In this document: positions 1 to 64,000 of the stretch, piece after piece | Position numbering within the stretch: position 1 is the first letter of the stretch | How the letters are laid out: the number at the start of each line of letters is the position of its first letter | Assembly: GCF_900143005.1 (NCBI RefSeq) | Contig: NZ_FRCS01000001.1 | Location: 558,001-622,000 of the forward strand | Direction of reading: 5' to 3' | DNA: 64,000 bases | Origin: Cryptosporangium aurantiacum | GTDB lineage: Bacteria > Actinomycetota > Actinomycetes > Mycobacteriales > Cryptosporangiaceae | The notes under the pieces: generated by a model | Databases searched by the model: none | The model's input: the letters and a program-made list of their open reading frames with translations, nothing else | What the model was told of the DNA's origin: nothing | Program-made: the position numbers and the translations under genes

Positions 1-1131
1 ATAGATCATCGAGAGGTAGACGTCGGCGAGGCTGCCGCCCGCGCCGGTGTAGTCGCGCAGGATCTCGACGGTCTCTGGGTCGTTCTCCGCGGCGGTCACC
101 ATGTCCTGGGCCAGGCCGCCGAACGCGCCGCCGCCGATCGCCGCACCGATCGCCCAGCCGATGATGCTGCCCCGCTGGAGGCGCCAGGCCAGGCCGACCG
201 GCCCGCTGAGCGAGCGGGATGCGGTGGCCGGACCGAGCCCGGGCCGGAACACGCCCGCTCCGGCGTCCCGTCGCATCCGCAGCGCGACCACGGCGGCGAG
301 CAGCAGCAGGACCGTCGCCGCCGGCAGCAGCAGCACCCACCAGCGGTTCCCGGCGTAGGGGCGGATCGCCTCGGCCCAGCCGATCGGCGAGAGCCAGGAC
401 AGCCAGGACAGCGACGAGTCGCTCGCCGCCGCGGAGTCGCCCGCAGCCCGGAGCAGGAACGCGGCGGCGAGCGTGCCACCGGCGATGCCGCCCGCCGAGC
501 GGCCGTGCTCGGTCAGCTGGGCGGCGAGCGCGCCGACCGCGGCGAACACCAGACCGACCGACGCGCAGCCGGCCATCAGCGCCAGTGAGCCGCCTGCCGG
601 GATGCCCTCGATGCTGGCCAGCGCGCCGACGGTGAGCAGCACGATCAGGACGTTGAGCAGCGTGACGTAGAGCAGGGCGGCGGTCAGCCGGGCGTAGCGG
701 CCCACCGGCCCGGCGTCGACCAGATCGGACCGGCCTGCCTCCTCCTCGGCCCGGGTGTGCCGGATGACGAGCAGGAAGCTCATCAGCCCGAGGAGCACGG
801 CGGCGAACGTCAGGACCTGCCAGGCCGTCGCGCCGCCGTACGTGTTGAGCGCACGCGGCGGGCCGGTGAGCGCGACCAGGCCCGGGTTGGCGTCGCTGCC
901 GTAGGCGCGAGCGAAGCGGTCGAGGTCGGCCTGGGTCGGATAGAGCCCCTTCAGCGGAGCGGCCTGGCTGTAGGTGAACAGGACCAGGCCGAGCGTCCAG
1001 GCGGTGGCGCGGACCCGGTCGCGGCGGAGGGCCAGGCGGAACAGCGTGCCGGTGCCGGTGAGGCCACCGGCGCCCCGGGCGGCCCGCGTCCGGGCGTCGG
1101 CCGGACGCGGGGGACTGGCGAGCGTAGTCAT
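1..1131 (-). CDS. ABC exporter permease, polyketide-antibiotic type (partial)
   Basis: This is the membrane subunit of an ABC-2-type exporter, resembling the actinobacterial polyketide-antibiotic exporter permeases. The N-terminal 377 residues are present and the C-terminus lies beyond the window edge; full-length relatives have about 530 residues. Several hydrophobic segments are visible, for example around the residues encoded near 780-860 and 640-700, with Ala/Leu/Val-rich stretches. The ATG at 1131 lies 28 bp after the stop of the upstream ATPase gene, so the two are one operon and the proteins should pair in the membrane. The substrate cannot be read from the sequence. Divergent regulator and palindrome suggest induction by a ligand. 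Confidence 0.8.
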   Translation of the reverse strand, partial: MTTLASPPRPADARTRAARGAGGLTGTGTLFRLALRRDRVRATAWTLGLVLFTYSQAAPLKGLYPTQADLDRFARAYGSDANPGLVALTGPPRALNTYGGATAWQVLTFAAVLLGLMSFLLVIRHTRAEEEAGRSDLVDAGPVGRYARLTAALLYVTLLNVLIVLLTVGALASIEGIPAGGSLALMAGCASVGLVFAAVGALAAQLTEHGRSAGGIAGGTLAAAFLLRAAGDSAAASDSSLSWLSWLSPIGWAEAIRPYAGNRWWVLLLPAATVLLLLAAVVALRMRRDAGAGVFRPGLGPATASRSLSGPVGLAWRLQRGSIIGWAIGAAIGGGAFGGLAQDMVTAAENDPETVEILRDYTGAGGSLADVYLSMIY

Positions 1132-1159
1132 CGGACGACCTCCCTTCCGGACGAGGCGG

Positions 1160-2083
1160 TCATGCCCGCGCGCCGTTGAGCGCGGGCTCGTCGCTGTAGT
1201 GGCGCAGGAACAGTTCCTCGAGCGTGGGCGGCTGGCTGACCAGGCTGCGGATGCCGAACTGCTCGAGCCGCCCCAGCAGCGTCCCGAGCGACTCGGCGTC
1301 CACCTGGCAGATCAGGCGGGTGCCCGCCACCGTGACGTCGTGCAGGCCCGGCAGATCGGCGAGGCCGTCCGGCTCGCGGGTGAGCTCGGCCTCGATCGAG
1401 GTGCGGGTCAGGTGGCGCAGGTCGGCGAGGGTGCCGGTCTCCACGACCCGGCCGGAGCGGATGATGCTCACCCGGTCGCAGAGCTTCTCGGCCTCGGCCA
1501 GGATGTGGCTGGAGAGCAGCACAGTGCGGCCGTTCGTCCGCTCGTCGTTGATGCACTGCTGGAACACCGCCTCCATCAGCGGGTCGAGGCCGGACGTCGG
1601 CTCGTCCAGGATCAGCAGCTCGACGTCGGAGGCGAGCGCGGCGACCAGCGCGACCTTCTGCCGGTTGCCCTTCGAGTACGTCTTGGCTTTCTTGCGGGGG
1701 TCGAGCTCGAACCGCTCCAGCAGGTCCGCCCTGCGGCGCGGGTCGAGGCCGCCGCGGACCCGGCCGAGCAGGTCGATCACCTCGCCGCCGGACAGGTTCG
1801 GCCAGAGGTTGACGTCGCCGGGAACGTAGGCGAGCCGTCTGTGCAGGGCGACCGCGTCCCGCCACGGGTCGCCGCCGAGTAGCCGCGCCTGCCCGGAGTC
1901 GGCGCGCAGTAGCCCGAGCAGAACCCGGATCGTGGTGGTCTTTCCTGCGCCGTTGGGCCCGAGGAAACCGTGGACCTCGCCGGAACGGACTGAGAGGTCG
2001 AGTCCGTCGAGTGCGCGGACCGGCCCGAACGTTTTCACGACCCCGGCGAGTTCGATGGCCGAGACACTGTCGTTGGAAGCCAT
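1160..2083 (-). CDS. ABC transporter ATP-binding protein, DrrA-like
   Basis: A 307-residue ATPase of the drug-exporter (DrrA/COG1131) type. The Walker A motif GPNGAGKTT is at about residues 42-50, the signature region reads YSKGNRQKV, and Walker [13 protein letters not shown] follows directly; the switch histidine is in LLSSHIL. A roughly 90-residue C-terminal extension after the ATPase core is usual for this group. It should energise export through the permease encoded just downstream. The ATG start at 2083 is only 19 bp from a perfect 20-bp palindrome, so the operon is probably repressed from that site. Substrate unknown. Confidence 0.9.
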
Positions 2084-2101
2084 AGTTCTGACGGTATCGA
2101 G

Positions 2102-2121
2102 TCTTCACAAATTTGTGAAGA
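2102..2121. promoter_or_regulatory. Perfect 20-bp palindrome, probable operator
   Basis: TCTTCACAAATTTGTGAAGA reads identically on both strands. It lies in the divergent gap, 19 bp upstream of the exporter ATPase start and about 64 bp upstream of the regulator's GTG start, and it is markedly AT-rich for this genome. Position and symmetry fit a dimeric MarR/GbsR-type repressor controlling both directions. Binding is inferred. Confidence 0.75.
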
Positions 2122-2184
2122 TTGGCGAGAATGTTCGAGGCAGGGCAGTATCGAAAGACGCGACGTCGGTGGAAGGGAGCGCTG

Positions 2185-2781
2185 GTGAGACCGGAGGCCA
2201 GCAGGGGTGCGGGAGGCGCGGAGGTCGCCATCGAGCTGATTTCGCAGCCGTCGTCGGACGCCGTCCCGGAGAGCGGCGATGCCGACGAGGCGATCCGGGC
2301 GGACTTCCGCGAGCGGTTCGCGCTCGTGATGACGAACTGGGGTCTCCAGCGCATGGTCGCCAGGGTGTACGCCGCTCTGGTCGTGACCGAGTCGCCGACG
2401 CTGACGATGCCCGAGCTCGCCGAGTTGCTGCAGGCCAGCGCCGGGGCGATCTCGGGTGCGGTGAAGTCACTCACGACGATCGGCATCGTCGAGCGGGTGC
2501 CGGCTCCCGGCAGCCGTCGCGACCACTACCGGATCGCCGACAACGGCTGGTACGAGGCGATGCTGGAGAAGAACAAGCAGGTCGTGCAGCAGATGATCGA
2601 TCTGGCCGCGGACGGCGTCGGTAAGGTCGGGGAGGACTCAGTCGCCGGTCATCGGTTGGCCGAGATGCGGGACTTCTATTCGTTCATCAGCGCTGAGATG
2701 CCGACGATGCTCAGCCACTGGGAGCGGGCCCGCGACGAGCGCCGGGCGGCGCGGCAAGCGTCGAGCGACGCCGAGGCGTAG
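2185..2781 (+). CDS. GbsR/MarR-family transcriptional regulator
   Basis: A 198-residue winged-helix regulator. The core around a [13 protein letters not shown] helix, a [21 protein letters not shown] segment and a recognition helix with [11 protein letters not shown] is typical of the GbsR-like MarR branch, which often sits divergent to DrrA-type exporters. The frame is open upstream to 2122, but the GTG at 2185 is preferred because a strong GGAAGGGAG ribosome site precedes it by about 5 bases. It probably binds the palindrome at 2102-2121 and represses the exporter operon until a drug-like ligand binds. The ligand is unknown. Confidence 0.8.
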
Positions 2782-2824
2782 ATCGCGACGCGTTCTGTCG
2801 GACCCTCGACGTACCGTGGTTCGC

Positions 2825-5008
2825 ATGAGTCCGTCAGCCCGACCTGCCTCCGGTCCGAACGCGCCGGAGGGCCTGCGCGACGACGCCGTTGCCCACGGCG
2901 AGACGACGTCCATCGTCCGGCGTCCGGGCCGGTTCGAGGTGGTCAGCGACTACGACCCGGCCGGTGATCAGCCGGCCGCGATCGACGAGCTCGAACGGCG
3001 CATCCGGGCGGGCGAGAACGACGTCGTGCTGCTCGGTGCCACCGGTACCGGCAAGTCGGCGACCACGGCCTGGCTGATCGAGCGGCTGCAGCGGCCCACG
3101 CTGGTGATCGCGCCGAACAAGACGCTCGCGGCCCAGCTGGCCAACGAGTTCCGCGAGCTCCTCCCGAACAACGCGGTCGAGTACTTCGTCTCGTACTACG
3201 ACTACTACCAGCCCGAGGCGTACGTCCCGCAGACCGACACCTACATCGAGAAGGACTCCTCGATCAACGAGGAGGTCGAGCGGCTCCGTCACTCCGCGAC
3301 GATGTCGCTGCTGACCCGGCGCGACGTCATCGTGGTCGCGACCGTCTCCTGCATCTACGGCCTCGGTACGCCGCAGGAGTACATCGACCGGTCGATCCCG
3401 TTGAAGGTCGGTCAGGAGATCGAGCGCGACAAGCTGCTCCGCTGGCTGGTCGACGTCCAGTACACGCGGAACGATCTGAACTTCACCCGGGGCACGTTCC
3501 GGGTCCGCGGCGACACGGTCGAGATCATCCCGGCCTACGACGAGCTCGCGGTCCGTGTCGAGATGTTCGGTGACGAGATCGAGCGGCTCTACCACCTCAA
3601 CCCGCTCACCGGCGAAGTGGTCAACGAGGAGACCGAGCTGCACGTCTTCCCGGCGACGCACTACGTCGCCGGCCCCGAGCGGCTGGAGCGGGCGATCCGC
3701 GGCATCGAGGCCGAGCTGGAGACCCGGCTGGCCGAGCTGGAGCGGCAGAGCAAGCTCCTGGAGGCGCAGCGGCTGCGGATGCGCACGACCTACGACATCG
3801 AGATGATGCGCCAGGTCGGGTTCTGCTCCGGCATCGAGAACTACTCCCGCCACATCGACGGCCGCGATCCCGGCTCGCCGGGCTTCTGCCTGATCGACTA
3901 CTTCCCGGACGACTTCCTGCTGGTCATCGACGAGTCGCACGGCACCGTCCCGCAGATCGGCGGCATGTACGAGGGCGACATGTCGCGGAAGCGGACGCTC
4001 GTCGAGTTCGGCTTCCGGCTGCCGAGCGCGATGGACAACCGCCCGCTGAAGTGGGAGGAGTTCCAGGACCGGGTTGGGCAGACCGTCTACCTCTCGGCCA
4101 CGCCGGGCAACTACGAGATGGGCCGCGCGAAGGGCGAGTTCGTCGAGCAGATCATCCGCCCGACCGGACTCATCGACCCGGAGGTGCTGGTCAAGCCCAC
4201 CAAGGGGCAGATCGACGACCTCGTGCACGAGATCCGGGTCCGGGCCGAGAAGGACGAGCGGGTCCTGGTCACGACGCTGACCAAGAAGATGGCCGAGGAC
4301 CTCACCGACTACCTGCTGGAACTCGGCATCCGGGTGCGCTACCTGCACTCCGAGGTCGACACGCTGCGGCGGGTCGAGCTGCTGCGCGAGCTCCGCAAGG
4401 GCGACTTCGACGTGCTGGTCGGCATCAACCTGCTCCGCGAGGGCCTCGACCTACCCGAGGTCAGCCTGGTGTCCATTCTCGATGCCGACAAGGAGGGGTT
4501 CCTGCGCAGCGAGACGTCGCTGGTGCAGACGATCGGCCGTGCGGCCCGAAACGTCTCCGGCCAGGTCCACATGTACGCCGACCAGATCACGCCGTCGATG
4601 CGGCGGGCGATCGACGAGACCAACCGGCGCCGCGAGAAGCAGATCGCGTACAACACCGAGCGTGGCGTCGACCCGCAGCCGCTGCGGAAGAAGATCGTCG
4701 ACATCCTCGACGACATCTACCGGGAGGCGGCCGAGAACGAGAGCGGCGAGCTGATCGGCGGCTCCGGCAGGCAGCAGTCCCGCGGCAAGTCGCCGGTTCC
4801 CGGGCTGAAGTCGAAGGCGACCGTCGGCGTCGGCGCCCACCGCGAGGGCATGGCGCGTGCCGAGCTCGCCGACCTGATCCAGCAGCTCAACGATCAAATG
4901 CTGGCGGCGGCGCGAGAGCTGCAGTTCGAGCTCGCGGCCCGGCTCCGGGACGAGATCAACGAGCTGAAGCGGGAACTGCGCGGCATGGACGCCGCCAACG
5001 TGAAGTAG
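2825..5008 (+). CDS. uvrB: Excinuclease ABC subunit B
   Basis: UvrB verifies DNA damage and recruits UvrC in nucleotide excision repair. The 727-residue protein has the Walker A GATGTGKS near residue 75, the beta-hairpin signature [12 protein letters not shown], the helicase motif VIDESH, the conserved GRAARN motif and a C-terminal UVR domain ([13 protein letters not shown] to the end). About 30 residues precede the conserved core, as in mycobacterial UvrB. An in-frame GTG at 2816 is an alternative start; neither has a clear ribosome site. The partner uvrA is also in this window, about 23 kb away. I see no SOS box directly upstream. Confidence 0.97.
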
Positions 5009-5055
5009 CCTCCGGGCTGCTCGAGGCCGCGAGGCGGCGAGGTTGCGGGACGGCC

Positions 5056-5077
5056 GGCGGTTGGATCCACAACCGTC
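5056..5077 (+). terminator. Possible uvrB terminator hairpin
   Basis: GGCGGTTG and CAACCGTC can form an 8-bp stem (one G-U pair) around a 6-nt loop, about 50 nt after the uvrB stop. There is no T-run, so this is weak evidence for termination. Confidence 0.35.
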
Positions 5078-5132
5078 CGGCTCCCGGACGACACTCGGCG
5101 CGACAACCCCCGGTTCCGATGAAGCCACCGTC

Positions 5133-5149
5133 AGAACAAGGATTGTTCT
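5133..5149. promoter_or_regulatory. Inverted repeat, candidate operator of the glycoside hydrolase gene
   Basis: AGAACAAGGATTGTTCT has perfect 7-bp arms around GGA. It ends 12 bases before the ATG of the hydrolase gene and next to its CGGAGGA ribosome site, so a protein bound here could block transcription or translation. It could also act as an RNA hairpin. No regulator gene is adjacent. Confidence 0.5.
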
Positions 5150-5161
5150 CACGGAGGATTC

Positions 5162-6370
5162 ATGACGATGGACCGTCGTAAGTTGCTCGGCGCCGCTGCG
5201 ATCGCCGTCCCCGCTATTGCCGGCGCCGCTCTACTCAGCGACCTCGACCTGGGCACCGACACTCGATCGACCGGCGAGAGCTTCGCCGGCCAGGCGGAGG
5301 AAGTATCCGGCGACGCCACCGTGGCGCAGAACGCCGCGCCGCCGGTCGTCGGCGCCCAGTTCCACGGCACGTGGGACATGTACTGGAACAGCCTCACGCC
5401 CAACGCGATGTTCTACAAGCACCTCGACACGCTCGCGGCCCAGCGCATCCAGGTCCTGCGCGTCGACGTCGGCTGGTCGTCCGCGCAGCCCACGAACGTC
5501 GCCCCGACCGCTAGCCAGTGGTACCACCAGCGGCTCGCGATCGTCATCGACGCGATCCGCGCCCGCGGTATGCAGGTCTTCCTCACGGTTCACCAGTCGC
5601 CGGCGTGGTCGCGGCCGAACACCGGTAGCGAGGTGAAGCAGTACCCGACCGACCCCAACGCGATCAAGCCCTGGCTGACGTGGCTCGCGTCGACGTTCGG
5701 CTCGAAGCTGCTCGCGATCGAGGTCTGGAACGAGCCGAACCTGGCCGAGTTCTGCGGGATCGGCGACGCCTACCAGCGTGCGGTGAAGTACGTGCCGATC
5801 CTGAAGGCGGCGTACTCGGCGATCAAGGCCGGGCGCCCGACGCTGCCGGTGATCTTCGCCGGGCCGAGCCAGACCGATGACGGTTTCATCCGGGATTGCT
5901 ACGCCAACGGTGCCAAGGGTTACTTCGACATCATGGGCGTCCACCCGTACCAGGGGAACCAGACCAAGGCGCCGGAGTCTACGGACATCACCGGTAAGGC
6001 GCGGATGACGAACATGCCCGCGATCATCAACCTGATGGCGGCGAACGGTGACGGTGCCAAGCCGATCTGGTGGACCGAGTTCGGCTTCAGCGTCCACTCC
6101 AACGTCGGGATCCCGAGCAGCCAGGTGTGGCTGTTCGGCGTGCCGGACGACGAGACCGCGGCGTCCTACATCTCGCGGTCGTTCTACCTGGCGTGGAACC
6201 AGTGGCCGCAGGTCAAGCTCGCGGTGACGTACTGCGGGTACAAGACGCCGTCGGACAGCTACGGGCACCAGTACGGCTACCGGATCATGGAGGCCGACGG
6301 AACCGCGAAGCCGCAGCTGGTGGCGCTCGCGAACATCCGGCAGGCGTTCGGCGCGCTGCAGACGCTCTGA
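5162..6370 (+). CDS. Secreted clan GH-A glycoside hydrolase (GH39/GH5-like)
   Basis: A 402-residue exported hydrolase. The N-terminus has a twin-arginine-like signal (DRRKLLG at residues 4-10, then an Ala-rich hydrophobic stretch to about residue 25). The catalytic domain shows the retaining clan-A pair: acid/base Glu191 in IEVWNEPN and probable nucleophile Glu306 in IWWTEFGFS, with GVHPYQ between them, so it should be a TIM-barrel retaining glycosidase. Substrate is not clear; xylosidase, glucanase or arabinosidase activities all occur in this clan. The start is fixed by the ribosome site CGGAGGA. The gene stands alone, with an inverted repeat in its leader and a strong hairpin after it. Confidence 0.8.
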   Translation: MTMDRRKLLGAAAIAVPAIAGAALLSDLDLGTDTRSTGESFAGQAEEVSGDATVAQNAAPPVVGAQFHGTWDMYWNSLTPNAMFYKHLDTLAAQRIQVLRVDVGWSSAQPTNVAPTASQWYHQRLAIVIDAIRARGMQVFLTVHQSPAWSRPNTGSEVKQYPTDPNAIKPWLTWLASTFGSKLLAIEVWNEPNLAEFCGIGDAYQRAVKYVPILKAAYSAIKAGRPTLPVIFAGPSQTDDGFIRDCYANGAKGYFDIMGVHPYQGNQTKAPESTDITGKARMTNMPAIINLMAANGDGAKPIWWTEFGFSVHSNVGIPSSQVWLFGVPDDETAASYISRSFYLAWNQWPQVKLAVTYCGYKTPSDSYGHQYGYRIMEADGTAKPQLVALANIRQAFGALQTL

Positions 6371-6375
6371 CGATC

Positions 6376-6413
6376 ACCACCGAGGGCCGGTCACCGGGCC
6401 GGCCCTCGGTGGT
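6376..6413 (+). terminator. Strong hairpin terminator after glycoside hydrolase
   Basis: A perfect 15-bp stem (ACCACCGAGGGCCGG with its complement) and an 8-nt loop starting 5 nt after the stop codon. There is no T-run, which is common for actinobacterial terminators. It may also serve the convergent gene ending at 6457. Confidence 0.8.
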
Positions 6414-6456
6414 TCAGGCGTGAGCAACTCCGGCCTGCGCCCCCGCCCACCCGCCC

Positions 6457-6756
6457 TCACGCGGAAGTAGGAACATCCCTGAAGTGCTCGACATGCGGCG
6501 GGCCGGCGAAGAACGGTCCGATCGTCGCGCGCCACCGGCCGAAGCGGTCGGTCGCGCGGAAGTTCTGCTCGTGCGCCTCCACCGAGTCCCACTCCACCAG
6601 CAGGACGAAGCGGCTGGGGGTCTCGATGCCCTGCGTCATCCGGACCGAGCGGCAGCCTTCCACGTCGATCAGCTCGGTGACCGCGGTTTGGTACGCGGCC
6701 GCGAACTCGGCTTCCTGACCGGGCGTGACATCGATGAGCGCGACTTCCAGAACCAT
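6457..6756 (-). CDS. Antibiotic biosynthesis monooxygenase (ABM) domain protein
   Basis: A 99-residue single-domain protein of the dimeric ferredoxin-like ABM family. Typical features are the opening strand EVALIDVTPGQEAEF, a central GCRSVRMTQGIE strand, FVLLVEWDSVEAHE, and the closing RWRATIGPFFAGPPHVEHF block. Relatives range from quinone-forming monooxygenases to heme-degrading enzymes and proteins of unknown role; nothing here fixes the substrate. It is transcribed convergently to the glycoside hydrolase and appears monocistronic. Confidence 0.8.
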   Translation of the reverse strand: MVLEVALIDVTPGQEAEFAAAYQTAVTELIDVEGCRSVRMTQGIETPSRFVLLVEWDSVEAHEQNFRATDRFGRWRATIGPFFAGPPHVEHFRDVPTSA

Positions 6757-6960
6757 GCCGCGGAGCTTGCCAGCACCCGGCGGGCGTGCCGTGCGCGGGG
6801 TCGGGCGGCCGGTCGGGATGTTTCAGTGCGCATTCGGCGTGCTGCACGTACGATCAAAGCAAATCGCTCGGTGCAAGTACCAGGAAAGTACATCGGTGCT
6901 CGTCAGGTGAGGCGTCGCTGACACTCACCGGCCCCTGGCTGGCCGTGGGCGCAGGCGCGC
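6757..6960. other. Gene-free stretch between ABM gene and Mn riboswitch
   Basis: Together with the riboswitch this makes a gap of about 357 bp before the first TerC gene. It should hold the promoters of the ABM gene (leftward) and of the riboswitch transcript (rightward). A locally AT-richer patch lies near 6840-6895. I see no convincing -35/-10 pair and no supported gene. Confidence 0.5.
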
Positions 6961-6969
6961 CCTACTATG

Positions 6970-7085
6970 GGGATCCGACGAGGGGAGTAGCCCCACGGTC
7001 CACCCGGTCAATACGGCGAGCGCAGCAGGTGTGGCGCGGACCCCGGGCACCGGCTCGCTTCGGCGGGTAGCGAGACCTCGGACAC
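6970..7085 (+). ncRNA. Manganese-sensing yybP-ykoY riboswitch
   Basis: The leader of the first TerC gene carries the conserved loop GGGGAGTAGCCCC at 6982-6994, followed by CGGTCAATACGG at 7005-7016, corresponding to the two metal-docking loops of the yybP-ykoY aptamer. TCCGA (6974-6978) and TCGGA (7078-7082) could close the basal helix. A hairpin CTCGCT/AGCGAG (7054-7074) lies near the 3' end, about 40 nt before the start codon. These riboswitches usually control Mn2+ exporters such as TerC/MntP, so gene order agrees. Exact ends are approximate. Confidence 0.8.
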
Positions 7086-7113
7086 GTTCCGCTGCGCGTG
7101 ATCCGGGGGCAAT

Positions 7114-8097
7114 ATGTCCGTTTCGTTGTGGGTCTGGGCCGCGACCATTGCGGGTCTGGCCGTGATCGTCGCCATCGACATCTGGCATGCGAGGCGTCCC
7201 CACCACGTCGGATTCCGTGAGGCGACCACCTGGTCGGTCATCTACATCGTCGCGTCGATCCTGTTCGGCATCGGTGTCTGGGCGTTCGCCGGTGCCCAGC
7301 CGGGAACCGAGTTCTTCGCCGGCTGGCTGATCGAGAAGAGCCTGTCGGTCGACAATCTCTTCGTCTTCGCGGTGATCCTGTCGACGTTCGGCGTGCCCGA
7401 CAAGCACCAGCAGAAGGTGCTGCTCATCGGCATCCTGGGCGCGCTGGTCATGCGGGCGATCTTCATCGCGGTCGGCGCCGCCGCGATCCACCGCTTCGCG
7501 TTCACGTTCGTCGTGTTCGGCGCGTTCCTGATCTACACGGCGGTCAAGCTCGTCCGCTCGCACGGCGAGCAGCCGGACGTCGGCAACAGCCGGGCGGTGC
7601 GGATGCTGCGCCGGTTCGTCCCGGTGACCACCGAGTTCCCGGACAATAGCGCGCTGACCGTCAAGGAGAACGGCAAGCGGCTGGCCACCCCGCTGCTGGT
7701 CGTCGTCGTCACGATTCTCTCGGTCGACCTGGTCTTCGCGCTGGACTCGATCCCCGCGGTGTTCGGGGTGACCGAAAGCCCGTACATCGTCTTCACGGCG
7801 AACGCGTTCGCGTTGCTGGGCCTCCGCGCGCTCTACTTCCTGCTGATCGGGCTGCTCGACCGGCTGGTGCACCTGCACTACGGCCTCGCGGTCGTGCTGG
7901 CCTTCATCGGCGTGAAGCTGATCCTTCATTACGCTCACACGGTCTGGCCGTCGGTCCCGGACATCCCGACGTCGGTCTCGCTCGGGGTCGTCGTCGTCGT
8001 GCTGGCCGTGACCACGTTCACCAGCCTTCGGTCCACTCGGAAGGCCTCCCGCGCGGTCGCCGAGGGCGTCGGCTCCCGGACGGCTGATCATGGCTAG
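7114..8097 (+). CDS. TerC-family integral membrane protein, probable Mn2+ exporter (first copy)
   Basis: A 327-residue multi-pass membrane protein of the TerC family. Signature acidic helices are present: EKSLSVDNLFVFAVIL near residue 76 and DLVFALDSIPAVFGVT near residue 208, where Asp/Glu residues are thought to coordinate metal. The riboswitch in the leader implies induction by Mn2+, and TerC proteins of the YkoY/Alx type export manganese or supply it to secreted enzymes. The ATG at 7114 follows a CCGGGGG ribosome site. A paralogue follows 136 bp downstream. Confidence 0.9.
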   Translation: MSVSLWVWAATIAGLAVIVAIDIWHARRPHHVGFREATTWSVIYIVASILFGIGVWAFAGAQPGTEFFAGWLIEKSLSVDNLFVFAVILSTFGVPDKHQQKVLLIGILGALVMRAIFIAVGAAAIHRFAFTFVVFGAFLIYTAVKLVRSHGEQPDVGNSRAVRMLRRFVPVTTEFPDNSALTVKENGKRLATPLLVVVVTILSVDLVFALDSIPAVFGVTESPYIVFTANAFALLGLRALYFLLIGLLDRLVHLHYGLAVVLAFIGVKLILHYAHTVWPSVPDIPTSVSLGVVVVVLAVTTFTSLRSTRKASRAVAEGVGSRTADHG

Positions 8098-8233
8098 TAA
8101 CCGCCTTTCGCGACACTTAGCGACGAAACTGTCGCACCATGTAAGACCTGGTCTGCGGTTCGGGTATGAGCAACACACACGCTCCTGCGCCGGTAACGGA
8201 GCAGGGCACACCAGTCGTAGAGAGGCCTGACCG

Positions 8234-9232
8234 GTGGATGTTCCTGCCTGGGTGCAGTGGAGCGTGCTCGGCGCGCTCATCGTTCTGTTGGCGGTCGACG
8301 TCTGGGTGATCGGCCGGCGGCCGCACGAGCCGTCGATCCGGGAGAGCACCAGAGGCGTCCTCTTCTTCATCGGGCTCGCCCTGCTGTTCGGGGTCGGCGT
8401 GTATTTCCTGGCCGACGCGCGGTACGCGGGCGAGTTCTACGCGGGCTGGCTGACCGAGTACAGCCTCTCGGTGGACAACCTGTTCGTGTTCCTGATCATC
8501 ATGAGCCGGTTCAAGGTGCCGCGGGTGTACCAGCAGAAGGTGCTGCTGATCGGCATCGTGCTGGCGCTGGTGCTGCGAGGCATCTTCATCGTGGCCGGCG
8601 CCGCCGCGATCGAGCGCTTCATCTGGGTGTTCTTCCTCTTCGGAGGCTTCCTCCTCTATACGGCGTGGAACCTCGCGTTCCACCACGAAGAGGAGGAGGA
8701 GTTCAAGGAGAACGTCCTCATCCGGTGGTCCCGGCGGGTGCTGCCGATCTCCAAGGACTTCGGTGACGGCAAGCTGCGGACGGTCGTCGACGGCAAGCGG
8801 ATCTGGACGCCGATGGTCGTCGTCCTCATCGCGATCGGGACGACCGACCTGCTGTTCGCGTTCGACTCGATCCCGGCGATCTTCGGCCTCACCCGGGAAC
8901 CGTTCCTGATCTTCACCGCGAACGTGTTCGCGCTGATGGGTCTCCGACAGCTGTACTTCCTGCTCGGCGGGTTGCTCGACCGGCTGGTCTATCTGTCGGT
9001 GGGGCTCGCGTTCATCCTCGGGTTCATCGGCGTGAAGCTGATCTTCGAGGCGCTGCACGAGAACTCGCTGCCGTTCATCAATGGCGGCCACCACGTCGAG
9101 TGGGTGCCCGAGGTGCCGATCTGGCTCTCGCTCGCCGTCATCGTCGGGACGCTCGTCGTGACGACCCTCGCCAGCCTCTGGAAGTCCCGCCGCATGAGCC
9201 CCGACCGGGAGCTCACCTCGGTCGACAGCTAG
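8234..9232 (+). CDS. TerC-family integral membrane protein (second copy)
   Basis: A 332-residue paralogue of the preceding gene with the same organisation: TEYSLSVDNLFVFLIIM, DLLFAFDSIPAIFGLT and a GFIGVKLIFEALHEN segment. A Glu-rich loop (EEEEEFKEN) near residue 155 is specific to this copy. It starts with GTG at 8234 after a GAGAGG ribosome site. Its own leader does not contain the GGGGAGTAG core, so it would respond to manganese only by read-through or not at all. Its stop codon overlaps that of the convergent PucR gene in the tetranucleotide CTAG. Confidence 0.88.
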   Translation: MDVPAWVQWSVLGALIVLLAVDVWVIGRRPHEPSIRESTRGVLFFIGLALLFGVGVYFLADARYAGEFYAGWLTEYSLSVDNLFVFLIIMSRFKVPRVYQQKVLLIGIVLALVLRGIFIVAGAAAIERFIWVFFLFGGFLLYTAWNLAFHHEEEEEFKENVLIRWSRRVLPISKDFGDGKLRTVVDGKRIWTPMVVVLIAIGTTDLLFAFDSIPAIFGLTREPFLIFTANVFALMGLRQLYFLLGGLLDRLVYLSVGLAFILGFIGVKLIFEALHENSLPFINGGHHVEWVPEVPIWLSLAVIVGTLVVTTLASLWKSRRMSPDRELTSVDS

Positions 9233-10764
9233 CGGGCCGCCACCAGGCACGCCGCCAGGAGAGCGGGGTAGAGGTCGGGATCGGCGGGGGCGTGACCGAG
9301 GAGCGACTCGATCCGCTCCAGGCGCTGGTAGAGCGACTGGCGGCGCAGGTGCAGCGCCGCCGCGGTCCGGGTGACGTTGGTGCCGTGCCGGAGGTAGAGC
9401 TCCAGCGTGCGCACCAGCCCCGTGCGGTGGCGCGCGTCCCAGGCGACGAGCGGGCCGATCGTCCGCTCGACGAACGCGTCCAGTTGGCCCGGGTCGGCGC
9501 GGCGGCTGAGCTCCAGTTCGAGCGCCAGCGTCCGCGCCGACACGACCACCGGCCGGTTGCCCGGACGGGCCGCGCCGCGACCGGTGCGGGCCAGCGCGAG
9601 CGCCAGCGCGGCCCGTGCCTGCTCCAGGGACGACGCCCAGCCGGTCGGCTCGGTGACCGAGTACCCCAGCGCCACCGTGATCTGCGGCGCGCCGGACCGG
9701 CGGCCCGCCTCGCCGAACGCGGCTTCCGCCGCGCTGACCGGGTTGCCGGAGTCCGGCGCGACGACCAGCGCGAGCACCGACTCCCGTACCCGCGCCCGCA
9801 GCGCGGACGTCCCGAGCAGCCGGGCCGCGTGGTCGATCAGCGTCACCGCGGGCCGGGTCTCCGGCGCGTCCACCGCGACGCCGACCAGCGGCCGTCCCGG
9901 CGGCGGACGAAATCCGGCGAGCCCGGTGCGGACCGCGGTCTCCGCCGGGGCCAATCCGCCGCCCGCGACCAGGTCGGTCAGGAGCGCGGCGGCGTGGCGC
10001 TCCCGCTCGGTGGGCGGGTCGCCGGTGCGCAGGATCTCGACCGCCAGCGCGGTCGCGGTCCGCTCGACGGTGGACGCCAGGTCCTCCGGCGCCAGCGCTG
10101 AGCCGGACCCGGCGATCAGCCGCCCCCAGGCCCGGCCGTGGACGATCACCTCGGCCTCCGCTCGACCGGCGTCGACCGTCGCCCAGGCCGCATGGTCGTC
10201 CGACACCCCGAAGAACGCGACCAGCGCACCGCTCACCGTGGTCAGGACGATCGGCGCGCCGGTGACGTCCGCCGCGGTCCGCAGCAGCCCGGCGACGCCG
10301 GCGCCGGAGATCAGCGCCTCGTTCAGCGCGCGGGTCACCCGGTCGCCGAGTCGCAGCCGCTGGGCGGCCTCGTCGACGATCGCGGTGTTCGCGGCCTCGC
10401 ACATCCGGATGAACGGCACCACCGCGCGGAGCGCGATCAGCGGGAGCCCGCGTCGTTCGGCCTCGGCGACCAGTTCCGACGGGATGTCCGAGAAGCTGCG
10501 GCCGAGTTCGACCACGAGGCCGCTCACGCCCCGGTCGGCCAGTTCACGGACGTAGTGGCGGCGAGCGCCCGCGTCGCTGCCTGCCAGGCCGAGACCGGTG
10601 GTGAGCAGCAGTTCTCCGCCCGAGAGCAGCGGCCCGATCTCGTAGATCTCGCTCGAGTGCACCCAGCGCACCGGCCGGTCGAGGGCGTCCCGACCGGCCA
10701 GCACTTCCGGCTCGGCGTCCCGGACCGCGTCGAACTCCAGCAGTTCGGCCACCGTCAGCGCCAT
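9229..10764 (-). CDS. PucR-family transcriptional regulator
   Basis: A 511-residue regulator with the N-terminal purine-catabolism domain (VAELLEFDAVRDAEPEVLAGRD through IALRAVVPFIRMCEAAN), a middle GAF-like/GGDEF-like region (VALGYSVTEPTGWASSLEQAR), and a C-terminal PucR helix-turn-helix (LYLRHGTNVTRTAAALHLRRQSLYQRL). PucR proteins sense purine or related catabolites. The gene is divergent from a cytosine deaminase, oxygenase and permease operon, which it probably controls. Confidence 0.9.
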   Translation of the reverse strand: MALTVAELLEFDAVRDAEPEVLAGRDALDRPVRWVHSSEIYEIGPLLSGGELLLTTGLGLAGSDAGARRHYVRELADRGVSGLVVELGRSFSDIPSELVAEAERRGLPLIALRAVVPFIRMCEAANTAIVDEAAQRLRLGDRVTRALNEALISGAGVAGLLRTAADVTGAPIVLTTVSGALVAFFGVSDDHAAWATVDAGRAEAEVIVHGRAWGRLIAGSGSALAPEDLASTVERTATALAVEILRTGDPPTERERHAAALLTDLVAGGGLAPAETAVRTGLAGFRPPPGRPLVGVAVDAPETRPAVTLIDHAARLLGTSALRARVRESVLALVVAPDSGNPVSAAEAAFGEAGRRSGAPQITVALGYSVTEPTGWASSLEQARAALALALARTGRGAARPGNRPVVVSARTLALELELSRRADPGQLDAFVERTIGPLVAWDARHRTGLVRTLELYLRHGTNVTRTAAALHLRRQSLYQRLERIESLLGHAPADPDLYPALLAACLVAAR

Positions 10765-10781
10765 CGGCCCACCTAGTCAGA

Positions 10782-10821
10782 ATGTCAGCGTCGGACCGGC
10801 TCAGTATGGACGCGATGTCAG
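10782..10821. promoter_or_regulatory. Direct repeat ATGTCAG in PucR/deaminase divergent gap
   Basis: ATGTCAG occurs at 10782-10788 and 10815-10821, 33 bp apart, about three helical turns, on the same face of the DNA between the regulator and its probable target operon. A regulator site is possible, but the match is short. Confidence 0.3.
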
Positions 10822-10858
10822 TTGTCCCGGTGGGCCGGGCGGGCGCAGAGTGTGGGGC

Positions 10859-11356
10859 ATGACGAACCACCCCGCGGATACCGCGCTCGACCCCGCCGCG
10901 CTGCTCGCGGTCGCGGTCGAGGAGGCCAGGACCGGGCTCGCGGAGGGCGGCGTCCCGATCGGCGCGGCGCTGTTCGCCACCGACGGCACGCTGCTCGGAC
11001 GCGGGCACAACCGCCGGGTGCAGGACGGCGATCCGTCGCTGCACGCGGAGACCGCCGCGTTCCGCAACGCCGGACGTCGTCCGGGCTACCGCGACACGAT
11101 CATGGTCACCACGCTCTCGCCGTGCTGGTACTGCTCCGGGCTGGTCCGCCAGTTCGGGATCGGGCACGTCGTGATCGGCGAGGCGACTACGTTCTCCGGC
11201 GGGCACGACTGGCTGGCCGAGCACGGCGTCGCCGTGACGCTGCTCGAGGACCCCGAGTGCATCGGCCTGATGACCGACTTCATCCGCGACCGGCCCGAGC
11301 TGTGGGCCGAGGACATCGGGGTCGACCCCGCCGAGCTCGAGGACGGTGAGCTGTGA
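10859..11356 (+). CDS. Cytosine deaminase, yeast FCY1-like zinc enzyme
   Basis: A 165-residue enzyme of the cytidine-deaminase fold, predicted to convert cytosine to uracil and ammonia. The zinc site is visible as His62-Ala-Glu64 (SLHAETAAF) and Cys89/Cys92 in TLSPCWYCSG. The later segments VIGEATTF, HGVAVTLLEDPEC, and FIRDRPELWAEDIG closely follow the pattern of yeast cytosine deaminase rather than the amidohydrolase-type CodA. An in-frame GTG at 10850 is an alternative start. The stop overlaps the next gene's GTG by 4 bp, so translation is probably coupled. A guanine or isocytosine deaminase role is the main alternative. Confidence 0.85.
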   Translation: MTNHPADTALDPAALLAVAVEEARTGLAEGGVPIGAALFATDGTLLGRGHNRRVQDGDPSLHAETAAFRNAGRRPGYRDTIMVTTLSPCWYCSGLVRQFGIGHVVIGEATTFSGGHDWLAEHGVAVTLLEDPECIGLMTDFIRDRPELWAEDIGVDPAELEDGEL

Positions 11357-12309
11357 CCGAACCCGTACCCTCCATCGATCTGCGTCCGTGGTTCTCCGGG
11401 GAGGACCGCGCCGGAGTGGCGGCGCAGGTGGACGCCGCCCTGCAGCGCTCCGGGTTCATGCTCGTCACCGGCCACGGCGTCGCGCCGGAGCTGCGGGCCG
11501 CCACCCGGGGGGCGGCGCGGGCGTTCTTCGCGCTCCCGACCGCGGTGAAGCAGCAGTACGCGGCCACCGTCGGCGGCCGCGGCTGGCTGCCGACCGGCGT
11601 CGAGGCCAACGGCTACGCGGAGGGCACCGAGACGCCGCCCGACCTCAAGGAGACGTTCGCGATCGGCGCCGACCAGCGGGTCGGCGACCCGGTTGTCGAC
11701 GCGGCCTGGTTCCTGCCGAACGTCTGGCCGGCCGAGGCTCCGGAGCTGCACGACGTGCTGACCCGGTACCAGGCGGCGATGCGGACGCTCGCCGACCAGC
11801 TGCTCGAGGTGTGCGCCGCCGCGCTCGGCCTGCCGACGTCGTTCTTCGTCCCGACGACCGACCACCCGACCTGGACGCTGAACATCAACTGGTACCCGCC
11901 GATGGGGGTCGTCGGTGAGCCGGAGGAGGGCCAGTACCGGATCGGTCCGCACACCGACTTCGGCACGCTGACGCTGCTCGACCGCGAGTACGGCAGCGGC
12001 GGGTTGCAGGTGTTCACGGCCGACGGGGAGTGGGTGGACGCTCCCTACGACCCGGAGGCGTTCACGATCAACGTCGGCGACCTGCTCGCCCGCTGGACCG
12101 GCGACCGCTGGCTGTCCGCCCGGCACCGGGTGCTCCCGCCGCAGGCCGACGCCCCGGACGAGGACCTTGTCTCGCTCGTCTACTTCTACGAGGCCAACCA
12201 CGACGCGGTGGTGGAGGCGCTGGAGCCCCCGATCGGCCGCGCGGCCCACCCGCCGGTCGTCAGCGGCGACTTCATCCGCGAACGCCTCGACGCCATCACG
12301 ATCGCTTAG
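11353..12309 (+). CDS. 2-oxoglutarate/Fe(II) oxygenase, isopenicillin N synthase-like
   Basis: A 318-residue oxygenase with the N-terminal DIOX_N region (GFMLVTGHGV) and the Fe(II)-binding facial triad His200-x-Asp202 (IGPHTDFGTL) and His258 (SARHRV); the arginine near the last motif would hold 2-oxoglutarate. It sits between a cytosine deaminase and a cytosine/purine permease under a PucR-type regulator, so its substrate may be a nucleobase or a related breakdown product, for example by hydroxylation. That role is inferred from neighbours only. It overlaps the upstream gene by 4 bp. Confidence 0.85.
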   Translation: MTEPVPSIDLRPWFSGEDRAGVAAQVDAALQRSGFMLVTGHGVAPELRAATRGAARAFFALPTAVKQQYAATVGGRGWLPTGVEANGYAEGTETPPDLKETFAIGADQRVGDPVVDAAWFLPNVWPAEAPELHDVLTRYQAAMRTLADQLLEVCAAALGLPTSFFVPTTDHPTWTLNINWYPPMGVVGEPEEGQYRIGPHTDFGTLTLLDREYGSGGLQVFTADGEWVDAPYDPEAFTINVGDLLARWTGDRWLSARHRVLPPQADAPDEDLVSLVYFYEANHDAVVEALEPPIGRAAHPPVVSGDFIRERLDAITIA

Positions 12310-12317
12310 TCGAAGAC

Positions 12318-12337
12318 CCGGCGGCTGCACCCGCCGG
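12318..12337 (+). other. Intra-operon hairpin
   Basis: CCGGCGG and CCGCCGG form a perfect 7-bp stem with a 6-nt loop, 9 nt after the oxygenase stop and 71 nt before the permease start. It may be a partial terminator or RNA-stability element that sets permease level relative to the enzymes. Confidence 0.4.
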
Positions 12338-12407
12338 CGTACCGGGCGCCTACCGGAGTGACGACCGTGGACGCGGGCAGACAGCCCCGGCCGGGAGAGG
12401 ACGACAG

Positions 12408-13832
12408 ATGGCTGTAACCGAGGACGCGGGAGTCGAACCGCTGCGCGAAGGCACCTACGGCACCAAGGTGGTCGCCGTCGAACCCGGCGGGATCGAGAAG
12501 ATCCCGCTCGCCGACCGACACGGCCGACCGCTCAACCTGTTCTGGACCTGGGCGTCGCCGAACCTGGAGTTCGCGACGATCTACCTCGGGGTGCTGTCCA
12601 CGCTCGTGTTCGGCCTGACGTTCTGGCAGGCCGTGCTCGCGATCGTGCTCGGCAACGCGCTCTCGTCGATCGCGCACGGCGTGCTCTCGGCCAGAGGTCC
12701 GGTCCACGGCGTGCCGGAGATGGTGCTGTCCCGCGGTGCGTTCGGCTACTGGGGCAACCTCCTGCCCGCGGGATTCCTGGCGGTCACGGCGGGCATCGGG
12801 TGGTTCGCGGTCAACAGCGTGAGCGCCACGTTCGCGCTGAACGCGCTGACCGACCTGCCGAAGTGGCTGTGCCTGGTCGTCGTGGTGGGCGCGCAGGTCG
12901 TGATCGCGTTCCTCGGCCACAACTTCGTGCACTCGTTCGAGCGCTGGGTGTTCCCGGTGCTGGCGGTCGTCTTCGTGGTCGGCGCCGTCGTCGTGCTGAG
13001 CAAGTCCAGCCCGGGTGCGCCTGCCGGGGAAGGCATCCCGGGTGTGGGCACCGTCGGCGGGTTCCTGCTGACGCTCGCCGCGGTCTTCGGATACGCGTCC
13101 GGCTGGAACCCGTACGCCGCGGACTACGCGCGGTACCTGCCGCCGGACACCAACCGGCGTGCGGTGGGGCTCTGGGCCGGCGCCGGGCTGTTCGTCGCCA
13201 CCACCGGGCTGCAGATCGTCGGTGCGGCGTCGGTCACGATCGGGCCACCGACCTCCGACAACCCGACCACCGCGTTCGTCGACACGATGCCGTCGCTGCT
13301 CGCGAACCTCACGTTACTGGCGATCGCGATCGGCGGTGTCGCGGCGAACGTCCTGAACATCTACTCGGGGTCGATGGCGTTCCTGACGATGGGCGTCAAG
13401 CTGCCCGCGCACCTTCGCCGGGCGCTGGTCGCGGTGACGTTCGGCGCGGTGGGGTTCGTCGTCGCGTACTTCGGGCTGGAGGACGCCGGGCACAAGTACG
13501 AGAACTTCCTGCTGGTGATCGGGTATTGGATCGCGCCGTGGCTGGGCGTCGTGCTGGTCGACCTCTGGCTGCGCCGGAAGGACAGCGACGGGTCGGCGGT
13601 GGCGCCGGTGCTGTACGACACCCGGTACACGAACTGGGCCGGACCGATCGCGATGGTCACGGGGCTGGTCGTCTCGATCGGGCTGTTCTCGAACCAGGCG
13701 AAGTACACCGGTCTGGTGGTCGAGTCGAACCCGGCGATCGGTGACGTGACGCCGATCGTGGGGCTCGTGCTCGCGGCCGCCGTGTACTTCGCGCTGCGCG
13801 CCCGGAACAGTCGGCAACAAATAGGGACATAG
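12408..13832 (+). CDS. NCS1-family cytosine/purine permease
   Basis: A 474-residue transporter of the CodB/purine-cytosine permease type with about 12 hydrophobic helices. It begins with a soluble tail (GGIEKIPLADRHGRPLNLFW), the consensus entry of NCS1 proteins, followed by FWTWASPNLEF; later GYASGWNPYAADYARYLP is the family signature. The frame is open further upstream, but the ATG at 12408 has a GGGAGAGG ribosome site 7 bases before it and begins the conserved protein. It should import cytosine (or purine) for the deaminase encoded upstream. Confidence 0.9.
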   Translation: MAVTEDAGVEPLREGTYGTKVVAVEPGGIEKIPLADRHGRPLNLFWTWASPNLEFATIYLGVLSTLVFGLTFWQAVLAIVLGNALSSIAHGVLSARGPVHGVPEMVLSRGAFGYWGNLLPAGFLAVTAGIGWFAVNSVSATFALNALTDLPKWLCLVVVVGAQVVIAFLGHNFVHSFERWVFPVLAVVFVVGAVVVLSKSSPGAPAGEGIPGVGTVGGFLLTLAAVFGYASGWNPYAADYARYLPPDTNRRAVGLWAGAGLFVATTGLQIVGAASVTIGPPTSDNPTTAFVDTMPSLLANLTLLAIAIGGVAANVLNIYSGSMAFLTMGVKLPAHLRRALVAVTFGAVGFVVAYFGLEDAGHKYENFLLVIGYWIAPWLGVVLVDLWLRRKDSDGSAVAPVLYDTRYTNWAGPIAMVTGLVVSIGLFSNQAKYTGLVVESNPAIGDVTPIVGLVLAAAVYFALRARNSRQQIGT

Positions 13833-13876
13833 GTAACTTATGCTGTCGCCAGATGCGAGCTTTGCGGGAGGCTGGC

Positions 13877-15052
13877 GTGGGCGACACAGCGCACGGTACG
13901 GAGAGCGGCGGGAACGAGTACCGGGAGATGGTGGACGCCATCCCGGACTTCGGATTGGTCCGGCTGGACCGCGACGGCCTGATCCGGGGGTGGTACGGCG
14001 CGATCAGCGACATCACCGGATACGCGGCGGACGAGGTGCTCGGGCAATCGGCGTCGATACTCCATCCGGAGGGCGAGGCGCAGGACATCCGCAGCGAGCT
14101 CGAGGCCGCCGCGTCCACCGGACGGTTCCGCACCGAGGGATGGCGCGTGCGGAAGGGCGGCGAGCGCTTCTGGGCGACGGTGTCGCTCACGCCGATGGCG
14201 GGCGGCTACCTCAAGATCGTCCGTGACCTCACCGAACGTCGCACCCAGGAACTCGCGCTGCGCAGCGTCGAGGAGATGATCAACAGCATCACCGACTACG
14301 AGGTCATCCGTCTGGACGCGGATGGCCTCGTCCGGTCCTGGAACCCGGGCGCCGAGCGTCTCCGGCAGTTCACCGCCGCCGAGGTCATCGGTAAGCCGGT
14401 CTCGACGTTCTACTCCGAGGAGGAGGTTCGGCGCGGCGTCCCCGAGCGGGAGATGGCGGCGGCCGTTCGCGAGGGCCGGTTCGAGTCCGAGGGCTGGCGC
14501 CTGCGGCGTGACGGCAGCCGGTTCTGGGCCAACGACGTGCTCAGCCCGATCCGTAACCCGGAAGGCGACGTGGTCGGGTACGTCAAGATCTCCCGCGACC
14601 AGAGCGAACGCCGCGAGGCTGAACAACTCGTCTCCCGGCAGCGGGACGAGATCCTCGAGCTGTCCACCCCGGTCATCCAGGTCTGGGACGACGTCCTCGT
14701 GCTGCCGGTCATCGGGACGCTCGACAGCGCCAGGGCTGCCAGGCTCACCGAGAACCTCCTGGAGCGGATCGCCCGCGACCAGGCCGAGGTTGTCATCCTC
14801 GACGTCAGCGGCGTGCCCGCCGTCGACACCGAGGTCGCGCAGCACCTGCTGAAGACCGTGGAGGCGGCCCGCCTGATGGGCAGCATCAGCGTGCTGTCCG
14901 GCGTCCGGCCGGAGACCGCGCAGGCCATCGTCCACCTGGGCATCGAGCTGGGCACGCTGCGCTGCCGCAGCAGCCTCAAGGACGCACTGCAGCTCGCACT
15001 CCGGCTGGTCGGTGCCCCACTGACGTCGGAGAGGCCGGCGGTCGATGCCTGA
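13877..15052 (+). CDS. RsbR-like stressosome scaffold: two PAS domains plus STAS
   Basis: The protein has two PAS domains (FGLVRLDRDGLIRGWYGAIS and EVIRLDADGLVRSWNPGAE) joined to a C-terminal STAS domain. The STAS part carries the RsbR hallmarks DVSGVPAVDTEVAQHL and a second SGVRPETAQAIV segment with the threonine that RsbT-type kinases phosphorylate. PAS domains replace the usual globin-like sensor, so light, redox, or a small ligand may be sensed. GTG at 13877 is preferred to ATG 13853 because GGGAGG lies 5 bases before it. It overlaps rsbS by 8 bp, the first of a five-gene overlapping operon. Confidence 0.85.
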   Translation: MGDTAHGTESGGNEYREMVDAIPDFGLVRLDRDGLIRGWYGAISDITGYAADEVLGQSASILHPEGEAQDIRSELEAAASTGRFRTEGWRVRKGGERFWATVSLTPMAGGYLKIVRDLTERRTQELALRSVEEMINSITDYEVIRLDADGLVRSWNPGAERLRQFTAAEVIGKPVSTFYSEEEVRRGVPEREMAAAVREGRFESEGWRLRRDGSRFWANDVLSPIRNPEGDVVGYVKISRDQSERREAEQLVSRQRDEILELSTPVIQVWDDVLVLPVIGTLDSARAARLTENLLERIARDQAEVVILDVSGVPAVDTEVAQHLLKTVEAARLMGSISVLSGVRPETAQAIVHLGIELGTLRCRSSLKDALQLALRLVGAPLTSERPAVDA

Positions 15053-15416
15053 CGAGGTCCCGATCATGCGGATCGGCCGCAACCTCCTGGTCACGCTCCA
15101 GGGTGACCTCGAGGACGCCACGGTCGAGCAGATCGAGCGCGTGGTCACCAGAGAGGTGGCCCGGACCGAGGCGACCGGCATGCTGATCGACATCAGCGGG
15201 CTCACGCTCGTCGATTCGTTCGTCGCCCGGGTGATCGCCCGGCTGGTCGGCATGGTCCGCCTGCTCGGCGCGCGGACCACGGTCGTCGGCATGCAGCCGG
15301 CCGTCGCGATCACGCTGGTCGAGCTGGGCGTCTCGCTGAAGCACGTCCACACCGCGCTCAACGCCGAGCAGGGCATGGCGCGTCTCCGGGGACGGCAGGA
15401 TGAGCGCCTCGACTGA
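15045..15416 (+). CDS. RsbS-like STAS-domain stressosome protein
   Basis: A 123-residue single STAS domain. The phosphorylation motif DISGLTLVDSFVARVI places the conserved serine at residue 58, matching the RsbS pattern. RsbS and RsbR co-assemble into the stressosome shell that holds RsbT until stress. It overlaps both neighbours (8 bp and 17 bp), which suggests tight stoichiometric control of the shell proteins and kinase. Confidence 0.88.
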   Translation: MPDEVPIMRIGRNLLVTLQGDLEDATVEQIERVVTREVARTEATGMLIDISGLTLVDSFVARVIARLVGMVRLLGARTTVVGMQPAVAITLVELGVSLKHVHTALNAEQGMARLRGRQDERLD

Positions 15417-15825
15417 CGGCGCCGTGCAGACGGTCACGATCGGCGGCGAGTCGGACCTCCTGCGCGTCCGGACCACGCTGCGTGCGGAGTCGCAGGCAGC
15501 CGGCCTCGGCCTCACCGCGGCCACGAAGTTCGTAACCGCTGGTAGCGAGCTGGCCCGGAACATCATCCGGTACGCCGTGCACAGCCAGGGTGAGGTGCTG
15601 ATCGAGCCACTACTGCAGCACGGTGGCAAGCGTGGCGTCCGGGCGACGTTCACCGACTCCGGCCCCGGGATCCCCGACCTGGACGCGGCGATGACCGACA
15701 ACTACACGACCGGAGGCGGGCTGGGGCTCGGTTTGCCGGGCAGCAGGCGCCTGGTCGACGAGTTCTCGATCGACACCGGGCCGGACCGAGGCACCACGGT
15801 GGTGATCACACAGTGGGGCAGGTAG
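15400..15825 (+). CDS. RsbT-like serine/threonine kinase (switch kinase)
   Basis: A 141-residue GHKL-fold kinase. The N-box is SELARNIIRYA, followed by DSGPGIPDLDAAMTDNYTT and GLGLGLPGSRRLVDEFSI, a close match to the RsbT pattern. It should phosphorylate RsbS and the RsbR-like protein encoded upstream, then leave the shell to act on an output partner. No RsbU or sigma-B-type gene is adjacent; the partner may be one of the two proteins encoded next. Confidence 0.9.
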   Translation: MSASTDGAVQTVTIGGESDLLRVRTTLRAESQAAGLGLTAATKFVTAGSELARNIIRYAVHSQGEVLIEPLLQHGGKRGVRATFTDSGPGIPDLDAAMTDNYTTGGGLGLGLPGSRRLVDEFSIDTGPDRGTTVVITQWGR

Positions 15826-16871
15826 GCCACCGCGCCACCGTCCGATTCCCGCACCACCGCCGGGTGGAGGTGGGCGACGACACGGCCGTCGGCGAAGCGC
15901 GGCGGATCGCGAATCGGCTCGCCAGCGACCTGGGCGCCGATCCGGTCGGCGTCACCCGGGCCGAGCTGGTCGCCACTGAGCTCGCGACGAACCTGTTGCG
16001 GCACGCGGACCCGGGCGGGTGGCTGCTGCTCCGGGCCGCACGACCGAGCCGGGTGGAGATCCTCGCGGTCGACCGCGGCCCGGGGATCCCCGACGTGGCT
16101 ACGGCGCTGGCGGGCCACTCGCCCGCGCCGAAGGGCCTGGGCTGCGGGTTGGCCTCGGCCCGCCGAGCGTCCTGCCTGCTCGACGTGTACAGCCGCGCCG
16201 GGTCCGGCACCGTGGTGCTGGCCCTGGTCGACGTCGCCGACGCCGAGGCGTCGGCGGACCCCCGGCGGTGCGCCGGGGTCTCGGTCGGGCTCTTCGAGGC
16301 CTGCGGCGACGGATGGTCGGTGATCGAGCTGGACGACGGGCGGCTCGCGGTCGCGGTGGTCGACGGCGTCGGGCACGGCGTCGCGGCGTCGGTCGCCGCC
16401 GACGTGGTGCTGGACGTCTTCGGCGAAGCGCCGACCGACCTGGCGACGTTCTCCCGGCGCGCCAACGAGGCCGCGCGGGGCACCCGGGGCGCCGTGGCCA
16501 CGGTGTGCGTGCTCGACTCCGGCGCCGAGCGGCTGTCGTGCGTGGCGGTCGGCAACGTCAACGGACGGGTGTTCGCCGAGGCCACCGAGAAGGGCCTGTT
16601 GACGTTCAGCGGTGGCCTGGGACTGACCGCGCGGCCGCCGTCGGCGAAGATCCAGCATCCCGCGTGGGCCGCGGGGGCGACGCTGGTGCTGTGGACCGAC
16701 GGGCTCCGCAGCCGGTTGGACCTGACCGGCTACCCGGGGTTGTTCGAGCACGACCCGGCGGTGGTGGCGGCCGTGCTGCACCGCGACCACGCCCGCGGTA
16801 CGGACGACGCGACGGTCGTCGTCGCGCACGACGGCGGACGCCCCGGCTTCGGTCACCCGGACGGGCCGTGA
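15813..16871 (+). CDS. Anti-sigma-type ATPase fused to RsbX/SpoIIE-like phosphatase
   Basis: A 352-residue two-domain protein. Residues about 1-140 form a second GHKL ATPase (ELVATELATNLLRHAD, DRGPGIPD, GLGCGLASARR); residues about 150-345 form a small PP2C/SpoIIE phosphatase (VVDGVGHGVAAS, LVLWTDGL, GTDDATVVV), like RsbX, which resets the stressosome by dephosphorylation. The GTG start at 15813 lies 13 bp inside the upstream gene. A kinase-like domain on the same chain as the reset phosphatase is known in some actinobacteria and proteobacteria. Confidence 0.85.
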   Translation: MGQVGHRATVRFPHHRRVEVGDDTAVGEARRIANRLASDLGADPVGVTRAELVATELATNLLRHADPGGWLLLRAARPSRVEILAVDRGPGIPDVATALAGHSPAPKGLGCGLASARRASCLLDVYSRAGSGTVVLALVDVADAEASADPRRCAGVSVGLFEACGDGWSVIELDDGRLAVAVVDGVGHGVAASVAADVVLDVFGEAPTDLATFSRRANEAARGTRGAVATVCVLDSGAERLSCVAVGNVNGRVFAEATEKGLLTFSGGLGLTARPPSAKIQHPAWAAGATLVLWTDGLRSRLDLTGYPGLFEHDPAVVAAVLHRDHARGTDDATVVVAHDGGRPGFGHPDGP

Positions 16872-18064
16872 GCAACGAGCCCGCCGACCTCACCGCACTC
16901 ACCGCGGAAGTGGAGGCACTGCGCGCCGAGTTGGAGGAGACCAACCGCGGCCTGATGGCGCTCTACGCGGAGCTGTCCGCGCAGACCGACGAGCTGGACC
17001 GCGCCCGGGTCGTCGCGGAGGAGGCGACCAGGGCCAAGGCCGCGTTCCTGGCGGACATGGGCCACGAGATCCGCAACCCGCTCAACTCGGTGATCGGGTT
17101 CGCCGAGTTGCTCGACGAAACCGAGCTGACCCACGAGCAGTCCGACTACCTGAAGCCGATCCGCGCGGCCGGCGACCACCTCCGCAGCCTGATGGACGAC
17201 CTCCTCGACTTCTCCAAGCTGGAAGCCGGGTACTTCACGTTCGAATCGGTCCCGTTCGACCTGGTCGGTTGCGTCGAGGACGCGCTGGCGATCGTCGCGC
17301 CGCAGGCGGCGGCGAAGCACCTGGGGCTGGCGGCGGTATTCACGCACGACACCCCGGCCACCGCGCACGGCGACCCCACCCGGCTCCGCCAGATCCTGGT
17401 CAACCTGCTGGTCAACGCCGTCAAGTTCACGGCGGAGGGACAGGTCTGGGTCGAGCTGACGACCCGCCGCGCCGGCTCCACCCCGGCCTGCCTGTCGTTC
17501 GCCGTCCACGACACTGGCATCGGCATCGCGCCGGACGCGCTGGAGCGGATCTTCGTCCCGTTCGCCCAGGCCGACGCGTCCACCCACCGCCGGTACGGCG
17601 GTACCGGGCTGGGCCTCTCGATCGCCCGCGAACTCAGCCACCGGATGGACGGCGAGCTCACCGTGGCCTCCGAGGTCGGCGTCGGGTCGACGTTCACCAG
17701 CACCGTCCGGATGGCCGTGGGTCCCGAGACGCTCACCGACCCGGACGACCGGCCGCTCTGCGGCCGGACCGTGCTGCTCGTCCACGACGATCCGGTGACC
17801 GAGCGGGCGCTCCGCACCCACCTGACGAGCTGGGGAGCCGTCGTGCGGACGGAGCCGGGACCGGTGGACCCGGCCCTCGCGGTCGTCGATGCCGGTGCCG
17901 AGCGGTTCCTCGGGCTCGGGCACTCGGTGCCGGTCCTCGTCGTCGTCCCGCTGGCCCTCCGGCGGCAGACGCCCGACGGTGTCGCCGCGGTGCTGCACAG
18001 CCCGGTGCGTCGCAGCCAGCTCCGGCTCGCCGTTGACGCGGTGCTGTCCGCCATCACCGCCTGA
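16868..18064 (+). CDS. Hybrid histidine kinase with degenerate receiver, stressosome output candidate
   Basis: A 398-residue soluble kinase: an N-terminal coiled coil (residues 5-55), HisKA with His66 in GHEIRNPLNSVIGF, then HATPase (NLLVNAVKF, DTGIGI, GTGLGLSIARELS). The last 120 residues look like a receiver (VLLVHDDPVTERALRTHL) but where the phospho-acceptor strand should end in a DxxMP pattern, VVDAGAERFLG is found, so phosphorylation there is doubtful. It has no membrane helix. Its GTG overlaps the previous stop by 4 bp, so it belongs to the stressosome operon and may be the output that replaces sigma-B. Confidence 0.85.
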   Translation: MSNEPADLTALTAEVEALRAELEETNRGLMALYAELSAQTDELDRARVVAEEATRAKAAFLADMGHEIRNPLNSVIGFAELLDETELTHEQSDYLKPIRAAGDHLRSLMDDLLDFSKLEAGYFTFESVPFDLVGCVEDALAIVAPQAAAKHLGLAAVFTHDTPATAHGDPTRLRQILVNLLVNAVKFTAEGQVWVELTTRRAGSTPACLSFAVHDTGIGIAPDALERIFVPFAQADASTHRRYGGTGLGLSIARELSHRMDGELTVASEVGVGSTFTSTVRMAVGPETLTDPDDRPLCGRTVLLVHDDPVTERALRTHLTSWGAVVRTEPGPVDPALAVVDAGAERFLGLGHSVPVLVVVPLALRRQTPDGVAAVLHSPVRRSQLRLAVDAVLSAITA

Positions 18065-18175
18065 GCCGACCCGGCCGCTTCTCGTTCACAGTCCGTTCAT
18101 GCTGCTCGGCGACGGTTCAGCCAGCGGCGCGGACGGGTAGCCGGGAAGTGGATGCACCACAGAAGGGGGTCAGGG

Positions 18176-19105
18176 ATGACGGGCGGCGCGCCGTTTGGTG
18201 GCACCGAGCTGGATCTCTTGTTCGACGAGACCGGGGGTTTCCTCCTCGACCGTGCGCACGACTATCGCGTCGAGGACATCGACGACGACGATCCGGTGCT
18301 GCGCCGGTCGGACGGCGCCCCGGTGGACACCTGGCGCGAGGGGTACCCGTATCAGGAACGGATGTCCCGCGAGGAGTACGACCGGGTCAAGCGCCTGCTC
18401 CAGATCGAGCTGCTCAAGCTCCAGTACTGGATCAAGGACGCCGGCGAGCGCCTGGTCGTCCTGTTCGAGGGACGGGACGCCGCGGGCAAGGGCGGCACGA
18501 TCAAACGGTTCCTGGAGCACCTCAACCCCCGCGGCGCGAGCGTGGTCGCGCTGGAGAAGCCGAGCGAGCGCGAGCAGAGCCAGTGGTTCTTCCAGCGCTA
18601 CATCCAGCATCTGCCCGCGGCGGGCGAGATCGTGTTGTTCGACCGCTCCTGGTACAACCGCGCCGGCGTCGAGCGGGTGATGGGGTTCTGCACCGAGGAG
18701 CAGTATCAGCAGTTTCTCCGGGACGCCCCGCGGTTCGAGGACATGCTGGTGGAGAACGGCACCCGCCTGATCAAGCTGTGGTTCTCGGTCACCCGGTCCG
18801 AGCAGCGGACGCGGTTCATCATCCGGCAGATCGACCCGGTCCGGCAGTGGAAGCTCTCGCCGACCGACATCGCTTCGCTCGACAAGTGGGACGCCTACAC
18901 CGAGGCGAAGGAGGCGATGTTCCTCCACACCGACCTCGCCGAGGCGCCGTGGACGGTCGTGAAGAGCAACGACAAGAAGCGCGCGCGGGTGGAGGCCATG
19001 CGGTACGTGCTGTCCCAGTTCGACTACGCCGACAAGGACGAGGAGGTCGTCGGCCGACCCGACCCTCGAATCGTCGGGCCGGCCGCGAGCGTCCTTCCGG
19101 ATTGA
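18176..19105 (+). CDS. ppk2: Polyphosphate kinase 2
   Basis: A 309-residue PPK2-family enzyme using polyphosphate to phosphorylate nucleoside diphosphates, or the reverse. Walker A is EGRDAAGKGG (residues 98-107), the lid region includes SEREQSQWFFQRYI, and Walker B is VLFDRSWYNRAGVERVMGF. These are the single-domain class features (GTP- or ATP-forming type). The ATG at 18176 is chosen because GAAGGGGG lies just upstream; ATG 18152 is in frame. It ends only 4 bp from the convergent cutinase gene, with no visible terminator between. Confidence 0.92.
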   Translation: MTGGAPFGGTELDLLFDETGGFLLDRAHDYRVEDIDDDDPVLRRSDGAPVDTWREGYPYQERMSREEYDRVKRLLQIELLKLQYWIKDAGERLVVLFEGRDAAGKGGTIKRFLEHLNPRGASVVALEKPSEREQSQWFFQRYIQHLPAAGEIVLFDRSWYNRAGVERVMGFCTEEQYQQFLRDAPRFEDMLVENGTRLIKLWFSVTRSEQRTRFIIRQIDPVRQWKLSPTDIASLDKWDAYTEAKEAMFLHTDLAEAPWTVVKSNDKKRARVEAMRYVLSQFDYADKDEEVVGRPDPRIVGPAASVLPD

Positions 19106-19109
19106 TCGA

Positions 19110-20021
19110 TCAGAACGGGCAGGTGTTCATCGACGCGCTCACCGGGGCGAACAATCCGGTGGACGGTCCGGGGCAGAGGAACTGGGTGTAGCGGGTGTCG
19201 TTGTCCACCCAACGCTTGAGCCACGAGATGAAGTATTTCGCCATCGTGGTGTTCGCCGACGTGGGGAAGAAATGGTCGGCGTTCCGGAGTTCGATGTAAT
19301 CCTTCTCGGCTCGGGTGATGCTGTTGTAGAACGGCTTCGCGTGGTCGTTCGGCGAGGCGACGGCGTCGGACGAACCACCGAAGAACAGCGTCGGCACGGT
19401 GACGGCGGACCAGTTGCGCTCGCCGTTCCAGGGCGCCATCCCGACGATCGCCTTGAGCGACGGGCGTTGCAGTGCGGCCCGCCGCAGGCCGCCGCCGCCC
19501 ATCGACCAGCCGGCCGCGGCCAGCCGGGTCCGGTCGATCCGGCTCGCGACCGGGCTCCGGGTCGTCGCCCAGTCCAGCGCGGCCAGCGCCTGGTCACCGC
19601 GCGGGTCGGGCAGGTCGGTGATCACGCTGGTCTCGATGCCGATGACCACAAAACCCTGGGACGCCAGGCGCGGCCCGAGCCAGTTGAGCTGGGCCCAGAC
19701 CGAGATGAAGCCCGGCACGATCACGACCGCCCCGTACGTCTGGCTGGTGTCGGTCGGGTAGTAGATCTGGCCGCCGCCGAAGCCGGAGGCACCGACGATC
19801 GGCTGCGTGCCGACCGCGAACGGGCCGGTCGCCGCCTCGATACTCGCGTTCGTGGGGTCCGGACCGCGTTGGTAGGGGTTGTCGGCCGCCTGCGCGGCGG
19901 GGGCGGCGGTGAGCCCGCTCGCGACGAGCGCAGCGGTGAACAACAGGAGCGCCGGTAACGACGCTCGTCGGCGCTCGGGGCGGCCGGTACTTCGGAGAAA
20001 GGACAGCACGTCGTCGTACAC
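19110..20021 (-). CDS. Secreted cutinase / PET-hydrolase-like polyester hydrolase
   Basis: A 303-residue secreted alpha/beta hydrolase of the actinobacterial cutinase/PET hydrolase family. After a signal peptide ending near AAQA (residue 45), the mature part starts ADNPYQRGPDPT, as in Thermobifida cutinases and IsPETase. The triad is Ser173 (GWSMGGGG), Asp219 (GSSDAVASP) and His250 (NADHFFPT). The oxyanion aromatic is Phe105 (PGF) where Tyr is more usual; the clamp Trp is in MAPWNGERNWS; Cys283 and Cys301 form the C-terminal disulfide. Numbering is from GTG 20021; GTG 20009 fits the GAAAGG ribosome site better. Substrates should be cutin, polyesters or lipids. Confidence 0.93.
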   Translation of the reverse strand: MYDDVLSFLRSTGRPERRRASLPALLLFTAALVASGLTAAPAAQAADNPYQRGPDPTNASIEAATGPFAVGTQPIVGASGFGGGQIYYPTDTSQTYGAVVIVPGFISVWAQLNWLGPRLASQGFVVIGIETSVITDLPDPRGDQALAALDWATTRSPVASRIDRTRLAAAGWSMGGGGLRRAALQRPSLKAIVGMAPWNGERNWSAVTVPTLFFGGSSDAVASPNDHAKPFYNSITRAEKDYIELRNADHFFPTSANTTMAKYFISWLKRWVDNDTRYTQFLCPGPSTGLFAPVSASMNTCPF

Positions 20022-20235
20022 CTTTCGTTCGGGTGCGACGGCGCGGAATCAGTTTTCGGGCAGACCGCGGAAACGCGTCGGGTGACGATTTCCCGCGCGC
20101 GCCGTCACGAGGGTGCGGACGACGGAATTATGCGGCTGCGGGAAATGGAAATGGGGGAGTGCTGACGAAGATCGCCGCCGAATGACAAAACATTTCTCGC
20201 TCAATTCGGATGGCGAAAATTCGTTGTCACCCGGC

Positions 20236-20445
20236 TCAGCGGTCGCGGAAGAACCGAGCCGGCCCGAACGCGCGCCCGAACAGGTAGGCGCTGAGCAGGA
20301 TCCCGAACACCGCCACGGCGAGGCGCGGCGCGCCGTGGTCGAGGACGTTCACCGCGGCGCTGGAGAGCAGCAGGACCAGCGCGGGCGCGGCGGGGTGTAC
20401 GCCGCCCGCGCGCCGGTTGCTGTCCCGGGGTAACGGCCTGGTCAC
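20236..20445 (-). CDS. Small membrane protein of unknown function
   Basis: About 69 residues from GTG 20445, in a frame open further upstream. Two hydrophobic helices are visible (APALVLLLSSAAVNVLD and LAVAVFGILLSAYLFG) followed by a basic tail. I recognise no family. The gene lies alone between the cutinase and the TPR protein, and the 190-bp AT-richer stretch before it (20040-20230) contains no supported gene. The protein is plausible but rests only on the coding frame and hydrophobicity. Confidence 0.45.
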   Translation of the reverse strand: MTRPLPRDSNRRAGGVHPAAPALVLLLSSAAVNVLDHGAPRLAVAVFGILLSAYLFGRAFGPARFFRDR

Positions 20446-20562
20446 GCCTCGATGGTGAGGCGGCGCGGAATCCCCCGCCGGTCCGGGCCGCGCAACATCA
20501 TCCGAACGCTGGGCGAACACCGTCCGCCGCCTCCCCCGTGGCGCCGGGGGAGGCGACCGGCG

Positions 20563-22443
20563 TCAGAGCTCTTCGGTGCGCGCGCGTTCGAGCGTCGCGA
20601 GCGTCTCGCCGGCCAGGTCGTGGAGCGGATGGTCGGGCACGGTCGCCTCGCGCAGCGTCCGGTAGGCCGCGATCGCGGCGTCCAGATCGGCGAGCGCGCC
20701 CCGCCGCCCGAACCGCTCGCTCAGCGCCAGCCCCAGCCGGAACGTGACCGCGTTGCGGCCGTCCTGCTCGGACGCGAGGGTCTCCGCGTCGCCTGCCTCG
20801 GCCGTGTGCGCCGTGTGCGCCTCCACGGAACCGGGCTCTCCGGCGCCGGGCCCCGTGGCGCCGGACCCCGTGGCGCCGGACCCCGTGGCGCCGGACCCTG
20901 TGGGACCGGACCCCATCGGACCGGGCTCCGGGCGACCGGGCTCCGCTGCGTCGGCCGGGGCGGCGGCGGGCTCGTCGGGCGGCGGGTTCGCCGCGATCGC
21001 CTGCTGCCGGGCGTCCCCAGTGGTGGGGGTGACCGGAGGGGACAACGGCGGCTCGCCGACCGGGGGTGTCCGGAGCGGGGCGCGCAGCGCCTCGCGGAGC
21101 AACGCGACGGCCTCGTCGAGGTCGGCGTCGCGGCCCGGCCGATGGCTGCTCGTCTGCAGCAAGTACCCCAGCGACGCCACCCGTGCCGGCAGGTCGGGGT
21201 GGTCGTCGCCGGTGGCGGCGACGGCCGCCTGGCCGAGCTCGAGCGCTTCGCCGATGTCCGCCTCCGCGCCGTACCGCTCGAACCGCTCGGCGAGCACGGT
21301 CGCCAGCCGGATGTTGACCGCGGCCGCTTCCGGCGTGCCGGTCCGATGCGCGGACACCGACGCCTGACGCAGCGTCGCGACCGCTTCGTCCAGATCCTCG
21401 CGCCGCTCGTGCAGCTCGAACCGCTCGAACAGCGCATCACCGAGCTGCCAGCGCCGGACCGCGAGCCCTGGGTGGCCGCTCGGCCCGCTCATGATCGAGG
21501 TACGGGCGTGCGTGATCGCGTCGTCCAGATCCGCGGCCTCACCGTCACGGTCCCATCGTTCTTTGAGGACCGCCGCCAGGCACCACGACGCCTCGTGCTG
21601 CTCCGGGCTCTCCGACGGCAACCCCTCGACCGCACGCCGCAGCGCGTCGATCGCCGCGTCGAGGTCCTCGTCGTTCCCGGCGTGCGCGTGCCGGTCGGCC
21701 AGCGCGAGCCCCAGGTTCGCGAAGTACCCGGGGCGGTTGGGGTCGGCGTCCACCGACAGCTCGGCGGCCTGCCGGAGCGTCGTCACCGCGGTGTCGATGT
21801 CGGCGGGCCGGTTTCGCACCCGGAACCGCAGCCGCAGTCCCAACCCGAGCGTGCACAGCGCGCTGGGCGTCCGGTGGTCGCCCTTCGCCATCGCGTCCAC
21901 GGCCGTGCCCGCGGTGCGGATCGCCTCGTCGAGGATGCGCGCGTCCTGGACCGCCTCGGCCCGTGCGAGCAGCGCGTCGGCGTAACCCGCGAGGAAGCCG
22001 GACCGCGCGGGGTGGGCGGCGGGCAGGTCGGGGAAACCCTCCTCGTAGAGCGTCATCGCTTCGGCCAGATCGGATTCGCTCCCGGTCTCCCGGTACCGGC
22101 CGAGCAGCGTGTCGGCGAGGTCGGCGCGGGCGTCCACGACGGCGGGGTGCTGTTTCGGCGTGCCGGCCAGCAGTTCGCGGAGCAGGGCGACCGCGTCGTC
22201 GAGGTCCGCCGGGTGGGCGTAGACGCCGAAGCGGACCTGCAGTGCCGACTTCAAGCTCCACAGCGGAGCGAGACGGGTCGGGTCGTCCGGCGGGAGCTCG
22301 GCGGCCACCCCGCGGAGCAGCACGACGGCCTCGTCGAGGAGGTGCGGGTCGTGCTCCTCCATCGCCTGCTCGATGAGACGGTCGGCGTGCGCGACGCGGG
22401 CCGTCGTATCAGGCTCGGTGTTTTGTGCGGGGGCTGCCACCAT
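20563..22443 (-). CDS. Tetratricopeptide-repeat protein with repetitive linker
   Basis: A 626-residue protein of helical repeats resembling TPRs: units such as DLDDAVALLRELL, DLAEAMTLYEEGF, DIDTAVTTLRQAA, DLDAAIDALRRAV, DLDEAVATLRQAS and DLDEAVALLREAL recur about every 45-55 residues, each preceded by a G/L-rich helix ending in ..ERF or similar. Near residue 510 a Gly-Ser-Ala/Thr-Gly-Pro linker interrupts the repeats. It has no signal peptide or enzyme domain. Such proteins usually act as scaffolds; it may belong to the kinase/regulator group encoded upstream on the same strand. Confidence 0.75.
   Translation of the reverse strand: MVAAPAQNTEPDTTARVAHADRLIEQAMEEHDPHLLDEAVVLLRGVAAELPPDDPTRLAPLWSLKSALQVRFGVYAHPADLDDAVALLRELLAGTPKQHPAVVDARADLADTLLGRYRETGSESDLAEAMTLYEEGFPDLPAAHPARSGFLAGYADALLARAEAVQDARILDEAIRTAGTAVDAMAKGDHRTPSALCTLGLGLRLRFRVRNRPADIDTAVTTLRQAAELSVDADPNRPGYFANLGLALADRHAHAGNDEDLDAAIDALRRAVEGLPSESPEQHEASWCLAAVLKERWDRDGEAADLDDAITHARTSIMSGPSGHPGLAVRRWQLGDALFERFELHERREDLDEAVATLRQASVSAHRTGTPEAAAVNIRLATVLAERFERYGAEADIGEALELGQAAVAATGDDHPDLPARVASLGYLLQTSSHRPGRDADLDEAVALLREALRAPLRTPPVGEPPLSPPVTPTTGDARQQAIAANPPPDEPAAAPADAAEPGRPEPGPMGSGPTGSGATGSGATGSGATGPGAGEPGSVEAHTAHTAEAGDAETLASEQDGRNAVTFRLGLALSERFGRRGALADLDAAIAAYRTLREATVPDHPLHDLAGETLATLERARTEEL
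20846..20920. repeat. 15-bp tandem repeat, five units, inside TPR gene
   Basis: Five successive 15-bp units of the form CCGGACCCCGTGGCG (units starting 20846, 20861, 20876, 20891, 20906), the first three nearly identical and the last two diverged. On the coding strand they give a Gly-Ser/Pro-Gly-Ala/Pro-Thr type linker. Likely length-variable by slippage. Confidence 0.85.
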
Positions 22444-22517
22444 TCCTCCACCATCGTTAACGGGTGACCCAAATGTCTCCGATGGCTCTCAGTATCGGGG
22501 AAGTCACGGAAGTGTGG

Positions 22518-22535
22518 GGGACGCCCACGTCCCCG
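22518..22535 (-). terminator. Short hairpin after sensor kinase gene
   Basis: GGGGAC and GTCCCC form a 6-bp stem around a 6-nt loop, about 23 nt beyond the kinase stop on the minus strand. Weak terminator candidate; it may also separate the kinase from the TPR gene. Confidence 0.35.
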
Positions 22536-22557
22536 TAACGGTGTGCACCTGCGCAAC

Positions 22558-24336
22558 TCAGTCGAGGGGGAGCCGCACCCGTACGGTGGTGCCGACGCCT
22601 GCGGTGCTCAGGATCTCGACCTCGCCACCCAGTGCCCTGGCCTGGTCCCGGATCCCCGCGAGGCCACCGTCCGCGACCGCACGCGCACCACCGGCGCCGG
22701 CGTCGACGACCTCGCCGACCAGGTTCCGGTCCTCGGCGTAGACCCGCACGACGACCTCGTCCACGGACGCGTGCCGAGCCGCGTTCGTCAGCGCTTCGGC
22801 CAGTGCCAGGTACAGCGCCCGCTCCAGACCCGGCGACGGCTTGACGTCGGCGATCTGCAGTTCGACCGCGAGGTCCAGCCGCTCGGCCAGGCTCTCCAGG
22901 GCCGCGGGCAGCCCTTCCTCGGTGAGCTGTCCGGGGTGGATGCCGCGAGCGAACGCGCGTAACTCGCCGAGCGCCTGGGTCGCGGCCTCCCGCGCCTCGC
23001 GCAGCGCGGCCCTGGCCTCCGGTTCCTGGACCGACGCCTCCACCGCCGCCAGCCGCATCGCCAACGCGACCAGCCGCTGCTGCGCGCCGTCGTGCAGGTC
23101 GCGCTCCATCCGCTGGCGCTCGGCGGCCTCCGCCTGCAGCACCCGCATCTGGGCGACCCGGACCTGTTCGATCCGGGCCTGCACCTCGGTCTGCAACTGG
23201 GCGTTCTCCAGCGCGCGCCGCCCGGCGAGCAGCGCCGACATCACGAGGCCCTCGTGGCGCCGCAACGCCGGATCGGTGTCCACGACCGCGAGTGGCTCGC
23301 CGCCCTCGGTCACCACCGGCAGCCGCCAGCGTTCGGCGTCCGGGTCGGGCGGCGGCACCACCCGACCGGCGTGGTCGACGTACTGGCCCTGCCGCGGAAC
23401 CCAGAACCAGACGTCGAGCGTCGGGTCGCGGAGCACCGCGCGGAACGCGTTCCGCACCTGCTCGGCCGAGGGTGGCCGGGTGAGCTGCAGCAGCTGGTCG
23501 GCCACGGCGACCTCGGCCCAGCGACGCCGCAGCCCGACCGCGAGCAGGGCCAGCGGCACCGAGAGCGCGAGCGTGCCCTGCACCAGGTACGTGTCGAGCT
23601 GCCGGTCCAGGCCGGTGATCGCTCCGGTCTGGACGAACGCGGAGAGCACGCCGACGACCGCGACGGCGGTCAGCACCGGGAGCGTCAGCGCCCGCTCGAC
23701 ACCGTAGAGCCGCCGCTGCCGCCACCAGATCACGGCCGCGAACCCGGCCGCGATCGCGAGCGTCGCCGCCGTGACGGCGCCGAGCGCGACGGTCTCCAAC
23801 CGTGCGGAGTGGACCAGCCGCGGCCAGACGATGTCGTCGTCGTACCCGTAGAGCGACGGAGGTGTCGTCAGGCAGAGCACGACCTGGCCGCCGACCAGGA
23901 CCACCGCGGCGGCCACCGCCCACCACCGCTCGGGCCGGCCGTGCAGCCGTCCGTCCGGGTAGTACAGGATGCCGACGCTGCCCGCGAGGAAGAAGAACGA
24001 CTGCGCGAACGCCGAGATCAGCGGGCTCGCGCCGGTGTTCCACGCGGCCAGCCACACGAACGCCCAGCAGAACGCGGCCGTCAGCAGCAGCAACCCGGTC
24101 GGACGGGTGCCGCGGCCGGTGCCGAGCAGGACGCCGGCCGCTGCGGTGGTGCCGCACTCGAGCAGCGTGATCCCGGCGGCGAGCGAGTGGGTCTGCCAGT
24201 GCGGCCATCCACAGGCGACCGCGATGAGCGCGACGACCAGCCCCACGCCGATCGCCCACTGCCGTGGGTGGCGCTCCAGGGTCGTGTACGGGCGGATGCG
24301 CTTCCGCTCGCCCGGCACGCCGACCTCGGTGACCAC
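22558..24336 (-). CDS. NarL-type sensor histidine kinase (intact)
   Basis: A 592-residue membrane kinase. The N-terminal half has about 8-10 hydrophobic helices; then HisKA_3 with the phospho-acceptor in MERDLHDGAQQRL, and a HATPase with N-box LAEALTNAARHA, D-box VVDAGAGGA and GGLAGIRDQARALGG. All catalytic motifs look usable. It lies 80 bp downstream of a response regulator and a second kinase on the same strand, so all three probably act together. The extended N-terminal membrane region suggests sensing of lipid or envelope signals. Confidence 0.9.
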   Translation of the reverse strand: MVTEVGVPGERKRIRPYTTLERHPRQWAIGVGLVVALIAVACGWPHWQTHSLAAGITLLECGTTAAAGVLLGTGRGTRPTGLLLLTAAFCWAFVWLAAWNTGASPLISAFAQSFFFLAGSVGILYYPDGRLHGRPERWWAVAAAVVLVGGQVVLCLTTPPSLYGYDDDIVWPRLVHSARLETVALGAVTAATLAIAAGFAAVIWWRQRRLYGVERALTLPVLTAVAVVGVLSAFVQTGAITGLDRQLDTYLVQGTLALSVPLALLAVGLRRRWAEVAVADQLLQLTRPPSAEQVRNAFRAVLRDPTLDVWFWVPRQGQYVDHAGRVVPPPDPDAERWRLPVVTEGGEPLAVVDTDPALRRHEGLVMSALLAGRRALENAQLQTEVQARIEQVRVAQMRVLQAEAAERQRMERDLHDGAQQRLVALAMRLAAVEASVQEPEARAALREAREAATQALGELRAFARGIHPGQLTEEGLPAALESLAERLDLAVELQIADVKPSPGLERALYLALAEALTNAARHASVDEVVVRVYAEDRNLVGEVVDAGAGGARAVADGGLAGIRDQARALGGEVEILSTAGVGTTVRVRLPLD

Positions 24337-24416
24337 GTGGTCACCCTAGGGGCAGCACCAGTGTGCTGTGTTCGCTTGTGCCCGCTCCGTATCCGAGTTG
24401 GGCGTCCGCACACGGT

Positions 24417-25094
24417 TCAGAGGTCGCCGGCACCGTCCTGCCGGGCCCGCAGGTACGCGAGAACCGCGGAGACCCGCCGGTGGTGACCGGTCTCGGTCGC
24501 GGGCAGGCCGAGCTTGGCGAAGATGCTCGCGATGTGTTTCTCGACCGTCTTTTGGTTGAGGACGAGGACCTCGGCGATGCCGCTGTTCGAGCGGCCTTCG
24601 GCCATGTGGCGCAGGACGTCCTTCTCGCGGTCGGTCAGCTGGGAGACGCCGGGGCTGGTCGCGCGCTTGCGACGCTGTTCGAGCAGCCGCTCGACGACCT
24701 CCGGCTCGATCACGGTGTCGCCCGCGGCGATGCGGGTCAGCGTGTCCTGGAGCGTCGCGACGTCGGCGACCTGCTCCTTGAGGCGATACCCGACGCCGCG
24801 CGAGCCGATCTCCAGCAGGCGCATCAGGTACGGCGTCTCGGTGTAGTGGGAGAGCATCAGGATGCCCAGTTCGGGCCAGGTCTCCCGGAGCCGTTCCGCG
24901 GTGGCCAGCCCACCGTCCGGCTTCGGGGGCATCCGAATGTCGAGGATGACGACGTCCGGCAGGTCGGCCGCGATCTTGCCGAACAGCTCGTCACCGTCGG
25001 CGGCCTGCGCGGCGACCTCGACGCCCGCCGCCGACAGCAGAAGGCAGAGGCCGTCCCGGAACAGGGCCGCGTCGTCGGCGACGGCTACGCGCAT
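24417..25094 (-). CDS. NarL/LuxR-family response regulator
   Basis: A 225-residue regulator. The receiver has the acidic pair DD at 7-8, phospho-acceptor Asp52 in VVILDIRMP, Thr/Ser switch in MLSHYTET and Lys in YRLKEQV. The LuxR helix-turn-helix is LTDREKDVLRHMAEGRSNSGIAEVLVLNQKTVEKHIASIFAKLGL. It overlaps the upstream kinase-like gene by 10 bp and precedes the intact kinase by 80 bp. Targets unknown. Confidence 0.93.
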   Translation of the reverse strand: MRVAVADDAALFRDGLCLLLSAAGVEVAAQAADGDELFGKIAADLPDVVILDIRMPPKPDGGLATAERLRETWPELGILMLSHYTETPYLMRLLEIGSRGVGYRLKEQVADVATLQDTLTRIAAGDTVIEPEVVERLLEQRRKRATSPGVSQLTDREKDVLRHMAEGRSNSGIAEVLVLNQKTVEKHIASIFAKLGLPATETGHHRRVSAVLAYLRARQDGAGDL

Positions 25095-26848
25095 GGGATC
25101 CTCGCCGCGACCGTGAAGTCGGTGCCGTTCTCACTGGGTGCGAGTAACTCGCCGCCGATCGCCCGGATGCCCCCACCGAGCGCGGCGAAGTACTTCTCGC
25201 TGTGGTCCCCGCCGATCCCCACCGCGGTGGTTCGCACCCACAGGTCGCCACTGCGGGCCGAGACCTCCACCCGGATCTCGGCAGCATTCAACTGTCGTGT
25301 CACGATCGTCAGCACCTCGGTCGTCGAGTAGTACGCCACGGCTTCCACCACCGGCGGGAAACGGCGGGCCGGCGCAGTAATCGTGACCGGGACCGGGAAG
25401 CGGTCGGCGACGGCCTCCAGCGCCGGTCCGAGCCCCGACTCGGTCAGTGTGGACGGATGGATCCCGTCGGCCAACTCGCGCAGCTCCCGGAGGACCTCGC
25501 GGATCTCGTCCTGGACCTCGCCCATCAAGTCCCTGGCCCGGGTATCCAGCGGAACCGTCGCGCTGGCGGCCCCGAGCCGCATGGTCAGGGCCGCCAGCCG
25601 ATGCTGGGCACCGTCGTGCAGGTTCTGTTCCAGGCGTCTTCGCTCCGCCCAGCGGGATTCTTCGACCTTCCGGTGGGCCGCGGTGAGGTCCTGACGTTCG
25701 GCGCGAATGCCCGCCTGCAGCCCGGCCAGTGCCAGCGCCGGGCCGGCGGCCTGGACGGCGGTGGCGACCAGGTCGGTCCGGTGGCGGTGGTGCGGGCTGC
25801 CCACGAGGATCGCCACCGGCACACCCGCGTCGAACCGCACGTCGGGGACCGGGACGCGCTCGGCGGTCTCGTGTTCGAGCGTCCGCCCGTCCTGGCAGAT
25901 CACCGCGAACCGGTCGTTCGCCGGTACCTCGACCTCGCGGCCCTCGGCATCTACGTACCGGCGTAGGCCGTCGACCCAGTAGCCGATCTGGATCGACGGG
26001 TCACGCAGTGCCCGGCGGAGCGCGGACTGCAGCCGGTGCGGGCTGGCCGGCCAGGACAGCCCGGTGACCGCGTCGGCGACGTCGGCCCGCTCGGCGGCCA
26101 GCCGCGCGGTCGCGGCGACCACCGTGATCGGGAGGGCGAGCAGCGCGATGCCGATCACCGTCGGTACCCAGAGTGCTCCCGTCCCGGACGGCGACCCGGC
26201 CAGCGCCCAGGCCGCCAGCACCGCGACCGCGGCGACGACCGCGGGCACCTGGGCCGTGCGCAGCGTCCGCCGCTCCAGCCCGCGGACCCGGCCGAGCCTG
26301 CGGGCGACCAGCGTGAGGAACGCGGCGATCAACGCGAGGTCGCAGACGTTGGTCAGCGCGCGGACGGCCGGGGCGCCGTCGGTGATCGCCGTCAGCACGT
26401 CGGTGCCGACCATCGTGACGGTCGCCACCACCAGGTAGCGGCGCTCCCACCGGTTCACGTGGTTGGACCAGTAGAGGATCGCGGCGGTCAGCAGCAGCCA
26501 GAACGCGGAGTTGAAGAGCGAGCCGACGATCGCCGGGATGGCGTCGTGCCACTCCCCGATCCAGGTGCCGGAGCGGCAGACCCCGGCCACCCCGAACGCC
26601 CACGGCACCGACCGGCCACGCGTCCCGGCACCCGCGCCACGCAGCAGCGGGGCGACCGCGGCGTGCGCGACGGCCAGCACCGTGTTGACGCCGGCCAGCA
26701 GCGGGCTGATCTGCCAGAGCGGCCATTGGAGCGCGGTCGACGCCGCGGCAGCGGCCACGACGACCACCCCCACGGTCGCTGCCAACCGGGCCCGCTCGGG
26801 CAGCGAAGGCCGAGCGGGCCGGGTCAGCGTGACGCGCTCCGCGTACAT
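25085..26848 (-). CDS. NarL-type histidine kinase homologue with degenerate ATP site
   Basis: A 587-residue membrane protein with the same architecture as the other kinase: hydrophobic N-terminal half, HisKA_3 with His411 in EQNLHDGAQHRL. The ATPase domain is damaged at key places: the N-box reads EVLTIVTRQL, with Ile515 where Asn is needed for Mg-ATP, and the D-box Asp is replaced in TTAVGIGG. It may therefore be a pseudokinase that is phosphorylated by, or regulates, the intact kinase. A GGGGG-CCTA-CCCCC inverted repeat (26884-26897) sits 36 bp upstream of the start in an otherwise featureless 234-bp gap. Confidence 0.85.
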   Translation of the reverse strand: MYAERVTLTRPARPSLPERARLAATVGVVVVAAAAASTALQWPLWQISPLLAGVNTVLAVAHAAVAPLLRGAGAGTRGRSVPWAFGVAGVCRSGTWIGEWHDAIPAIVGSLFNSAFWLLLTAAILYWSNHVNRWERRYLVVATVTMVGTDVLTAITDGAPAVRALTNVCDLALIAAFLTLVARRLGRVRGLERRTLRTAQVPAVVAAVAVLAAWALAGSPSGTGALWVPTVIGIALLALPITVVAATARLAAERADVADAVTGLSWPASPHRLQSALRRALRDPSIQIGYWVDGLRRYVDAEGREVEVPANDRFAVICQDGRTLEHETAERVPVPDVRFDAGVPVAILVGSPHHRHRTDLVATAVQAAGPALALAGLQAGIRAERQDLTAAHRKVEESRWAERRRLEQNLHDGAQHRLAALTMRLGAASATVPLDTRARDLMGEVQDEIREVLRELRELADGIHPSTLTESGLGPALEAVADRFPVPVTITAPARRFPPVVEAVAYYSTTEVLTIVTRQLNAAEIRVEVSARSGDLWVRTTAVGIGGDHSEKYFAALGGGIRAIGGELLAPSENGTDFTVAARIPCA

Positions 26849-27082
26849 GTCATGTGCTTATCCGGTCGTCAACTGGGAGAACAGGGGGCCTACCCCCAAC
26901 TCGGCCACCGTGGGGCCACCCGAACGGATTCGGGGGGTCGCACGGGCGCCTGTTCCGACCGTGACCGGCAGGCTGTGGAACGGTCGGCCGGCGCGGAGGG
27001 GTGGGGCCGGCGGTCGCTGGGTCGCGCTCTGCCCGCGGGGGCAGATCGCACCAGCGTCCGGCGGCCCGGTCCGGTCGACCTC

Positions 27083-27748
27083 CTACCAGCCCCGCTCCCG
27101 CCACTCACCGAGGTGCGGCCGCTCCGCGCCCAGCGTCGTGTCGTCGCCGTGGCCGGGGTAGACCCAGGTGTCGTCCGGCAGGCGGCCGAACACCTTGCGC
27201 TCCAGGTGGTTCATCAGCGACGTGAAGTCCTCCGGCGACGTCGTCCGGCCGGGGCCGCCCGGGAACAGCGAGTCGCCGGTGAACAGGTGCGGGTGCCCAC
27301 CCGGCTCGCGGTAGAGCAGCGCGATCGCGCCGGGCGTGTGGCCGACCAGGTGGATGACGTCCAGGGTGACGTCGCCGACCGTGACCGTGTCGCCGTCGTC
27401 GACCAGGTCGGTGGCGACGACCGGCAGCGACTCGGCGTCGGCCGGGTGGGCGACGAGCCGCGCGCCGGTCTCCTTGGCCACCTCGGCCAGCGCCTGCCAG
27501 TGGTCGGCGTGCCGGTGCGTGGTGACGACCGTGGTGAGCTCCGCGTCGCCGAGCAGCCGGAGCAGCGTCCCGGCGTCGTTGGCGGCGTCGATCAGCAGCG
27601 CCTCGCCGGTGGCCGTGCTGCGGAGGAAATACGCGTTGTTGTCCATCGGGCCGACCGACACCTTGGTGATCGTCAGCGGACCCGCGTCGCGGGTGGCCGG
27701 AGCGCCCTGCGGATCGACGTGGCCGGTGTAGCCGAACTCGATACTCAT
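27083..27748 (-). CDS. Metallo-beta-lactamase-fold hydrolase, glyoxalase II-like
   Basis: A 221-residue MBL-fold enzyme with the metal motif THRHADHW, a second ligand region VGHTPGAIAL, GDSLFPGGPGRT and a C-terminal YPGHGDDTTLG. The pattern fits hydroxyacylglutathione hydrolase-like or persulfide-dioxygenase-like proteins; in actinomycetes the thiol partner may be mycothiol. The ATG at 27748 has AGGA 9 bases upstream; the frame is open further to 27829, within the uvrA upstream region. It is divergent from uvrA. Confidence 0.85.
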   Translation of the reverse strand: MSIEFGYTGHVDPQGAPATRDAGPLTITKVSVGPMDNNAYFLRSTATGEALLIDAANDAGTLLRLLGDAELTTVVTTHRHADHWQALAEVAKETGARLVAHPADAESLPVVATDLVDDGDTVTVGDVTLDVIHLVGHTPGAIALLYREPGGHPHLFTGDSLFPGGPGRTTSPEDFTSLMNHLERKVFGRLPDDTWVYPGHGDDTTLGAERPHLGEWRERGW

Positions 27749-27821
27749 GCTTTCATCCTGGTGCATCCGTGTTACGGCGGCGGCGGGGGAGTGATCCGCG
27801 TCACCACTGCGCTGCGTTCTC

Positions 27822-27837
27822 TCGAACATGCGGTCGA
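27822..27837. promoter_or_regulatory. LexA (SOS) box candidate upstream of uvrA
   Basis: TCGAACATGCGGTCGA matches the actinobacterial SOS consensus TCGAAC-N4-GTTCGA in 11 of 12 fixed positions (one T to G change). It lies 163 bp upstream of the uvrA start in the 251-bp gap shared with the MBL gene, and is placed to control uvrA as part of the DNA-damage response. Confidence 0.65.
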
Positions 27838-27999
27838 GTGCGGGCAGAAACTGTCGTACGCCGCCGTTAGATTGGGTGCCGGCTTCGTCTGGGTAATCCG
27901 TGCCGGTGAGCGCCGGTCACGGATCGCCGTGACGACACCCGGGGCTGGCGCGTATCCGCCCAGCTCAGCCGTACCGCCGACGAACGGAAGAGAATCACC

Positions 28000-30945
28000 G
28001 TGGCCGACCGGCTCCTCGTGCGTGGAGCACGCGAGCACAACCTGCGGGACGTCAACCTCGACCTTCCCCGGGACGCGCTGATCGTCTTCACCGGTCTGTC
28101 CGGGTCGGGCAAGTCGAGCCTCGCGTTCGACACGATCTTCGCCGAGGGCCAGCGTCGTTACGTGGAGTCGCTGTCCGCCTACGCGCGGCAGTTCCTCGGG
28201 CAGATGGACAAGCCCGACGTCGACTTCATCGAGGGTCTGTCGCCCGCGGTCTCGATCGACCAGAAGTCCACGAACCGCAACCCGCGGTCGACCGTGGGCA
28301 CGATCACCGAGGTCTACGACTATCTCCGGCTGCTGTTCGCGCGCGCGGGCGTGCCGCACTGCCCGGTCTGCGACGAGCAGATCAGCAGGCAGACGCCGCA
28401 GCAGATCGTCGACCGGGTGCTCGCGATGCCCGAGGGTTCACGCTTCCAGGTGCTGGCGCCGGTGATCCGCGGTCGCAAGGGGGAGTACCTCGACCTGTTC
28501 TCCGAGCTCCAGGCGAAGGGGTACGCCCGGGTCCGGGTCGACGGCGTCGTCCAGCCGCTGACCGAGTTCACCGAGGGCGACACCAAGCTGAAGAAGCAGG
28601 AGAAGCACACGATCGAAGTGGTGGTCGACCGGCTGGCGGTGAAGGAAAGCGCCCAGCGCCGGCTGACCGACTCGGTGGAGACCGCGCTGGGGCTGGCCGG
28701 CGGCATCGTCGTGCTCGACTTCGTCGACCTGCCCGAGGACGACCCGGCGCGGGAGCGGAAGTTCTCCGAGAACTTCGCCTGCCCGAACGACCACCCGCTG
28801 GCGATCGAGGACCTCGAGCCGCGCACGTTCTCGTTCAACGCGCCGTACGGCGCCTGCCCGGAGTGCACCGGGATCGGCACCCGCAAGGAGGTCGACCCGG
28901 AGCTGATCATCCCCGACCCCGAGCGGACGCTCGGCGAGGGCGCGATCCAGCCGTGGTCGACCGGCCACAACCTGGAGTACTTCCTCCGCCTGCTCTCCGG
29001 CCTCGGTGACGCGCTCGGCTTCGACCTGGACACCCCCTGGGAGAAGCTGTCCGCGAAGGCGAAGCGCGCGATCCTGCACGGGCACGACACCCAGGTGCAC
29101 GTCCAATACACGAACCGGTACGGCCGCAAGCGGTCCTACTACGCGAGCTTCGAGGGTGTGATGCCGTTCCTGGAGCGGCGGCACGCCGAGACCGACTCCG
29201 ACTGGAGCCGGGAGCGGTACGAGGGCTACATGCGGGACGTGCCGTGCCCGGTCTGCCGCGGCACCCGGCTCAAGCCCGAGGTGCTGGCGGTCCGGCTCTC
29301 CGGCCGGAACATCGCCGAGGTCTCCGCGCTGTCGATCGACGAGTGCGCGGCGTTCCTCGGCGACCTGCAGCTGAACGACCGGCAGCGGATGATCGCCGGC
29401 CAGGTTCTCAAGGAGATCAACGAGCGGCTGCGCTTCCTGCTCGACGTCGGGCTCGACTACCTCTCGCTCGAGCGGCCGGCCGGGACGCTGTCCGGCGGTG
29501 AGGCGCAGCGGATCCGGCTGGCCACCCAGATCGGGTCCGGGCTGGTCGGCGTCCTGTACGTGCTGGACGAGCCGTCGATCGGGCTGCACCAGCGCGACAA
29601 CCGGCGGCTGATCGAGACGCTGGTGCGGCTGCGCGAGCTCGGCAACACGCTGATCGTCGTCGAGCACGACGAGGACACGATCGCGGCGGCCGACTGGGTG
29701 GTCGACATCGGCCCCGGCGCCGGCGAGCACGGTGGCAACATCGTCGTCTCCGGCACCGTGGCCGAGCTGCTGGCCAGCGAGAAGTCGCTGACCGGCGCGT
29801 ACCTGTCCGGGCGGCAGAACATCCCGGTGCCGGTGGTTCGCCGTCCGGTCGACCCGAAGCGTCGCCTGGTCGTGAAGGGCGCCCGCGAGCACAACCTGCG
29901 CGGGCTGGACGTGGCGTTCCCGCTGGGCACGCTCACCGCGGTCACCGGCGTGTCCGGTTCGGGCAAGTCGACGCTGGTCAACGACATCCTTTACACGGTG
30001 CTGGCGAACACGCTCAACGGCGCGCGGCTGGTGCCCGGGCGGCACCAGCGGGTGACCGGTCTGGACCTGGTCGACAAGGTCGTCGGCGTGGACCAGTCGC
30101 CGATCGGCCGGACGCCGCGCTCGAACCCGGCGACGTACACCGGTGTGTTCGACCGGATCCGGAAGCTGTTCGCCGAGACCACCGAGGCCAAGGTCCGCGG
30201 GTACGGGCCGGGCCGGTTCTCGTTCAACGTCAAGGGCGGGCGCTGCGAGGCGTGCACCGGTGACGGCACGATCAAGATCGAGATGAACTTCCTGCCGGAC
30301 GTCTACGTGCCGTGCGAGGTCTGCAAGGGCGCCCGGTACAACCGGGAGACGCTCGAGGTGCACTACAAGGGCAAGACGATCGCCGAAGTGCTGGAGATGC
30401 CGATCGAGGAGGCCGCGGAGTTCTTCGCCGCGATCCCGGCGATCCGGCGGTACCTGGCGACGCTGGTCGACGTCGGGCTCGGGTACGTGCGTCTGGGGCA
30501 GCCCGCGCCGACGCTCTCCGGCGGTGAGGCGCAGCGGGTCAAGCTCGCGACCGAGCTGCAGAAGCGGTCGACCGGGCGGACCGTGTACGTGCTCGACGAG
30601 CCCACCACCGGGCTGCACTTCGAGGACATCCGCAAGCTGCTCGGTGTGCTGGACCGGCTGGTCGAGCAGGGCAACACGGTGATCGTGATCGAGCACAACC
30701 TCGACGTGATCAAGACCGCGGACTGGATCATCGACATGGGTCCGGAAGGTGGCAACAAGGGCGGCACGGTCGTCGCCGAGGGCACGCCCGAGCAGGTCGT
30801 CGCGGTCGACGCGAGCCACACCGGCCGGTTCCTCGAGCCGCTGCTGCGCGGCGAGGGCGCGGGTGCCGCGGCGCTGCGCGCCAAAGCCGAACGCACGGTG
30901 GCCCAGCGTCCGAAGCGCGCACGCAAGGCCGCCGTAGTCGGCTGA
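28000..30945 (+). CDS. uvrA: Excinuclease ABC subunit A
   Basis: A 981-residue ABC-type damage-recognition ATPase. The first Walker A is [14 protein letters not shown] near residue 31, the second [10 protein letters not shown]; both signature motifs LSGGEAQR are present with Walker [16 protein letters not shown] and [15 protein letters not shown]. Zinc-binding pairs CPVC, CPEC and the C-terminal CEAC..CEVC element are intact. It starts with GTG at 28000. UvrA loads UvrB, whose gene is at 2825, onto lesions. The extra C-terminal tail is Ala/Arg-rich. Probably SOS-controlled through the upstream LexA-like box. Confidence 0.97.
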
Positions 30946-31030
30946 GCCGCCGACCGCCTAACGCGGCCGCGCCCCCTGCGAGCCCGCAGCGGGCGGGGCG
31001 TGGGGCGGGCCGCCGCCCTCCGAGCAACGC

Positions 31031-31066
31031 CGAACGGCCGCCCCACGCGAGCGGGGCGGCCGTTCG
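31031..31066. terminator. Bidirectional terminator between uvrA and gpgS
   Basis: A perfect 14-bp stem (CGAACGGCCGCCCC with its complement) around an 8-nt loop, in the gap between two convergent genes. No T-run, but symmetric and well placed to stop both transcripts. Confidence 0.8.
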
Positions 31067-31076
31067 TGTGCGTTGA

Positions 31077-32030
31077 TCAGGCGGTAGCGGACGACGCGCG
31101 ACGGGACGCCTGGTACGACGGGAGGGAGATCATCGGCGGCCTCTCCTCCCACGGAATGTCCCAGGTCACCGGCACGACCTCGCCCTCTACCCGGCTGAAC
31201 TGGACCAGGTCGTGGCCCTCCGGCCGGGCGGGGCCGATCCGTGCGGTCAACGTCTGAATGATCGTGGCCGACATCCGCCCGAGTGCGGCGGTGTCCTGGT
31301 GGCCGTGCCCGCGCTCACCCAGGTCGACCTGGGCCACGGCGTCGATGCCGTGAGCGAGCACCGTGTCGATGAGGATGCCGGTCTCCACCCCGTACCCGGG
31401 GGCGAACGGCAGGCGCTCGAGCAGGGAGCGCCGTCCGGCGTACTCCCCGGCCAGCGGCTGGACGACACCGGCCAGCTCCGGCAGGAACGCGTTGAGAAGC
31501 GGTCGGGCGGTCAGCTCGGTGACCCGTCCACCACCGACCGGTGAGACCCCGGCCAGCGGCCGGTCGTAGAACGCCTTCACCAACTGGACGCTCGGATCGC
31601 TCAGGATCGGGCCGAGCAGCCCGGTGACGTAGTGCGGACGGAAATCGGTGAGATCCGCGTCGACGTAGACGACGATGTCCGCGGTCGTTGCGTGCAGTGA
31701 ACGCCAGAGCACCTCGCCCTTGCCCGGTCGGCTGGGGAGGTCGGGGACGATGTCGTCGCGGTGGACGACCCGCGCCCCGGAGGCGGCGGCCCGCTCTGCG
31801 GTGCGGTCGGTGGACCCGGAGTCGACGACCACGATGTCGTCGACGAGGCGGCTGCGGTCAGCCAGGCTCACGATGCGTTGGACGATCGTGCCGACGGTTT
31901 CTTCCTCGTTGAGCGCCGGCAGCACCACAGCGACCGTCGTCGAGCCCTTGCGATCGGCAAGGACCTCGACGGGCCAATCACCTGCGGTGGAGGTCCGGCG
32001 GGAGAACCAGGCACGGGTGTCGGCTCTCAT
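31077..32030 (-). CDS. gpgS: Glucosyl-3-phosphoglycerate synthase
   Basis: A 317-residue family 81 glycosyltransferase transferring glucose to 3-phosphoglycerate, the first step of methylglucose lipopolysaccharide (or glucosylglycerate) synthesis. It follows mycobacterial GpgS closely: VVLPALNEEETV, VVDSGSTDRT, RPGKGEVLWRSL, the metal-binding VYVDADLTDF, GGGRVTEL.ARPLLNAF, and PLAGEYAGRRSLLERLPFAPGYGVE. The frame ends just before the shared terminator. Its upstream gap is almost 600 bp long. Confidence 0.95.
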   Translation of the reverse strand: MRADTRAWFSRRTSTAGDWPVEVLADRKGSTTVAVVLPALNEEETVGTIVQRIVSLADRSRLVDDIVVVDSGSTDRTAERAAASGARVVHRDDIVPDLPSRPGKGEVLWRSLHATTADIVVYVDADLTDFRPHYVTGLLGPILSDPSVQLVKAFYDRPLAGVSPVGGGRVTELTARPLLNAFLPELAGVVQPLAGEYAGRRSLLERLPFAPGYGVETGILIDTVLAHGIDAVAQVDLGERGHGHQDTAALGRMSATIIQTLTARIGPARPEGHDLVQFSRVEGEVVPVTWDIPWEERPPMISLPSYQASRRASSATA

Positions 32031-32623
32031 CGGCGACCCCTTCCGGTCAGGACCGAGCTGTCGTGGATGGCCAGCTCAGTGTGACGGGTGAGAACAACCA
32101 CGCTGTCGGACAATGGTTTCTTGTGAGTTTCGTCCTGTGGTCACTCAAGTGACCTACGGTGACCGGTTTGGAAGGGGCAGCGCATCCGGCCCCGAACAGC
32201 AGGCCGTCTCTACCCCTTCACTCCTGTTTCCATGCGGCTGAGTGACGACGAAGCGAGGCTCACGCATTTCCATAGTGCGCCATCCTGTGTCGATCAAGCA
32301 CCGTTTAAGTGATCGAGCTAATGCATAACGGATTTTCTCGACGTTTCTCGGCGCGAAGAAGACGTGGCGAGTGCCACTCGGGGCAGGTGAGACCGGTGCG
32401 GCGCCCCCGCGGACCGTGCCGCGACGACCTCGGGCGCGGTCCCCGACGCCACGCGCACCCCCATCCCCCTGCGTGGTGACGCCCGAATACCCGAGGCCGC
32501 CCGGATCTACCGTCCGCGACGGGTGCAGTTTGGGCGGGAGAATGGGGCTGTTGAGACCGCGTTTGCACCGTTTACCGGGTCCCGGATTCCTCGTCCGGGG
32601 GCCGGTGGCGGCAGAATGAGGGA
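32031..32623. other. 593-bp intergenic region between gpgS and exoribonuclease
   Basis: No supported gene. Two inverted repeats are visible: 32139-32154 (listed separately) and TCGATCA at 32290-32296 with TGATCGA at 32310-32316, 20 bp apart. An AT-richer patch at 32285-32345 stands out from the surrounding high-GC DNA and is a plausible promoter area for either flanking gene. A small RNA cannot be excluded. An open frame on the minus strand (32154-32630) has no recognisable features. Confidence 0.55.
32139..32154. promoter_or_regulatory. Inverted repeat upstream of gpgS
   Basis: GGTCACTCAAGTGACC has 7-bp arms around a 2-bp centre, about 110 bp upstream of the gpgS start; a further GGTGACC follows 4 bp later (32158-32164). 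A dimeric regulator could bind here. Confidence 0.45.
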
Positions 32624-33160
32624 ATGGCACCGCTCCGCCGCATCTTCTACGACACCGAGTTCATCGAGGATGGGCACACCATCGATCTCGTCTCCATCGG
32701 AGCGGTCGACGAGGACGGCAACGAGTTCTACGCGGTCTCGACGGAGTTCGACGACAGCCGGGCGATTCCGTGGGTCCGGAAGAACGTCCTCGACAAGTTG
32801 CCCGGCCCGGCGTCGCCCGTCTGGAAGTCCCGGGAACGCATCCGTACCGAGCTGCTCGAGTTCCTGACCGCCGGGGTGACGAACCGGGGCTCGGTCGAAC
32901 TCTGGGCCTGGTACGCCGCGTACGACCACGTGGCGCTCTGCCAGCTGTGGGGGCCGATGCCCGCGCTGGCCCGCCCGATCCCGCGGTTCTCCAAGGACCT
33001 GCGGCAACGCTGGGACGACCTCGGCCGCCCCGAACTGCCGCCGGCGGGTGCCGACCAGCACGACGCGCTCGCGGACGCCCGGCACAACCTCGCGCGCTGG
33101 CGGGCGATGGAGAAGGTCCGCATCTCCGGCGTGGAAGGTGTCCGCATCGGTTCGGCCTGA
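32624..33160 (+). CDS. 3'-5' exoribonuclease, Rv2179c-like
   Basis: A 178-residue DEDD-fold nuclease resembling mycobacterial Rv2179c over its whole length. Catalytic acids are in FYDTEFIEDG (first Asp and Glu), AWYAAYDHVALCQLWGPM (second) and QHDALADARHNL (third), giving the DEDD set. Rv2179c acts as an RNase T-like 3'-5' exoribonuclease. In M. tuberculosis it is adjacent to class II aroG, which in this window lies only about 3 kb downstream. The GAGGGA before the ATG is too close to be a good ribosome site, so the start is uncertain. Confidence 0.9.
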   Translation: MAPLRRIFYDTEFIEDGHTIDLVSIGAVDEDGNEFYAVSTEFDDSRAIPWVRKNVLDKLPGPASPVWKSRERIRTELLEFLTAGVTNRGSVELWAWYAAYDHVALCQLWGPMPALARPIPRFSKDLRQRWDDLGRPELPPAGADQHDALADARHNLARWRAMEKVRISGVEGVRIGSA

Positions 33161-33262
33161 CGACTACGGTGTGCGTCGAGGCGACTACCGCGTCGGCACG
33201 TCAGTCCCCGCAGCACAGGACGCGGCCCCTCCGTCGTCCCCGTGCTACGAAAGGACCGCACC

Positions 33263-34288
33263 ATGCACATCGGCGTGCTCACCGGCGGCGGTGACTGCCC
33301 GGGCCTCAACGCCGTCATCCGGGCCATCGTCCGGAAAGGTGTCAGCGTCTACGGCCACGAATTCTCGGGATACCGGAACGGTTGGCGCGGCCCCGTCGAG
33401 GGTGACGCGCGGCCGCTGGGAATCGAGCAGGTTCGCGGGATCCTGCCGCGCGGCGGGACGATCCTCGGCTCCTCGCGGACCAACCCGTACAAGGTCGAGG
33501 ACGGCGTCGAGCGGATCCGCCGGTCGCTGGAGGAGCGGGGCGTCGAGGCCCTGATCGCGATCGGCGGCGAGGACACGCTCGGCGTCGCGAAGAAGCTCAC
33601 CGAAGAGGGCATCCCGGTCGTCGGGGTGCCGAAGACGATCGACAACGACCTGGGCGCGACCGACTACACGTTCGGCTTCGACACCGCGGTGACGGTCGCG
33701 GTCGACGCGATCGACCGGCTGCACACCACCGCCGAGTCGCACCACCGCGCGCTGGTGGTCGAGGTGATGGGGCGGCACGCGGGCTGGATCGCGCTGCACG
33801 CGGGCCTGGCCGGGGGCGCGAACGTCATCCTCGTGCCGGAGCTCCCGTTCGACCTCGACGACGTGATCAAGCACGTGGAGAGCCGCTTCGCCACGCAGTA
33901 CGCGCCGATCCTCGTCGTGGCCGAGGGCGCGATGCCCCAGGAGGGCGCCGAGGTGCTGCAGAGCGGCGAGCTGGACGCGTTCGGGCACGTCCGGCTCGGT
34001 GGGATCGGGCAGTGGCTGGCCAGCCGCATCGAAGAGCGAACCGGCAAGGAGTCGCGGGCCGTGGTGCTGGGGCACGTGCAGCGCGGTGGGTCGCCGACGC
34101 CGTTCGACCGCGTGCTGGCCACCCGTTTCGGCCTGCACGCGATCGACGCGGCGCACGAGCGGGACTGGGGCCAGATGGTGGCGCTGCGCGGCACCGACAT
34201 CGTCCGCGTCCCGATCGAGGAGGCGACCCGGGAGCTGAAGACCGTGCCGCTGGCCCGCTACGCCGAGGCCGAAGTGTTCTTCGGCTAA
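33263..34288 (+). CDS. pfkA: Phosphofructokinase, probably pyrophosphate-dependent
   Basis: A 341-residue phosphofructokinase of the actinobacterial type. GGGDCPGLNAVIR opens the protein. The donor-site residues are informative: Asp104 in IGGEDTLG and Lys124 in GVPKTIDNDLGATD are the pair that favours pyrophosphate; ATP enzymes have Gly at 104. The Amycolatopsis methanolica PPi-PFK carries the same GGEDT pattern. If so, the enzyme uses PPi for fructose 6-phosphate phosphorylation and works reversibly. The ATG at 33263 has GAAAGGAC upstream. Confidence 0.93.
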   Translation: MHIGVLTGGGDCPGLNAVIRAIVRKGVSVYGHEFSGYRNGWRGPVEGDARPLGIEQVRGILPRGGTILGSSRTNPYKVEDGVERIRRSLEERGVEALIAIGGEDTLGVAKKLTEEGIPVVGVPKTIDNDLGATDYTFGFDTAVTVAVDAIDRLHTTAESHHRALVVEVMGRHAGWIALHAGLAGGANVILVPELPFDLDDVIKHVESRFATQYAPILVVAEGAMPQEGAEVLQSGELDAFGHVRLGGIGQWLASRIEERTGKESRAVVLGHVQRGGSPTPFDRVLATRFGLHAIDAAHERDWGQMVALRGTDIVRVPIEEATRELKTVPLARYAEAEVFFG

Positions 34289-34295
34289 GCGCTGG

Positions 34296-34679
34296 TCAGT
34301 CCTTGTCCTTCGACAGGTCGAGGGCCAAGTTGAGGACGAAGCTCACGATCCAGACGACGATCGCGCCCCAGAAACCGGCCCAGAAACCGTCGACCTCGAA
34401 GCTCAGCCCGAACTGCTCGGCGAACCAGCCGACGAGCAGGAACAGGAGCGCGTTCACGACGAGCCCGAACAACCCGAGCGTCAACACGTAGATCCCGCAG
34501 CCGATCAACTTCACGATCGGCTTCACGATCGTGTTGACCAGACCGAAGATCGCCGCGACGACGAGCAGCGTGCCGACCTTGGCCGGCCAGGTCGCCTCGG
34601 TGACGTCGATGCCGTCGACGACGTATGTCGACGCCAGCAGCGCCACCGCGTTGACGAGCACCGTCAGGATGAGGTTCAC
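34296..34679 (-). CDS. Four-helix membrane protein, phage holin 4_2 family
   Basis: A 127-residue protein with four hydrophobic helices (LILTVLVNAVALLAS, VGTLLVVAAIFGLVNTIVK, GCGIYVLTLGLFGLVVNALLFLLVGWF, GFWGAIVVWIVSFVLNLALD) ending in a charged tail. The layout matches the PF04020 family; most chromosomal members are not phage genes and their function is unknown. GTG 34679 is chosen because AGGATCGGG lies before it. Convergent with the phosphofructokinase gene, 7 bp apart. Confidence 0.8.
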   Translation of the reverse strand: MNLILTVLVNAVALLASTYVVDGIDVTEATWPAKVGTLLVVAAIFGLVNTIVKPIVKLIGCGIYVLTLGLFGLVVNALLFLLVGWFAEQFGLSFEVDGFWAGFWGAIVVWIVSFVLNLALDLSKDKD

Positions 34680-34761
34680 GTCCCGATCCTGGCAGACCGG
34701 GTCGAGTGTTCCGGCCGACTCGGTCACACCAGCCCCAGGCGTTTCGCGGGAGGCCCCGGGA

Positions 34762-35928
34762 TCAGTCGACCAGGTCGATCAAGTCCGGCGCCGCCGGGTA
34801 GTTGACCTCGAGCACGCCGAAGTCCACGCCGGTCGGCGTCCGACCCTCGGCGCGGTCGATCACGTCCTCGTCGAGCCGGTACGCGAGGCACGGGATCCCG
34901 GCCGCGCCGGCCAGCCGCACCAGCTCCCGCAGCGTCCATGCCAGGTCAGGCAGGTCCACGACGCGTCGCCCGGCGGCGTCCACCAGCGCGACCCGGTCGA
35001 CGTCGCCGACCAGCCGCCGCAGCGCAGCCTCGGTGTCCGCGTCGAACGTCGGCTCGTCGCTCTCGGGCTTCAGCCCCGCGGCGACGATCACCACCATCGA
35101 CGCCACCGGGCCGCCCGGCGCGTCCGGATCCGGCGTCGAGAGGCCGCGGCCGCCCACGAGCAGCGTCCGCTGCCGTCCCGCCTCGTCGATGATCTCGATC
35201 CGGCGCGGATCGGCGCGCACGGTCAGCTCCGGCTCGGAGATCCACTCCGCGTACTCCGCAGGCGAGTCGAAGTCCTCCGGGTCCATCGAGTCGTCGAGCA
35301 CCACCAGCGTCACCGGCTCGTCCACCTGGGGGCGGAGCAGCACCGGGGCCGGTAGTGCCGGGAAACGCTCCGGCGTCCGGGTCTTCTGCGCCTGCACCTC
35401 GTCCCGCTGCGCCAGCCGCTGGTACCGCTCCAGCACCGGACGCTCCCGCTGCTGCGCCCGCGAGGCGATCAGCAGCCAGGCCGTCGCCGGCATCAGCCAC
35501 CCGAGCGTGAGGCACAGGATCCCGCCGACGCCCCCGACCACGACGAGCGTGTCGACGTCGGTACGCACGAACCCGACCAGGAGCCCGAGGCACCCGAGAG
35601 CCAGCGTCACCGCCTGTAACCAGTCGCCGACGACCCGAGCGGCCTCCGACCGGGTGCTCCACCCGCCGAACGACGCCAGCGGCCACGACGTCAGCCCTCC
35701 GAGCGCGATCAGGGCCAGCGCGCCGAACGCGACGTAAATGGTCCACTCGTCGTTGGTCACCGCCCAGCCGGCGAAGGCGGCGGCCGAGACCAGCGCGAGC
35801 ACGACCCGTGCCACGCGCACCACCCGGCGGATCGGCCGGCGACCGGCGATCGCGACCCGTAAGTCGGTGTCCGAGCGCCCGGACGGCAGCGCTGCCGTAC
35901 CGATCGAGTCGGGGAGAGCTTCTAACAT
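34762..35928 (-). CDS. Membrane protein of unknown function
   Basis: A 388-residue protein from ATG 35928, which has GGAAGG 9 bases upstream. Four or five hydrophobic helices occupy roughly residues 38-165, followed by a basic stretch and a soluble C-terminal domain of about 210 residues with VTLVVLDDSMDPEDFDSPAE, RRIEIIDEAGRQR and WTLRELVRLAGAAGIPCL. I recognise no family. It is divergent from the class II DAHP synthase gene, with about 100 bp between, and stands alone. Confidence 0.65.
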   Translation of the reverse strand: MLEALPDSIGTAALPSGRSDTDLRVAIAGRRPIRRVVRVARVVLALVSAAAFAGWAVTNDEWTIYVAFGALALIALGGLTSWPLASFGGWSTRSEAARVVGDWLQAVTLALGCLGLLVGFVRTDVDTLVVVGGVGGILCLTLGWLMPATAWLLIASRAQQRERPVLERYQRLAQRDEVQAQKTRTPERFPALPAPVLLRPQVDEPVTLVVLDDSMDPEDFDSPAEYAEWISEPELTVRADPRRIEIIDEAGRQRTLLVGGRGLSTPDPDAPGGPVASMVVIVAAGLKPESDEPTFDADTEAALRRLVGDVDRVALVDAAGRRVVDLPDLAWTLRELVRLAGAAGIPCLAYRLDEDVIDRAEGRTPTGVDFGVLEVNYPAAPDLIDLVD

Positions 35929-35959
35929 CTGTGCGGACCTTCCGATAACAGGCGTGTGA

Positions 35960-38364
<2,405 letters not shown>

Positions 38365-38439
38365 ACTAGCTCAAATTCCCGGGTGGGACCCTCCGAACGG
38401 TCCCTTTCCTCGCGCGGTGGGACACAGCAACGATGTGTC

Positions 38440-39705
38440 ATGCGCACCTTACGCCGGGTGGTAGGTGACCAGTCGCTCATCCTGACGTGGGCCGGTGGCA
38501 CGACGCTGGTGCTGCTGTTCGCCGCGTGGTTGCTCGGACGCTTCTCGCCGATCATCGTCGCGGTTCTGATCGGCGTCGTCGTCGGTGTTCTGCTGCTGAC
38601 GATCCGGGACCTCGCCGCGGCCGAGGAGGCGGCAGCCGACGCTCTGGCCGGCTCCACCGAGCGCCTCGACCGCACCACCGCCGACCTGCGTGAGCTTCGC
38701 GCTCGCCTGAGCACGGTCGAGACGTCCCAGCGGGACCTGGATCAGCTGGGGGACCGGCTGAGCCGCTTGGAGAGCGTGCTGGCGCTGCTGACCCGCTGGC
38801 CCCGCGACCCGATCGCGGACCCGGTGACGAGCAGCGTGTTCCTCCGACCGGCCGGCGCAGTGGCCGCGCGGAACGGCCTGGCGGGCGCGCGGGACGCCGG
38901 GGCCGGTCTCCAGGGGCTCCAGCGGCGGCGCGCTGCCCAGGACCAGGCACGCAAACGCGTCGCGCGGTGGCGGACGCAGCTCGCTTCCGGCCCGGACCGG
39001 CTCGGCGTCTACGCCGACGTGTTCTGGCTGCCGCGTTGTACGACCGTGCGCGGTCATCCGATGCTGTTCGTCCGGCGGACGCGAATGGAGGCGCCACCGT
39101 GGCCACCGGTGACCGAGTCCGGCCGCCCGGTCCGGGAGGACTTCGTCGCGGCGATGGAGGAGCGTTTCACGGACTCGCGGTCCCGGCGGGAGGTGGCGTT
39201 CTGGAGTTCGCCGGTCGGCGACGACCTGAGCACGCTCGTCGCCCGGCTGGCCGCCGACCACGACCGCTGGCAGGACCTGGTCGACGGACTCCCGGCGGTC
39301 GTCCGGGAGTCCGACGGCGACCGGCTCGGTCCGGCCACCGTTGCCGAGATCGGGGCGCTCGCCGCCGACGGGGAGCCGGTGCGGATCGCCCGGTACGCGG
39401 GGCTGATCGCCGGTGCGCGGACCGCCGAGCCCGCGTTCCGGCACGCGTACGTGGTCTGGACCGACGGTGACCCGGTGGCGGCGCTGGTCGCGGACACCGT
39501 CGTCCGTGCGCTGGACGGGCTGGCCGCCGAGCGCGGTGGCGCCGCCGTCGGGCCGGACGTCCTGGTGGGCACGGACGCCGCCGGGATGACCCGGTGGCAC
39601 GGCGTGGACGGCCTGCGTGCGGACGCGCGATCGGTGCTCGACCAGCGGCGCGACCGCGAGGCGAGCGGCGGACGCCGAGCCCACCGGGTGCGACACCGGG
39701 CCTGA
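38440..39705 (+). CDS. Membrane-anchored coiled-coil protein of unknown function
   Basis: A 421-residue protein. Two hydrophobic helices near the start (SLILTWAGGTTLVLLFAAWLL and IIVAVLIGVVVGVLLLTI, each shortened here) are followed by a coiled coil (about residues 55-110, rich in Glu, Arg and Leu) and a soluble C-terminal domain of about 260 residues with VYADVFWLPRCTTVRGHP and PAFRHAYVVWTDGDPVAALV. No family is recognised. Start ATG 38440 is chosen ahead of an open frame from 38383. It is convergent with the SGNH esterase. Confidence 0.6.
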   Translation: MRTLRRVVGDQSLILTWAGGTTLVLLFAAWLLGRFSPIIVAVLIGVVVGVLLLTIRDLAAAEEAAADALAGSTERLDRTTADLRELRARLSTVETSQRDLDQLGDRLSRLESVLALLTRWPRDPIADPVTSSVFLRPAGAVAARNGLAGARDAGAGLQGLQRRRAAQDQARKRVARWRTQLASGPDRLGVYADVFWLPRCTTVRGHPMLFVRRTRMEAPPWPPVTESGRPVREDFVAAMEERFTDSRSRREVAFWSSPVGDDLSTLVARLAADHDRWQDLVDGLPAVVRESDGDRLGPATVAEIGALAADGEPVRIARYAGLIAGARTAEPAFRHAYVVWTDGDPVAALVADTVVRALDGLAAERGGAAVGPDVLVGTDAAGMTRWHGVDGLRADARSVLDQRRDREASGGRRAHRVRHRA

Positions 39706-39714
39706 GCCGCAAAA

Positions 39715-39736
39715 CCGCCGCGACCGGCCGCGGCGG
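39715..39736. terminator. Terminator between convergent genes
   Basis: CCGCCGCG and CGCGGCGG form a perfect 8-bp stem with a 6-nt loop. AAAA precedes it on the plus strand, so on the minus strand it is followed by TTTT, which is a standard intrinsic terminator for the esterase gene at 39768. Confidence 0.7.
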
Positions 39737-39767
39737 CCGCGCCCAGGGGGCCGCGCGCAGGCGGCGC

Positions 39768-40796
39768 TCAGGCCGCTAGGGGAGCGGCGACCGGGGCGAG
39801 GTTCCCGTCGGACTGGCGGGCGCACTTCGCGGCGCGGTCCCCGCGTGCCACGAACGCGCTCAGGCACCGTGCGAACTGTGCGTGCCCGCGAGCGTTCGGG
39901 TGCGCGGACTGCTGCAGCACGTTCATCCCCAGCCCGTGCCGGATGGCGGCCAGGTCCACGGTGACGCCGCGCGACCACTCCTGGAAGCGGCTGATCCCGC
40001 GCGCACACGCCTCCCGGCCGCGCAGCGCCGGTGCCAGGTCGAGGAACCGGACGCCCTCGTCGGCGGCGATCCGGGCGAACGCGGCGGAGAACTGCGCGGC
40101 GACCCAGTTCTTCGCCCAGTTGCCGTCGTCGTCCCTCACCGGGCAGCCGAACAAGCCGCGGGCCGCCGTGCCGTACCGGATGTCGCCGGTGACCGGGGAC
40201 GCGTACGACTGCAGGACCAGCGTGTAGTCGTCGCTGCGGTAGCCGGCCTCCCGCAGCACGCTCCGGATGTCACGGACGTCTTGAGAGATCCGGGGGACCG
40301 CGGCGGCCAGCCGCTGCCGGATGCGCGGCGCCCAGGTGTCCTGGCAGCGGTCGGCGAGCCGGAGGTAGGCCAGGATGCAGTCGTAGGCCAGGTTCGCGTA
40401 TCCGACGTCGTTCACGCCGACCGTCAGCACGATGAGCCGGACGTCGTACCGGCGCGCCACCGTCCGCAGCTGCTCGGCCTGCGGCGCCTCGCCGTAGCGC
40501 GGGTTACCGCCGAGCCGGACGTTCGCGGTGGTGGCTCCGGCGCAGGCCAGGTTCACCCGGGCCGGGTCGGCGACGCCGGGCAGCGTCGTCTGCTGGAGGG
40601 CAGCCGCCCGGGAGCGGTGGCAGAAGTTGCCGCGGCGGTCGGTGGCGGGCAGGTAGCGCCCGGCGCCCTCGCCGGCGACGAGGCTGTCGCCCATGCCGAC
40701 GATCGCCGGGCGACGTGCGGCCGCGTCGGCGGGGTTGGTGAACAGTAGCCCGCTCAGGACCAGTGCCACTGCGGTGAGGACGCGCCAGGCAGCCAT
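39768..40796 (-). CDS. Secreted SGNH/GDSL-family esterase
   Basis: A 342-residue secreted hydrolase. After a signal peptide (hydrophobic residues 6-20, cleavage near NPADA-A), block I is VGMGDSLVAGEG with the nucleophile Ser38, followed by ACAGATTANVRLGG, the block III region TVGVNDVGYA and block V SAHPNARGHAQF near residue 305. Six or more cysteines suggest disulfides. The class includes actinobacterial lipases and esterases such as Streptomyces SGNH lipases. Substrate unknown. The ATG follows a GGGGAG site. Confidence 0.87.
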   Translation of the reverse strand: MAAWRVLTAVALVLSGLLFTNPADAAARRPAIVGMGDSLVAGEGAGRYLPATDRRGNFCHRSRAAALQQTTLPGVADPARVNLACAGATTANVRLGGNPRYGEAPQAEQLRTVARRYDVRLIVLTVGVNDVGYANLAYDCILAYLRLADRCQDTWAPRIRQRLAAAVPRISQDVRDIRSVLREAGYRSDDYTLVLQSYASPVTGDIRYGTAARGLFGCPVRDDDGNWAKNWVAAQFSAAFARIAADEGVRFLDLAPALRGREACARGISRFQEWSRGVTVDLAAIRHGLGMNVLQQSAHPNARGHAQFARCLSAFVARGDRAAKCARQSDGNLAPVAAPLAA

Positions 40797-40870
40797 CCGA
40801 ACTCCCCAACCCGATCGACGAGTGGTTTGATGATCCCACAGTGATCGCGTCGATACGGGTGGTTAACGTG

Positions 40871-40910
40871 CCGAGGCCCGTGCCGGCGGTGGTGCCGGCA
40901 CGGGCCTCGG
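40871..40910 (-). terminator. Long hairpin terminator after bfr
   Basis: A perfect 17-bp stem (CCGAGGCCCGTGCCGGC with its complement) around GGTGGT, 14 nt beyond the bacterioferritin stop on the minus strand; a GTTAAC follows. One of the strongest hairpins in the window. Confidence 0.85.
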
Positions 40911-40923
40911 ACGATCAGCTAGC

Positions 40924-41406
40924 TCAGTCCGATTCCGGGTGCTTTGTCAACCGGGACAGGTATAGCGGCTCGCCGAGCTTCTCGATCAGGTCGAGTTGAG
41001 TCTCGAGGTAGTCGATGTGGCTTTCCTCGTCCTTGAGGATGTCCTCGAAGATGTTCGCCGACGTGACGTCGCCGACCGACCGCATGTGGGCGATGCCCTC
41101 GCGGAGCCGAGTCACGGCCTCCTGCTCGATCAGCATGTCGCACCGGAACATCTCCGGCACGGTCTCGCCGATCCGCAGCGCCAGCAGCTTCTGGTAGTTC
41201 GGAAGCCCTTCCAGGAAGAGGATCCGATCGGTGAGCACCTCGGCGTGGCGCATCTCGTCGATCGACTCGTGCTTGGTGTGCGAAGCAAGAGTCGTGTAGC
41301 CCCAGTTCTCCTGCATCTTCGCGTGCAAGAAGTACTGGTTGATCGCGGTCAGCTCGGCGGTGAGCTGCTCATTGAGGAACTCGATGGTCCTCGCGTCGCC
41401 TTGCAT
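40924..41406 (-). CDS. bfr: Bacterioferritin
   Basis: A 160-residue heme-containing ferritin that oxidises and stores iron in a 24-subunit shell. The ferroxidase ligands fall at the E. coli positions: Glu18, Glu51, His54, Glu94, Glu127 and His130. The heme ligand Met52 is in SIDEMRHAEV. Thus it is a true Bfr rather than a heme-free ferritin. Its partner ferredoxin is encoded just upstream on the same strand, separated by a hairpin. The last residues (KHPESD) extend slightly past the usual end. Confidence 0.96.
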   Translation of the reverse strand: MQGDARTIEFLNEQLTAELTAINQYFLHAKMQENWGYTTLASHTKHESIDEMRHAEVLTDRILFLEGLPNYQKLLALRIGETVPEMFRCDMLIEQEAVTRLREGIAHMRSVGDVTSANIFEDILKDEESHIDYLETQLDLIEKLGEPLYLSRLTKHPESD

Positions 41407-41486
41407 GCCGGAGATCCTCCGTTCGGGTGTGGAGGCCTCACCCTAACTCCGCTCCGGCGTATTTTCCTGTTGTAGGGCACGACTCG

Positions 41487-41518
41487 CCGGTCGCAGACGT
41501 GTTCGTGTCTGCGACCGG
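41487..41518 (-). terminator. Hairpin terminator after bfd
   Basis: A perfect 12-bp stem (CCGGTCGCAGAC with GTCTGCGACCGG) and an 8-nt loop, 20 nt beyond the bfd stop and about 80 nt before bfr, so bfd and bfr are probably separate transcripts. Confidence 0.7.
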
Positions 41519-41537
41519 TCGGTACTGACCTTGCAGG

Positions 41538-41720
41538 TCAGGACGCTCGAGCCAGGGGCGCCTCACTGTCGCGAAGTAATCCACAGATTCGTTCGACGCA
41601 GGAACCGCAACCGGTGCCCGCGCCGCATGCCTCGCCGACGTCGAACTCGTCCTGTGCGCCGGCGTGGATCACCGACCTGATCTCGGCCTCGCGAACTCGC
41701 GCGCAGATGCAGACGTACAC
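41538..41720 (-). CDS. bfd: Bacterioferritin-associated ferredoxin
   Basis: A 60-residue [2Fe-2S] protein. Cluster cysteines Cys4, Cys6, Cys38 and Cys41 (YVCICARVRE and GTGCGSC) match the Bfd pattern exactly. Bfd reduces the bacterioferritin core so iron can be released, so it is needed when iron is scarce. The adjacent bfr gene and the upstream iron-box candidates support this role. Confidence 0.92.
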   Translation of the reverse strand: MYVCICARVREAEIRSVIHAGAQDEFDVGEACGAGTGCGSCVERICGLLRDSEAPLARAS

Positions 41721-41748
41721 GAGCTCACCCCCGGATGGTCGGTCAGGC

Positions 41749-41783
41749 TGTTGGTTAGCCTTGGCTCAGTAAGGCTTACCTAT
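41749..41783. promoter_or_regulatory. Two overlapping DtxR/IdeR iron boxes upstream of bfd
   Basis: CTCAGTAAGGCTTACCTAT (41765-41783) and GTTGGTTAGCCTTGGCTCA (41749-41767) each match about 13 of 19 positions of the IdeR consensus TTAGGTTAGGCTAACCTAA. They lie 29-63 bp upstream of bfd, in the right place for iron-dependent repression. The first contains the palindrome GTAAGGCTTAC. Binding is inferred. Confidence 0.65.
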
Positions 41784-41876
41784 CCTTCTCCGGGATGCAA
41801 GTGGTTGCCGGGATTCGCTCCCGACCCTGGGCATGTTGCGGTCTTAATGTCCGATATTTTTTGGGTCCGGAAACGG

Positions 41877-41906
41877 CCGAGGCGCCGCCGTAAGGCGACG
41901 CCTCGG
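41877..41906 (-). terminator. Terminator after type I DAHP synthase
   Basis: CCGAGGCG and CGCCTCGG form an 8-bp stem extended by 4 further pairs past one mismatch, 18 nt after the aroF stop on the minus strand. Confidence 0.7.
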
Positions 41907-41923
41907 ATCAGCCTCCGCGCTGG

Positions 41924-42949
41924 TCAGGGTGCGGGCGTGAGGGTCTTGCCGAGGGCGGGCGGGAGCGTACGCACCGCGGTCTCCAACTCGTCGAGGTCCG
42001 CACCGTGCAGGGCCTGCGGCCCGTCGCACTTGGCGACCTCCGGGTGCGGGTGGACGTCGATGAGCAGCCCGTCGGCGCCCACGCCGATCGCCGCTCGCGC
42101 CAGCGGCACGACCAGCTCCCGGCGGCCGGCCGCGTGGGACGGGTCGATCAGGACCGGCAGGTGGGAGAGCTGGTGCACCATCGGCACGGCCGAGACGTCC
42201 AGCATGTTCCGGATCGCGGACTCGAACGACCGCACTCCACGCTCGCACAGCACGATGTCGAGGTTGCCGCGCTGGGCGATGTACTCGGCGGCCATCAGCC
42301 ACTCCTCGTACGTCGCGGTGAGACCGCGCTTGAGCAGCACCGGCTTGCCCACCGCGCCGACCGCCTGCAGCAGCGCGAAGTTCTGCATGTTCCGGGTGCC
42401 GACCTGCAGCATGTCGGCGTACTCGGCGACCACGTCGACGTCCGCCGGGTCGACGATCTCGGTCACCACCGGCAGACCGGTCTCGGTCCGGACGTCGGCC
42501 AGGATCTTCAGGCCGTCGACGCCGAGGCCCTGGAACGCGTACGGCGACGTCCGGGGCTTGTAGGCGCCGCCGCGGAGCAGGGCGGCGCCCGCCCTCCGCG
42601 CCATCAGCGCGGCTTCCAGCGTCTGTTCCGGGGTCTCCACCGCACACGGACCGGCGATCAGCGTCACGCTGTCCGGACCGATCGGGACGCCCCGGACGTG
42701 AACGGTGGACGTTCGTAGATGGTTCTCGTGGCTCACGAGTTTGTACGGAGAGGTGATGCGGACCACCTCGGCGACGCCGGGTAGTCCCTCCACCTCCAAC
42801 GCGGCCAGGACCGATTCGCCGGCGACCACGCCGACGATCGTGCGGGTGACGCCGCGCGAGACGAACGCGGAACCGCCTGCCTCCTCGACCGTCGAGACGA
42901 CGGTGCGGAGTGCGCTGTCCGCGGCGTCAGGGCTCATCACGATGACCAT
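41924..42949 (-). CDS. aroF: 3-deoxy-7-phosphoheptulonate synthase, type I beta (AroF)
   Basis: A 341-residue DAHP synthase unrelated in sequence to the class II enzyme at 36029. Residues 1-70 form a ferredoxin-like regulatory domain of the kind that binds Tyr/Phe in Thermotoga DAHPS. The barrel carries LIAGPCAVETPEQ, LLRGGAYKPRTSPYAFQG, QVGTRNMQNF, KPVLLKRG and the metal-site DPSHAAGRRE. The ATG at 42949 follows an AGAGGAG ribosome site; the frame is open further up, through the leader. A leader peptide rich in aromatic codons and a terminator precede it, indicating attenuation. Confidence 0.95.
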   Translation of the reverse strand: MVIVMSPDAADSALRTVVSTVEEAGGSAFVSRGVTRTIVGVVAGESVLAALEVEGLPGVAEVVRITSPYKLVSHENHLRTSTVHVRGVPIGPDSVTLIAGPCAVETPEQTLEAALMARRAGAALLRGGAYKPRTSPYAFQGLGVDGLKILADVRTETGLPVVTEIVDPADVDVVAEYADMLQVGTRNMQNFALLQAVGAVGKPVLLKRGLTATYEEWLMAAEYIAQRGNLDIVLCERGVRSFESAIRNMLDVSAVPMVHQLSHLPVLIDPSHAAGRRELVVPLARAAIGVGADGLLIDVHPHPEVAKCDGPQALHGADLDELETAVRTLPPALGKTLTPAP

Positions 42950-42973
42950 GCGAAGTTCTCCTCTAAAACGACG

Positions 42974-42998
42974 AGCCCCGGGCCTGGGGCCCGGGGCT
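42974..42998 (-). terminator. Attenuator (conditional terminator) of aroF
   Basis: AGCCCCGGGCC and GGCCCGGGGCT form a perfect 11-bp GC stem around CCA/TGG; on the minus strand it is followed 5 nt later by TTTT and, 24 nt on, by the aroF start. Its 5' arm includes CCCGGG, which can also pair with a CCCGGG inside the leader coding region (43058-43063), a plausible antiterminator when a ribosome stalls at the aromatic codons. Confidence 0.8.
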
Positions 42999-43026
42999 GT
43001 CGGAAGGATTCCTGCGGCGTGCGCTT

Positions 43027-43095
43027 CTAGTACAGCGCGACTGGCCGCCGGGGGACGCCCGGGCGGTCGCCATACCAAAAGAAACGCTGCTGCAT
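43027..43095 (-). CDS. Leader peptide of the aroF attenuator (Phe-Phe-Trp-Tyr)
   Basis: A 22-residue open frame on the minus strand: Met-Gln-Gln-Arg followed at residues 5-8 by Phe-Phe-Trp-Tyr (codons TTC TTT TGG TAT), ending ..VALY and stop TAG. Three different aromatic amino acids in a row in a short frame just before an attenuator and a DAHP synthase gene is the classic arrangement for translation-controlled attenuation. Starvation for any of them would stall the ribosome and allow read-through. The ribosome site (TAGGC) is weak. A small hairpin (GCGCT/AGCGC, 43021-43038) covers the stop codon. Confidence 0.8.
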   Translation of the reverse strand: MQQRFFWYGDRPGVPRRPVALY

Positions 43096-43143
43096 GATTC
43101 GAAGCCTAGCCGATCACATGCGTACTGGGCTGTCGGGTGTCCG

Positions 43144-44019
43144 TCACCCCGCGGCGAGGCGACGGAGGAGCGTGATGTCGGCGGCGTGGCCGGCACCGTC
43201 GTCCTCCGACGGCGTCTCCACGACGATCGGGACACCCGCCGCGGCCGGGTGCGTGAACAGCGCGGCGAAGCCGTCGACGCCGATCGTCCCCTCGCCCAGC
43301 GTGGTGTGCCGGTCCCGCAACGAGCCGGCCGGGTCGCGGGAGTCGTTCGCGTGCACCAGCGCCAGCCGACCCGGTCCCACGGTGTCGACGAGCGTGTCGA
43401 GCGTCTTCGTCAGGCCGCCGGGTTCGGCCAGGTCGTGTCCGGCCGCGTGCGCGTGGCAGGTGTCCAGACACACGCGCAGCCGCGGATGGGCGTCCACCGC
43501 CGCGAAGTACTCGGCGAGGTCCTCCACCCGGGACGCGAGCGCGAACCCGCCGCCCGCGGTCGGCTCGACCAGCAGGTCCGGATCCTCCGGGGTGAGTTCG
43601 TCGAGCAGCGGCAGCAGGTGCTCGCGCAGCTGTCCGTAGGCCGCGGCCCGGCGCTCGGTGGCCAGCGACGACCCGGCGTGGAACACCACCCCGCGCGCGC
43701 CGATCGCCCGGCCCCGCGCCACCGCATGGCGCAGCGACGCGACCGACTTCTCCACCGTCGCCTCGACGTTCGAGCCGAGGTTCACCAGGAACGTGGCGTG
43801 GATGAACACCGCGATGCCGCGCTCCGCCGCCCAGGCCGCGAACCGCTCGTCCTGCGCGGGCACGCCGGCCGCCAGGGCCCACCCGCGCGGGTTGGAGACG
43901 AACACCTGCACGGTGGTCGCCCCGATCCGCTCCGCGTAGGGGATCGCGCGCTTCGCGAGCCCTCCGGAGGCCGGGACGTGAGCCCCGAGAACGGGCTGGT
44001 TGAGAGGCAGCGGAGACAC
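43144..44019 (-). CDS. nfo: Endonuclease IV (AP endonuclease)
   Basis: A 291-residue TIM-barrel zinc enzyme cleaving DNA at abasic sites. Motifs: LGAHVPASGGLAKR, FVSNPRGW, FIHATFLVNLGS, VFHAGSS, LLVEPTAGGGFAL, VCLDTCHAHAAGHDL, LVHANDSRDPAGSLRDRH and IVVETPSED, which supply the His, Glu and Asp metal ligands. The GTG start at 44019 is 11 bp beyond the kinase stop. It is followed closely by the aroF leader region, so the aroF promoter must lie in the 48-bp gap or inside nfo. Confidence 0.94.
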   Translation of the reverse strand: MSPLPLNQPVLGAHVPASGGLAKRAIPYAERIGATTVQVFVSNPRGWALAAGVPAQDERFAAWAAERGIAVFIHATFLVNLGSNVEATVEKSVASLRHAVARGRAIGARGVVFHAGSSLATERRAAAYGQLREHLLPLLDELTPEDPDLLVEPTAGGGFALASRVEDLAEYFAAVDAHPRLRVCLDTCHAHAAGHDLAEPGGLTKTLDTLVDTVGPGRLALVHANDSRDPAGSLRDRHTTLGEGTIGVDGFAALFTHPAAAGVPIVVETPSEDDGAGHAADITLLRRLAAG

Positions 44020-44030
44020 GATCGGCCAGG

Positions 44031-46025
44031 CTACCCGGTGATGATGCTGACCTCGGTGCCTGCAGCCACGAGCGTGCCGGCCGGTGGGTACTGGAAGATC
44101 ACCCGCGCGTCGTCATCGTCCCCACCGCCCCGCCGGGACACCTTCAGCCCGGCTTCGCGGAGCTCGTCGCGGGCGTCGTCGAACTCCTCGCCGGTGACGT
44201 CGGGGATCTCCACCTGCGACTGGCCCTGTGCGACCTTCAGCACGATTTTCTGGGAGCTGGAGACCTGGCCCGGACTCGGCGTCTGGTTGGTCACCAGACC
44301 CGCCTGCTCCGGGTCGGTGACCGTATCGTCGATCTGGATGTCGTACGCCAGGTCGAGTTCCTCGAGCGTCTGTTCCGCCTCCTCGCGGGACTTGCCCTTG
44401 AGGTCGGGCAGCGTGATGCCCTTGCCCTTGCTGAGGATGATCGTGACCGTCGATCCGCGCTCGACCTTGGTGCCGAGCGCAGGAGACGTCGAGATCAGCT
44501 TGTTCGCGTCGATGTCCTCGCTGAACTCGAAGTCGGGCGTGGTCTTGAACCCAACCTTCTTCAGGGCTTCCTCGACGTCACCCTTGCTCTTACCGCGGAG
44601 GCTCTTCGGGATCTCGACGACGTCGGGGCCCTTGGAGATCGTCACGGTGACCGTGCCGCCCTTGCGGATCCGCCCGTCCGGCTTCGGTGACTGCTTGAAC
44701 ACCCGGCCGGCGAGCGCGGTCTTGTCGAACTCCTGGCGGATCTCGATCTTCAGGCCGGCCGCCTGCGCGCGTGCGGTCGCGTCGGCCGAGTTGAGCTCGT
44801 AGAACTGCGGTGTCGACGTGTAGCGGCCGATCCCGAGATACCAGCCGGTGCTGGCTGCGACGAGCGCGAGCACCAGCCCGACGGCGATGATCGCGAGCTT
44901 GCGCTGCTGTGGGTTCAGCCGTCCCAGCGGACCGGGGAGCGCGGCCGCGTGGCCACCGCCGCCCGGACGGTGCGGTGGCGGCATCCCGCCGGGCATCATC
45001 GCGGTGCCCCGCGGGTCACCGGCCCTGGGGACGACCTGGGTGTGCTGACCAGGCGCGGTCGGCACCGGCACCGCGGCGGACGCGGTGACGGTGTTCGTCG
45101 GCGGGCCGCTCTGCGGGCTCAGGCCGGCGAGGATGCCGGTGCCCGAGACGCTGCGGGTGCCGCGTCCGTCGATCTCGTCGCGCACCGCACGCAGTTCCTC
45201 GAGGAACGCGCCGGCGTCGGCCGGGCGGGCGTTCGGGTCGCGGCGGGTCGCGCGCATCGTCAGCTCGTCGAGTGCGGGCGGTACTAGCGGAGCCCGGGAC
45301 GACGGCGCGGGCACGTCCGCGTGGACGTGCTGGAACGCGATGTTCACCGAGGAATCGCCGCCGTACGGCACCGACCCGGTAAGCATCTCGAACAGCATGA
45401 TGCCCGCTGAGTACACGTCGCTGCGCGTGCTGGCCTGGCCGTACGTGATCTGCTCCGGCGAGACGTAGGCCACTGTGCCCATCACCACACCGCGGGTCGA
45501 CGTGGGCCCGACGGACGCGACCGCGCGCGCCAGCCCGAAGTCGGCGACCTTGACCGCGCGGCCGTCCGCGCCGATCAGGACGTTCTCCGGCTTCACGTCG
45601 CGGTGGACCATGCCGTGCCGGTGGGCCGCGGCGAGCGCGTCGAGCACCGGGTCGAGGATCGCCAGCGCGTCGGCGGCGGGGAGCCGCCCGCGCGCGGCCA
45701 GGACCTCGCGGAGCGTCCGGCCCTGAACCTGCTCCATCACCAGGAACGCCAGGCCCTCGTGTACGCCCTGGTCGTACACGGCGACGACGTGCGGGTGGCT
45801 CAGCGCCGCCGCCGAGCGCGCCTCCTGGATGAACCGATGGACGAACGACGGGTCGGCGGCGTACCCGGGGTGCATGATCTTGACCGCGACGGTCCGTTCC
45901 AGACGCTCGTCGACGGCGTCGTACACGGTCGCCATGCCGCCGCGCGCGATCCGCCCCCGAATTCGGTAGCGGCCTTCGAGCACGGTACCCACCAAGGGGT
46001 CGGCCAGCGTCCTGTCCACGGGCAT
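44031..46025 (-). CDS. pknL: PknB/PknL-type Ser/Thr kinase with four PASTA domains
   Basis: A 664-residue transmembrane kinase. The kinase domain (about residues 17-275) has RIARGGMATVYDA, VAVKIM, HRDVKPENVL, DFGLA and SPEQITYGQAS. A Pro-rich juxtamembrane stretch leads to a helix near residue 385 (LAIIAVGLVLALVAA), then four extracellular PASTA repeats that bind peptidoglycan fragments. The divergent neighbour resembles Rv2175c, the M. tuberculosis PknL substrate, which supports the pknL assignment. M. tuberculosis PknL itself lacks four PASTA repeats as far as I recall, so the symbol is tentative. Confidence 0.88.
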   Translation of the reverse strand: MPVDRTLADPLVGTVLEGRYRIRGRIARGGMATVYDAVDERLERTVAVKIMHPGYAADPSFVHRFIQEARSAAALSHPHVVAVYDQGVHEGLAFLVMEQVQGRTLREVLAARGRLPAADALAILDPVLDALAAAHRHGMVHRDVKPENVLIGADGRAVKVADFGLARAVASVGPTSTRGVVMGTVAYVSPEQITYGQASTRSDVYSAGIMLFEMLTGSVPYGGDSSVNIAFQHVHADVPAPSSRAPLVPPALDELTMRATRRDPNARPADAGAFLEELRAVRDEIDGRGTRSVSGTGILAGLSPQSGPPTNTVTASAAVPVPTAPGQHTQVVPRAGDPRGTAMMPGGMPPPHRPGGGGHAAALPGPLGRLNPQQRKLAIIAVGLVLALVAASTGWYLGIGRYTSTPQFYELNSADATARAQAAGLKIEIRQEFDKTALAGRVFKQSPKPDGRIRKGGTVTVTISKGPDVVEIPKSLRGKSKGDVEEALKKVGFKTTPDFEFSEDIDANKLISTSPALGTKVERGSTVTIILSKGKGITLPDLKGKSREEAEQTLEELDLAYDIQIDDTVTDPEQAGLVTNQTPSPGQVSSSQKIVLKVAQGQSQVEIPDVTGEEFDDARDELREAGLKVSRRGGGDDDDARVIFQYPPAGTLVAAGTEVSIITG

Positions 46026-46112
46026 CAGTGTACGGAGAGACTGTCAACGAGACAGCCGACCTGCCATGCCGGTGGCCAGTTCCCCATCTCTGGCGTCAGA
46101 TGGCGGCCTTTG

Positions 46113-46127
46113 GTCATGATATGACCG
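46113..46127. promoter_or_regulatory. Inverted repeat between pknL and Rv2175c-like gene
   Basis: GGTCATGATATGACC has 6-bp arms around GAT, lying 88 bp upstream of the kinase start and about 97 bp before the DNA-binding protein start. Candidate shared operator, perhaps for the adjacent Rv2175c-like protein. Confidence 0.45.
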
Positions 46128-46223
46128 CGGAGCTTCATGCCGAGCACACGCATCCGGACGACAAATGGTTCGCCGGGGGACCGCAACCGTCACCGAACTG
46201 AGATCTCGTGGGATCGTGGGTGC

Positions 46224-46601
46224 GTGGAACCGAGTAACGACACGGTCGGCCCCGACGCTTGGCTCACGGTCCCCGAGGCCGCCGAGCGGCTGGACGTCCG
46301 GGTGACCAAGGTGCATCAGATGGTGAAGAGCAACACGCTGCTGGCGGTCCGGCGCGACGGGGTCTGGAAACTGCCCGCGGATCTGGTGCCCGACCTGCGA
46401 TCGGCGGCCGGGACCAAGTCCAACCTGGCCAGGCACCTCGGCGGTGTGCTGATGCTGTTGCACGACGCCGGCTACTCCGCGGAGGACTCCGTGCGCTGGC
46501 TGTATACGCCGGACCCGACGCTGCCCGAGGGCACCGCCGCGGCGGCGCTGCGGGAGCGGCCGACCGAGATCAAGCGCCGCGCGCAAGCGTTGGGCTTCTG
46601 A
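46224..46601 (+). CDS. Rv2175c-like DNA-binding protein, probable kinase substrate
   Basis: A 125-residue protein. The N-terminal winged helix WLTVPEAAERLDVRVTKVHQMVKSNTLLAVRRDGVWKLPAD is written here in part as WLTVPEAAERLDV; the C-terminal half ends with SVRWLYTPDPTLPEG and EIKRRAQALGF, a strong match to the Rv2175c family. Rv2175c binds DNA and is phosphorylated by PknL near its N-terminus; here the N-terminal residues include Ser and Thr (EPSNDTVG). GTG 46224 is chosen because upstream residues do not resemble the family. It is divergent to the kinase. Confidence 0.85.
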   Translation: MEPSNDTVGPDAWLTVPEAAERLDVRVTKVHQMVKSNTLLAVRRDGVWKLPADLVPDLRSAAGTKSNLARHLGGVLMLLHDAGYSAEDSVRWLYTPDPTLPEGTAAAALRERPTEIKRRAQALGF

Positions 46602-46605
46602 CGAC

Positions 46606-46929
46606 GTGCGCCATCTGAGCTACCTGGCCGTGCTGGCGTTCTGTCTGCTGGGCTCCGGCTGGCTCGAGGTGGTGCTCCGGGTGCGGGTCTACCGGCGGTG
46701 GCGGCGGCTGCTCCTGGCGCTGGCGCCGACCGTGCTGGTGTTCGTCGTCTGGGACCTGGCGGCGATCGCCGCCGGTCACTGGACGTTCGACGCCGAGCAG
46801 ATGACCGGGATCCGGTTCGGTTCGCTGCCGCTGGAAGAGCTGCTGTTCTTCGTCGTGGTGCCGATCGCGGCGATCCTCGCGTTCGAGGCGGTACGGACGG
46901 TCACGCGCTGGAAGGCTGGCGACGAGTGA
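46606..46929 (+). CDS. crtYc: Lycopene cyclase subunit, CrtYc-like
   Basis: A 107-residue membrane protein with three helices and the cyclase signature WDLAAIAAGHWTFD followed by GSLPLEELLFFVVVPIA. Actinobacterial cyclases are heterodimers of two such short subunits. The GTG start at 46606 directly follows the Rv2175c-like gene. Together with the next gene it would form the beta- or epsilon-end ring of carotenoids; the ring type cannot be read off. Confidence 0.85.
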   Translation: MRHLSYLAVLAFCLLGSGWLEVVLRVRVYRRWRRLLLALAPTVLVFVVWDLAAIAAGHWTFDAEQMTGIRFGSLPLEELLFFVVVPIAAILAFEAVRTVTRWKAGDE

Positions 46930-47306
46930 CGTACACCCAAGCAGCGGTACTGGGCGTCGTCGTCGCGCTCGTCGTCGACCTGTTCGTCTGGCGCACCCGG
47001 CTGATCACTCGTCGGGTGTGGTGGGTTTCCTACGCGATCGTGATGTTTTTCCAGTTACTGACCAACGGGTTCCTCACCGGACGGCGGATCGTGCAGTACG
47101 ACCCGGACGCGATCCTCGGCGACGGCGGCCCGCAGCTGTTCGGCGACGGCCGGATCGTCTACGCGCCGGTCGAAGACCTGCTGTTCGGGTTCGCGCTGGT
47201 GCTGTTCGCGGTCTCCACCTGGGTCAGGCTGGGACGCCGCTCCGGCGGGCGCGCACGGCCCGAACCAGCGCAGGAACCGCGACCGCGGCCCGGCGGACGT
47301 CGCTGA
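46926..47306 (+). CDS. crtYd: Lycopene cyclase subunit, CrtYd-like
   Basis: A 126-residue partner of CrtYc. After a helix (AAVLGVVVALVVDLFVW) comes the second conserved block NGFLTGRRIVQYDPDAILG and RIVYAPVEDLLFGFALVLF. The GTG overlaps the previous stop by 4 bp. The last 27 codons are read across the 3' end of crtB on the other strand: the convergent genes share 83 bp, and the C-terminus is an Arg/Pro-rich tail. Confidence 0.85.
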   Translation: MTYTQAAVLGVVVALVVDLFVWRTRLITRRVWWVSYAIVMFFQLLTNGFLTGRRIVQYDPDAILGDGGPQLFGDGRIVYAPVEDLLFGFALVLFAVSTWVRLGRRSGGRARPEPAQEPRPRPGGRR

Positions 47307-48156
47307 CCGCGACCCGGCGGTCGAGCACCTGGTAATCCGCGCGCTCGACCGCGTCCAGGATGCCGCCGTACAGCCGGAATGCGGTTTTCATGCACTCCTG
47401 GCTCGCCGGGTGCAGCAGCCGGAAGCCCGGCCACGCGGACCGGTAGACCTCCCGGCAGCGAGCCACCTCGAACGCCAGCAGCCGCCGGACCGGTCCATCG
47501 ACGACGCCGCGGGCCAGGTGCTCCCGGTCCACGCCGAACAGCGCCAGGTCCTCCATCGGCAGGTACACGCGGCCGCGCCGGAGGTCCTCACCCACGTCCC
47601 GGATGAAGTTCGCGAGCTGGAACGCCACCCCGAGGTCGTGCGCATACGGTTCGACCACCGCGCGCGGCACGCCGGGGTGTTCCAAGATCGGCACCATCTG
47701 CAGGCCGATCACCGCCGCCGAGCCGTAGACGTAGGTCATCAGGTCGTCGTAGGTGGCGTACTCGGTAACGGTCAGGTCCATCCGCATCGACGTCAGGAAC
47801 GCGTCGATGTAGGCGGTGTTGATGTCCCAGCGCGCGACGGTGTCGACCAACGCGCGGGTGATCGGGTGATCGGAGGCGCCCCGTTCCAGGTCGGCGCGCA
47901 CCGAGGCCGCGAACGCGTCGAGCTCCGCCGCCTTCTCCGCGTCCGAGCACGTCGATGCGAGGTCGTCGACGATCTCGTCGGCGTACCGGGCGAAGCCGTA
48001 GAGCGCCTGCACGTACGGCCGCTTCGCCGGCGGCAGCAGCAGCGTCGCGAGGTGATACGTCTTGCCGTGCTCGGCGAGCAGCGCGCGGCAGGCCGCGTAG
48101 GAGGCACGCAAGGCCGGGTCGGTGATCCCGGCGGCGTCCAGTTCGCGAGCGCTCAT
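47224..48156 (-). CDS. crtB: Phytoene synthase
   Basis: A 310-residue head-to-head prenyl synthase joining two geranylgeranyl diphosphates to phytoene. The substrate Asp clusters are YADEIVDD and NFIRDVGEDLRRGRVYLP, with YGFARYADE and YVYGSAAVIGLQM between. The ATG at 48156 overlaps the stop of the upstream mannosyltransferase by 4 bp (ATGA), so the gene depends on translation of that frame. Last gene of a minus-strand operon idsA - hypothetical - crtI - mannosyltransferase - crtB. Confidence 0.94.
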   Translation of the reverse strand: MSARELDAAGITDPALRASYAACRALLAEHGKTYHLATLLLPPAKRPYVQALYGFARYADEIVDDLASTCSDAEKAAELDAFAASVRADLERGASDHPITRALVDTVARWDINTAYIDAFLTSMRMDLTVTEYATYDDLMTYVYGSAAVIGLQMVPILEHPGVPRAVVEPYAHDLGVAFQLANFIRDVGEDLRRGRVYLPMEDLALFGVDREHLARGVVDGPVRRLLAFEVARCREVYRSAWPGFRLLHPASQECMKTAFRLYGGILDAVERADYQVLDRRVAVSDVRRAAVAVPALVRAVRARRSGVPA

Positions 48157-49679
48157 GTCAGGGATCCCTTCCGGAGCCGGTGGACGCCGTACCCGATCGC
48201 GAGCACGGTGCCCAGGAGGACGACGATCGTGCCCGGTACGACCGTGGCGCGGGCCAGGTTGTAGCCGTCCGGCAGGATCAAGAAGCACAGCGCGCCGGAC
48301 GCCACGGCGTAGGCGGTCGTCCATTTCTGGCCTGCGGCGACCAGGGGTACCGCCGGCCAGAGCAGGTACCACGGGTGGAACGCCTCACCGAGCACGCCGA
48401 CCAGCAGCAGGGCCGCCGCGCAGGCCGCCAGCACCCGCTGTCCGTACGGCCACGCGTCCGGCGTCGTCGTTGCTGGTTTTCGGACGCGCCACCAGAGCAC
48501 GACGAGCAGCACCACCGCGACCGCGGACCCGACCAGGCGCGCGGCCTCCAGCACCGCGTCGTCGCGGTCGGTGAACCACCCGGCCGCCAGGCCCCAGGCA
48601 GTCGGAATCGACGTCCACTGGACGCTGATCCCACCGGTCACCGACAACGCGTGGATGAACCCGGGGCCGACGCCCGCGACCAGGCACGAAGCAGCCAGCG
48701 CCAACAGCGCGGCCCCGACCGCGACGGCGCCGGTCTGCACCAGCCGCAGCCAGCGGCGCCACTCGGTTGCGGCAGGCAGACCCGCGGCGACCAGGACGAC
48801 GACGAACGGCAGCGCGACGATCGCGGAGAGCTTCGTGGCGGCGGCCAGCCCGGCCAGCGCGCCCGCACCCGCCCCGACGGCCAGCACGCGGGAGGCCGGG
48901 CCGACGGCTCGGGCCGCGACGAGCAGCGCGGCGGCGAGCAGCGGCAGCATCAGGGCCTCGTTGTGACCGGCGGAGACCAGCTGGGTGAGCAGCAGCGGGT
49001 TGGCGATCACCAGCCACTGCGCACCGGCGGCCGGGACGCCGTACGCGGCGGCCAGCCGGGGGACGAGCAGCGCGAGCGCGACGACGCCGAGCACGGCCAG
49101 AGCGCGCAGCGCGAGGACGGCGACGATGAGGTTGCCGTCCGCGGCCTCGGCGATCCGGCTGCTGAAGAACAGGAACAGCGGCCCGTACGGCGCCGGGGTG
49201 TCCGCCCACGTCGGCGAGATCGACGTCAGCCAATCGACGCCAGGCCCGTCGGTGAGGGCCGACGGGCCGACCTCGTACGGGTCGAGCCCCTGGGCCAGCA
49301 CCAGGCCCTGCGTGGCGTAGATGTAGATGTCGCGGCTGAACATCGGTGGGGCCAGCGCGAGTGGAACGGCCCACAGCGCGGCCGTCCTGGTGACCCAGGA
49401 CACGTTCCGCGCGGTCCGCGTCCGCCACCAGGCGAGCACCAGCAAGCCGATCCCGACCATGGCCAGCGTGACGCAGACCGGAACACCGGCGCCGTGCCGC
49501 AGGACGCGCAACACCGGAGCGTCGGACAGCGGATCGGGACGCGGCAGCACGCCGGCGCCGAGACCACCGACCGCGATCAGCACCGACCCGGCGAAGCCGA
49601 CCCATCGTTCTCGAGCGAACCGGTCGTGTGCTGCGGGGAGGTCGGTGGTGGTGGCTGACGGCACTGACACGGCCATCAT
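48153..49679 (-). CDS. Polyprenol-phosphate-mannose-dependent mannosyltransferase, MptA/MptB-like (GT87/GT-C)
   Basis: A 508-residue GT-C membrane enzyme with about 12-13 helices. The motif FSRDIYIYATQGLVLAQGLDPYEVGP holds the catalytic acidic pair and Tyr pattern of MptA/MptB; written here as FSRDIYIYATQG. These proteins elongate the alpha-1,6-mannan of lipomannan. M. tuberculosis Rv2174 (MptA) lies beside the prenyl synthase Rv2173 as here, but in this genome the gene sits between crtI and crtB with 4-bp overlaps on both sides. Either this is conserved linkage only, or it mannosylates a carotenoid or linked lipid. Confidence 0.85.
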   Translation of the reverse strand: MMAVSVPSATTTDLPAAHDRFARERWVGFAGSVLIAVGGLGAGVLPRPDPLSDAPVLRVLRHGAGVPVCVTLAMVGIGLLVLAWWRTRTARNVSWVTRTAALWAVPLALAPPMFSRDIYIYATQGLVLAQGLDPYEVGPSALTDGPGVDWLTSISPTWADTPAPYGPLFLFFSSRIAEAADGNLIVAVLALRALAVLGVVALALLVPRLAAAYGVPAAGAQWLVIANPLLLTQLVSAGHNEALMLPLLAAALLVAARAVGPASRVLAVGAGAGALAGLAAATKLSAIVALPFVVVLVAAGLPAATEWRRWLRLVQTGAVAVGAALLALAASCLVAGVGPGFIHALSVTGGISVQWTSIPTAWGLAAGWFTDRDDAVLEAARLVGSAVAVVLLVVLWWRVRKPATTTPDAWPYGQRVLAACAAALLLVGVLGEAFHPWYLLWPAVPLVAAGQKWTTAYAVASGALCFLILPDGYNLARATVVPGTIVVLLGTVLAIGYGVHRLRKGSLT

Positions 49680-51166
49680 GCTCGCATGGGGCCGGTGATG
49701 CGCTCGGCGGCGAGCCTGCCGGAGACCAGGACCATCGGCACCCCGACGCCCGGCTGCGTGCCGGACCCGGTGAACACGACGTTCGCCAGCCCCGGTGCCA
49801 GGTTCGACGGCCGGAACGGACCGGTCTGGCCGAACGTGTGCGCGGCCGCGAACGGGGCGCCCATCGCCAGCCCGGAGGCCTGCCAGTCGGCGGGCGTGAC
49901 CATCCGCTCGACCTCGATGCCGTCCCCGAACCCCACGTAGCCGCGCTGCTCCAGGACCGCGATGATCTCGTCCCGGTAGCGCGGTCCGATCACCGACCAG
50001 TCGATCGGCGCACCGGCGTGCGGCGTCGGCGCGAGCACGTAGTACGTCTGCTTGTCCGCCGGGGCCAGCGCCGGGTCGCTCAGCGTCGGGTTGCACACCA
50101 GGATCGAGGGGTCGCTCATCAGCTCCTGGCGGTCGATCAGCTCGGTGAACGTCCGCTTCCACGCGCGTCCGAAGTGGATGTTGTGGTGCGCGGTCTTGGT
50201 GTACGCGGCGGACGAACCGATGTGCAGCAGGAAGCAGGACGGGGAGTAGCGCAGGTACTTCAACCGCCGCGGAGCGGCGGACGGCGGCAACAGGTCGCGG
50301 TAGGCGACCGGCAGGTCCGGGTTGAGGACGACGACGTCCGCCGCGATCCGGTCCCCGTCACTCGTCCGGACGCCGACCGCGCGGCCGTTCCTCGTCTCGA
50401 CCTGGGTGACCGTGGTTCCGTAGCGGATCTGCGCGCCGTGCTTCTCGGCGGCGCCGGCCAGCGCGGTCGGCACCGCGTGGATGCCGCCGCGGGGAAAGAA
50501 CACGCCGGCAACCGAGTCCATGTACGCGATCACCGCGTAGATCGCGAGTGCCTGGAACGGGGAGACGCCCGCGTACATCGCCTGGAAGCTGAAGACGCGC
50601 TGGGTCCGCGGATCCTTGAGGTACTGGCCGACCTTCGGCGCGAGCCGCCGGAACCCACCCAGCGCGAGCAGGCGCGCCAGTCCGGGCCCGAGCAGGTCGA
50701 GCGGCGAGTCGAGGTTCCGGTCGATGAAGTCATCCATCTCCAGGCGGTAGAGCTCGGAGACGAACCCGACGAACTTGCGGTACCCGTCGGCCTCCTTCGG
50801 ACCGCAGACGGCCGCGATCTCCGCGGCCATCCGCTCGGTGTCCGGGTGGACGTCCAGCGTCGAGCCGTCCGGGTAGAACGCCCGGTACAGCGGGCTGACC
50901 GGGTCCAGCGTCAGCCAGTCGTCCATCCGCTCGCCGACCGCGCCGAACGCGTCCGCGATCAGGTTCGGCATGGTCAGCACCGTCGGCCCGGTGTCGAACT
51001 GGTAGCCATCAACGGTCAGCCGGCCGGCGCGTCCGCCCGGGACGGGTTCGCGTTCGACGATCGTCACCTGCCTGCCCGCGCCGAGCAGACGGAGCGCGCA
51101 GGAGAGACCGGCGAGGCCTGCTCCGACGACGACGACGTGATCGCTTGGCCCGGTTGTCGTGCGCAC
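49676..51166 (-). CDS. crtI: Phytoene desaturase
   Basis: A 496-residue FAD oxidoreductase carrying out the desaturations from phytoene towards lycopene. The N-terminal Rossmann motif is VVVVGAGLAGLSCALRLLGAGR, cited here as VVVVGAGLAGLSCA; then GGRAGRLTVDGYQFDTGPTV (part), and the C-terminal family signature near VVFTGSGTQPGVGVPMVL. Start GTG 51166 begins the protein just before the Rossmann strand. Overlaps the mannosyltransferase by 4 bp. Confidence 0.93.
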   Translation of the reverse strand: MRTTTGPSDHVVVVGAGLAGLSCALRLLGAGRQVTIVEREPVPGGRAGRLTVDGYQFDTGPTVLTMPNLIADAFGAVGERMDDWLTLDPVSPLYRAFYPDGSTLDVHPDTERMAAEIAAVCGPKEADGYRKFVGFVSELYRLEMDDFIDRNLDSPLDLLGPGLARLLALGGFRRLAPKVGQYLKDPRTQRVFSFQAMYAGVSPFQALAIYAVIAYMDSVAGVFFPRGGIHAVPTALAGAAEKHGAQIRYGTTVTQVETRNGRAVGVRTSDGDRIAADVVVLNPDLPVAYRDLLPPSAAPRRLKYLRYSPSCFLLHIGSSAAYTKTAHHNIHFGRAWKRTFTELIDRQELMSDPSILVCNPTLSDPALAPADKQTYYVLAPTPHAGAPIDWSVIGPRYRDEIIAVLEQRGYVGFGDGIEVERMVTPADWQASGLAMGAPFAAAHTFGQTGPFRPSNLAPGLANVVFTGSGTQPGVGVPMVLVSGRLAAERITGPMRA

Positions 51167-51210
51167 GTCAGAACCGTAGGGCACCGCGGGCGACACGGCA
51201 TTTCGAGGCC

Positions 51211-52647
51211 TTACCGGCGATCGCTGCCCAGCGTGAACGGGTTGGTGCCGGTCGCGGCGAGCAGGTACCAGGCCGTCGTGCCGACGTGCCGGTACGGGTA
51301 GTAGCCGGTGTCGCCGACGCCGCTGTGCAGCGCGCTGGACGCGGCGATGAGGCCCTCGCCGTCCGGCAGTGGCTTGGACCCGGCCGTCTCCCGTGTGCCC
51401 AGCCGGCTCTGCACCTCGGCCAGCGTGTTCAGCCGGGCGTGCGCGGCCTCCAGGTCACCGACACGAGCCCGGACGAGCAGCGCGGCCGCCAGCTGCGCGG
51501 TGCCCTCCAGCCAGACCGCGTCCGGGTCCGGCCGGTGCAGGCCCGGCTCGATCGGTACGTCCGGGTCGACCAGGCGGCTGCGGTCGGAGAACGTCACCCC
51601 GGTCACCGTGACGCCGACCGGCAGCGCGCTGTGGTCCCGCTCGGCGGTGTCGGTGACCGTGAGCTCGTTCACCACGTAGTCCAGCGCGGTCTCCTGGGCC
51701 GGGCGGGCGCTGTCGTGCAGGGCGAGGACGGTGGTGACCTGCGCTGTCGTGGTGACCGGGAACCGCGCGACGACGATGCCGTCGTCCGAGCCGCACGCGT
51801 AGAACCCGCCGTCCTCCTGCCACATCCGGTGGACGAACGCGGCCGCCTTGGTGCGGCGCTCCACCCAGATCTCGTCACCGGTCAGCGTCGCGAGCTGGCC
51901 GAAGAACGCCGCGAGCACCGCGTTCTGCGCGGTGTCCGTGCGGGTCAGCGTGGTTCCGGCCCGGTTGATGCCCGCCCGGTAGCCGCCGAGCGCCTGGTTC
52001 GTGCCGCAGGTCGCGGCCACCCAGTTGCCCAGCTTGGTGGCCGCGGTGAGGAACGCCGGGTGGAGGCCGCGCCGGGCCAGCGCGACCAACGCGAGCCCGG
52101 CCCAGGCCTGGTCGCCGGTCAGGCTGGCGCTGTGGTCGAAGACGTTCCCGGCATTCACCATGCCGTCGGGCTGCACGAACCCGTTGGGCTGGACCACGCC
52201 GTTCCGCTCGTACGGGCCGACCGTGTACGACTGGCGCAGCCGTCCGTCCCGGTAGCCGGGGTCGTGTTCCTGGGCGAACCGGAGCGACTCGCCGATGACC
52301 CGGGCCCGCTCGACCGAGGCGGGGGAGCCCTCGGCCAGGTACGCCAGCGCGGCGAGGGCCGCGTCGTACGTGTAGGCCGTGCCGTACAGGCCGACCTGGT
52401 CGGCGTACGACTGGGGGAGCCGGAGCATCCCGTAGGCGGGGTAGTGGACGTCCATCGCCGCGTTCAAGAACCGGTATCCCGCCCGGAGCGCCGGGTGGTG
52501 GACGATGCTCGCCGCGGGGGCCGCAGGTGCCGCCGCGGCCGGTGCTGTGGTCAGCAGCCCGGCGCCGACCAGGCCGGCTCCTCCGACCAGCATCCCCCGC
52601 CGCGTGATCGCCCGGGATGCCACCGCTGTCTCGCCCTGACCTGCCAC
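51211..52647 (-). CDS. Tat-exported protein of unknown function, alpha/alpha-barrel-like
   Basis: A 478-residue exported protein: SRAITRRGMLVGGAGLVG is a twin-arginine signal, followed by an Ala-rich cleavage region (AAAAPAAPAA). The rest has repeated helix pairs with QSYADQVGLYGTAYTYDAAL, LTGDQAWAGLALVALARR, MWQEDGGFYACGSDDG and TGYYPYRHVGTTAWYLLA, the look of an (alpha/alpha)-toroid as in glycoside hydrolases or lyases. No catalytic set is certain. It is in the operon between the prenyl synthase and crtI, so a carotenoid- or glycan-related role is possible but unproven. Confidence 0.65.
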   Translation of the reverse strand: MAGQGETAVASRAITRRGMLVGGAGLVGAGLLTTAPAAAAPAAPAASIVHHPALRAGYRFLNAAMDVHYPAYGMLRLPQSYADQVGLYGTAYTYDAALAALAYLAEGSPASVERARVIGESLRFAQEHDPGYRDGRLRQSYTVGPYERNGVVQPNGFVQPDGMVNAGNVFDHSASLTGDQAWAGLALVALARRGLHPAFLTAATKLGNWVAATCGTNQALGGYRAGINRAGTTLTRTDTAQNAVLAAFFGQLATLTGDEIWVERRTKAAAFVHRMWQEDGGFYACGSDDGIVVARFPVTTTAQVTTVLALHDSARPAQETALDYVVNELTVTDTAERDHSALPVGVTVTGVTFSDRSRLVDPDVPIEPGLHRPDPDAVWLEGTAQLAAALLVRARVGDLEAAHARLNTLAEVQSRLGTRETAGSKPLPDGEGLIAASSALHSGVGDTGYYPYRHVGTTAWYLLAATGTNPFTLGSDRR

Positions 52648-52776
52648 CGTGCCGCCCCCGTATGCGTTCGTGCGCGGCGGAACCGCCGCAGCCTGCGCTC
52701 ATTGCGCACGGTCACGGTTGCAATCCGCCCCGACACGCCGGACGGTGGCCCGATCGACGCCGCGGCCCCGCTCAGA

Positions 52777-52823
52777 GACGCGAAACCGGCCTGTAAGCCG
52801 ACGTTAGAGCCCGGTTTCGCGTC
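52777..52823 (-). terminator. Inverted repeat after the prenyl synthase gene
   Basis: GACGCGAAACCGG and its complement form a perfect 13-bp stem around a 21-nt loop, 20 nt beyond the idsA stop. It may reduce read-through into the downstream genes of the operon. Confidence 0.65.
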
Positions 52824-52842
52824 AGCGGCCGCGCCCGCGCTG

Positions 52843-53910
52843 CTACGCCTTGCGGGTGGTGGCTGCGCCGGCGAGTTCGGCCAGGGCGTCCGCGGCTTCG
52901 GCGTCCACATGGGCGTTGTTCAACGCGTCGAGAGCACGGCGGGTCAGCGAACCGATCCGCTCCTCGGTGCGCGTGAGCGCACCGGTCTCCACCAGCACCC
53001 CGCGCAGCGCCTCGACGCCCTCCGCGCCCAGCTCCGGGTCGCCGAGGTAGCGGTCCAGCAGCTCTTCCTGCGCCGGTGTCGCGCGCTCGGCGGCGTACGC
53101 GAGCAGCAGCGTGCGCTTGCCCTCGCGCAGGTCGTCGCCGGCCGGTTTGCCGGTCTCGGCCGGGTCGCCGAACACTCCGAGGACGTCGTCGCGGAGCTGG
53201 AACGCCTCGCCGAGCGGCAGCCCGTAGCGGCTGAGCGTCTCCACCAGGTCGGGCGCTGCCCCGGCCAGCGCGGCGCCCAGGTGCAGCGGACGCTCGACCG
53301 TGTACTTCGCGGCCTTGTACCGCACGACGCGGATCGCCCGGTCGACCGAGTGGCCGCCCTGCGCCTGCGCCAGCACGTCGAGGTACTGGCCGGCCATGAT
53401 CTCGGTGCGCATCTCGTCCCAGACCGGGCGGGCGCGCTCCAGCGCGTCGGCGGGCATGCCGGACCGGTCGAGCATCTCGTCGGCCCAGATCAGGCAGGTG
53501 TCGCCGAGCAGGATCGCGGCCGCGGTGCCGAACCCGTCGGCGCTGCCCCCGTACCCCTCGTCGGCGTGCAGCGCGGCGAACCGCTTGTGCACCGCGGGCT
53601 TGCCACGGCGGGTGTCCGAGCCGTCCATCACGTCGTCGTGGATCAGCGCGCAGGCCTGCACCAGCTCGAGCGCGCCGACCGCCCGCACCACGGCCTCGGA
53701 GTTCGCGCCCCCGGCCGCCCGGTACCCCCAGTACGCGAACGCCGGACGCAGCCGCTTGCCGCCCTCCAGGAAGTCGGCCAGCGCGTCAGCGACCGGGCCG
53801 AGTTCGGGACCGACCAGCGCGAGCCGTCCGCGCTGGCGGTGGAGCTGGGCGCGGAGCGCCGCGCTCACGCGGGTCCGCAGGTCGTCCCGGTCGAGCGGGG
53901 TCGCGGGCAC
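52843..53910 (-). CDS. idsA: Geranylgeranyl diphosphate synthase / polyprenyl synthetase
   Basis: A 355-residue trans-prenyltransferase supplying GGPP for phytoene synthase. The first Asp-rich motif is [15 protein letters not shown] and the second [13 protein letters not shown], with the chain-length region LVQACALIH before the first. DDVLG rather than DDxxD in the second motif is usual in actinobacterial GGPP synthases. Its neighbours metF (divergent) and mannosyltransferase mirror Rv2172c-Rv2174 of M. tuberculosis. Confidence 0.92.
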
Positions 53911-54013
53911 GCGGGGTTCCTCCTCTGCTGGCTACCTCCGGGCACGCTATCCGGTCGACGCGGTCGGGGACGCACTGACCGGGGCTAACTCGGCCCGACT
54001 ACAGTGTGGCCAC

Positions 54014-54970
54014 ATGGCAACCGGTCTCGTTCCCCCCAAGGTCGGGCGGATCCCCAAGGTCGGGCGGGTCCCCAAGGTTCGGCGGATCTCGGTGGGGGAT
54101 CTGGTGCGGGACGACGCGCCGACGTTCTCGTTCGAGTTCTTCCCGCCGAAGACCGACGCGGGCGAGCGCCAGCTCTGGCAGGCGATCCGCGAGCTGGAGG
54201 CGTTGCAGCCCTCGTTCGTCTCGATCACGTACGGCGCGGGCGGCTCCAGCCGCGACCGCACCGTCTCGATCACCGAGCGGATCGCGTCCGAGACCACGCT
54301 GCTGCCGATGGCGCACCTCACCGCGGTGAACCACTCGGTGGCCGAGCTGCGGAACGTGATCGGGAACTACGCCGCGGTCGGCGTCCACGACGTGCTGGTG
54401 CTGCGCGGTGACCCGCCGGGCGACCCGCAGGCCGAGTGGCTCGCGCACCCGGAGGGGTACTCGTACGCGTCCGAGCTCGTGAAGCTCGTGAAGGACTCCG
54501 GTGACTTCTGCGTCGGCGTCGCGGCGTTCCCGGAGAAGCACCCGCGGTCGCCCGACTTCGAGTCGGACGTCCAGTTCTTCGTCGAGAAATGCCGGGCGGG
54601 CGCCGACTTCGCGATCACCCAGTTCTTCTTCGACTGGCAGGACTGGGCGCGGCTGCGCGACGCGTCGGTCGCCTCCGGATGCGACGTGCCGATCGTGCCC
54701 GGCGTGATGCCGGTGACGAACGTTTCGCAGATCGAGCGGATGGCGATCCTGTCCGGGGCGGCGTTCCCGGTCGATCTCGCCGAGCGGCTGCGCGCGGTCG
54801 CGGACGACCCGGTGGCGGTGCGGGCGATCGGCGTCGAGGTCGCGACGGCGTTGTCGTCGCGGTTGCTGGCCGAAGGCGCGCCGGGCATCCACTTCATCAC
54901 GCTGAACCGGTCGGCGGCGACCCGCGAGGTCTGGGCCAACCTCGCGCCCGCGAAGGTCGCGGCCCGCTAA
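54014..54970 (+). CDS. metF: 5,10-methylenetetrahydrofolate reductase
   Basis: A 318-residue FAD enzyme making 5-methyltetrahydrofolate for methionine synthesis. Signatures: [71 protein letters not shown] and VPGVMPVTN. Before the core there are about 25 extra residues containing three PKVGR-type repeats, an oddity for the family. It corresponds in position to Rv2172c. Divergent from idsA with about 100 bp between; no S-adenosylmethionine riboswitch is visible. Confidence 0.92.
54035..54088. repeat. 18-bp tandem triplication in metF N-terminus
   Basis: Three near-identical 18-bp units beginning CCCAAGGTCGGGCGGATC (54035, 54053, 54071), encoding [12 protein letters not shown] and PKVRRI. The third unit has diverged. 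Recent slippage expansion is likely. Confidence 0.85.
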
Positions 54971-54992
54971 AAATCTGTCCTTTGATCGACGT

Positions 54993-56483
54993 TCATGCGG
55001 GGCCCACGAGGCCGGCGACCGTCTGGGCGGAGAGCGTGACCAGGGGAAGCCCCCCGCCGGGGTGGGACGAGCCGCCGACCAGGAACAGGCCAGGAACGAC
55101 CGCCCGGTTGCCCGGCCGGAGGAACGCCGCCCGGGCACCGTTGCTCGACGTCCCGTAGATCGCGCCGCCCACCGCGTGCGTGCGCGTCTCCAGGTCGGCG
55201 GGCGTCCGGACCTCCCGGAACAGCAGCCGATCGCACAGGTCGTATCCGCGCTCGGCCAGCCGCTCGAGCAGCAGGTCGGCGTACCGGTCGGCGAGCCCGG
55301 GCGTCCGCCAGTCGACCGCACCCCGGCCCGTCCCCTGCCGCGCCGCGTTGACCAGGACGAACCACGCCTCGTGGCCGTCCGGCCGGACGTCCGGGTCGTC
55401 GGGCACCGAGAGGTAGAGCGTCGGCTCCGGCACCGGACGCCCCGGGTCGCCGAAGACGTGGTCGAACTCCGCGTCGTAGCTGCCCGGCAGCGGGCCGGGC
55501 GGGAACAGCACGGTGTGGTGCGCGAGGCCGGGCGTCCGGCCCCGCACCCCGAGCAGCAGCACGAACCCGGACAGCGACGGCGTGGTTCGCCGCAACGCCC
55601 GCGCCGCCGACGGCACCGCGATCAGATCGGAGTACACGTGTGTCGCGTCCGCGTTGGCTACGACGACGTCCGCGCGAAGCCGGCCGCCGTCCGCGAGCAG
55701 GACGCCGGTCACGCCCCGGGCGTCCGCGGTGATCCGGGTGACCTCGGTGCTCGTGCGCACGGTGACACCCCGCTCCGCGCACCGGGCCAGCAGCGCGTCG
55801 GCCAGCCGCCGCAGCCCGCCCCGCAGGTACCAGCCGCCGAACGCCAGCTCGGCGTACGGCACCGACGCCAGTGCCGCCGGGGCGCGGCGCGGGTCGGAAC
55901 CGGTGTAGGTCGCGTAGCGCTCGACGAACTGCCGCAGCCGCGGATCGCGCAGGTAGGTCGCTGCCAGCCCGCGTAGCGTCCGGGCCGGTGCGATCGTCGT
56001 CAGGTCCCGCAGCCGGGTCGCGTAGCGGGCCAGCGTCCGCGGGCCGTCCAGCGCCGACGCGAGGAACGGCTCGTAGGTGGCGGCCCAGATGCGTTCGGCG
56101 CGTCGCCAGAACTCCGCCCAGTCGGCGCCCGCGCCACCGCCGAACGCGTCGTCGATCCGCCGCCGGAACTCGAACGGGTCGGCGCAGGACGCCAGCGACG
56201 TGCCGTCGCCGAAGCGGTAGTGCGCGATCGGGTCGAGCGGCACCAGGTCGAGCACCGATTCCAGCCGGTCGCCGGTCTCCCGGAAGAAGTCCGCGAACAC
56301 CTGCGGCATCGTCACCAGGCTCGGGCCGGTGTCGAAGCGGAACTCGCCGCGGGTCAGGAGGCCGAGCTTGCCGCCCACCTCCGGAGCGCGTTCGCACACC
56401 GTGACCCGGTGCCCGCCCACTGCCAGCCGGACCGCCGCGGCGAGCCCGCCGACACCCGCCCCCACCACCACGACGTCAGCCAA
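54993..56483 (-). CDS. CrtI-family carotenoid desaturase/oxidase, CrtD-like
   Basis: A 496-residue FAD oxidoreductase paralogous to crtI: VVVVGAGVGGLAAAVRLA, GGKLGLLTRGEFRFDTGPSL (part), YATYTGSDPRRAPA and a C-terminal FLVGGSSHPGGGLPLV. It is distinct from the crtI at 49676, and its position with cruF, crtA and a glycosyltransferase fits a 3,4-desaturase (CrtD) acting on the hydroxylated psi end. A diapophytoene-type or ketolase role is the alternative. It overlaps the glycosyltransferase gene by 8 bp and is the last gene of its operon. Confidence 0.85.
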   Translation of the reverse strand: MADVVVVGAGVGGLAAAVRLAVGGHRVTVCERAPEVGGKLGLLTRGEFRFDTGPSLVTMPQVFADFFRETGDRLESVLDLVPLDPIAHYRFGDGTSLASCADPFEFRRRIDDAFGGGAGADWAEFWRRAERIWAATYEPFLASALDGPRTLARYATRLRDLTTIAPARTLRGLAATYLRDPRLRQFVERYATYTGSDPRRAPAALASVPYAELAFGGWYLRGGLRRLADALLARCAERGVTVRTSTEVTRITADARGVTGVLLADGGRLRADVVVANADATHVYSDLIAVPSAARALRRTTPSLSGFVLLLGVRGRTPGLAHHTVLFPPGPLPGSYDAEFDHVFGDPGRPVPEPTLYLSVPDDPDVRPDGHEAWFVLVNAARQGTGRGAVDWRTPGLADRYADLLLERLAERGYDLCDRLLFREVRTPADLETRTHAVGGAIYGTSSNGARAAFLRPGNRAVVPGLFLVGGSSHPGGGLPLVTLSAQTVAGLVGPA

Positions 56484-57657
56484 GCCTCCGGCCCTTCCAG
56501 GTCAGTGTGCCGCGGCGGTGATGCACGAGCGACCGAGCCACCAGGTACCCGAACGTGACGATCGACGCCGGGTGGGCCAGCGCGTCGGGCCAGGCGCGGC
56601 CGCCGCTGGCCCGTGCCGCGACCACCCGCCCGGCGACGCCGGCCGCGTATCCGAGCAGGCCGAGGCGGTTGCCCCGGAGTGCGGTGGTGACGGGCAGGAC
56701 GTACAGCAGCCCGAGGAAACCCACGGTGGCTGCCGCGCCGGTGGGCGACCCGAATGCCGCCCACAGTGACTTACCGTAGCCGTCCCGCAGCTCCGGCCAG
56801 GACTCGTACATCCGGCACGCGGCGATCGTCGAGCCGTCGGTGACCACGCCCCGACCGCCTGCCCGCTTCACCGCCCGCAGCAGCCCGATGTCCTCCAGCA
56901 CGTCGGCGCGCACGGCCGCGTGGCCGCCCGCGGCGTCGTACGCCTTGCGCGTGACGAGCAGGAACTGCCCGTTGGCGGCGGTCAGCGACGGCCGCGGCGA
57001 CCGCTCGGCGATCCCCAGCGGCAGCGTCGTCAGCCACGACCACTGCAGCAGCGGCTGCACCAGGCGTTCGGCTGCGCCGGCCGCCACCTGGCGCGGGTAC
57101 GGCGAGATCAGGTCCAGCCCGGATTCGTCGAGGACGGCGAGGGCCGCTGCGACCGCGTCCGGTGTCAGTACGACGTCCGCGTCGACGAAAACCAGCACCT
57201 CGGACGCCGGGTCAGCGGCATCGGCGAGTTGCTGACAGGCGTGCGGCTTACCGAGCCAGCCCCGGGGGAGCGGGACGCCGGTGAGCAGCCGGACACGCGC
57301 GTCACCGGCGGCGATCCGCCGGACGACGGCCGCGGTGCGGTCGGTGCTGCCGTCGTCCAGGACGACGATCTCCAGCCCCGGGACGCCACGCTGGGCGAGC
57401 AGCGCCCGCAGGCACGGTTCCACCCGGTGCTCCTCGTCGCGCAGCGGGAGCAGCACCGAGACGCGGACCGGCGTCTCCGGGGGGTCGGCCGGCGGCCGCC
57501 GCAGCCGCCGGGCGTTCACCGCCGCATGCGCCGTCAGCGCGACCGCCCCGACCGTTCCCCACAGCACCGGGTCCGCCAACCGGCGCGCCCAGCCGGATCG
57601 GGTGGTCCAGCTCGATCGGATGGCCCCGGCGTGTTGAGCGGCTGCCTCGCGGTTCAT
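56476..57657 (-). CDS. Family 2 glycosyltransferase, carotenoid-associated (CruC/CrtQ-like)
   Basis: A 393-residue membrane-bound GT2 enzyme. The N-terminal helix (PVLWGTVGAVALTAHAA) precedes the catalytic domain: VSVLLPLRDEEHRVEPCLRAL (part), VLDDGSTDRT, the DxD motif LVFVDADVVL, and LEDIGLLRAVKRAGGRG; two or three helices close the protein. Located between cruF and a desaturase, it probably glycosylates the tertiary hydroxyl made by CruF. Overlaps both neighbours (4 and 8 bp). Confidence 0.85.
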   Translation of the reverse strand: MNREAAAQHAGAIRSSWTTRSGWARRLADPVLWGTVGAVALTAHAAVNARRLRRPPADPPETPVRVSVLLPLRDEEHRVEPCLRALLAQRGVPGLEIVVLDDGSTDRTAAVVRRIAAGDARVRLLTGVPLPRGWLGKPHACQQLADAADPASEVLVFVDADVVLTPDAVAAALAVLDESGLDLISPYPRQVAAGAAERLVQPLLQWSWLTTLPLGIAERSPRPSLTAANGQFLLVTRKAYDAAGGHAAVRADVLEDIGLLRAVKRAGGRGVVTDGSTIAACRMYESWPELRDGYGKSLWAAFGSPTGAAATVGFLGLLYVLPVTTALRGNRLGLLGYAAGVAGRVVAARASGGRAWPDALAHPASIVTFGYLVARSLVHHRRGTLTWKGRRLG

Positions 57658-58439
57658 CGGGTGCTCGCGAGCCGGGTCGGCCGGGGCGCGCGGGCATGGC
57701 GGGCATCACGGTAGAGCGTGACGGCGAGCGGGATCGCCACCAGCCCCATGCCGAGCCCACCCCACGCCGCCGACGCGGGCAGGCCGAAGAACGCCGCGTG
57801 CGCCAGCACCGAGGACGCGTAGGTCCACAGGTAGAACCCGAGCATCGGCGCGTCGTGCCGGGCGTCCGCATCGACGTGCAGCAGTTGCAGTAGGCCGCTC
57901 ATCACCACCGCGACCAGCAACCATCCGGCGTAGTTCGACAGCGGGATCCCGGGGACACCCGGCAGGGCCGGGTCCGTCGTCGCCCACGTCCAGTGCCCGG
58001 CGTCGACCATCTGCGGGTCGAGGAACAGGTCCCAGGACGCCAGTGCCCATCCCGAGACGAGCACCCGGAGCCACCCGGCGGAGGCCAACCGCCCGGCCAC
58101 CAGCCAGGCGGGCCAGGCCATCATCGTCCAGGCCAGCGGGATCACCCACGGCACACCGAGCACCGCCGGGCCGAGCGACGAGGCGTACGTGTACTCCCCG
58201 AACGGGACGCCGGTCGCGGTGCCGACCGCTTCGACGACCAGCCCGCCCCCGGCGGTGACGACCACGACCACCGCCGCCGGGCGCACACCCCGCGTCACCG
58301 CGGCATGTGTCACCGCCGCAGCGAACCCGAGCACCACCGTCGCCACCGTGAGTCCACTGCGCACTCCGCCACCGACCAGCGGATACGTGATCTGGGCCAG
58401 GACGGTCAGTCCCACCAGGACGGCCGGTACCCGGCGCAC
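57654..58439 (-). CDS. cruF: Carotenoid 1',2'-hydratase, CruF-like (DUF422)
   Basis: A 261-residue membrane protein of the CruF type with about seven helices. Family segments: FGEYTYASSLGPAVLGVPW, VIPLAWTMMAWPAWLVA, ASWDLFLDPQMVDAGHWTW and GIPLSNYAGWLLVA. CruF adds water to the psi end of carotenoids, giving the 1'-hydroxyl that a glycosyltransferase can use. GTG 58439 is just 1 bp after the stop of the upstream GNAT gene and its last 4 bp overlap the glycosyltransferase start. Confidence 0.87.
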   Translation of the reverse strand: MRRVPAVLVGLTVLAQITYPLVGGGVRSGLTVATVVLGFAAAVTHAAVTRGVRPAAVVVVVTAGGGLVVEAVGTATGVPFGEYTYASSLGPAVLGVPWVIPLAWTMMAWPAWLVAGRLASAGWLRVLVSGWALASWDLFLDPQMVDAGHWTWATTDPALPGVPGIPLSNYAGWLLVAVVMSGLLQLLHVDADARHDAPMLGFYLWTYASSVLAHAAFFGLPASAAWGGLGMGLVAIPLAVTLYRDARHARAPRPTRLASTR

Positions 58440-58440
58440 G

Positions 58441-58995
58441 TCAGGGGGTGGGGTCGTCGAGCGGAAGGCCTCGTCCGAGCACGGCGAACGGCCGGTCGTC
58501 GCCGGGGAACACGACGTTGCGCAGCACGTCGAGGAAACCCAGCCGGCGGTAGAGCCGCCAGGCCCGTGACTCGCCACCCTCCGGGGTGGAGAGTGCGGTG
58601 GTGCGACGGGCCACGCCGTCCAGCAGCAACCGGATCTGCTGCTCCCCGATGCCCTTTCCCTGGACGCCCGGCGCCACGTGCAGCTCGACCACCTCGAAGC
58701 AGTCCGAGAGCCACGCGCGGTACCCGGCCGGGTCGAGCCGGGAGCGGACGTGCTCGTGCCACCACTGGCCCGGCTCACCGCGGTACCCGTAACCGAACCC
58801 GACCACGCGGCCGTCGGCGTCGAACGTGCCGACCGCGCGGAACTCCGGGCGGCGGGTGTGCGCGACCAGGATCCCCCGGCGCCCCTCGACCAGCGCCGGC
58901 GAGTAGTTCATCGCCGAGCCGTACACGCCGAGCACCTCGTCGAGGTGGGCGACGACGTCGCGAGCGGACCAACGCGTCGGGGTCAGTGGAGTCAC
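58441..58995 (-). CDS. GNAT-family acetyltransferase in carotenoid operon
   Basis: A 184-residue protein with the GNAT core: VELHVAPGVQGKGIGEQQIRLLL (the acetyl-CoA loop Q-G-K-G-I-G is visible) and YRRLGFLDVLRNVVF. The N-terminal part contains RWSARDVVAHLDEVLGVYGS. GTG 58995 overlaps the CrtA-like stop by 4 bp. Its substrate is not known; within this operon it could acylate a carotenoid sugar or a side product, but GNATs usually act on amines, so linkage alone is weak evidence. Confidence 0.8.
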   Translation of the reverse strand: MTPLTPTRWSARDVVAHLDEVLGVYGSAMNYSPALVEGRRGILVAHTRRPEFRAVGTFDADGRVVGFGYGYRGEPGQWWHEHVRSRLDPAGYRAWLSDCFEVVELHVAPGVQGKGIGEQQIRLLLDGVARRTTALSTPEGGESRAWRLYRRLGFLDVLRNVVFPGDDRPFAVLGRGLPLDDPTP

Positions 58996-59720
58996 GTCAG
59001 CGGATCTCTGCCGTCCAGCGAGCCGTCCGCCCGCACCACGCCGAAACGGGCGAAGAGTTCCTCGGCGTACCACCCGGTCTCCTTCGTTCTGCGGATCGCC
59101 GCGACGTGTGCGGCTCCCTGATAGGCGAACGCACGGAGGTCCTCCGCGTTCCGCCAGACGCTCAGCGTCCCCTGCCACCCGGCCGGGGCCTCGCCGACGC
59201 CGAATGCGGCCAGCAGGCCACCGCTCGCCCGGTGCTCGTGCAGCGCGGATGCCACCGGCGGCACCGCCCGCCAGAACGTTCCGGCCTTCCGCGCGGACAG
59301 GCGCGCCCTGGTCACCGCGGCGACCGGCCCGTCCCAGCGGCGGGGCACCGGCTTCCCGAACGGTTGCCGCCGCGCCCAGAGCCCGTGCGCGGCGAGCGGC
59401 GTCAGCTCCAGCCGCCACTGCTCCTCGGCGAGCCGCCGCCAGCCACGTGCGGTGGGCGAGCGTTCGAACGCGGCCGCGTCGGCGTCACTGGCCCAGCACG
59501 ACAGCAGTGCCCAGCGATTGAGGTGCGCATCGCGGAGCGCGAACGTGGTGCCGTGGCCGGTGCCGAGCAGGCGCGCGAACCGCAGACCGGTCGTCGAACG
59601 CAACCGGACGCGGTCGGTGGCCATCCGGGTGAGCGCGGCCGCCACCCGGCGACCGGGCACCCGCCACACGTGGACGGTGACCAGCGCGGGTGGCGAACCG
59701 GACTCCCGCGCGGATGGCAT
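58992..59720 (-). CDS. crtA: CrtA-like spheroidene monooxygenase (carotenoid 2-ketolase)
   Basis: A 242-residue protein of the CrtA family: VTVHVWRVPGRRVAAAL, GWQGTLSVWRNAEDLRAFAY and the C-terminal block TKETGWYAEELFARFGV. CrtA enzymes from purple bacteria are heme proteins that introduce a keto group at C-2 of acyclic carotenoids next to the methoxy/hydroxy end. In this operon, with CruF and a CrtD-like enzyme, it should oxidise the same psi end. First gene of the five-gene carotenoid operon, starting at ATG 59720. Confidence 0.85.
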   Translation of the reverse strand: MPSARESGSPPALVTVHVWRVPGRRVAAALTRMATDRVRLRSTTGLRFARLLGTGHGTTFALRDAHLNRWALLSCWASDADAAAFERSPTARGWRRLAEEQWRLELTPLAAHGLWARRQPFGKPVPRRWDGPVAAVTRARLSARKAGTFWRAVPPVASALHEHRASGGLLAAFGVGEAPAGWQGTLSVWRNAEDLRAFAYQGAAHVAAIRRTKETGWYAEELFARFGVVRADGSLDGRDPLT

Positions 59721-59768
59721 GGAGCCAGCCTAAGGGGGACGCGTCGGAACGGCAGAAGCGAGGCGGGC

Positions 59769-60272
59769 TCAGGCAACCTCGGCCGCCACGCCGCCGGTGA
59801 TCCGCAGCAACTCGTCGTAGGTGGTGGGGAACACCGCGTGCGGGATGCCACCGGCCGCCCACACCGTGTCGTACGCGGCGAGCGCCACGTCGACGAGCGT
59901 CCGGAGCCGAACCGGGTGCCCGACCGGCGCGACGCCGCCGATGGCCTGCCCGGTCACGTCCCGGACGAACTCCGGCGTGGCCCGGTGGACCGTGCTGACC
60001 TCCACCAGCGCCGCCACCATCGTGGTGTCGACCCGGTGCGAACCGGACGCGAGCACCAGCAGCGGCTCGCCGTCCGCGTCGAACACGAGCGAGTTCGCGA
60101 TCTGCCCCACCGTGACCCCGAGCGCCTCCGCGGCCTGCGCCGCGGTGCGGGCGGCGTCCGGGAGCAGCCGGACGCGGTTCTGCGACCCGAACGCGGCGAG
60201 CACGGCGTTCACCGCGTCGACGTTCGGGTGGGCGGGACTGTCGGAGGTGGGCGTCGAGGTCATGGCGCTCAT
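59769..60272 (-). CDS. YbaK/ProX-type aminoacyl-tRNA editing protein
   Basis: A 167-residue trans-editing domain protein (YbaK/EbsC family) that hydrolyses wrongly charged tRNA such as Cys- or Ala-tRNAPro. Features: TAAQAAEALGVTVGQIANSLVF, then VLASGSHRVD, and the GGVAPVGH loop used in this family. The ATG at 60272 is chosen; an ATG at 60263 is also in frame. It lies 48 bp upstream of the carotenoid operon on the same strand and could share its promoter. Confidence 0.88.
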   Translation of the reverse strand: MSAMTSTPTSDSPAHPNVDAVNAVLAAFGSQNRVRLLPDAARTAAQAAEALGVTVGQIANSLVFDADGEPLLVLASGSHRVDTTMVAALVEVSTVHRATPEFVRDVTGQAIGGVAPVGHPVRLRTLVDVALAAYDTVWAAGGIPHAVFPTTYDELLRITGGVAAEVA

Positions 60273-60343
60273 CTGAGCACATCCGGAGTCGAAGTGTGCA
60301 CAGCGTTCCGAGTAGAACTGCTCTCGGAGCGAAGCGCCGGAAC

Positions 60344-61723
60344 ATGGACCGTGAGGCCATGACTTCCTCCGCGATACGGACGGCGCCGTTGTCGGCCGCC
60401 GCACTGGCGGCGGCGACGCCCGCCGACCGCGACCGGTACGTCGACGCGCTCCGGGTGCTGTCGATCGGCGTGGTGGTCCTCGGCCACTGGCTGATGCTCA
60501 CACTCCAGGTGGACGACGGCCGGCTGCGCGCCGGGAACGTGCTGGCCGAATTACCGGCGGCCCAGCTGCTGACCTGGGTCTTCCAGGTGATGCCGCTGTT
60601 CTTCCTCGTCGGTGGCGCGGCGCACGCGGCGGCGCTGCGCTCGCACCGTGCACGGGGCGGCCGGTATCCGGAGTTCCTCGTCGCGCGGCTACGGCGCCTG
60701 CTCGCGCCGACCGCGGTGTTCCTGGCCGTCTGGTGCGCGATCGCGGCGGCGACCGAGCTGGCCGGCGTCCAGGCCGGGGACGGCACGGTCGCGGAGCTGA
60801 CCCGGACCGCGACCCGCACGGTCGTGCAGCCGCTCTGGTTCCTGGGCGTCTACCTCGGCATCGTGGCGCTGGCGCCGGCGATGCACGCCGCGCACCGGCG
60901 GTGGGGCGTCGCGGTGCCGGTCGTGCTGGTGCTGGGCGCGGCGGGTGTGGACGCGGCCCGGCTGCTCGGCGGCGTCGAGGCGATCGGTGCGCTGAACATG
61001 GCGCTGGTCTGGCTGGCCGCCCACCAGGTCGGTTTCCTCTACGCCGACGGGCGTCTGACCCGGCGGGTCGGGCTCGCGCTGGCCGGCGGTGGGCTGGCCG
61101 CGACGACGCTGCTCACGGCCGTGCTCGGCTGGTACCCGGTGTCGATGGTCGGGCTGCCGGGCGCGCCGGTGTCGAACATGAGCCCGCCGACGCTCGCGCT
61201 GGTCGCGCACGGCGCGTGGCTGACCGGCCTGGTGGTGCTGGCCCGCGGTCCGGTGACCCGGTGGCTCGCGCGCCCACGCGTGTGGACGACGGTCGTCGCG
61301 GCGAACGGCGTCGTGATGACGGTGTTCCTCTGGCACCTCACCGCGCTGTTCGTCGTCGCGGCCGCCGTCGCGGCGGGGCTCGGGATGCCGGAGCCGGGCG
61401 GCGCGGTCTGGTGGCTCACCCGGCCGGTGTGGGTGGCGGTGCTCGCCGCGATCGCGGTGCCGCTGGTGCTGGCCGTCCGGCGGTTCGAGCGGCCGGCCGC
61501 CCGCCCGGCGCCCAGGAACCGGGTGAACCGCGGGCTGGACGGGATGGCCGCGGGCGTCGGTGCCGCGCTGGCCACCGGGGGCATGCTGGCCGTCTCGGTG
61601 ACCGGGTTGAACGGGCTGCTCGCGGAACGGACCGCGCATCTGGTCGGGGTGCCGGTCACCGCGTGGGGCTCGCTGGCCGCGCTGGGGATCGGCTGGGCGC
61701 TGGTGCGGGCCGCCGGCCGCTGA
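60344..61723 (+). CDS. Acyltransferase-3 family membrane protein
   Basis: A 459-residue membrane protein with ten or more helices, of the acyltransferase 3 family. It begins with RDRYVDALRVLSIGVVVLGHW, where the catalytic His sits in the first helix, and has RARGGRYPEFLVARLRRLLAPT before the third, as in the family. These enzymes O-acylate extracellular sugars or lipids. A possible starts lies at 60296 (GTG) or 60359. It is divergent to the YbaK gene near the carotenoid operon, so acylation of a carotenoid glycoside is possible but unproven. Confidence 0.83.
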   Translation: MDREAMTSSAIRTAPLSAAALAAATPADRDRYVDALRVLSIGVVVLGHWLMLTLQVDDGRLRAGNVLAELPAAQLLTWVFQVMPLFFLVGGAAHAAALRSHRARGGRYPEFLVARLRRLLAPTAVFLAVWCAIAAATELAGVQAGDGTVAELTRTATRTVVQPLWFLGVYLGIVALAPAMHAAHRRWGVAVPVVLVLGAAGVDAARLLGGVEAIGALNMALVWLAAHQVGFLYADGRLTRRVGLALAGGGLAATTLLTAVLGWYPVSMVGLPGAPVSNMSPPTLALVAHGAWLTGLVVLARGPVTRWLARPRVWTTVVAANGVVMTVFLWHLTALFVVAAAVAAGLGMPEPGGAVWWLTRPVWVAVLAAIAVPLVLAVRRFERPAARPAPRNRVNRGLDGMAAGVGAALATGGMLAVSVTGLNGLLAERTAHLVGVPVTAWGSLAALGIGWALVRAAGR

Positions 61724-61753
61724 AGTCGCTGAATCGTTGAACCGCTGAACACA

Positions 61754-61792
61754 AAACCGCCGCACCACGCTGGCTGCGTGGTGCGGCGGTTT
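61754..61792. terminator. Bidirectional terminator
   Basis: A perfect 17-bp stem (AAACCGCCGCACCACGC with its complement) around TGGCT; A-run on the 5' side and TTT on the 3' side make it work in both directions between convergent acyltransferase and HtrA genes. Confidence 0.85.
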
Positions 61793-61841
61793 GGTGCCGG
61801 GCCGGGGGAGGGGAAACCGCCCGGGCGTGGGGTTCGTCCGG

Positions 61842-63428
61842 TCAGGTCGAGCTGCTGTTGAGCGTCGCGCTGGCGGTGCTGGTCTTGCCGTCGCGCTGAT
61901 AGGTCACCTTCACGGTCTCGCCGGGGTTGTGCGAGCGAACCGCCGCGACCAGGCCGTCGGTGTCGGTCACCGCGCGGTCGCCGATCGCGGTGACGACGTC
62001 ACCGGTCTTCAGGCCCGCCTTGTCGGCCGCGGAACCGCTGGTCACCTGGGCGATCTGGGCGCCGGTGCCGCTCTGGGTGTCCTGCGCGCTGACGCCGAGC
62101 GTGGCGTGCTCGGCGGTGCCGTCCTCGATCAGCTGCTTGGCGACGTTCAGCGCCGTGTCGGAGGGGATCGCGAAGCCGACGCCGATGTTGCCGGACTGGG
62201 ACTCCTGCTGGCCGAAGCCGGACGAACCGCTGGAGACCGTGGCGATCGCGGAGTTGATGCCGATCACGCGGCCGGAGAGGTCGACGAGGGCGCCACCGGA
62301 GTTGCCCGGGTTGATCGCCGCGTCGGTCTGCACCGCGTCGAGGACCGTGTTCTGGTCGGCGGTGCTCCCGGTGCGCACCGGGCGGTTGAGTGCGCTGACG
62401 ATGCCCTCGGTGACGGTGTTGGAGAGACCCAGCGGGGCGCCGATCGCGAGCACGGTCTGGCCGGTCTTGACCGTGGACGAGGCGGCGAACGTCGCCGGAG
62501 TGAGCCCGCTCGCGTCGCTGACCTTGATCACCGCGATGTCGGAGGACGGGTCGCGGCCGACGATCGTCGCGGAGCGGGTCTCGCCGTTCGCGAGCGTCAC
62601 GGTGATCGTGCCGCCGTCCGCGGCCGCTTCGACCACGTGGTTGTTCGTGATGATGTGGCCGGAGCTGTCGAGCACCACGCCGGAGCCGGTGCCTGCGCCC
62701 GAGCTCGCGGTGACCGCGATCGTGACGACGCTCTTCAGCGCGGTCGCGGCGGCCTTCTCGACGCTGCCGGTGTCGCTGGCCCTGGTGGCGGCGGTCGACG
62801 TCTCCTGGTTGATCGTGACGCCGTTGCCGCTGTTGCGGTCGCTGACCGCGACGCCCACGGCGGCGCCGGTGCCACCGGCGACCAGCGCGAGGACCAGCGC
62901 GCCGCCGGCGATCGCGAGCGCGAGGGGGCCGCGGCGACGGGCGGGCGCCGGGGCCGGCGTGCCGAGCGGGGTGGTCGGGTGGCTCGCGCCACCGGCCGTC
63001 CACGCCGGGAACGGCCCGGTCTGATGCGGCCCGGTCTGATGCGGCCCGGTCTGATGCGGCCCGCCCGGCGCGGACCCGAAGTGCCCGGGCTGGCCGAACT
63101 GCCCGGTGACGCCCGGGGCAGCCGGGCCGCCGGCGGCGTGCGCGGCGCTCGGGGCGCCCTGCACGTGCGCGGCGCCGGGCGCGGGAACCGCGCCGGTCGC
63201 GGCGGCCGGGGCCGCCGAGGCGCTCGGCGCGGGGGCGGGCGTTGGCTGTGAGGAGGGGGACTGGGACGGGGCGGGCGCCTGGGGCGCCGCCCACGGGGAG
63301 GACGCGTCCGAGGGGCGCGAGCTCGGCTGCTGAGCACCCGAGGGGAGCACGCGAGAGGGATCGGTCGGCGGCGTGCCGGCCTGGTCACCGCCGGTGCCGG
63401 CTGCGGAGGAGCGGTGCGATTCGTCCAT
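61842..63428 (-). CDS. HtrA/DegP-like serine protease with PDZ domain
   Basis: A 528-residue envelope protease. A long Pro/Gln/Ala/Gly-rich cytoplasmic region (about residues 1-160) precedes one helix (LALAIAGGALVLALVAGGTG) and a trypsin-like domain: the triad is His in ITNNHVVE, Asp in DIAVIKV, Ser in NPGNSGGALVDL. A PDZ domain closes the protein (GSAADKAGLKTGDVVTAIG). It degrades or refolds damaged exported proteins. The low-complexity N-terminus is longer than average and includes a tandem repeat. Confidence 0.93.
   Translation of the reverse strand: MDESHRSSAAGTGGDQAGTPPTDPSRVLPSGAQQPSSRPSDASSPWAAPQAPAPSQSPSSQPTPAPAPSASAAPAAATGAVPAPGAAHVQGAPSAAHAAGGPAAPGVTGQFGQPGHFGSAPGGPHQTGPHQTGPHQTGPFPAWTAGGASHPTTPLGTPAPAPARRRGPLALAIAGGALVLALVAGGTGAAVGVAVSDRNSGNGVTINQETSTAATRASDTGSVEKAAATALKSVVTIAVTASSGAGTGSGVVLDSSGHIITNNHVVEAAADGGTITVTLANGETRSATIVGRDPSSDIAVIKVSDASGLTPATFAASSTVKTGQTVLAIGAPLGLSNTVTEGIVSALNRPVRTGSTADQNTVLDAVQTDAAINPGNSGGALVDLSGRVIGINSAIATVSSGSSGFGQQESQSGNIGVGFAIPSDTALNVAKQLIEDGTAEHATLGVSAQDTQSGTGAQIAQVTSGSAADKAGLKTGDVVTAIGDRAVTDTDGLVAAVRSHNPGETVKVTYQRDGKTSTASATLNSSST
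63013..63057. repeat. 15-bp tandem repeat in HtrA N-terminus
   Basis: Three perfect 15-bp units GGCCCGGTCTGATGC (63013, 63028, 63043), encoding repeated Gly-Pro-His-Gln-Thr on the minus strand, inside the disordered cytoplasmic tail. Copy number may vary between strains. Confidence 0.9.
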
Positions 63429-63479
63429 GTAATGAACGGTCGCTCCGAAACCTGTGCGCTCGCTGTGCCGATCCTGAGG

Positions 63480-63500
63480 GCTCTGTGTGCATCACAGAGC
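63480..63500. promoter_or_regulatory. Inverted repeat between cysH and HtrA gene
   Basis: GCTCTGTG and CACAGAGC (8-bp arms, loop TGCAT), 51 nt after the cysH stop and 52 bp before the HtrA start on the minus strand. It may be a terminator for cysH or an operator for the protease gene; the sequence does not decide. Confidence 0.4.
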
Positions 63501-63550
63501 GCCATTTCCGCAGGTCGGCGAACCAGCTTAAGTACCGCGCGCAAGCCCGC

Positions 63551-64000
63551 TCAGAGGTGAATACCGCACTCCGTCTTCTCGGACTCCGACCACCGACCGG
63601 CCCGCCGGTCCTCGCCCAGCTGGACCGGACGCGTGCACGGCGCGCACCCGATCGACAGGAATCCGCGGTCCACCAGCGGGTTGACGATCACGTTCCGCTC
63701 GGCGACGAACCGGTCGACGTCGTCCTGGGTCCAGCACGCCAGCGGGTTCACCTTGATCTTGTTGCGACGCGTGTCGACGCCGATCACCGGCGTGTGGCGC
63801 CGGGCGAACGACTCGTCACGCCGCAGCCCCGAGGCCCAGGCGTCGTACGGCGCCAGCCCGCGGTCGAGCGGTTCGACCTTGCGCATCGCGCAGCAGGAGT
63901 CCGAGTCGCGCGCGTACAGGCTCTGGCCGTACTGGATGTTCTGCTGGGCGACGGTCAGCTCCGGCTTCACGGTGACGACCGTGACGTCGAGCTCGGCCGC
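63551..64000 (-). CDS. cysH: Adenylylsulfate/phosphoadenylylsulfate reductase (C-terminal part)
   Basis: The last 149 codons are present; the gene runs off the window end. It has the iron-sulfur pattern of APS-type reductases: CCAMRKVEPL and a later IGCAPCTRPV, the four cysteines that hold a [4Fe-4S] cluster, and the catalytic ECGIHL near the C-terminus. VKVNPLACWTQDDV-like (here KVNPLACWTQDD) is also conserved. It reduces activated sulfate to sulfite with thioredoxin in sulfur assimilation. The cluster cysteines favour adenylylsulfate over PAPS as substrate. Confidence 0.92.
   Translation of the reverse strand, partial: AAELDVTVVTVKPELTVAQQNIQYGQSLYARDSDSCCAMRKVEPLDRGLAPYDAWASGLRRDESFARRHTPVIGVDTRRNKIKVNPLACWTQDDVDRFVAERNVIVNPLVDRGFLSIGCAPCTRPVQLGEDRRAGRWSESEKTECGIHL

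Follow-up and report, generated by a model that had tools for sequence, protein, structure and literature searches.

The closest described counterpart to the locus reported here is C. glutamicum aroF, which encodes a DAHP synthase of a different subfamily; its leader, aroR, was reportedly first described by Neshat et al. in 2014. In E. coli, three DAHP synthase isoenzymes together with repressors answer to the three end products, and the trp and pheA attenuators of this organism consist of a leader ORF with control codons and a terminator and antiterminator that are mutually exclusive. Passages of PMC11802643 name TyrR and TrpR as E. coli repressors and pheA, trp and pheST as attenuators. According to the portions of PMC4046766, PMC11802643 and PMC7356990 that bear on it, C. 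glutamicum aroF is preceded by an attenuator whose leader, aroR, contains Phe-Tyr-Phe. The relevant part of PMC11802643 gives expression of the aroF operon as increased on Phe limitation and Tyr availability as without effect, and an extract of PMC7356990 describes control of aroF by Phe and Tyr. Because Tyr availability is described as without effect despite the Tyr codon of aroR, an aromatic codon is not proof of a signal.

The eight leaders tabulated for Streptomyces lividans in an extract of PMC8079986 include none for DAHP synthase or chorismate mutase, and in none of the eight do the control codons cover Phe, Tyr and Trp together. An excerpt of a 2005 survey of RNA regulation in actinobacteria reports no conserved RNA structures upstream of Phe/Tyr operons (PMC1262725). 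Among the papers listed in searches of the literature outside most subscription journals, we found none on a chorismate mutase leader in actinomycetes and none on a leader with three aromatic amino acids before a DAHP synthase gene.

Here we describe a predicted attenuator before aroF in a 64,000-nucleotide stretch of the Cryptosporangium aurantiacum genome, which we call the window, and its relatives in other genomes.

Results

The preliminary description of the window had proposed that a 22-codon frame with Phe, Phe, Trp and Tyr at codons 5-8 is followed by an 11-bp GC hairpin with TTTT and then by aroF, and that a CCCGGG in the leader can pair with the 5′ arm of the terminator. The frame is exactly as stated, the hairpin runs from 42998 to 42974 and the domains of aroF are confirmed (Table 1); the CCCGGG is present at 43063-43058, is complementary to the 5′ arm and, as detailed below, covaries with it across clades. 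The Tyr at the end of the frame, to which the same description had pointed, is indeed codon 22 (TAC), but the leaders of three other genomes of the genus, among them MQQRFYFWYGYRPGSPRRLVALH, have His, Leu and His there and otherwise keep the element, so that this residue carries no weight.

Table 1. Features of the aroF leader region, the second DAHP synthase gene of the window and the related element elsewhere in the genome
Feature	Position	Strand	Basis and remarks
Class-II DAHP synthase gene (PF01474)	36056-37342	+	Some 4.6 kb away from the aroF end
aroF, 3-deoxy-7-phosphoheptulonate (DAHP) synthase	41924..42949	-	ATG 42949, stop ends 41924; B. subtilis type with N-terminal ferredoxin-like domain (Pfam PF00793 + PF18152, TIGR01361)
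Shine-Dalgarno-like AGAGGAGAA of aroF	42956..42964	-	Not within the hairpin; sequence, by eye
TTTT	42968-42965	-	Five bases beyond the terminator stem
Intrinsic terminator hairpin C:D	42974..42998	-	11-bp stem with 10 G-C pairs, 3-nt loop, -25.2 kcal/mol
Segment C, CCCGGGC, terminator 5′ arm and putative antiterminator partner of A	42989..42995	-	Helix search, swapped-partner test, pair counts
Segment B, CCCCGGCGG, putative rival of the antiterminator	43045..43053	-	MFE fold of the window; partner in the leader hairpin is 43066-43058
Segment A, GCCCGGG, putative antiterminator strand inside the leader ORF	43058..43064	-	Best ungapped helix with the terminator 5′ arm; swapped-partner test; pair counts
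Control codons TTC TTT TGG TAT (Phe5 Phe6 Trp7 Tyr8)	43072..43083	-	Sequence
Leader peptide ORF MQQRFFWYGDRPGVPRRPVALY	43027..43095	-	ATG start, 22 codons; sequence and ORF listing
-10-like hexamer TAGGCT	43103..43108	-	7 nt upstream of the leader start codon; sequence
Sister element, Phe-Phe-Tyr leader and GC terminator	L421 1296-1361 (G000:C12)		Same genome, before chorismate mutase

The leader element sits in the gap after nfo, which lies upstream on the same strand, and its U-tract is short, since the TTTT begins only five bases past the stem. Among the 406 short ORFs (10-40 aa, both strands) of the window, this frame is the only one with four consecutive F/W/Y residues, and a further 911 short ORFs, from 127.5 kb surrounding 30 genes for class-II DAHP synthase, include none. 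A search of 41000-45000 with Rfam covariance models at E up to 10 gave three matches, none of which reached its gathering score, lay in the leader or came from a leader, T-box or riboswitch family. A consensus promoter scan gave no sigma-70 match, and a plasmid search gave no match. The genome has a single match for the aroF of the window.

Matches to this aroF were obtained in 39 of 101 genomes of one collection and 133 of 394 of another. We surveyed up to 400 nt before 237 aroF relatives (the locus itself, 35 relatives, 121 class members and 80 contig loci), leaving out two loci with short flanks (L168, L193), partial matches and distant paralogues; seven locus pairs are identical across two collections, which gives 230 distinct upstream sequences. 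A leader was called where an ATG or GTG frame of 8-45 codons held at least three aromatic codons within 10 codons, a TANNNT hexamer ended 5-9 nt upstream of the start codon, and at most 75 nt past the stop lay a hairpin with 8 bp or more, including at least six G-C pairs and with one mismatch tolerated. This rule called 92 of the 237 loci (90 of the 230 distinct sequences), compared with 0/237 reverse strands and 0/237 shuffled sequences (one simple shuffle each). Loss of the aromatic codons in orthologous leaders, which had been named beforehand as evidence against the proposal, is the opposite of this outcome. Of the 92 leaders, 80 include Trp and 78 have codons for Phe, Tyr and Trp alike.

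By this rule 145 of the 237 loci lack the element, which is thus not universal. Leader and terminator recur beside aroF in many families. By group, the calls were 1/1 for the window locus, 10/35 for relatives, 65/121 for class members, 15/29 for the named actinobacterial contigs L002-L030 and 1/51 for the other contigs, L031-L081. Among the carriers with names are Nocardiopsis, Planotetraspora, Microbispora, Microtetraspora, Actinomadura, Spirillospora and one Nocardioides. For further tests we used a curated set of 67 distinct leaders, picked by eye with near-identical ones dropped, of which 66 are also called by the rule. Codons for Phe and for Tyr each occur in 66 of these leaders and Trp codons in 55, leaving 12 with no Trp.

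Two observations on individual loci were made by the way. In four loci without a leader (L004, L030, L095 and L219, of which L030 and L219 are identical in sequence), what looks by eye like the end of a PASTA protein precedes aroF, so that in several relatives lacking the element aroF may lie directly downstream of a pknB-like gene; in the window a pknB-like gene (44031-46025) is one gene further upstream, and L086 has both the PASTA-like sequence and a leader before aroF. The aroF leader peptide of a contig labelled Glycomyces fuscus (L014) is identical to that of a Nocardiopsis locus (L007), and it is possible that this assembly is mislabelled or contaminated.

In all 67 curated leaders a TANNNT hexamer ends 6-9 nt upstream of the start codon, where 2.0 would be expected from shuffled 30-mers; the start codons were chosen by eye, some among several in-frame options, and this favours the spacing result. 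A Shine-Dalgarno-like motif precedes only one of the 67. The -10 spacing and the near absence of Shine-Dalgarno motifs are most simply read as a leaderless transcript, and the leader mRNA thus probably starts at the first codon of the leader.

Segment A lies immediately behind the aromatic codons. We compared the best A:C helix of each leader when formed with its native arm and with arms from other species: across the 67 leaders the native mean was -17.39 kcal/mol and the swapped mean -14.85 kcal/mol (z -7.5, 0/5000 permutations). The excess remained when only the 52 distinct C arms (z -6.3) or the 19 distinct arm cores (z -4.0) were used. None of five control segments paired with C in excess. 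They were the remainder of the ORF, the 5′ part of the ORF, two segments further upstream and the stretch from stop to terminator, and the last of these paired with C worse than swapped ones (z +3.7). A B:C pairing, corresponding to the arrangement of E. coli trp, was also tried and was rejected in favour of A:C, because it showed no excess over swapped partners (z +1.4).

Pairs were also counted on an alignment of 32 sequences (A1). Several pairs of the terminator stem are altered on both sides among these 32 relatives. The A:C helix had a covariation score of 0.166, against 0.080 +/- 0.013 for shuffles and at most 0.051 when the helix was slid, a score that reflects few independent events, since the changes track a few clades, and in which the genus of the window counts partly as mismatches because its pairing register is shifted by one column. 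Most of the A:C covariation comes from columns 49-138 (C-G 14, G-C 10) and 51-136 (G-C 17, A-U 10); two of five measures, the number of pairs with two-sided changes (156/500 shuffles as high) and of further pair types (330/500), did not rise above the shuffles. The A:B helix scored 0.228 (0.113 +/- 0.015 shuffled, at most 0.145 slid), counted on the relatives' alignment, in which the genus of the window is placed differently in the B part. Its columns 49-72 (C-G 18, G-C 10) share column 49 of A with the A:C helix, and a column that covaries with both B and C is what would be expected if A:B and A:C were mutually exclusive.

We also modelled folding with a ribosome on the leader. For the window RNA up to the terminator loop, the predicted probability that the C arm is paired with upstream RNA was 0.13 when the RNA was free of ribosomes and 0.69-0.79 when a ribosome was stalled on codons 5-8. 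With the ribosome at the stop codon it was 0.68 if A was allowed to pair across the ribosome and 0.06 once the RNA upstream of the ribosome was barred from pairing. The family means over the 67 leaders were 0.81 at the first aromatic codon, 0.62 with no ribosome and 0.74 at the stop in the permissive setting. The contrast is clear against the ribosome-free state and weak against the permissive stop and across the family; the model therefore fits the proposed mechanism for the window leader but separates the states poorly for the family as a whole.

We searched 296 genomes with a covariance model built from A1 (R1). The 28 top-ranking matches (E up to 1.7e-12) were all at aroF loci, and many of the weaker full-length matches, from E 2.2e-10, fell in one genus (g64), which we guess is probably Streptomyces. 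In a sample from this genus a chorismate-mutase-like gene adjoined 26 of 26 fetched matches (tblastn), and PF01817 was found in the four proteins tested from these loci. Many other weak matches cover the terminator part of the model only. Examples of the leaders next to chorismate-mutase-like genes are MFTQTTFFFTYGNRPAGRHGRAA and MLTQTTFLFTYGNRPTGCHGRAA. The C. aurantiacum genome has its own, MVRLTARFFYGSGHPAAVIVV, before chorismate mutase at G000:C12:104904-105065; two other PF01817 genes of the same genome (L399, L400) showed no leader.

Further chorismate mutase leaders were gathered from PF01817 matches and fetched loci, and the 53 compiled represent only loci at which a leader was found. 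The scan found none at 9 of the first 20 fetched loci, two of which (L396, L397) were added by eye, and none at 15 of the second 20, two of these 15 being incomplete in sequence and two (L409, L411) likewise being added by eye, as was L338. The 30 best PF01817 matches read like another type of chorismate mutase; of the 24 that could be oriented, four (L351, L352, L354, L375) have an aromatic-rich upstream frame, none similar by eye to the window leader. Upstream of the different-type gene at L352, from about position 1119, is a short frame reading YVWWWICW, which may be the Trp leader of some other gene or a chance occurrence.

The two groups of leaders differ in their codons. Trp codons are present in 6 of the 53 chorismate mutase leaders and in 55 of the 67 DAHP synthase leaders (Fisher p 2e-15, assuming an independence that the sequences lack). 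In nine genomes in which we located both leaders (C. aurantiacum, G310, G293, G319, G193, G135, G284, G277 and G328; eight of the nine in one family, f31), Trp occurs in 9/9 DAHP synthase leaders and 0/9 chorismate mutase leaders. The codon content thus follows the products of the gene, Trp being mostly missing before chorismate mutase. The A:C pairing holds in the chorismate mutase set, more weakly than in the DAHP synthase set: z was -5.3 on 46 of the 53 leaders (seven skipped) and -2.1 on 20 distinct arms (100/5000). It supersedes an initial test in which A was poorly defined and which gave z -2.7 on 53 and -1.1 on 33 distinct ones. A -10 count for the chorismate mutase leaders (52/53) was not used; it is circular, because the start codons had been picked by the -10 motif.

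The window carries two DAHP synthase genes of different types, of which one, aroF, has the putative attenuator. No aromatic leader ORF was seen upstream of the class-II gene, which appears by eye to be leaderless itself, and a crude scan before 30 class-II genes, many with guessed orientation, found frames with at least three aromatic codons before eight, none similar by eye to the window leader. The trpE of the genome showed no upstream frame with two or more Trp codons. Near aroF, at about 41750-41785 on the minus strand, are two palindromic stretches which, going by the IdeR/DtxR consensus, we take to be iron-box-like; they precede the genes of a BFD-like ferredoxin, at 41538-41720, and of a ferritin-like protein, at 40924-41406.

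Discussion

Our results suggest that the element before aroF is a ribosome-mediated transcription attenuator that ties DAHP synthase expression to charged tRNA-Phe, tRNA-Trp and tRNA-Tyr together, a reading to which we give a probability of about 0.88. It has a short ORF with clustered end-product codons and an intrinsic terminator, albeit with a short U-tract, before the structural gene, and comparative evidence points to an antiterminator that shares an arm with the terminator and cannot coexist with a second hairpin in the leader. Within what sequence can show, the preliminary proposal of an aroF attenuator is upheld by the conserved aromatic codons and the A:C covariation.

In the mechanism that we propose, RNA polymerase would start at or next to the leader ATG, and a ribosome would load on the 5′ end of the transcript. 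If all three tRNAs are charged the ribosome would pass, the aromatic codons and A would fold onto the later part of the leader (A:B), and C:D would terminate transcription before aroF. A stall at codon 5, 6, 7 or 8 would block the outer A:B hairpin, allowing A:C to form and transcription to read through into aroF. Since the four control codons stand side by side, the same stall should follow whichever of the amino acids is short, and the leader would act as an OR gate. Comparison between species supports the conservation of the leader, the terminator, and A:B and A:C as pairings that exclude each other; the leaderless start, the stalling, the read-through and the response to the individual amino acids we infer.

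Of the 92 rule-called DAHP synthase leaders, 80 retain Trp codons, whereas such codons are rare (6/53) before chorismate mutase, which would be hard to explain were Trp not read. This bears on a narrower reading, in which the attenuator responds to just one amino acid (Phe, for instance) or to two, and the other aromatic codons are passengers or serve fine-tuning. Such partial sensing seems possible but rather unlikely to us; it can appeal to the absence of Trp from 12 of the 67 leaders and to C. glutamicum, where, according to part of PMC11802643, Phe limitation matters and Tyr availability does not, the Phe-Tyr-Phe of aroR notwithstanding.

A different concern is whether the intrinsic hairpin is the controlling element at all, since the leader ribosome could act mainly by protecting the transcript, through translation coupling or control by Rho. 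The short U-tract and the weak thermodynamic contrast across the family would fit this, yet the hairpin is strong and GC-rich with a covarying stem, and the A:C covariation is specific to its 5′ arm, so we regard such control as improbable. A leader peptide that acts in trans as a small protein, and is conserved for its own sake, we consider highly improbable: a part resembling Y-G-x-R/G-P does recur at the protein level, but the peptides diverge widely outside the aromatic part while the RNA pairings are kept, and the codons past the aromatic ones track the terminator arm of the same species. That the element is a plain nfo terminator with a chance ORF ahead of it, as its location downstream of nfo in the same orientation might suggest, is hardly credible given the recurrence of leader and terminator beside aroF in many families, the promoter-like hexamers at a fixed distance and the covariation inside the ORF.

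The attenuator reading was first put forward for the pathway-entry enzyme. That part of the picture holds, but the same type of leader also stands before chorismate mutase, mostly without Trp, so that its range is wider than first thought. We lean towards the view that the actinomycetes have one old family of leaderless aromatic attenuators, re-used at two upper nodes of the pathway on non-homologous enzymes, with a codon set that matches the products of each node, Phe, Tyr and Trp at DAHP synthase and Phe and Tyr at chorismate mutase, Trp being gained or lost with the gene, and with an OR gate over the three charged tRNAs. The sister element in the same genome would then sense just the two products that lie beyond chorismate mutase. 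The first enzyme of the shikimate pathway has to respond to three end products; a 22-codon frame would achieve this in one cis element, a task for which other bacteria use several regulated isoenzymes. The pair of aroF and chorismate mutase leaders offers a natural experiment on how attenuator codons evolve with pathway topology, and the leaders are defined targets for the engineering of aromatic compounds and their precursors in actinomycetes.

Compared with the attenuators of E. coli trp and pheA, the window leader is alike in its short ORF with control codons and in a terminator and antiterminator that would exclude each other. It differs in having control codons for three amino acids, in probably lacking a 5′ UTR and Shine-Dalgarno sequence, and in that the putative antiterminator strand (A), directly behind the control codons, forms the 5′ and not the 3′ arm of the leader hairpin.

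In that its ORF with amino-acid codons probably begins at the 5′ end of the transcript, the putative element also resembles the S. lividans leaders and the cysteine-rich uORFs of mycobacteria, as described in parts of PMC8079986 and PMC4633059, which in several cases are likewise followed by a terminator. As a side observation, two weak matches of our covariance model (L332, L339) lie before genes that by eye resemble threonyl-tRNA synthetase genes, and the extract of PMC8079986 lists a Thr leader upstream of thrS in S. lividans.

The nearest comparison remains aroR. The preliminary description knew of no described leader of this kind; an attenuator of a DAHP synthase gene was in fact already known from C. 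glutamicum, so that one before aroF is not unprecedented. Going by the published descriptions of aroR, both are leader peptides that carry aromatic codons and precede DAHP synthase genes of actinomycetes, and aroR differs in its Phe-Tyr-Phe, the stretch named containing no Trp. A possible link between the two is a locus of family f8 (L337, genome G352), whose leader MQRAYFWFSRPAPGGSASDAMR is followed by a different terminator sequence and by a gene whose first 110 residues match PF00793 and which, by eye, reads like an E. coli-type DAHP synthase I.
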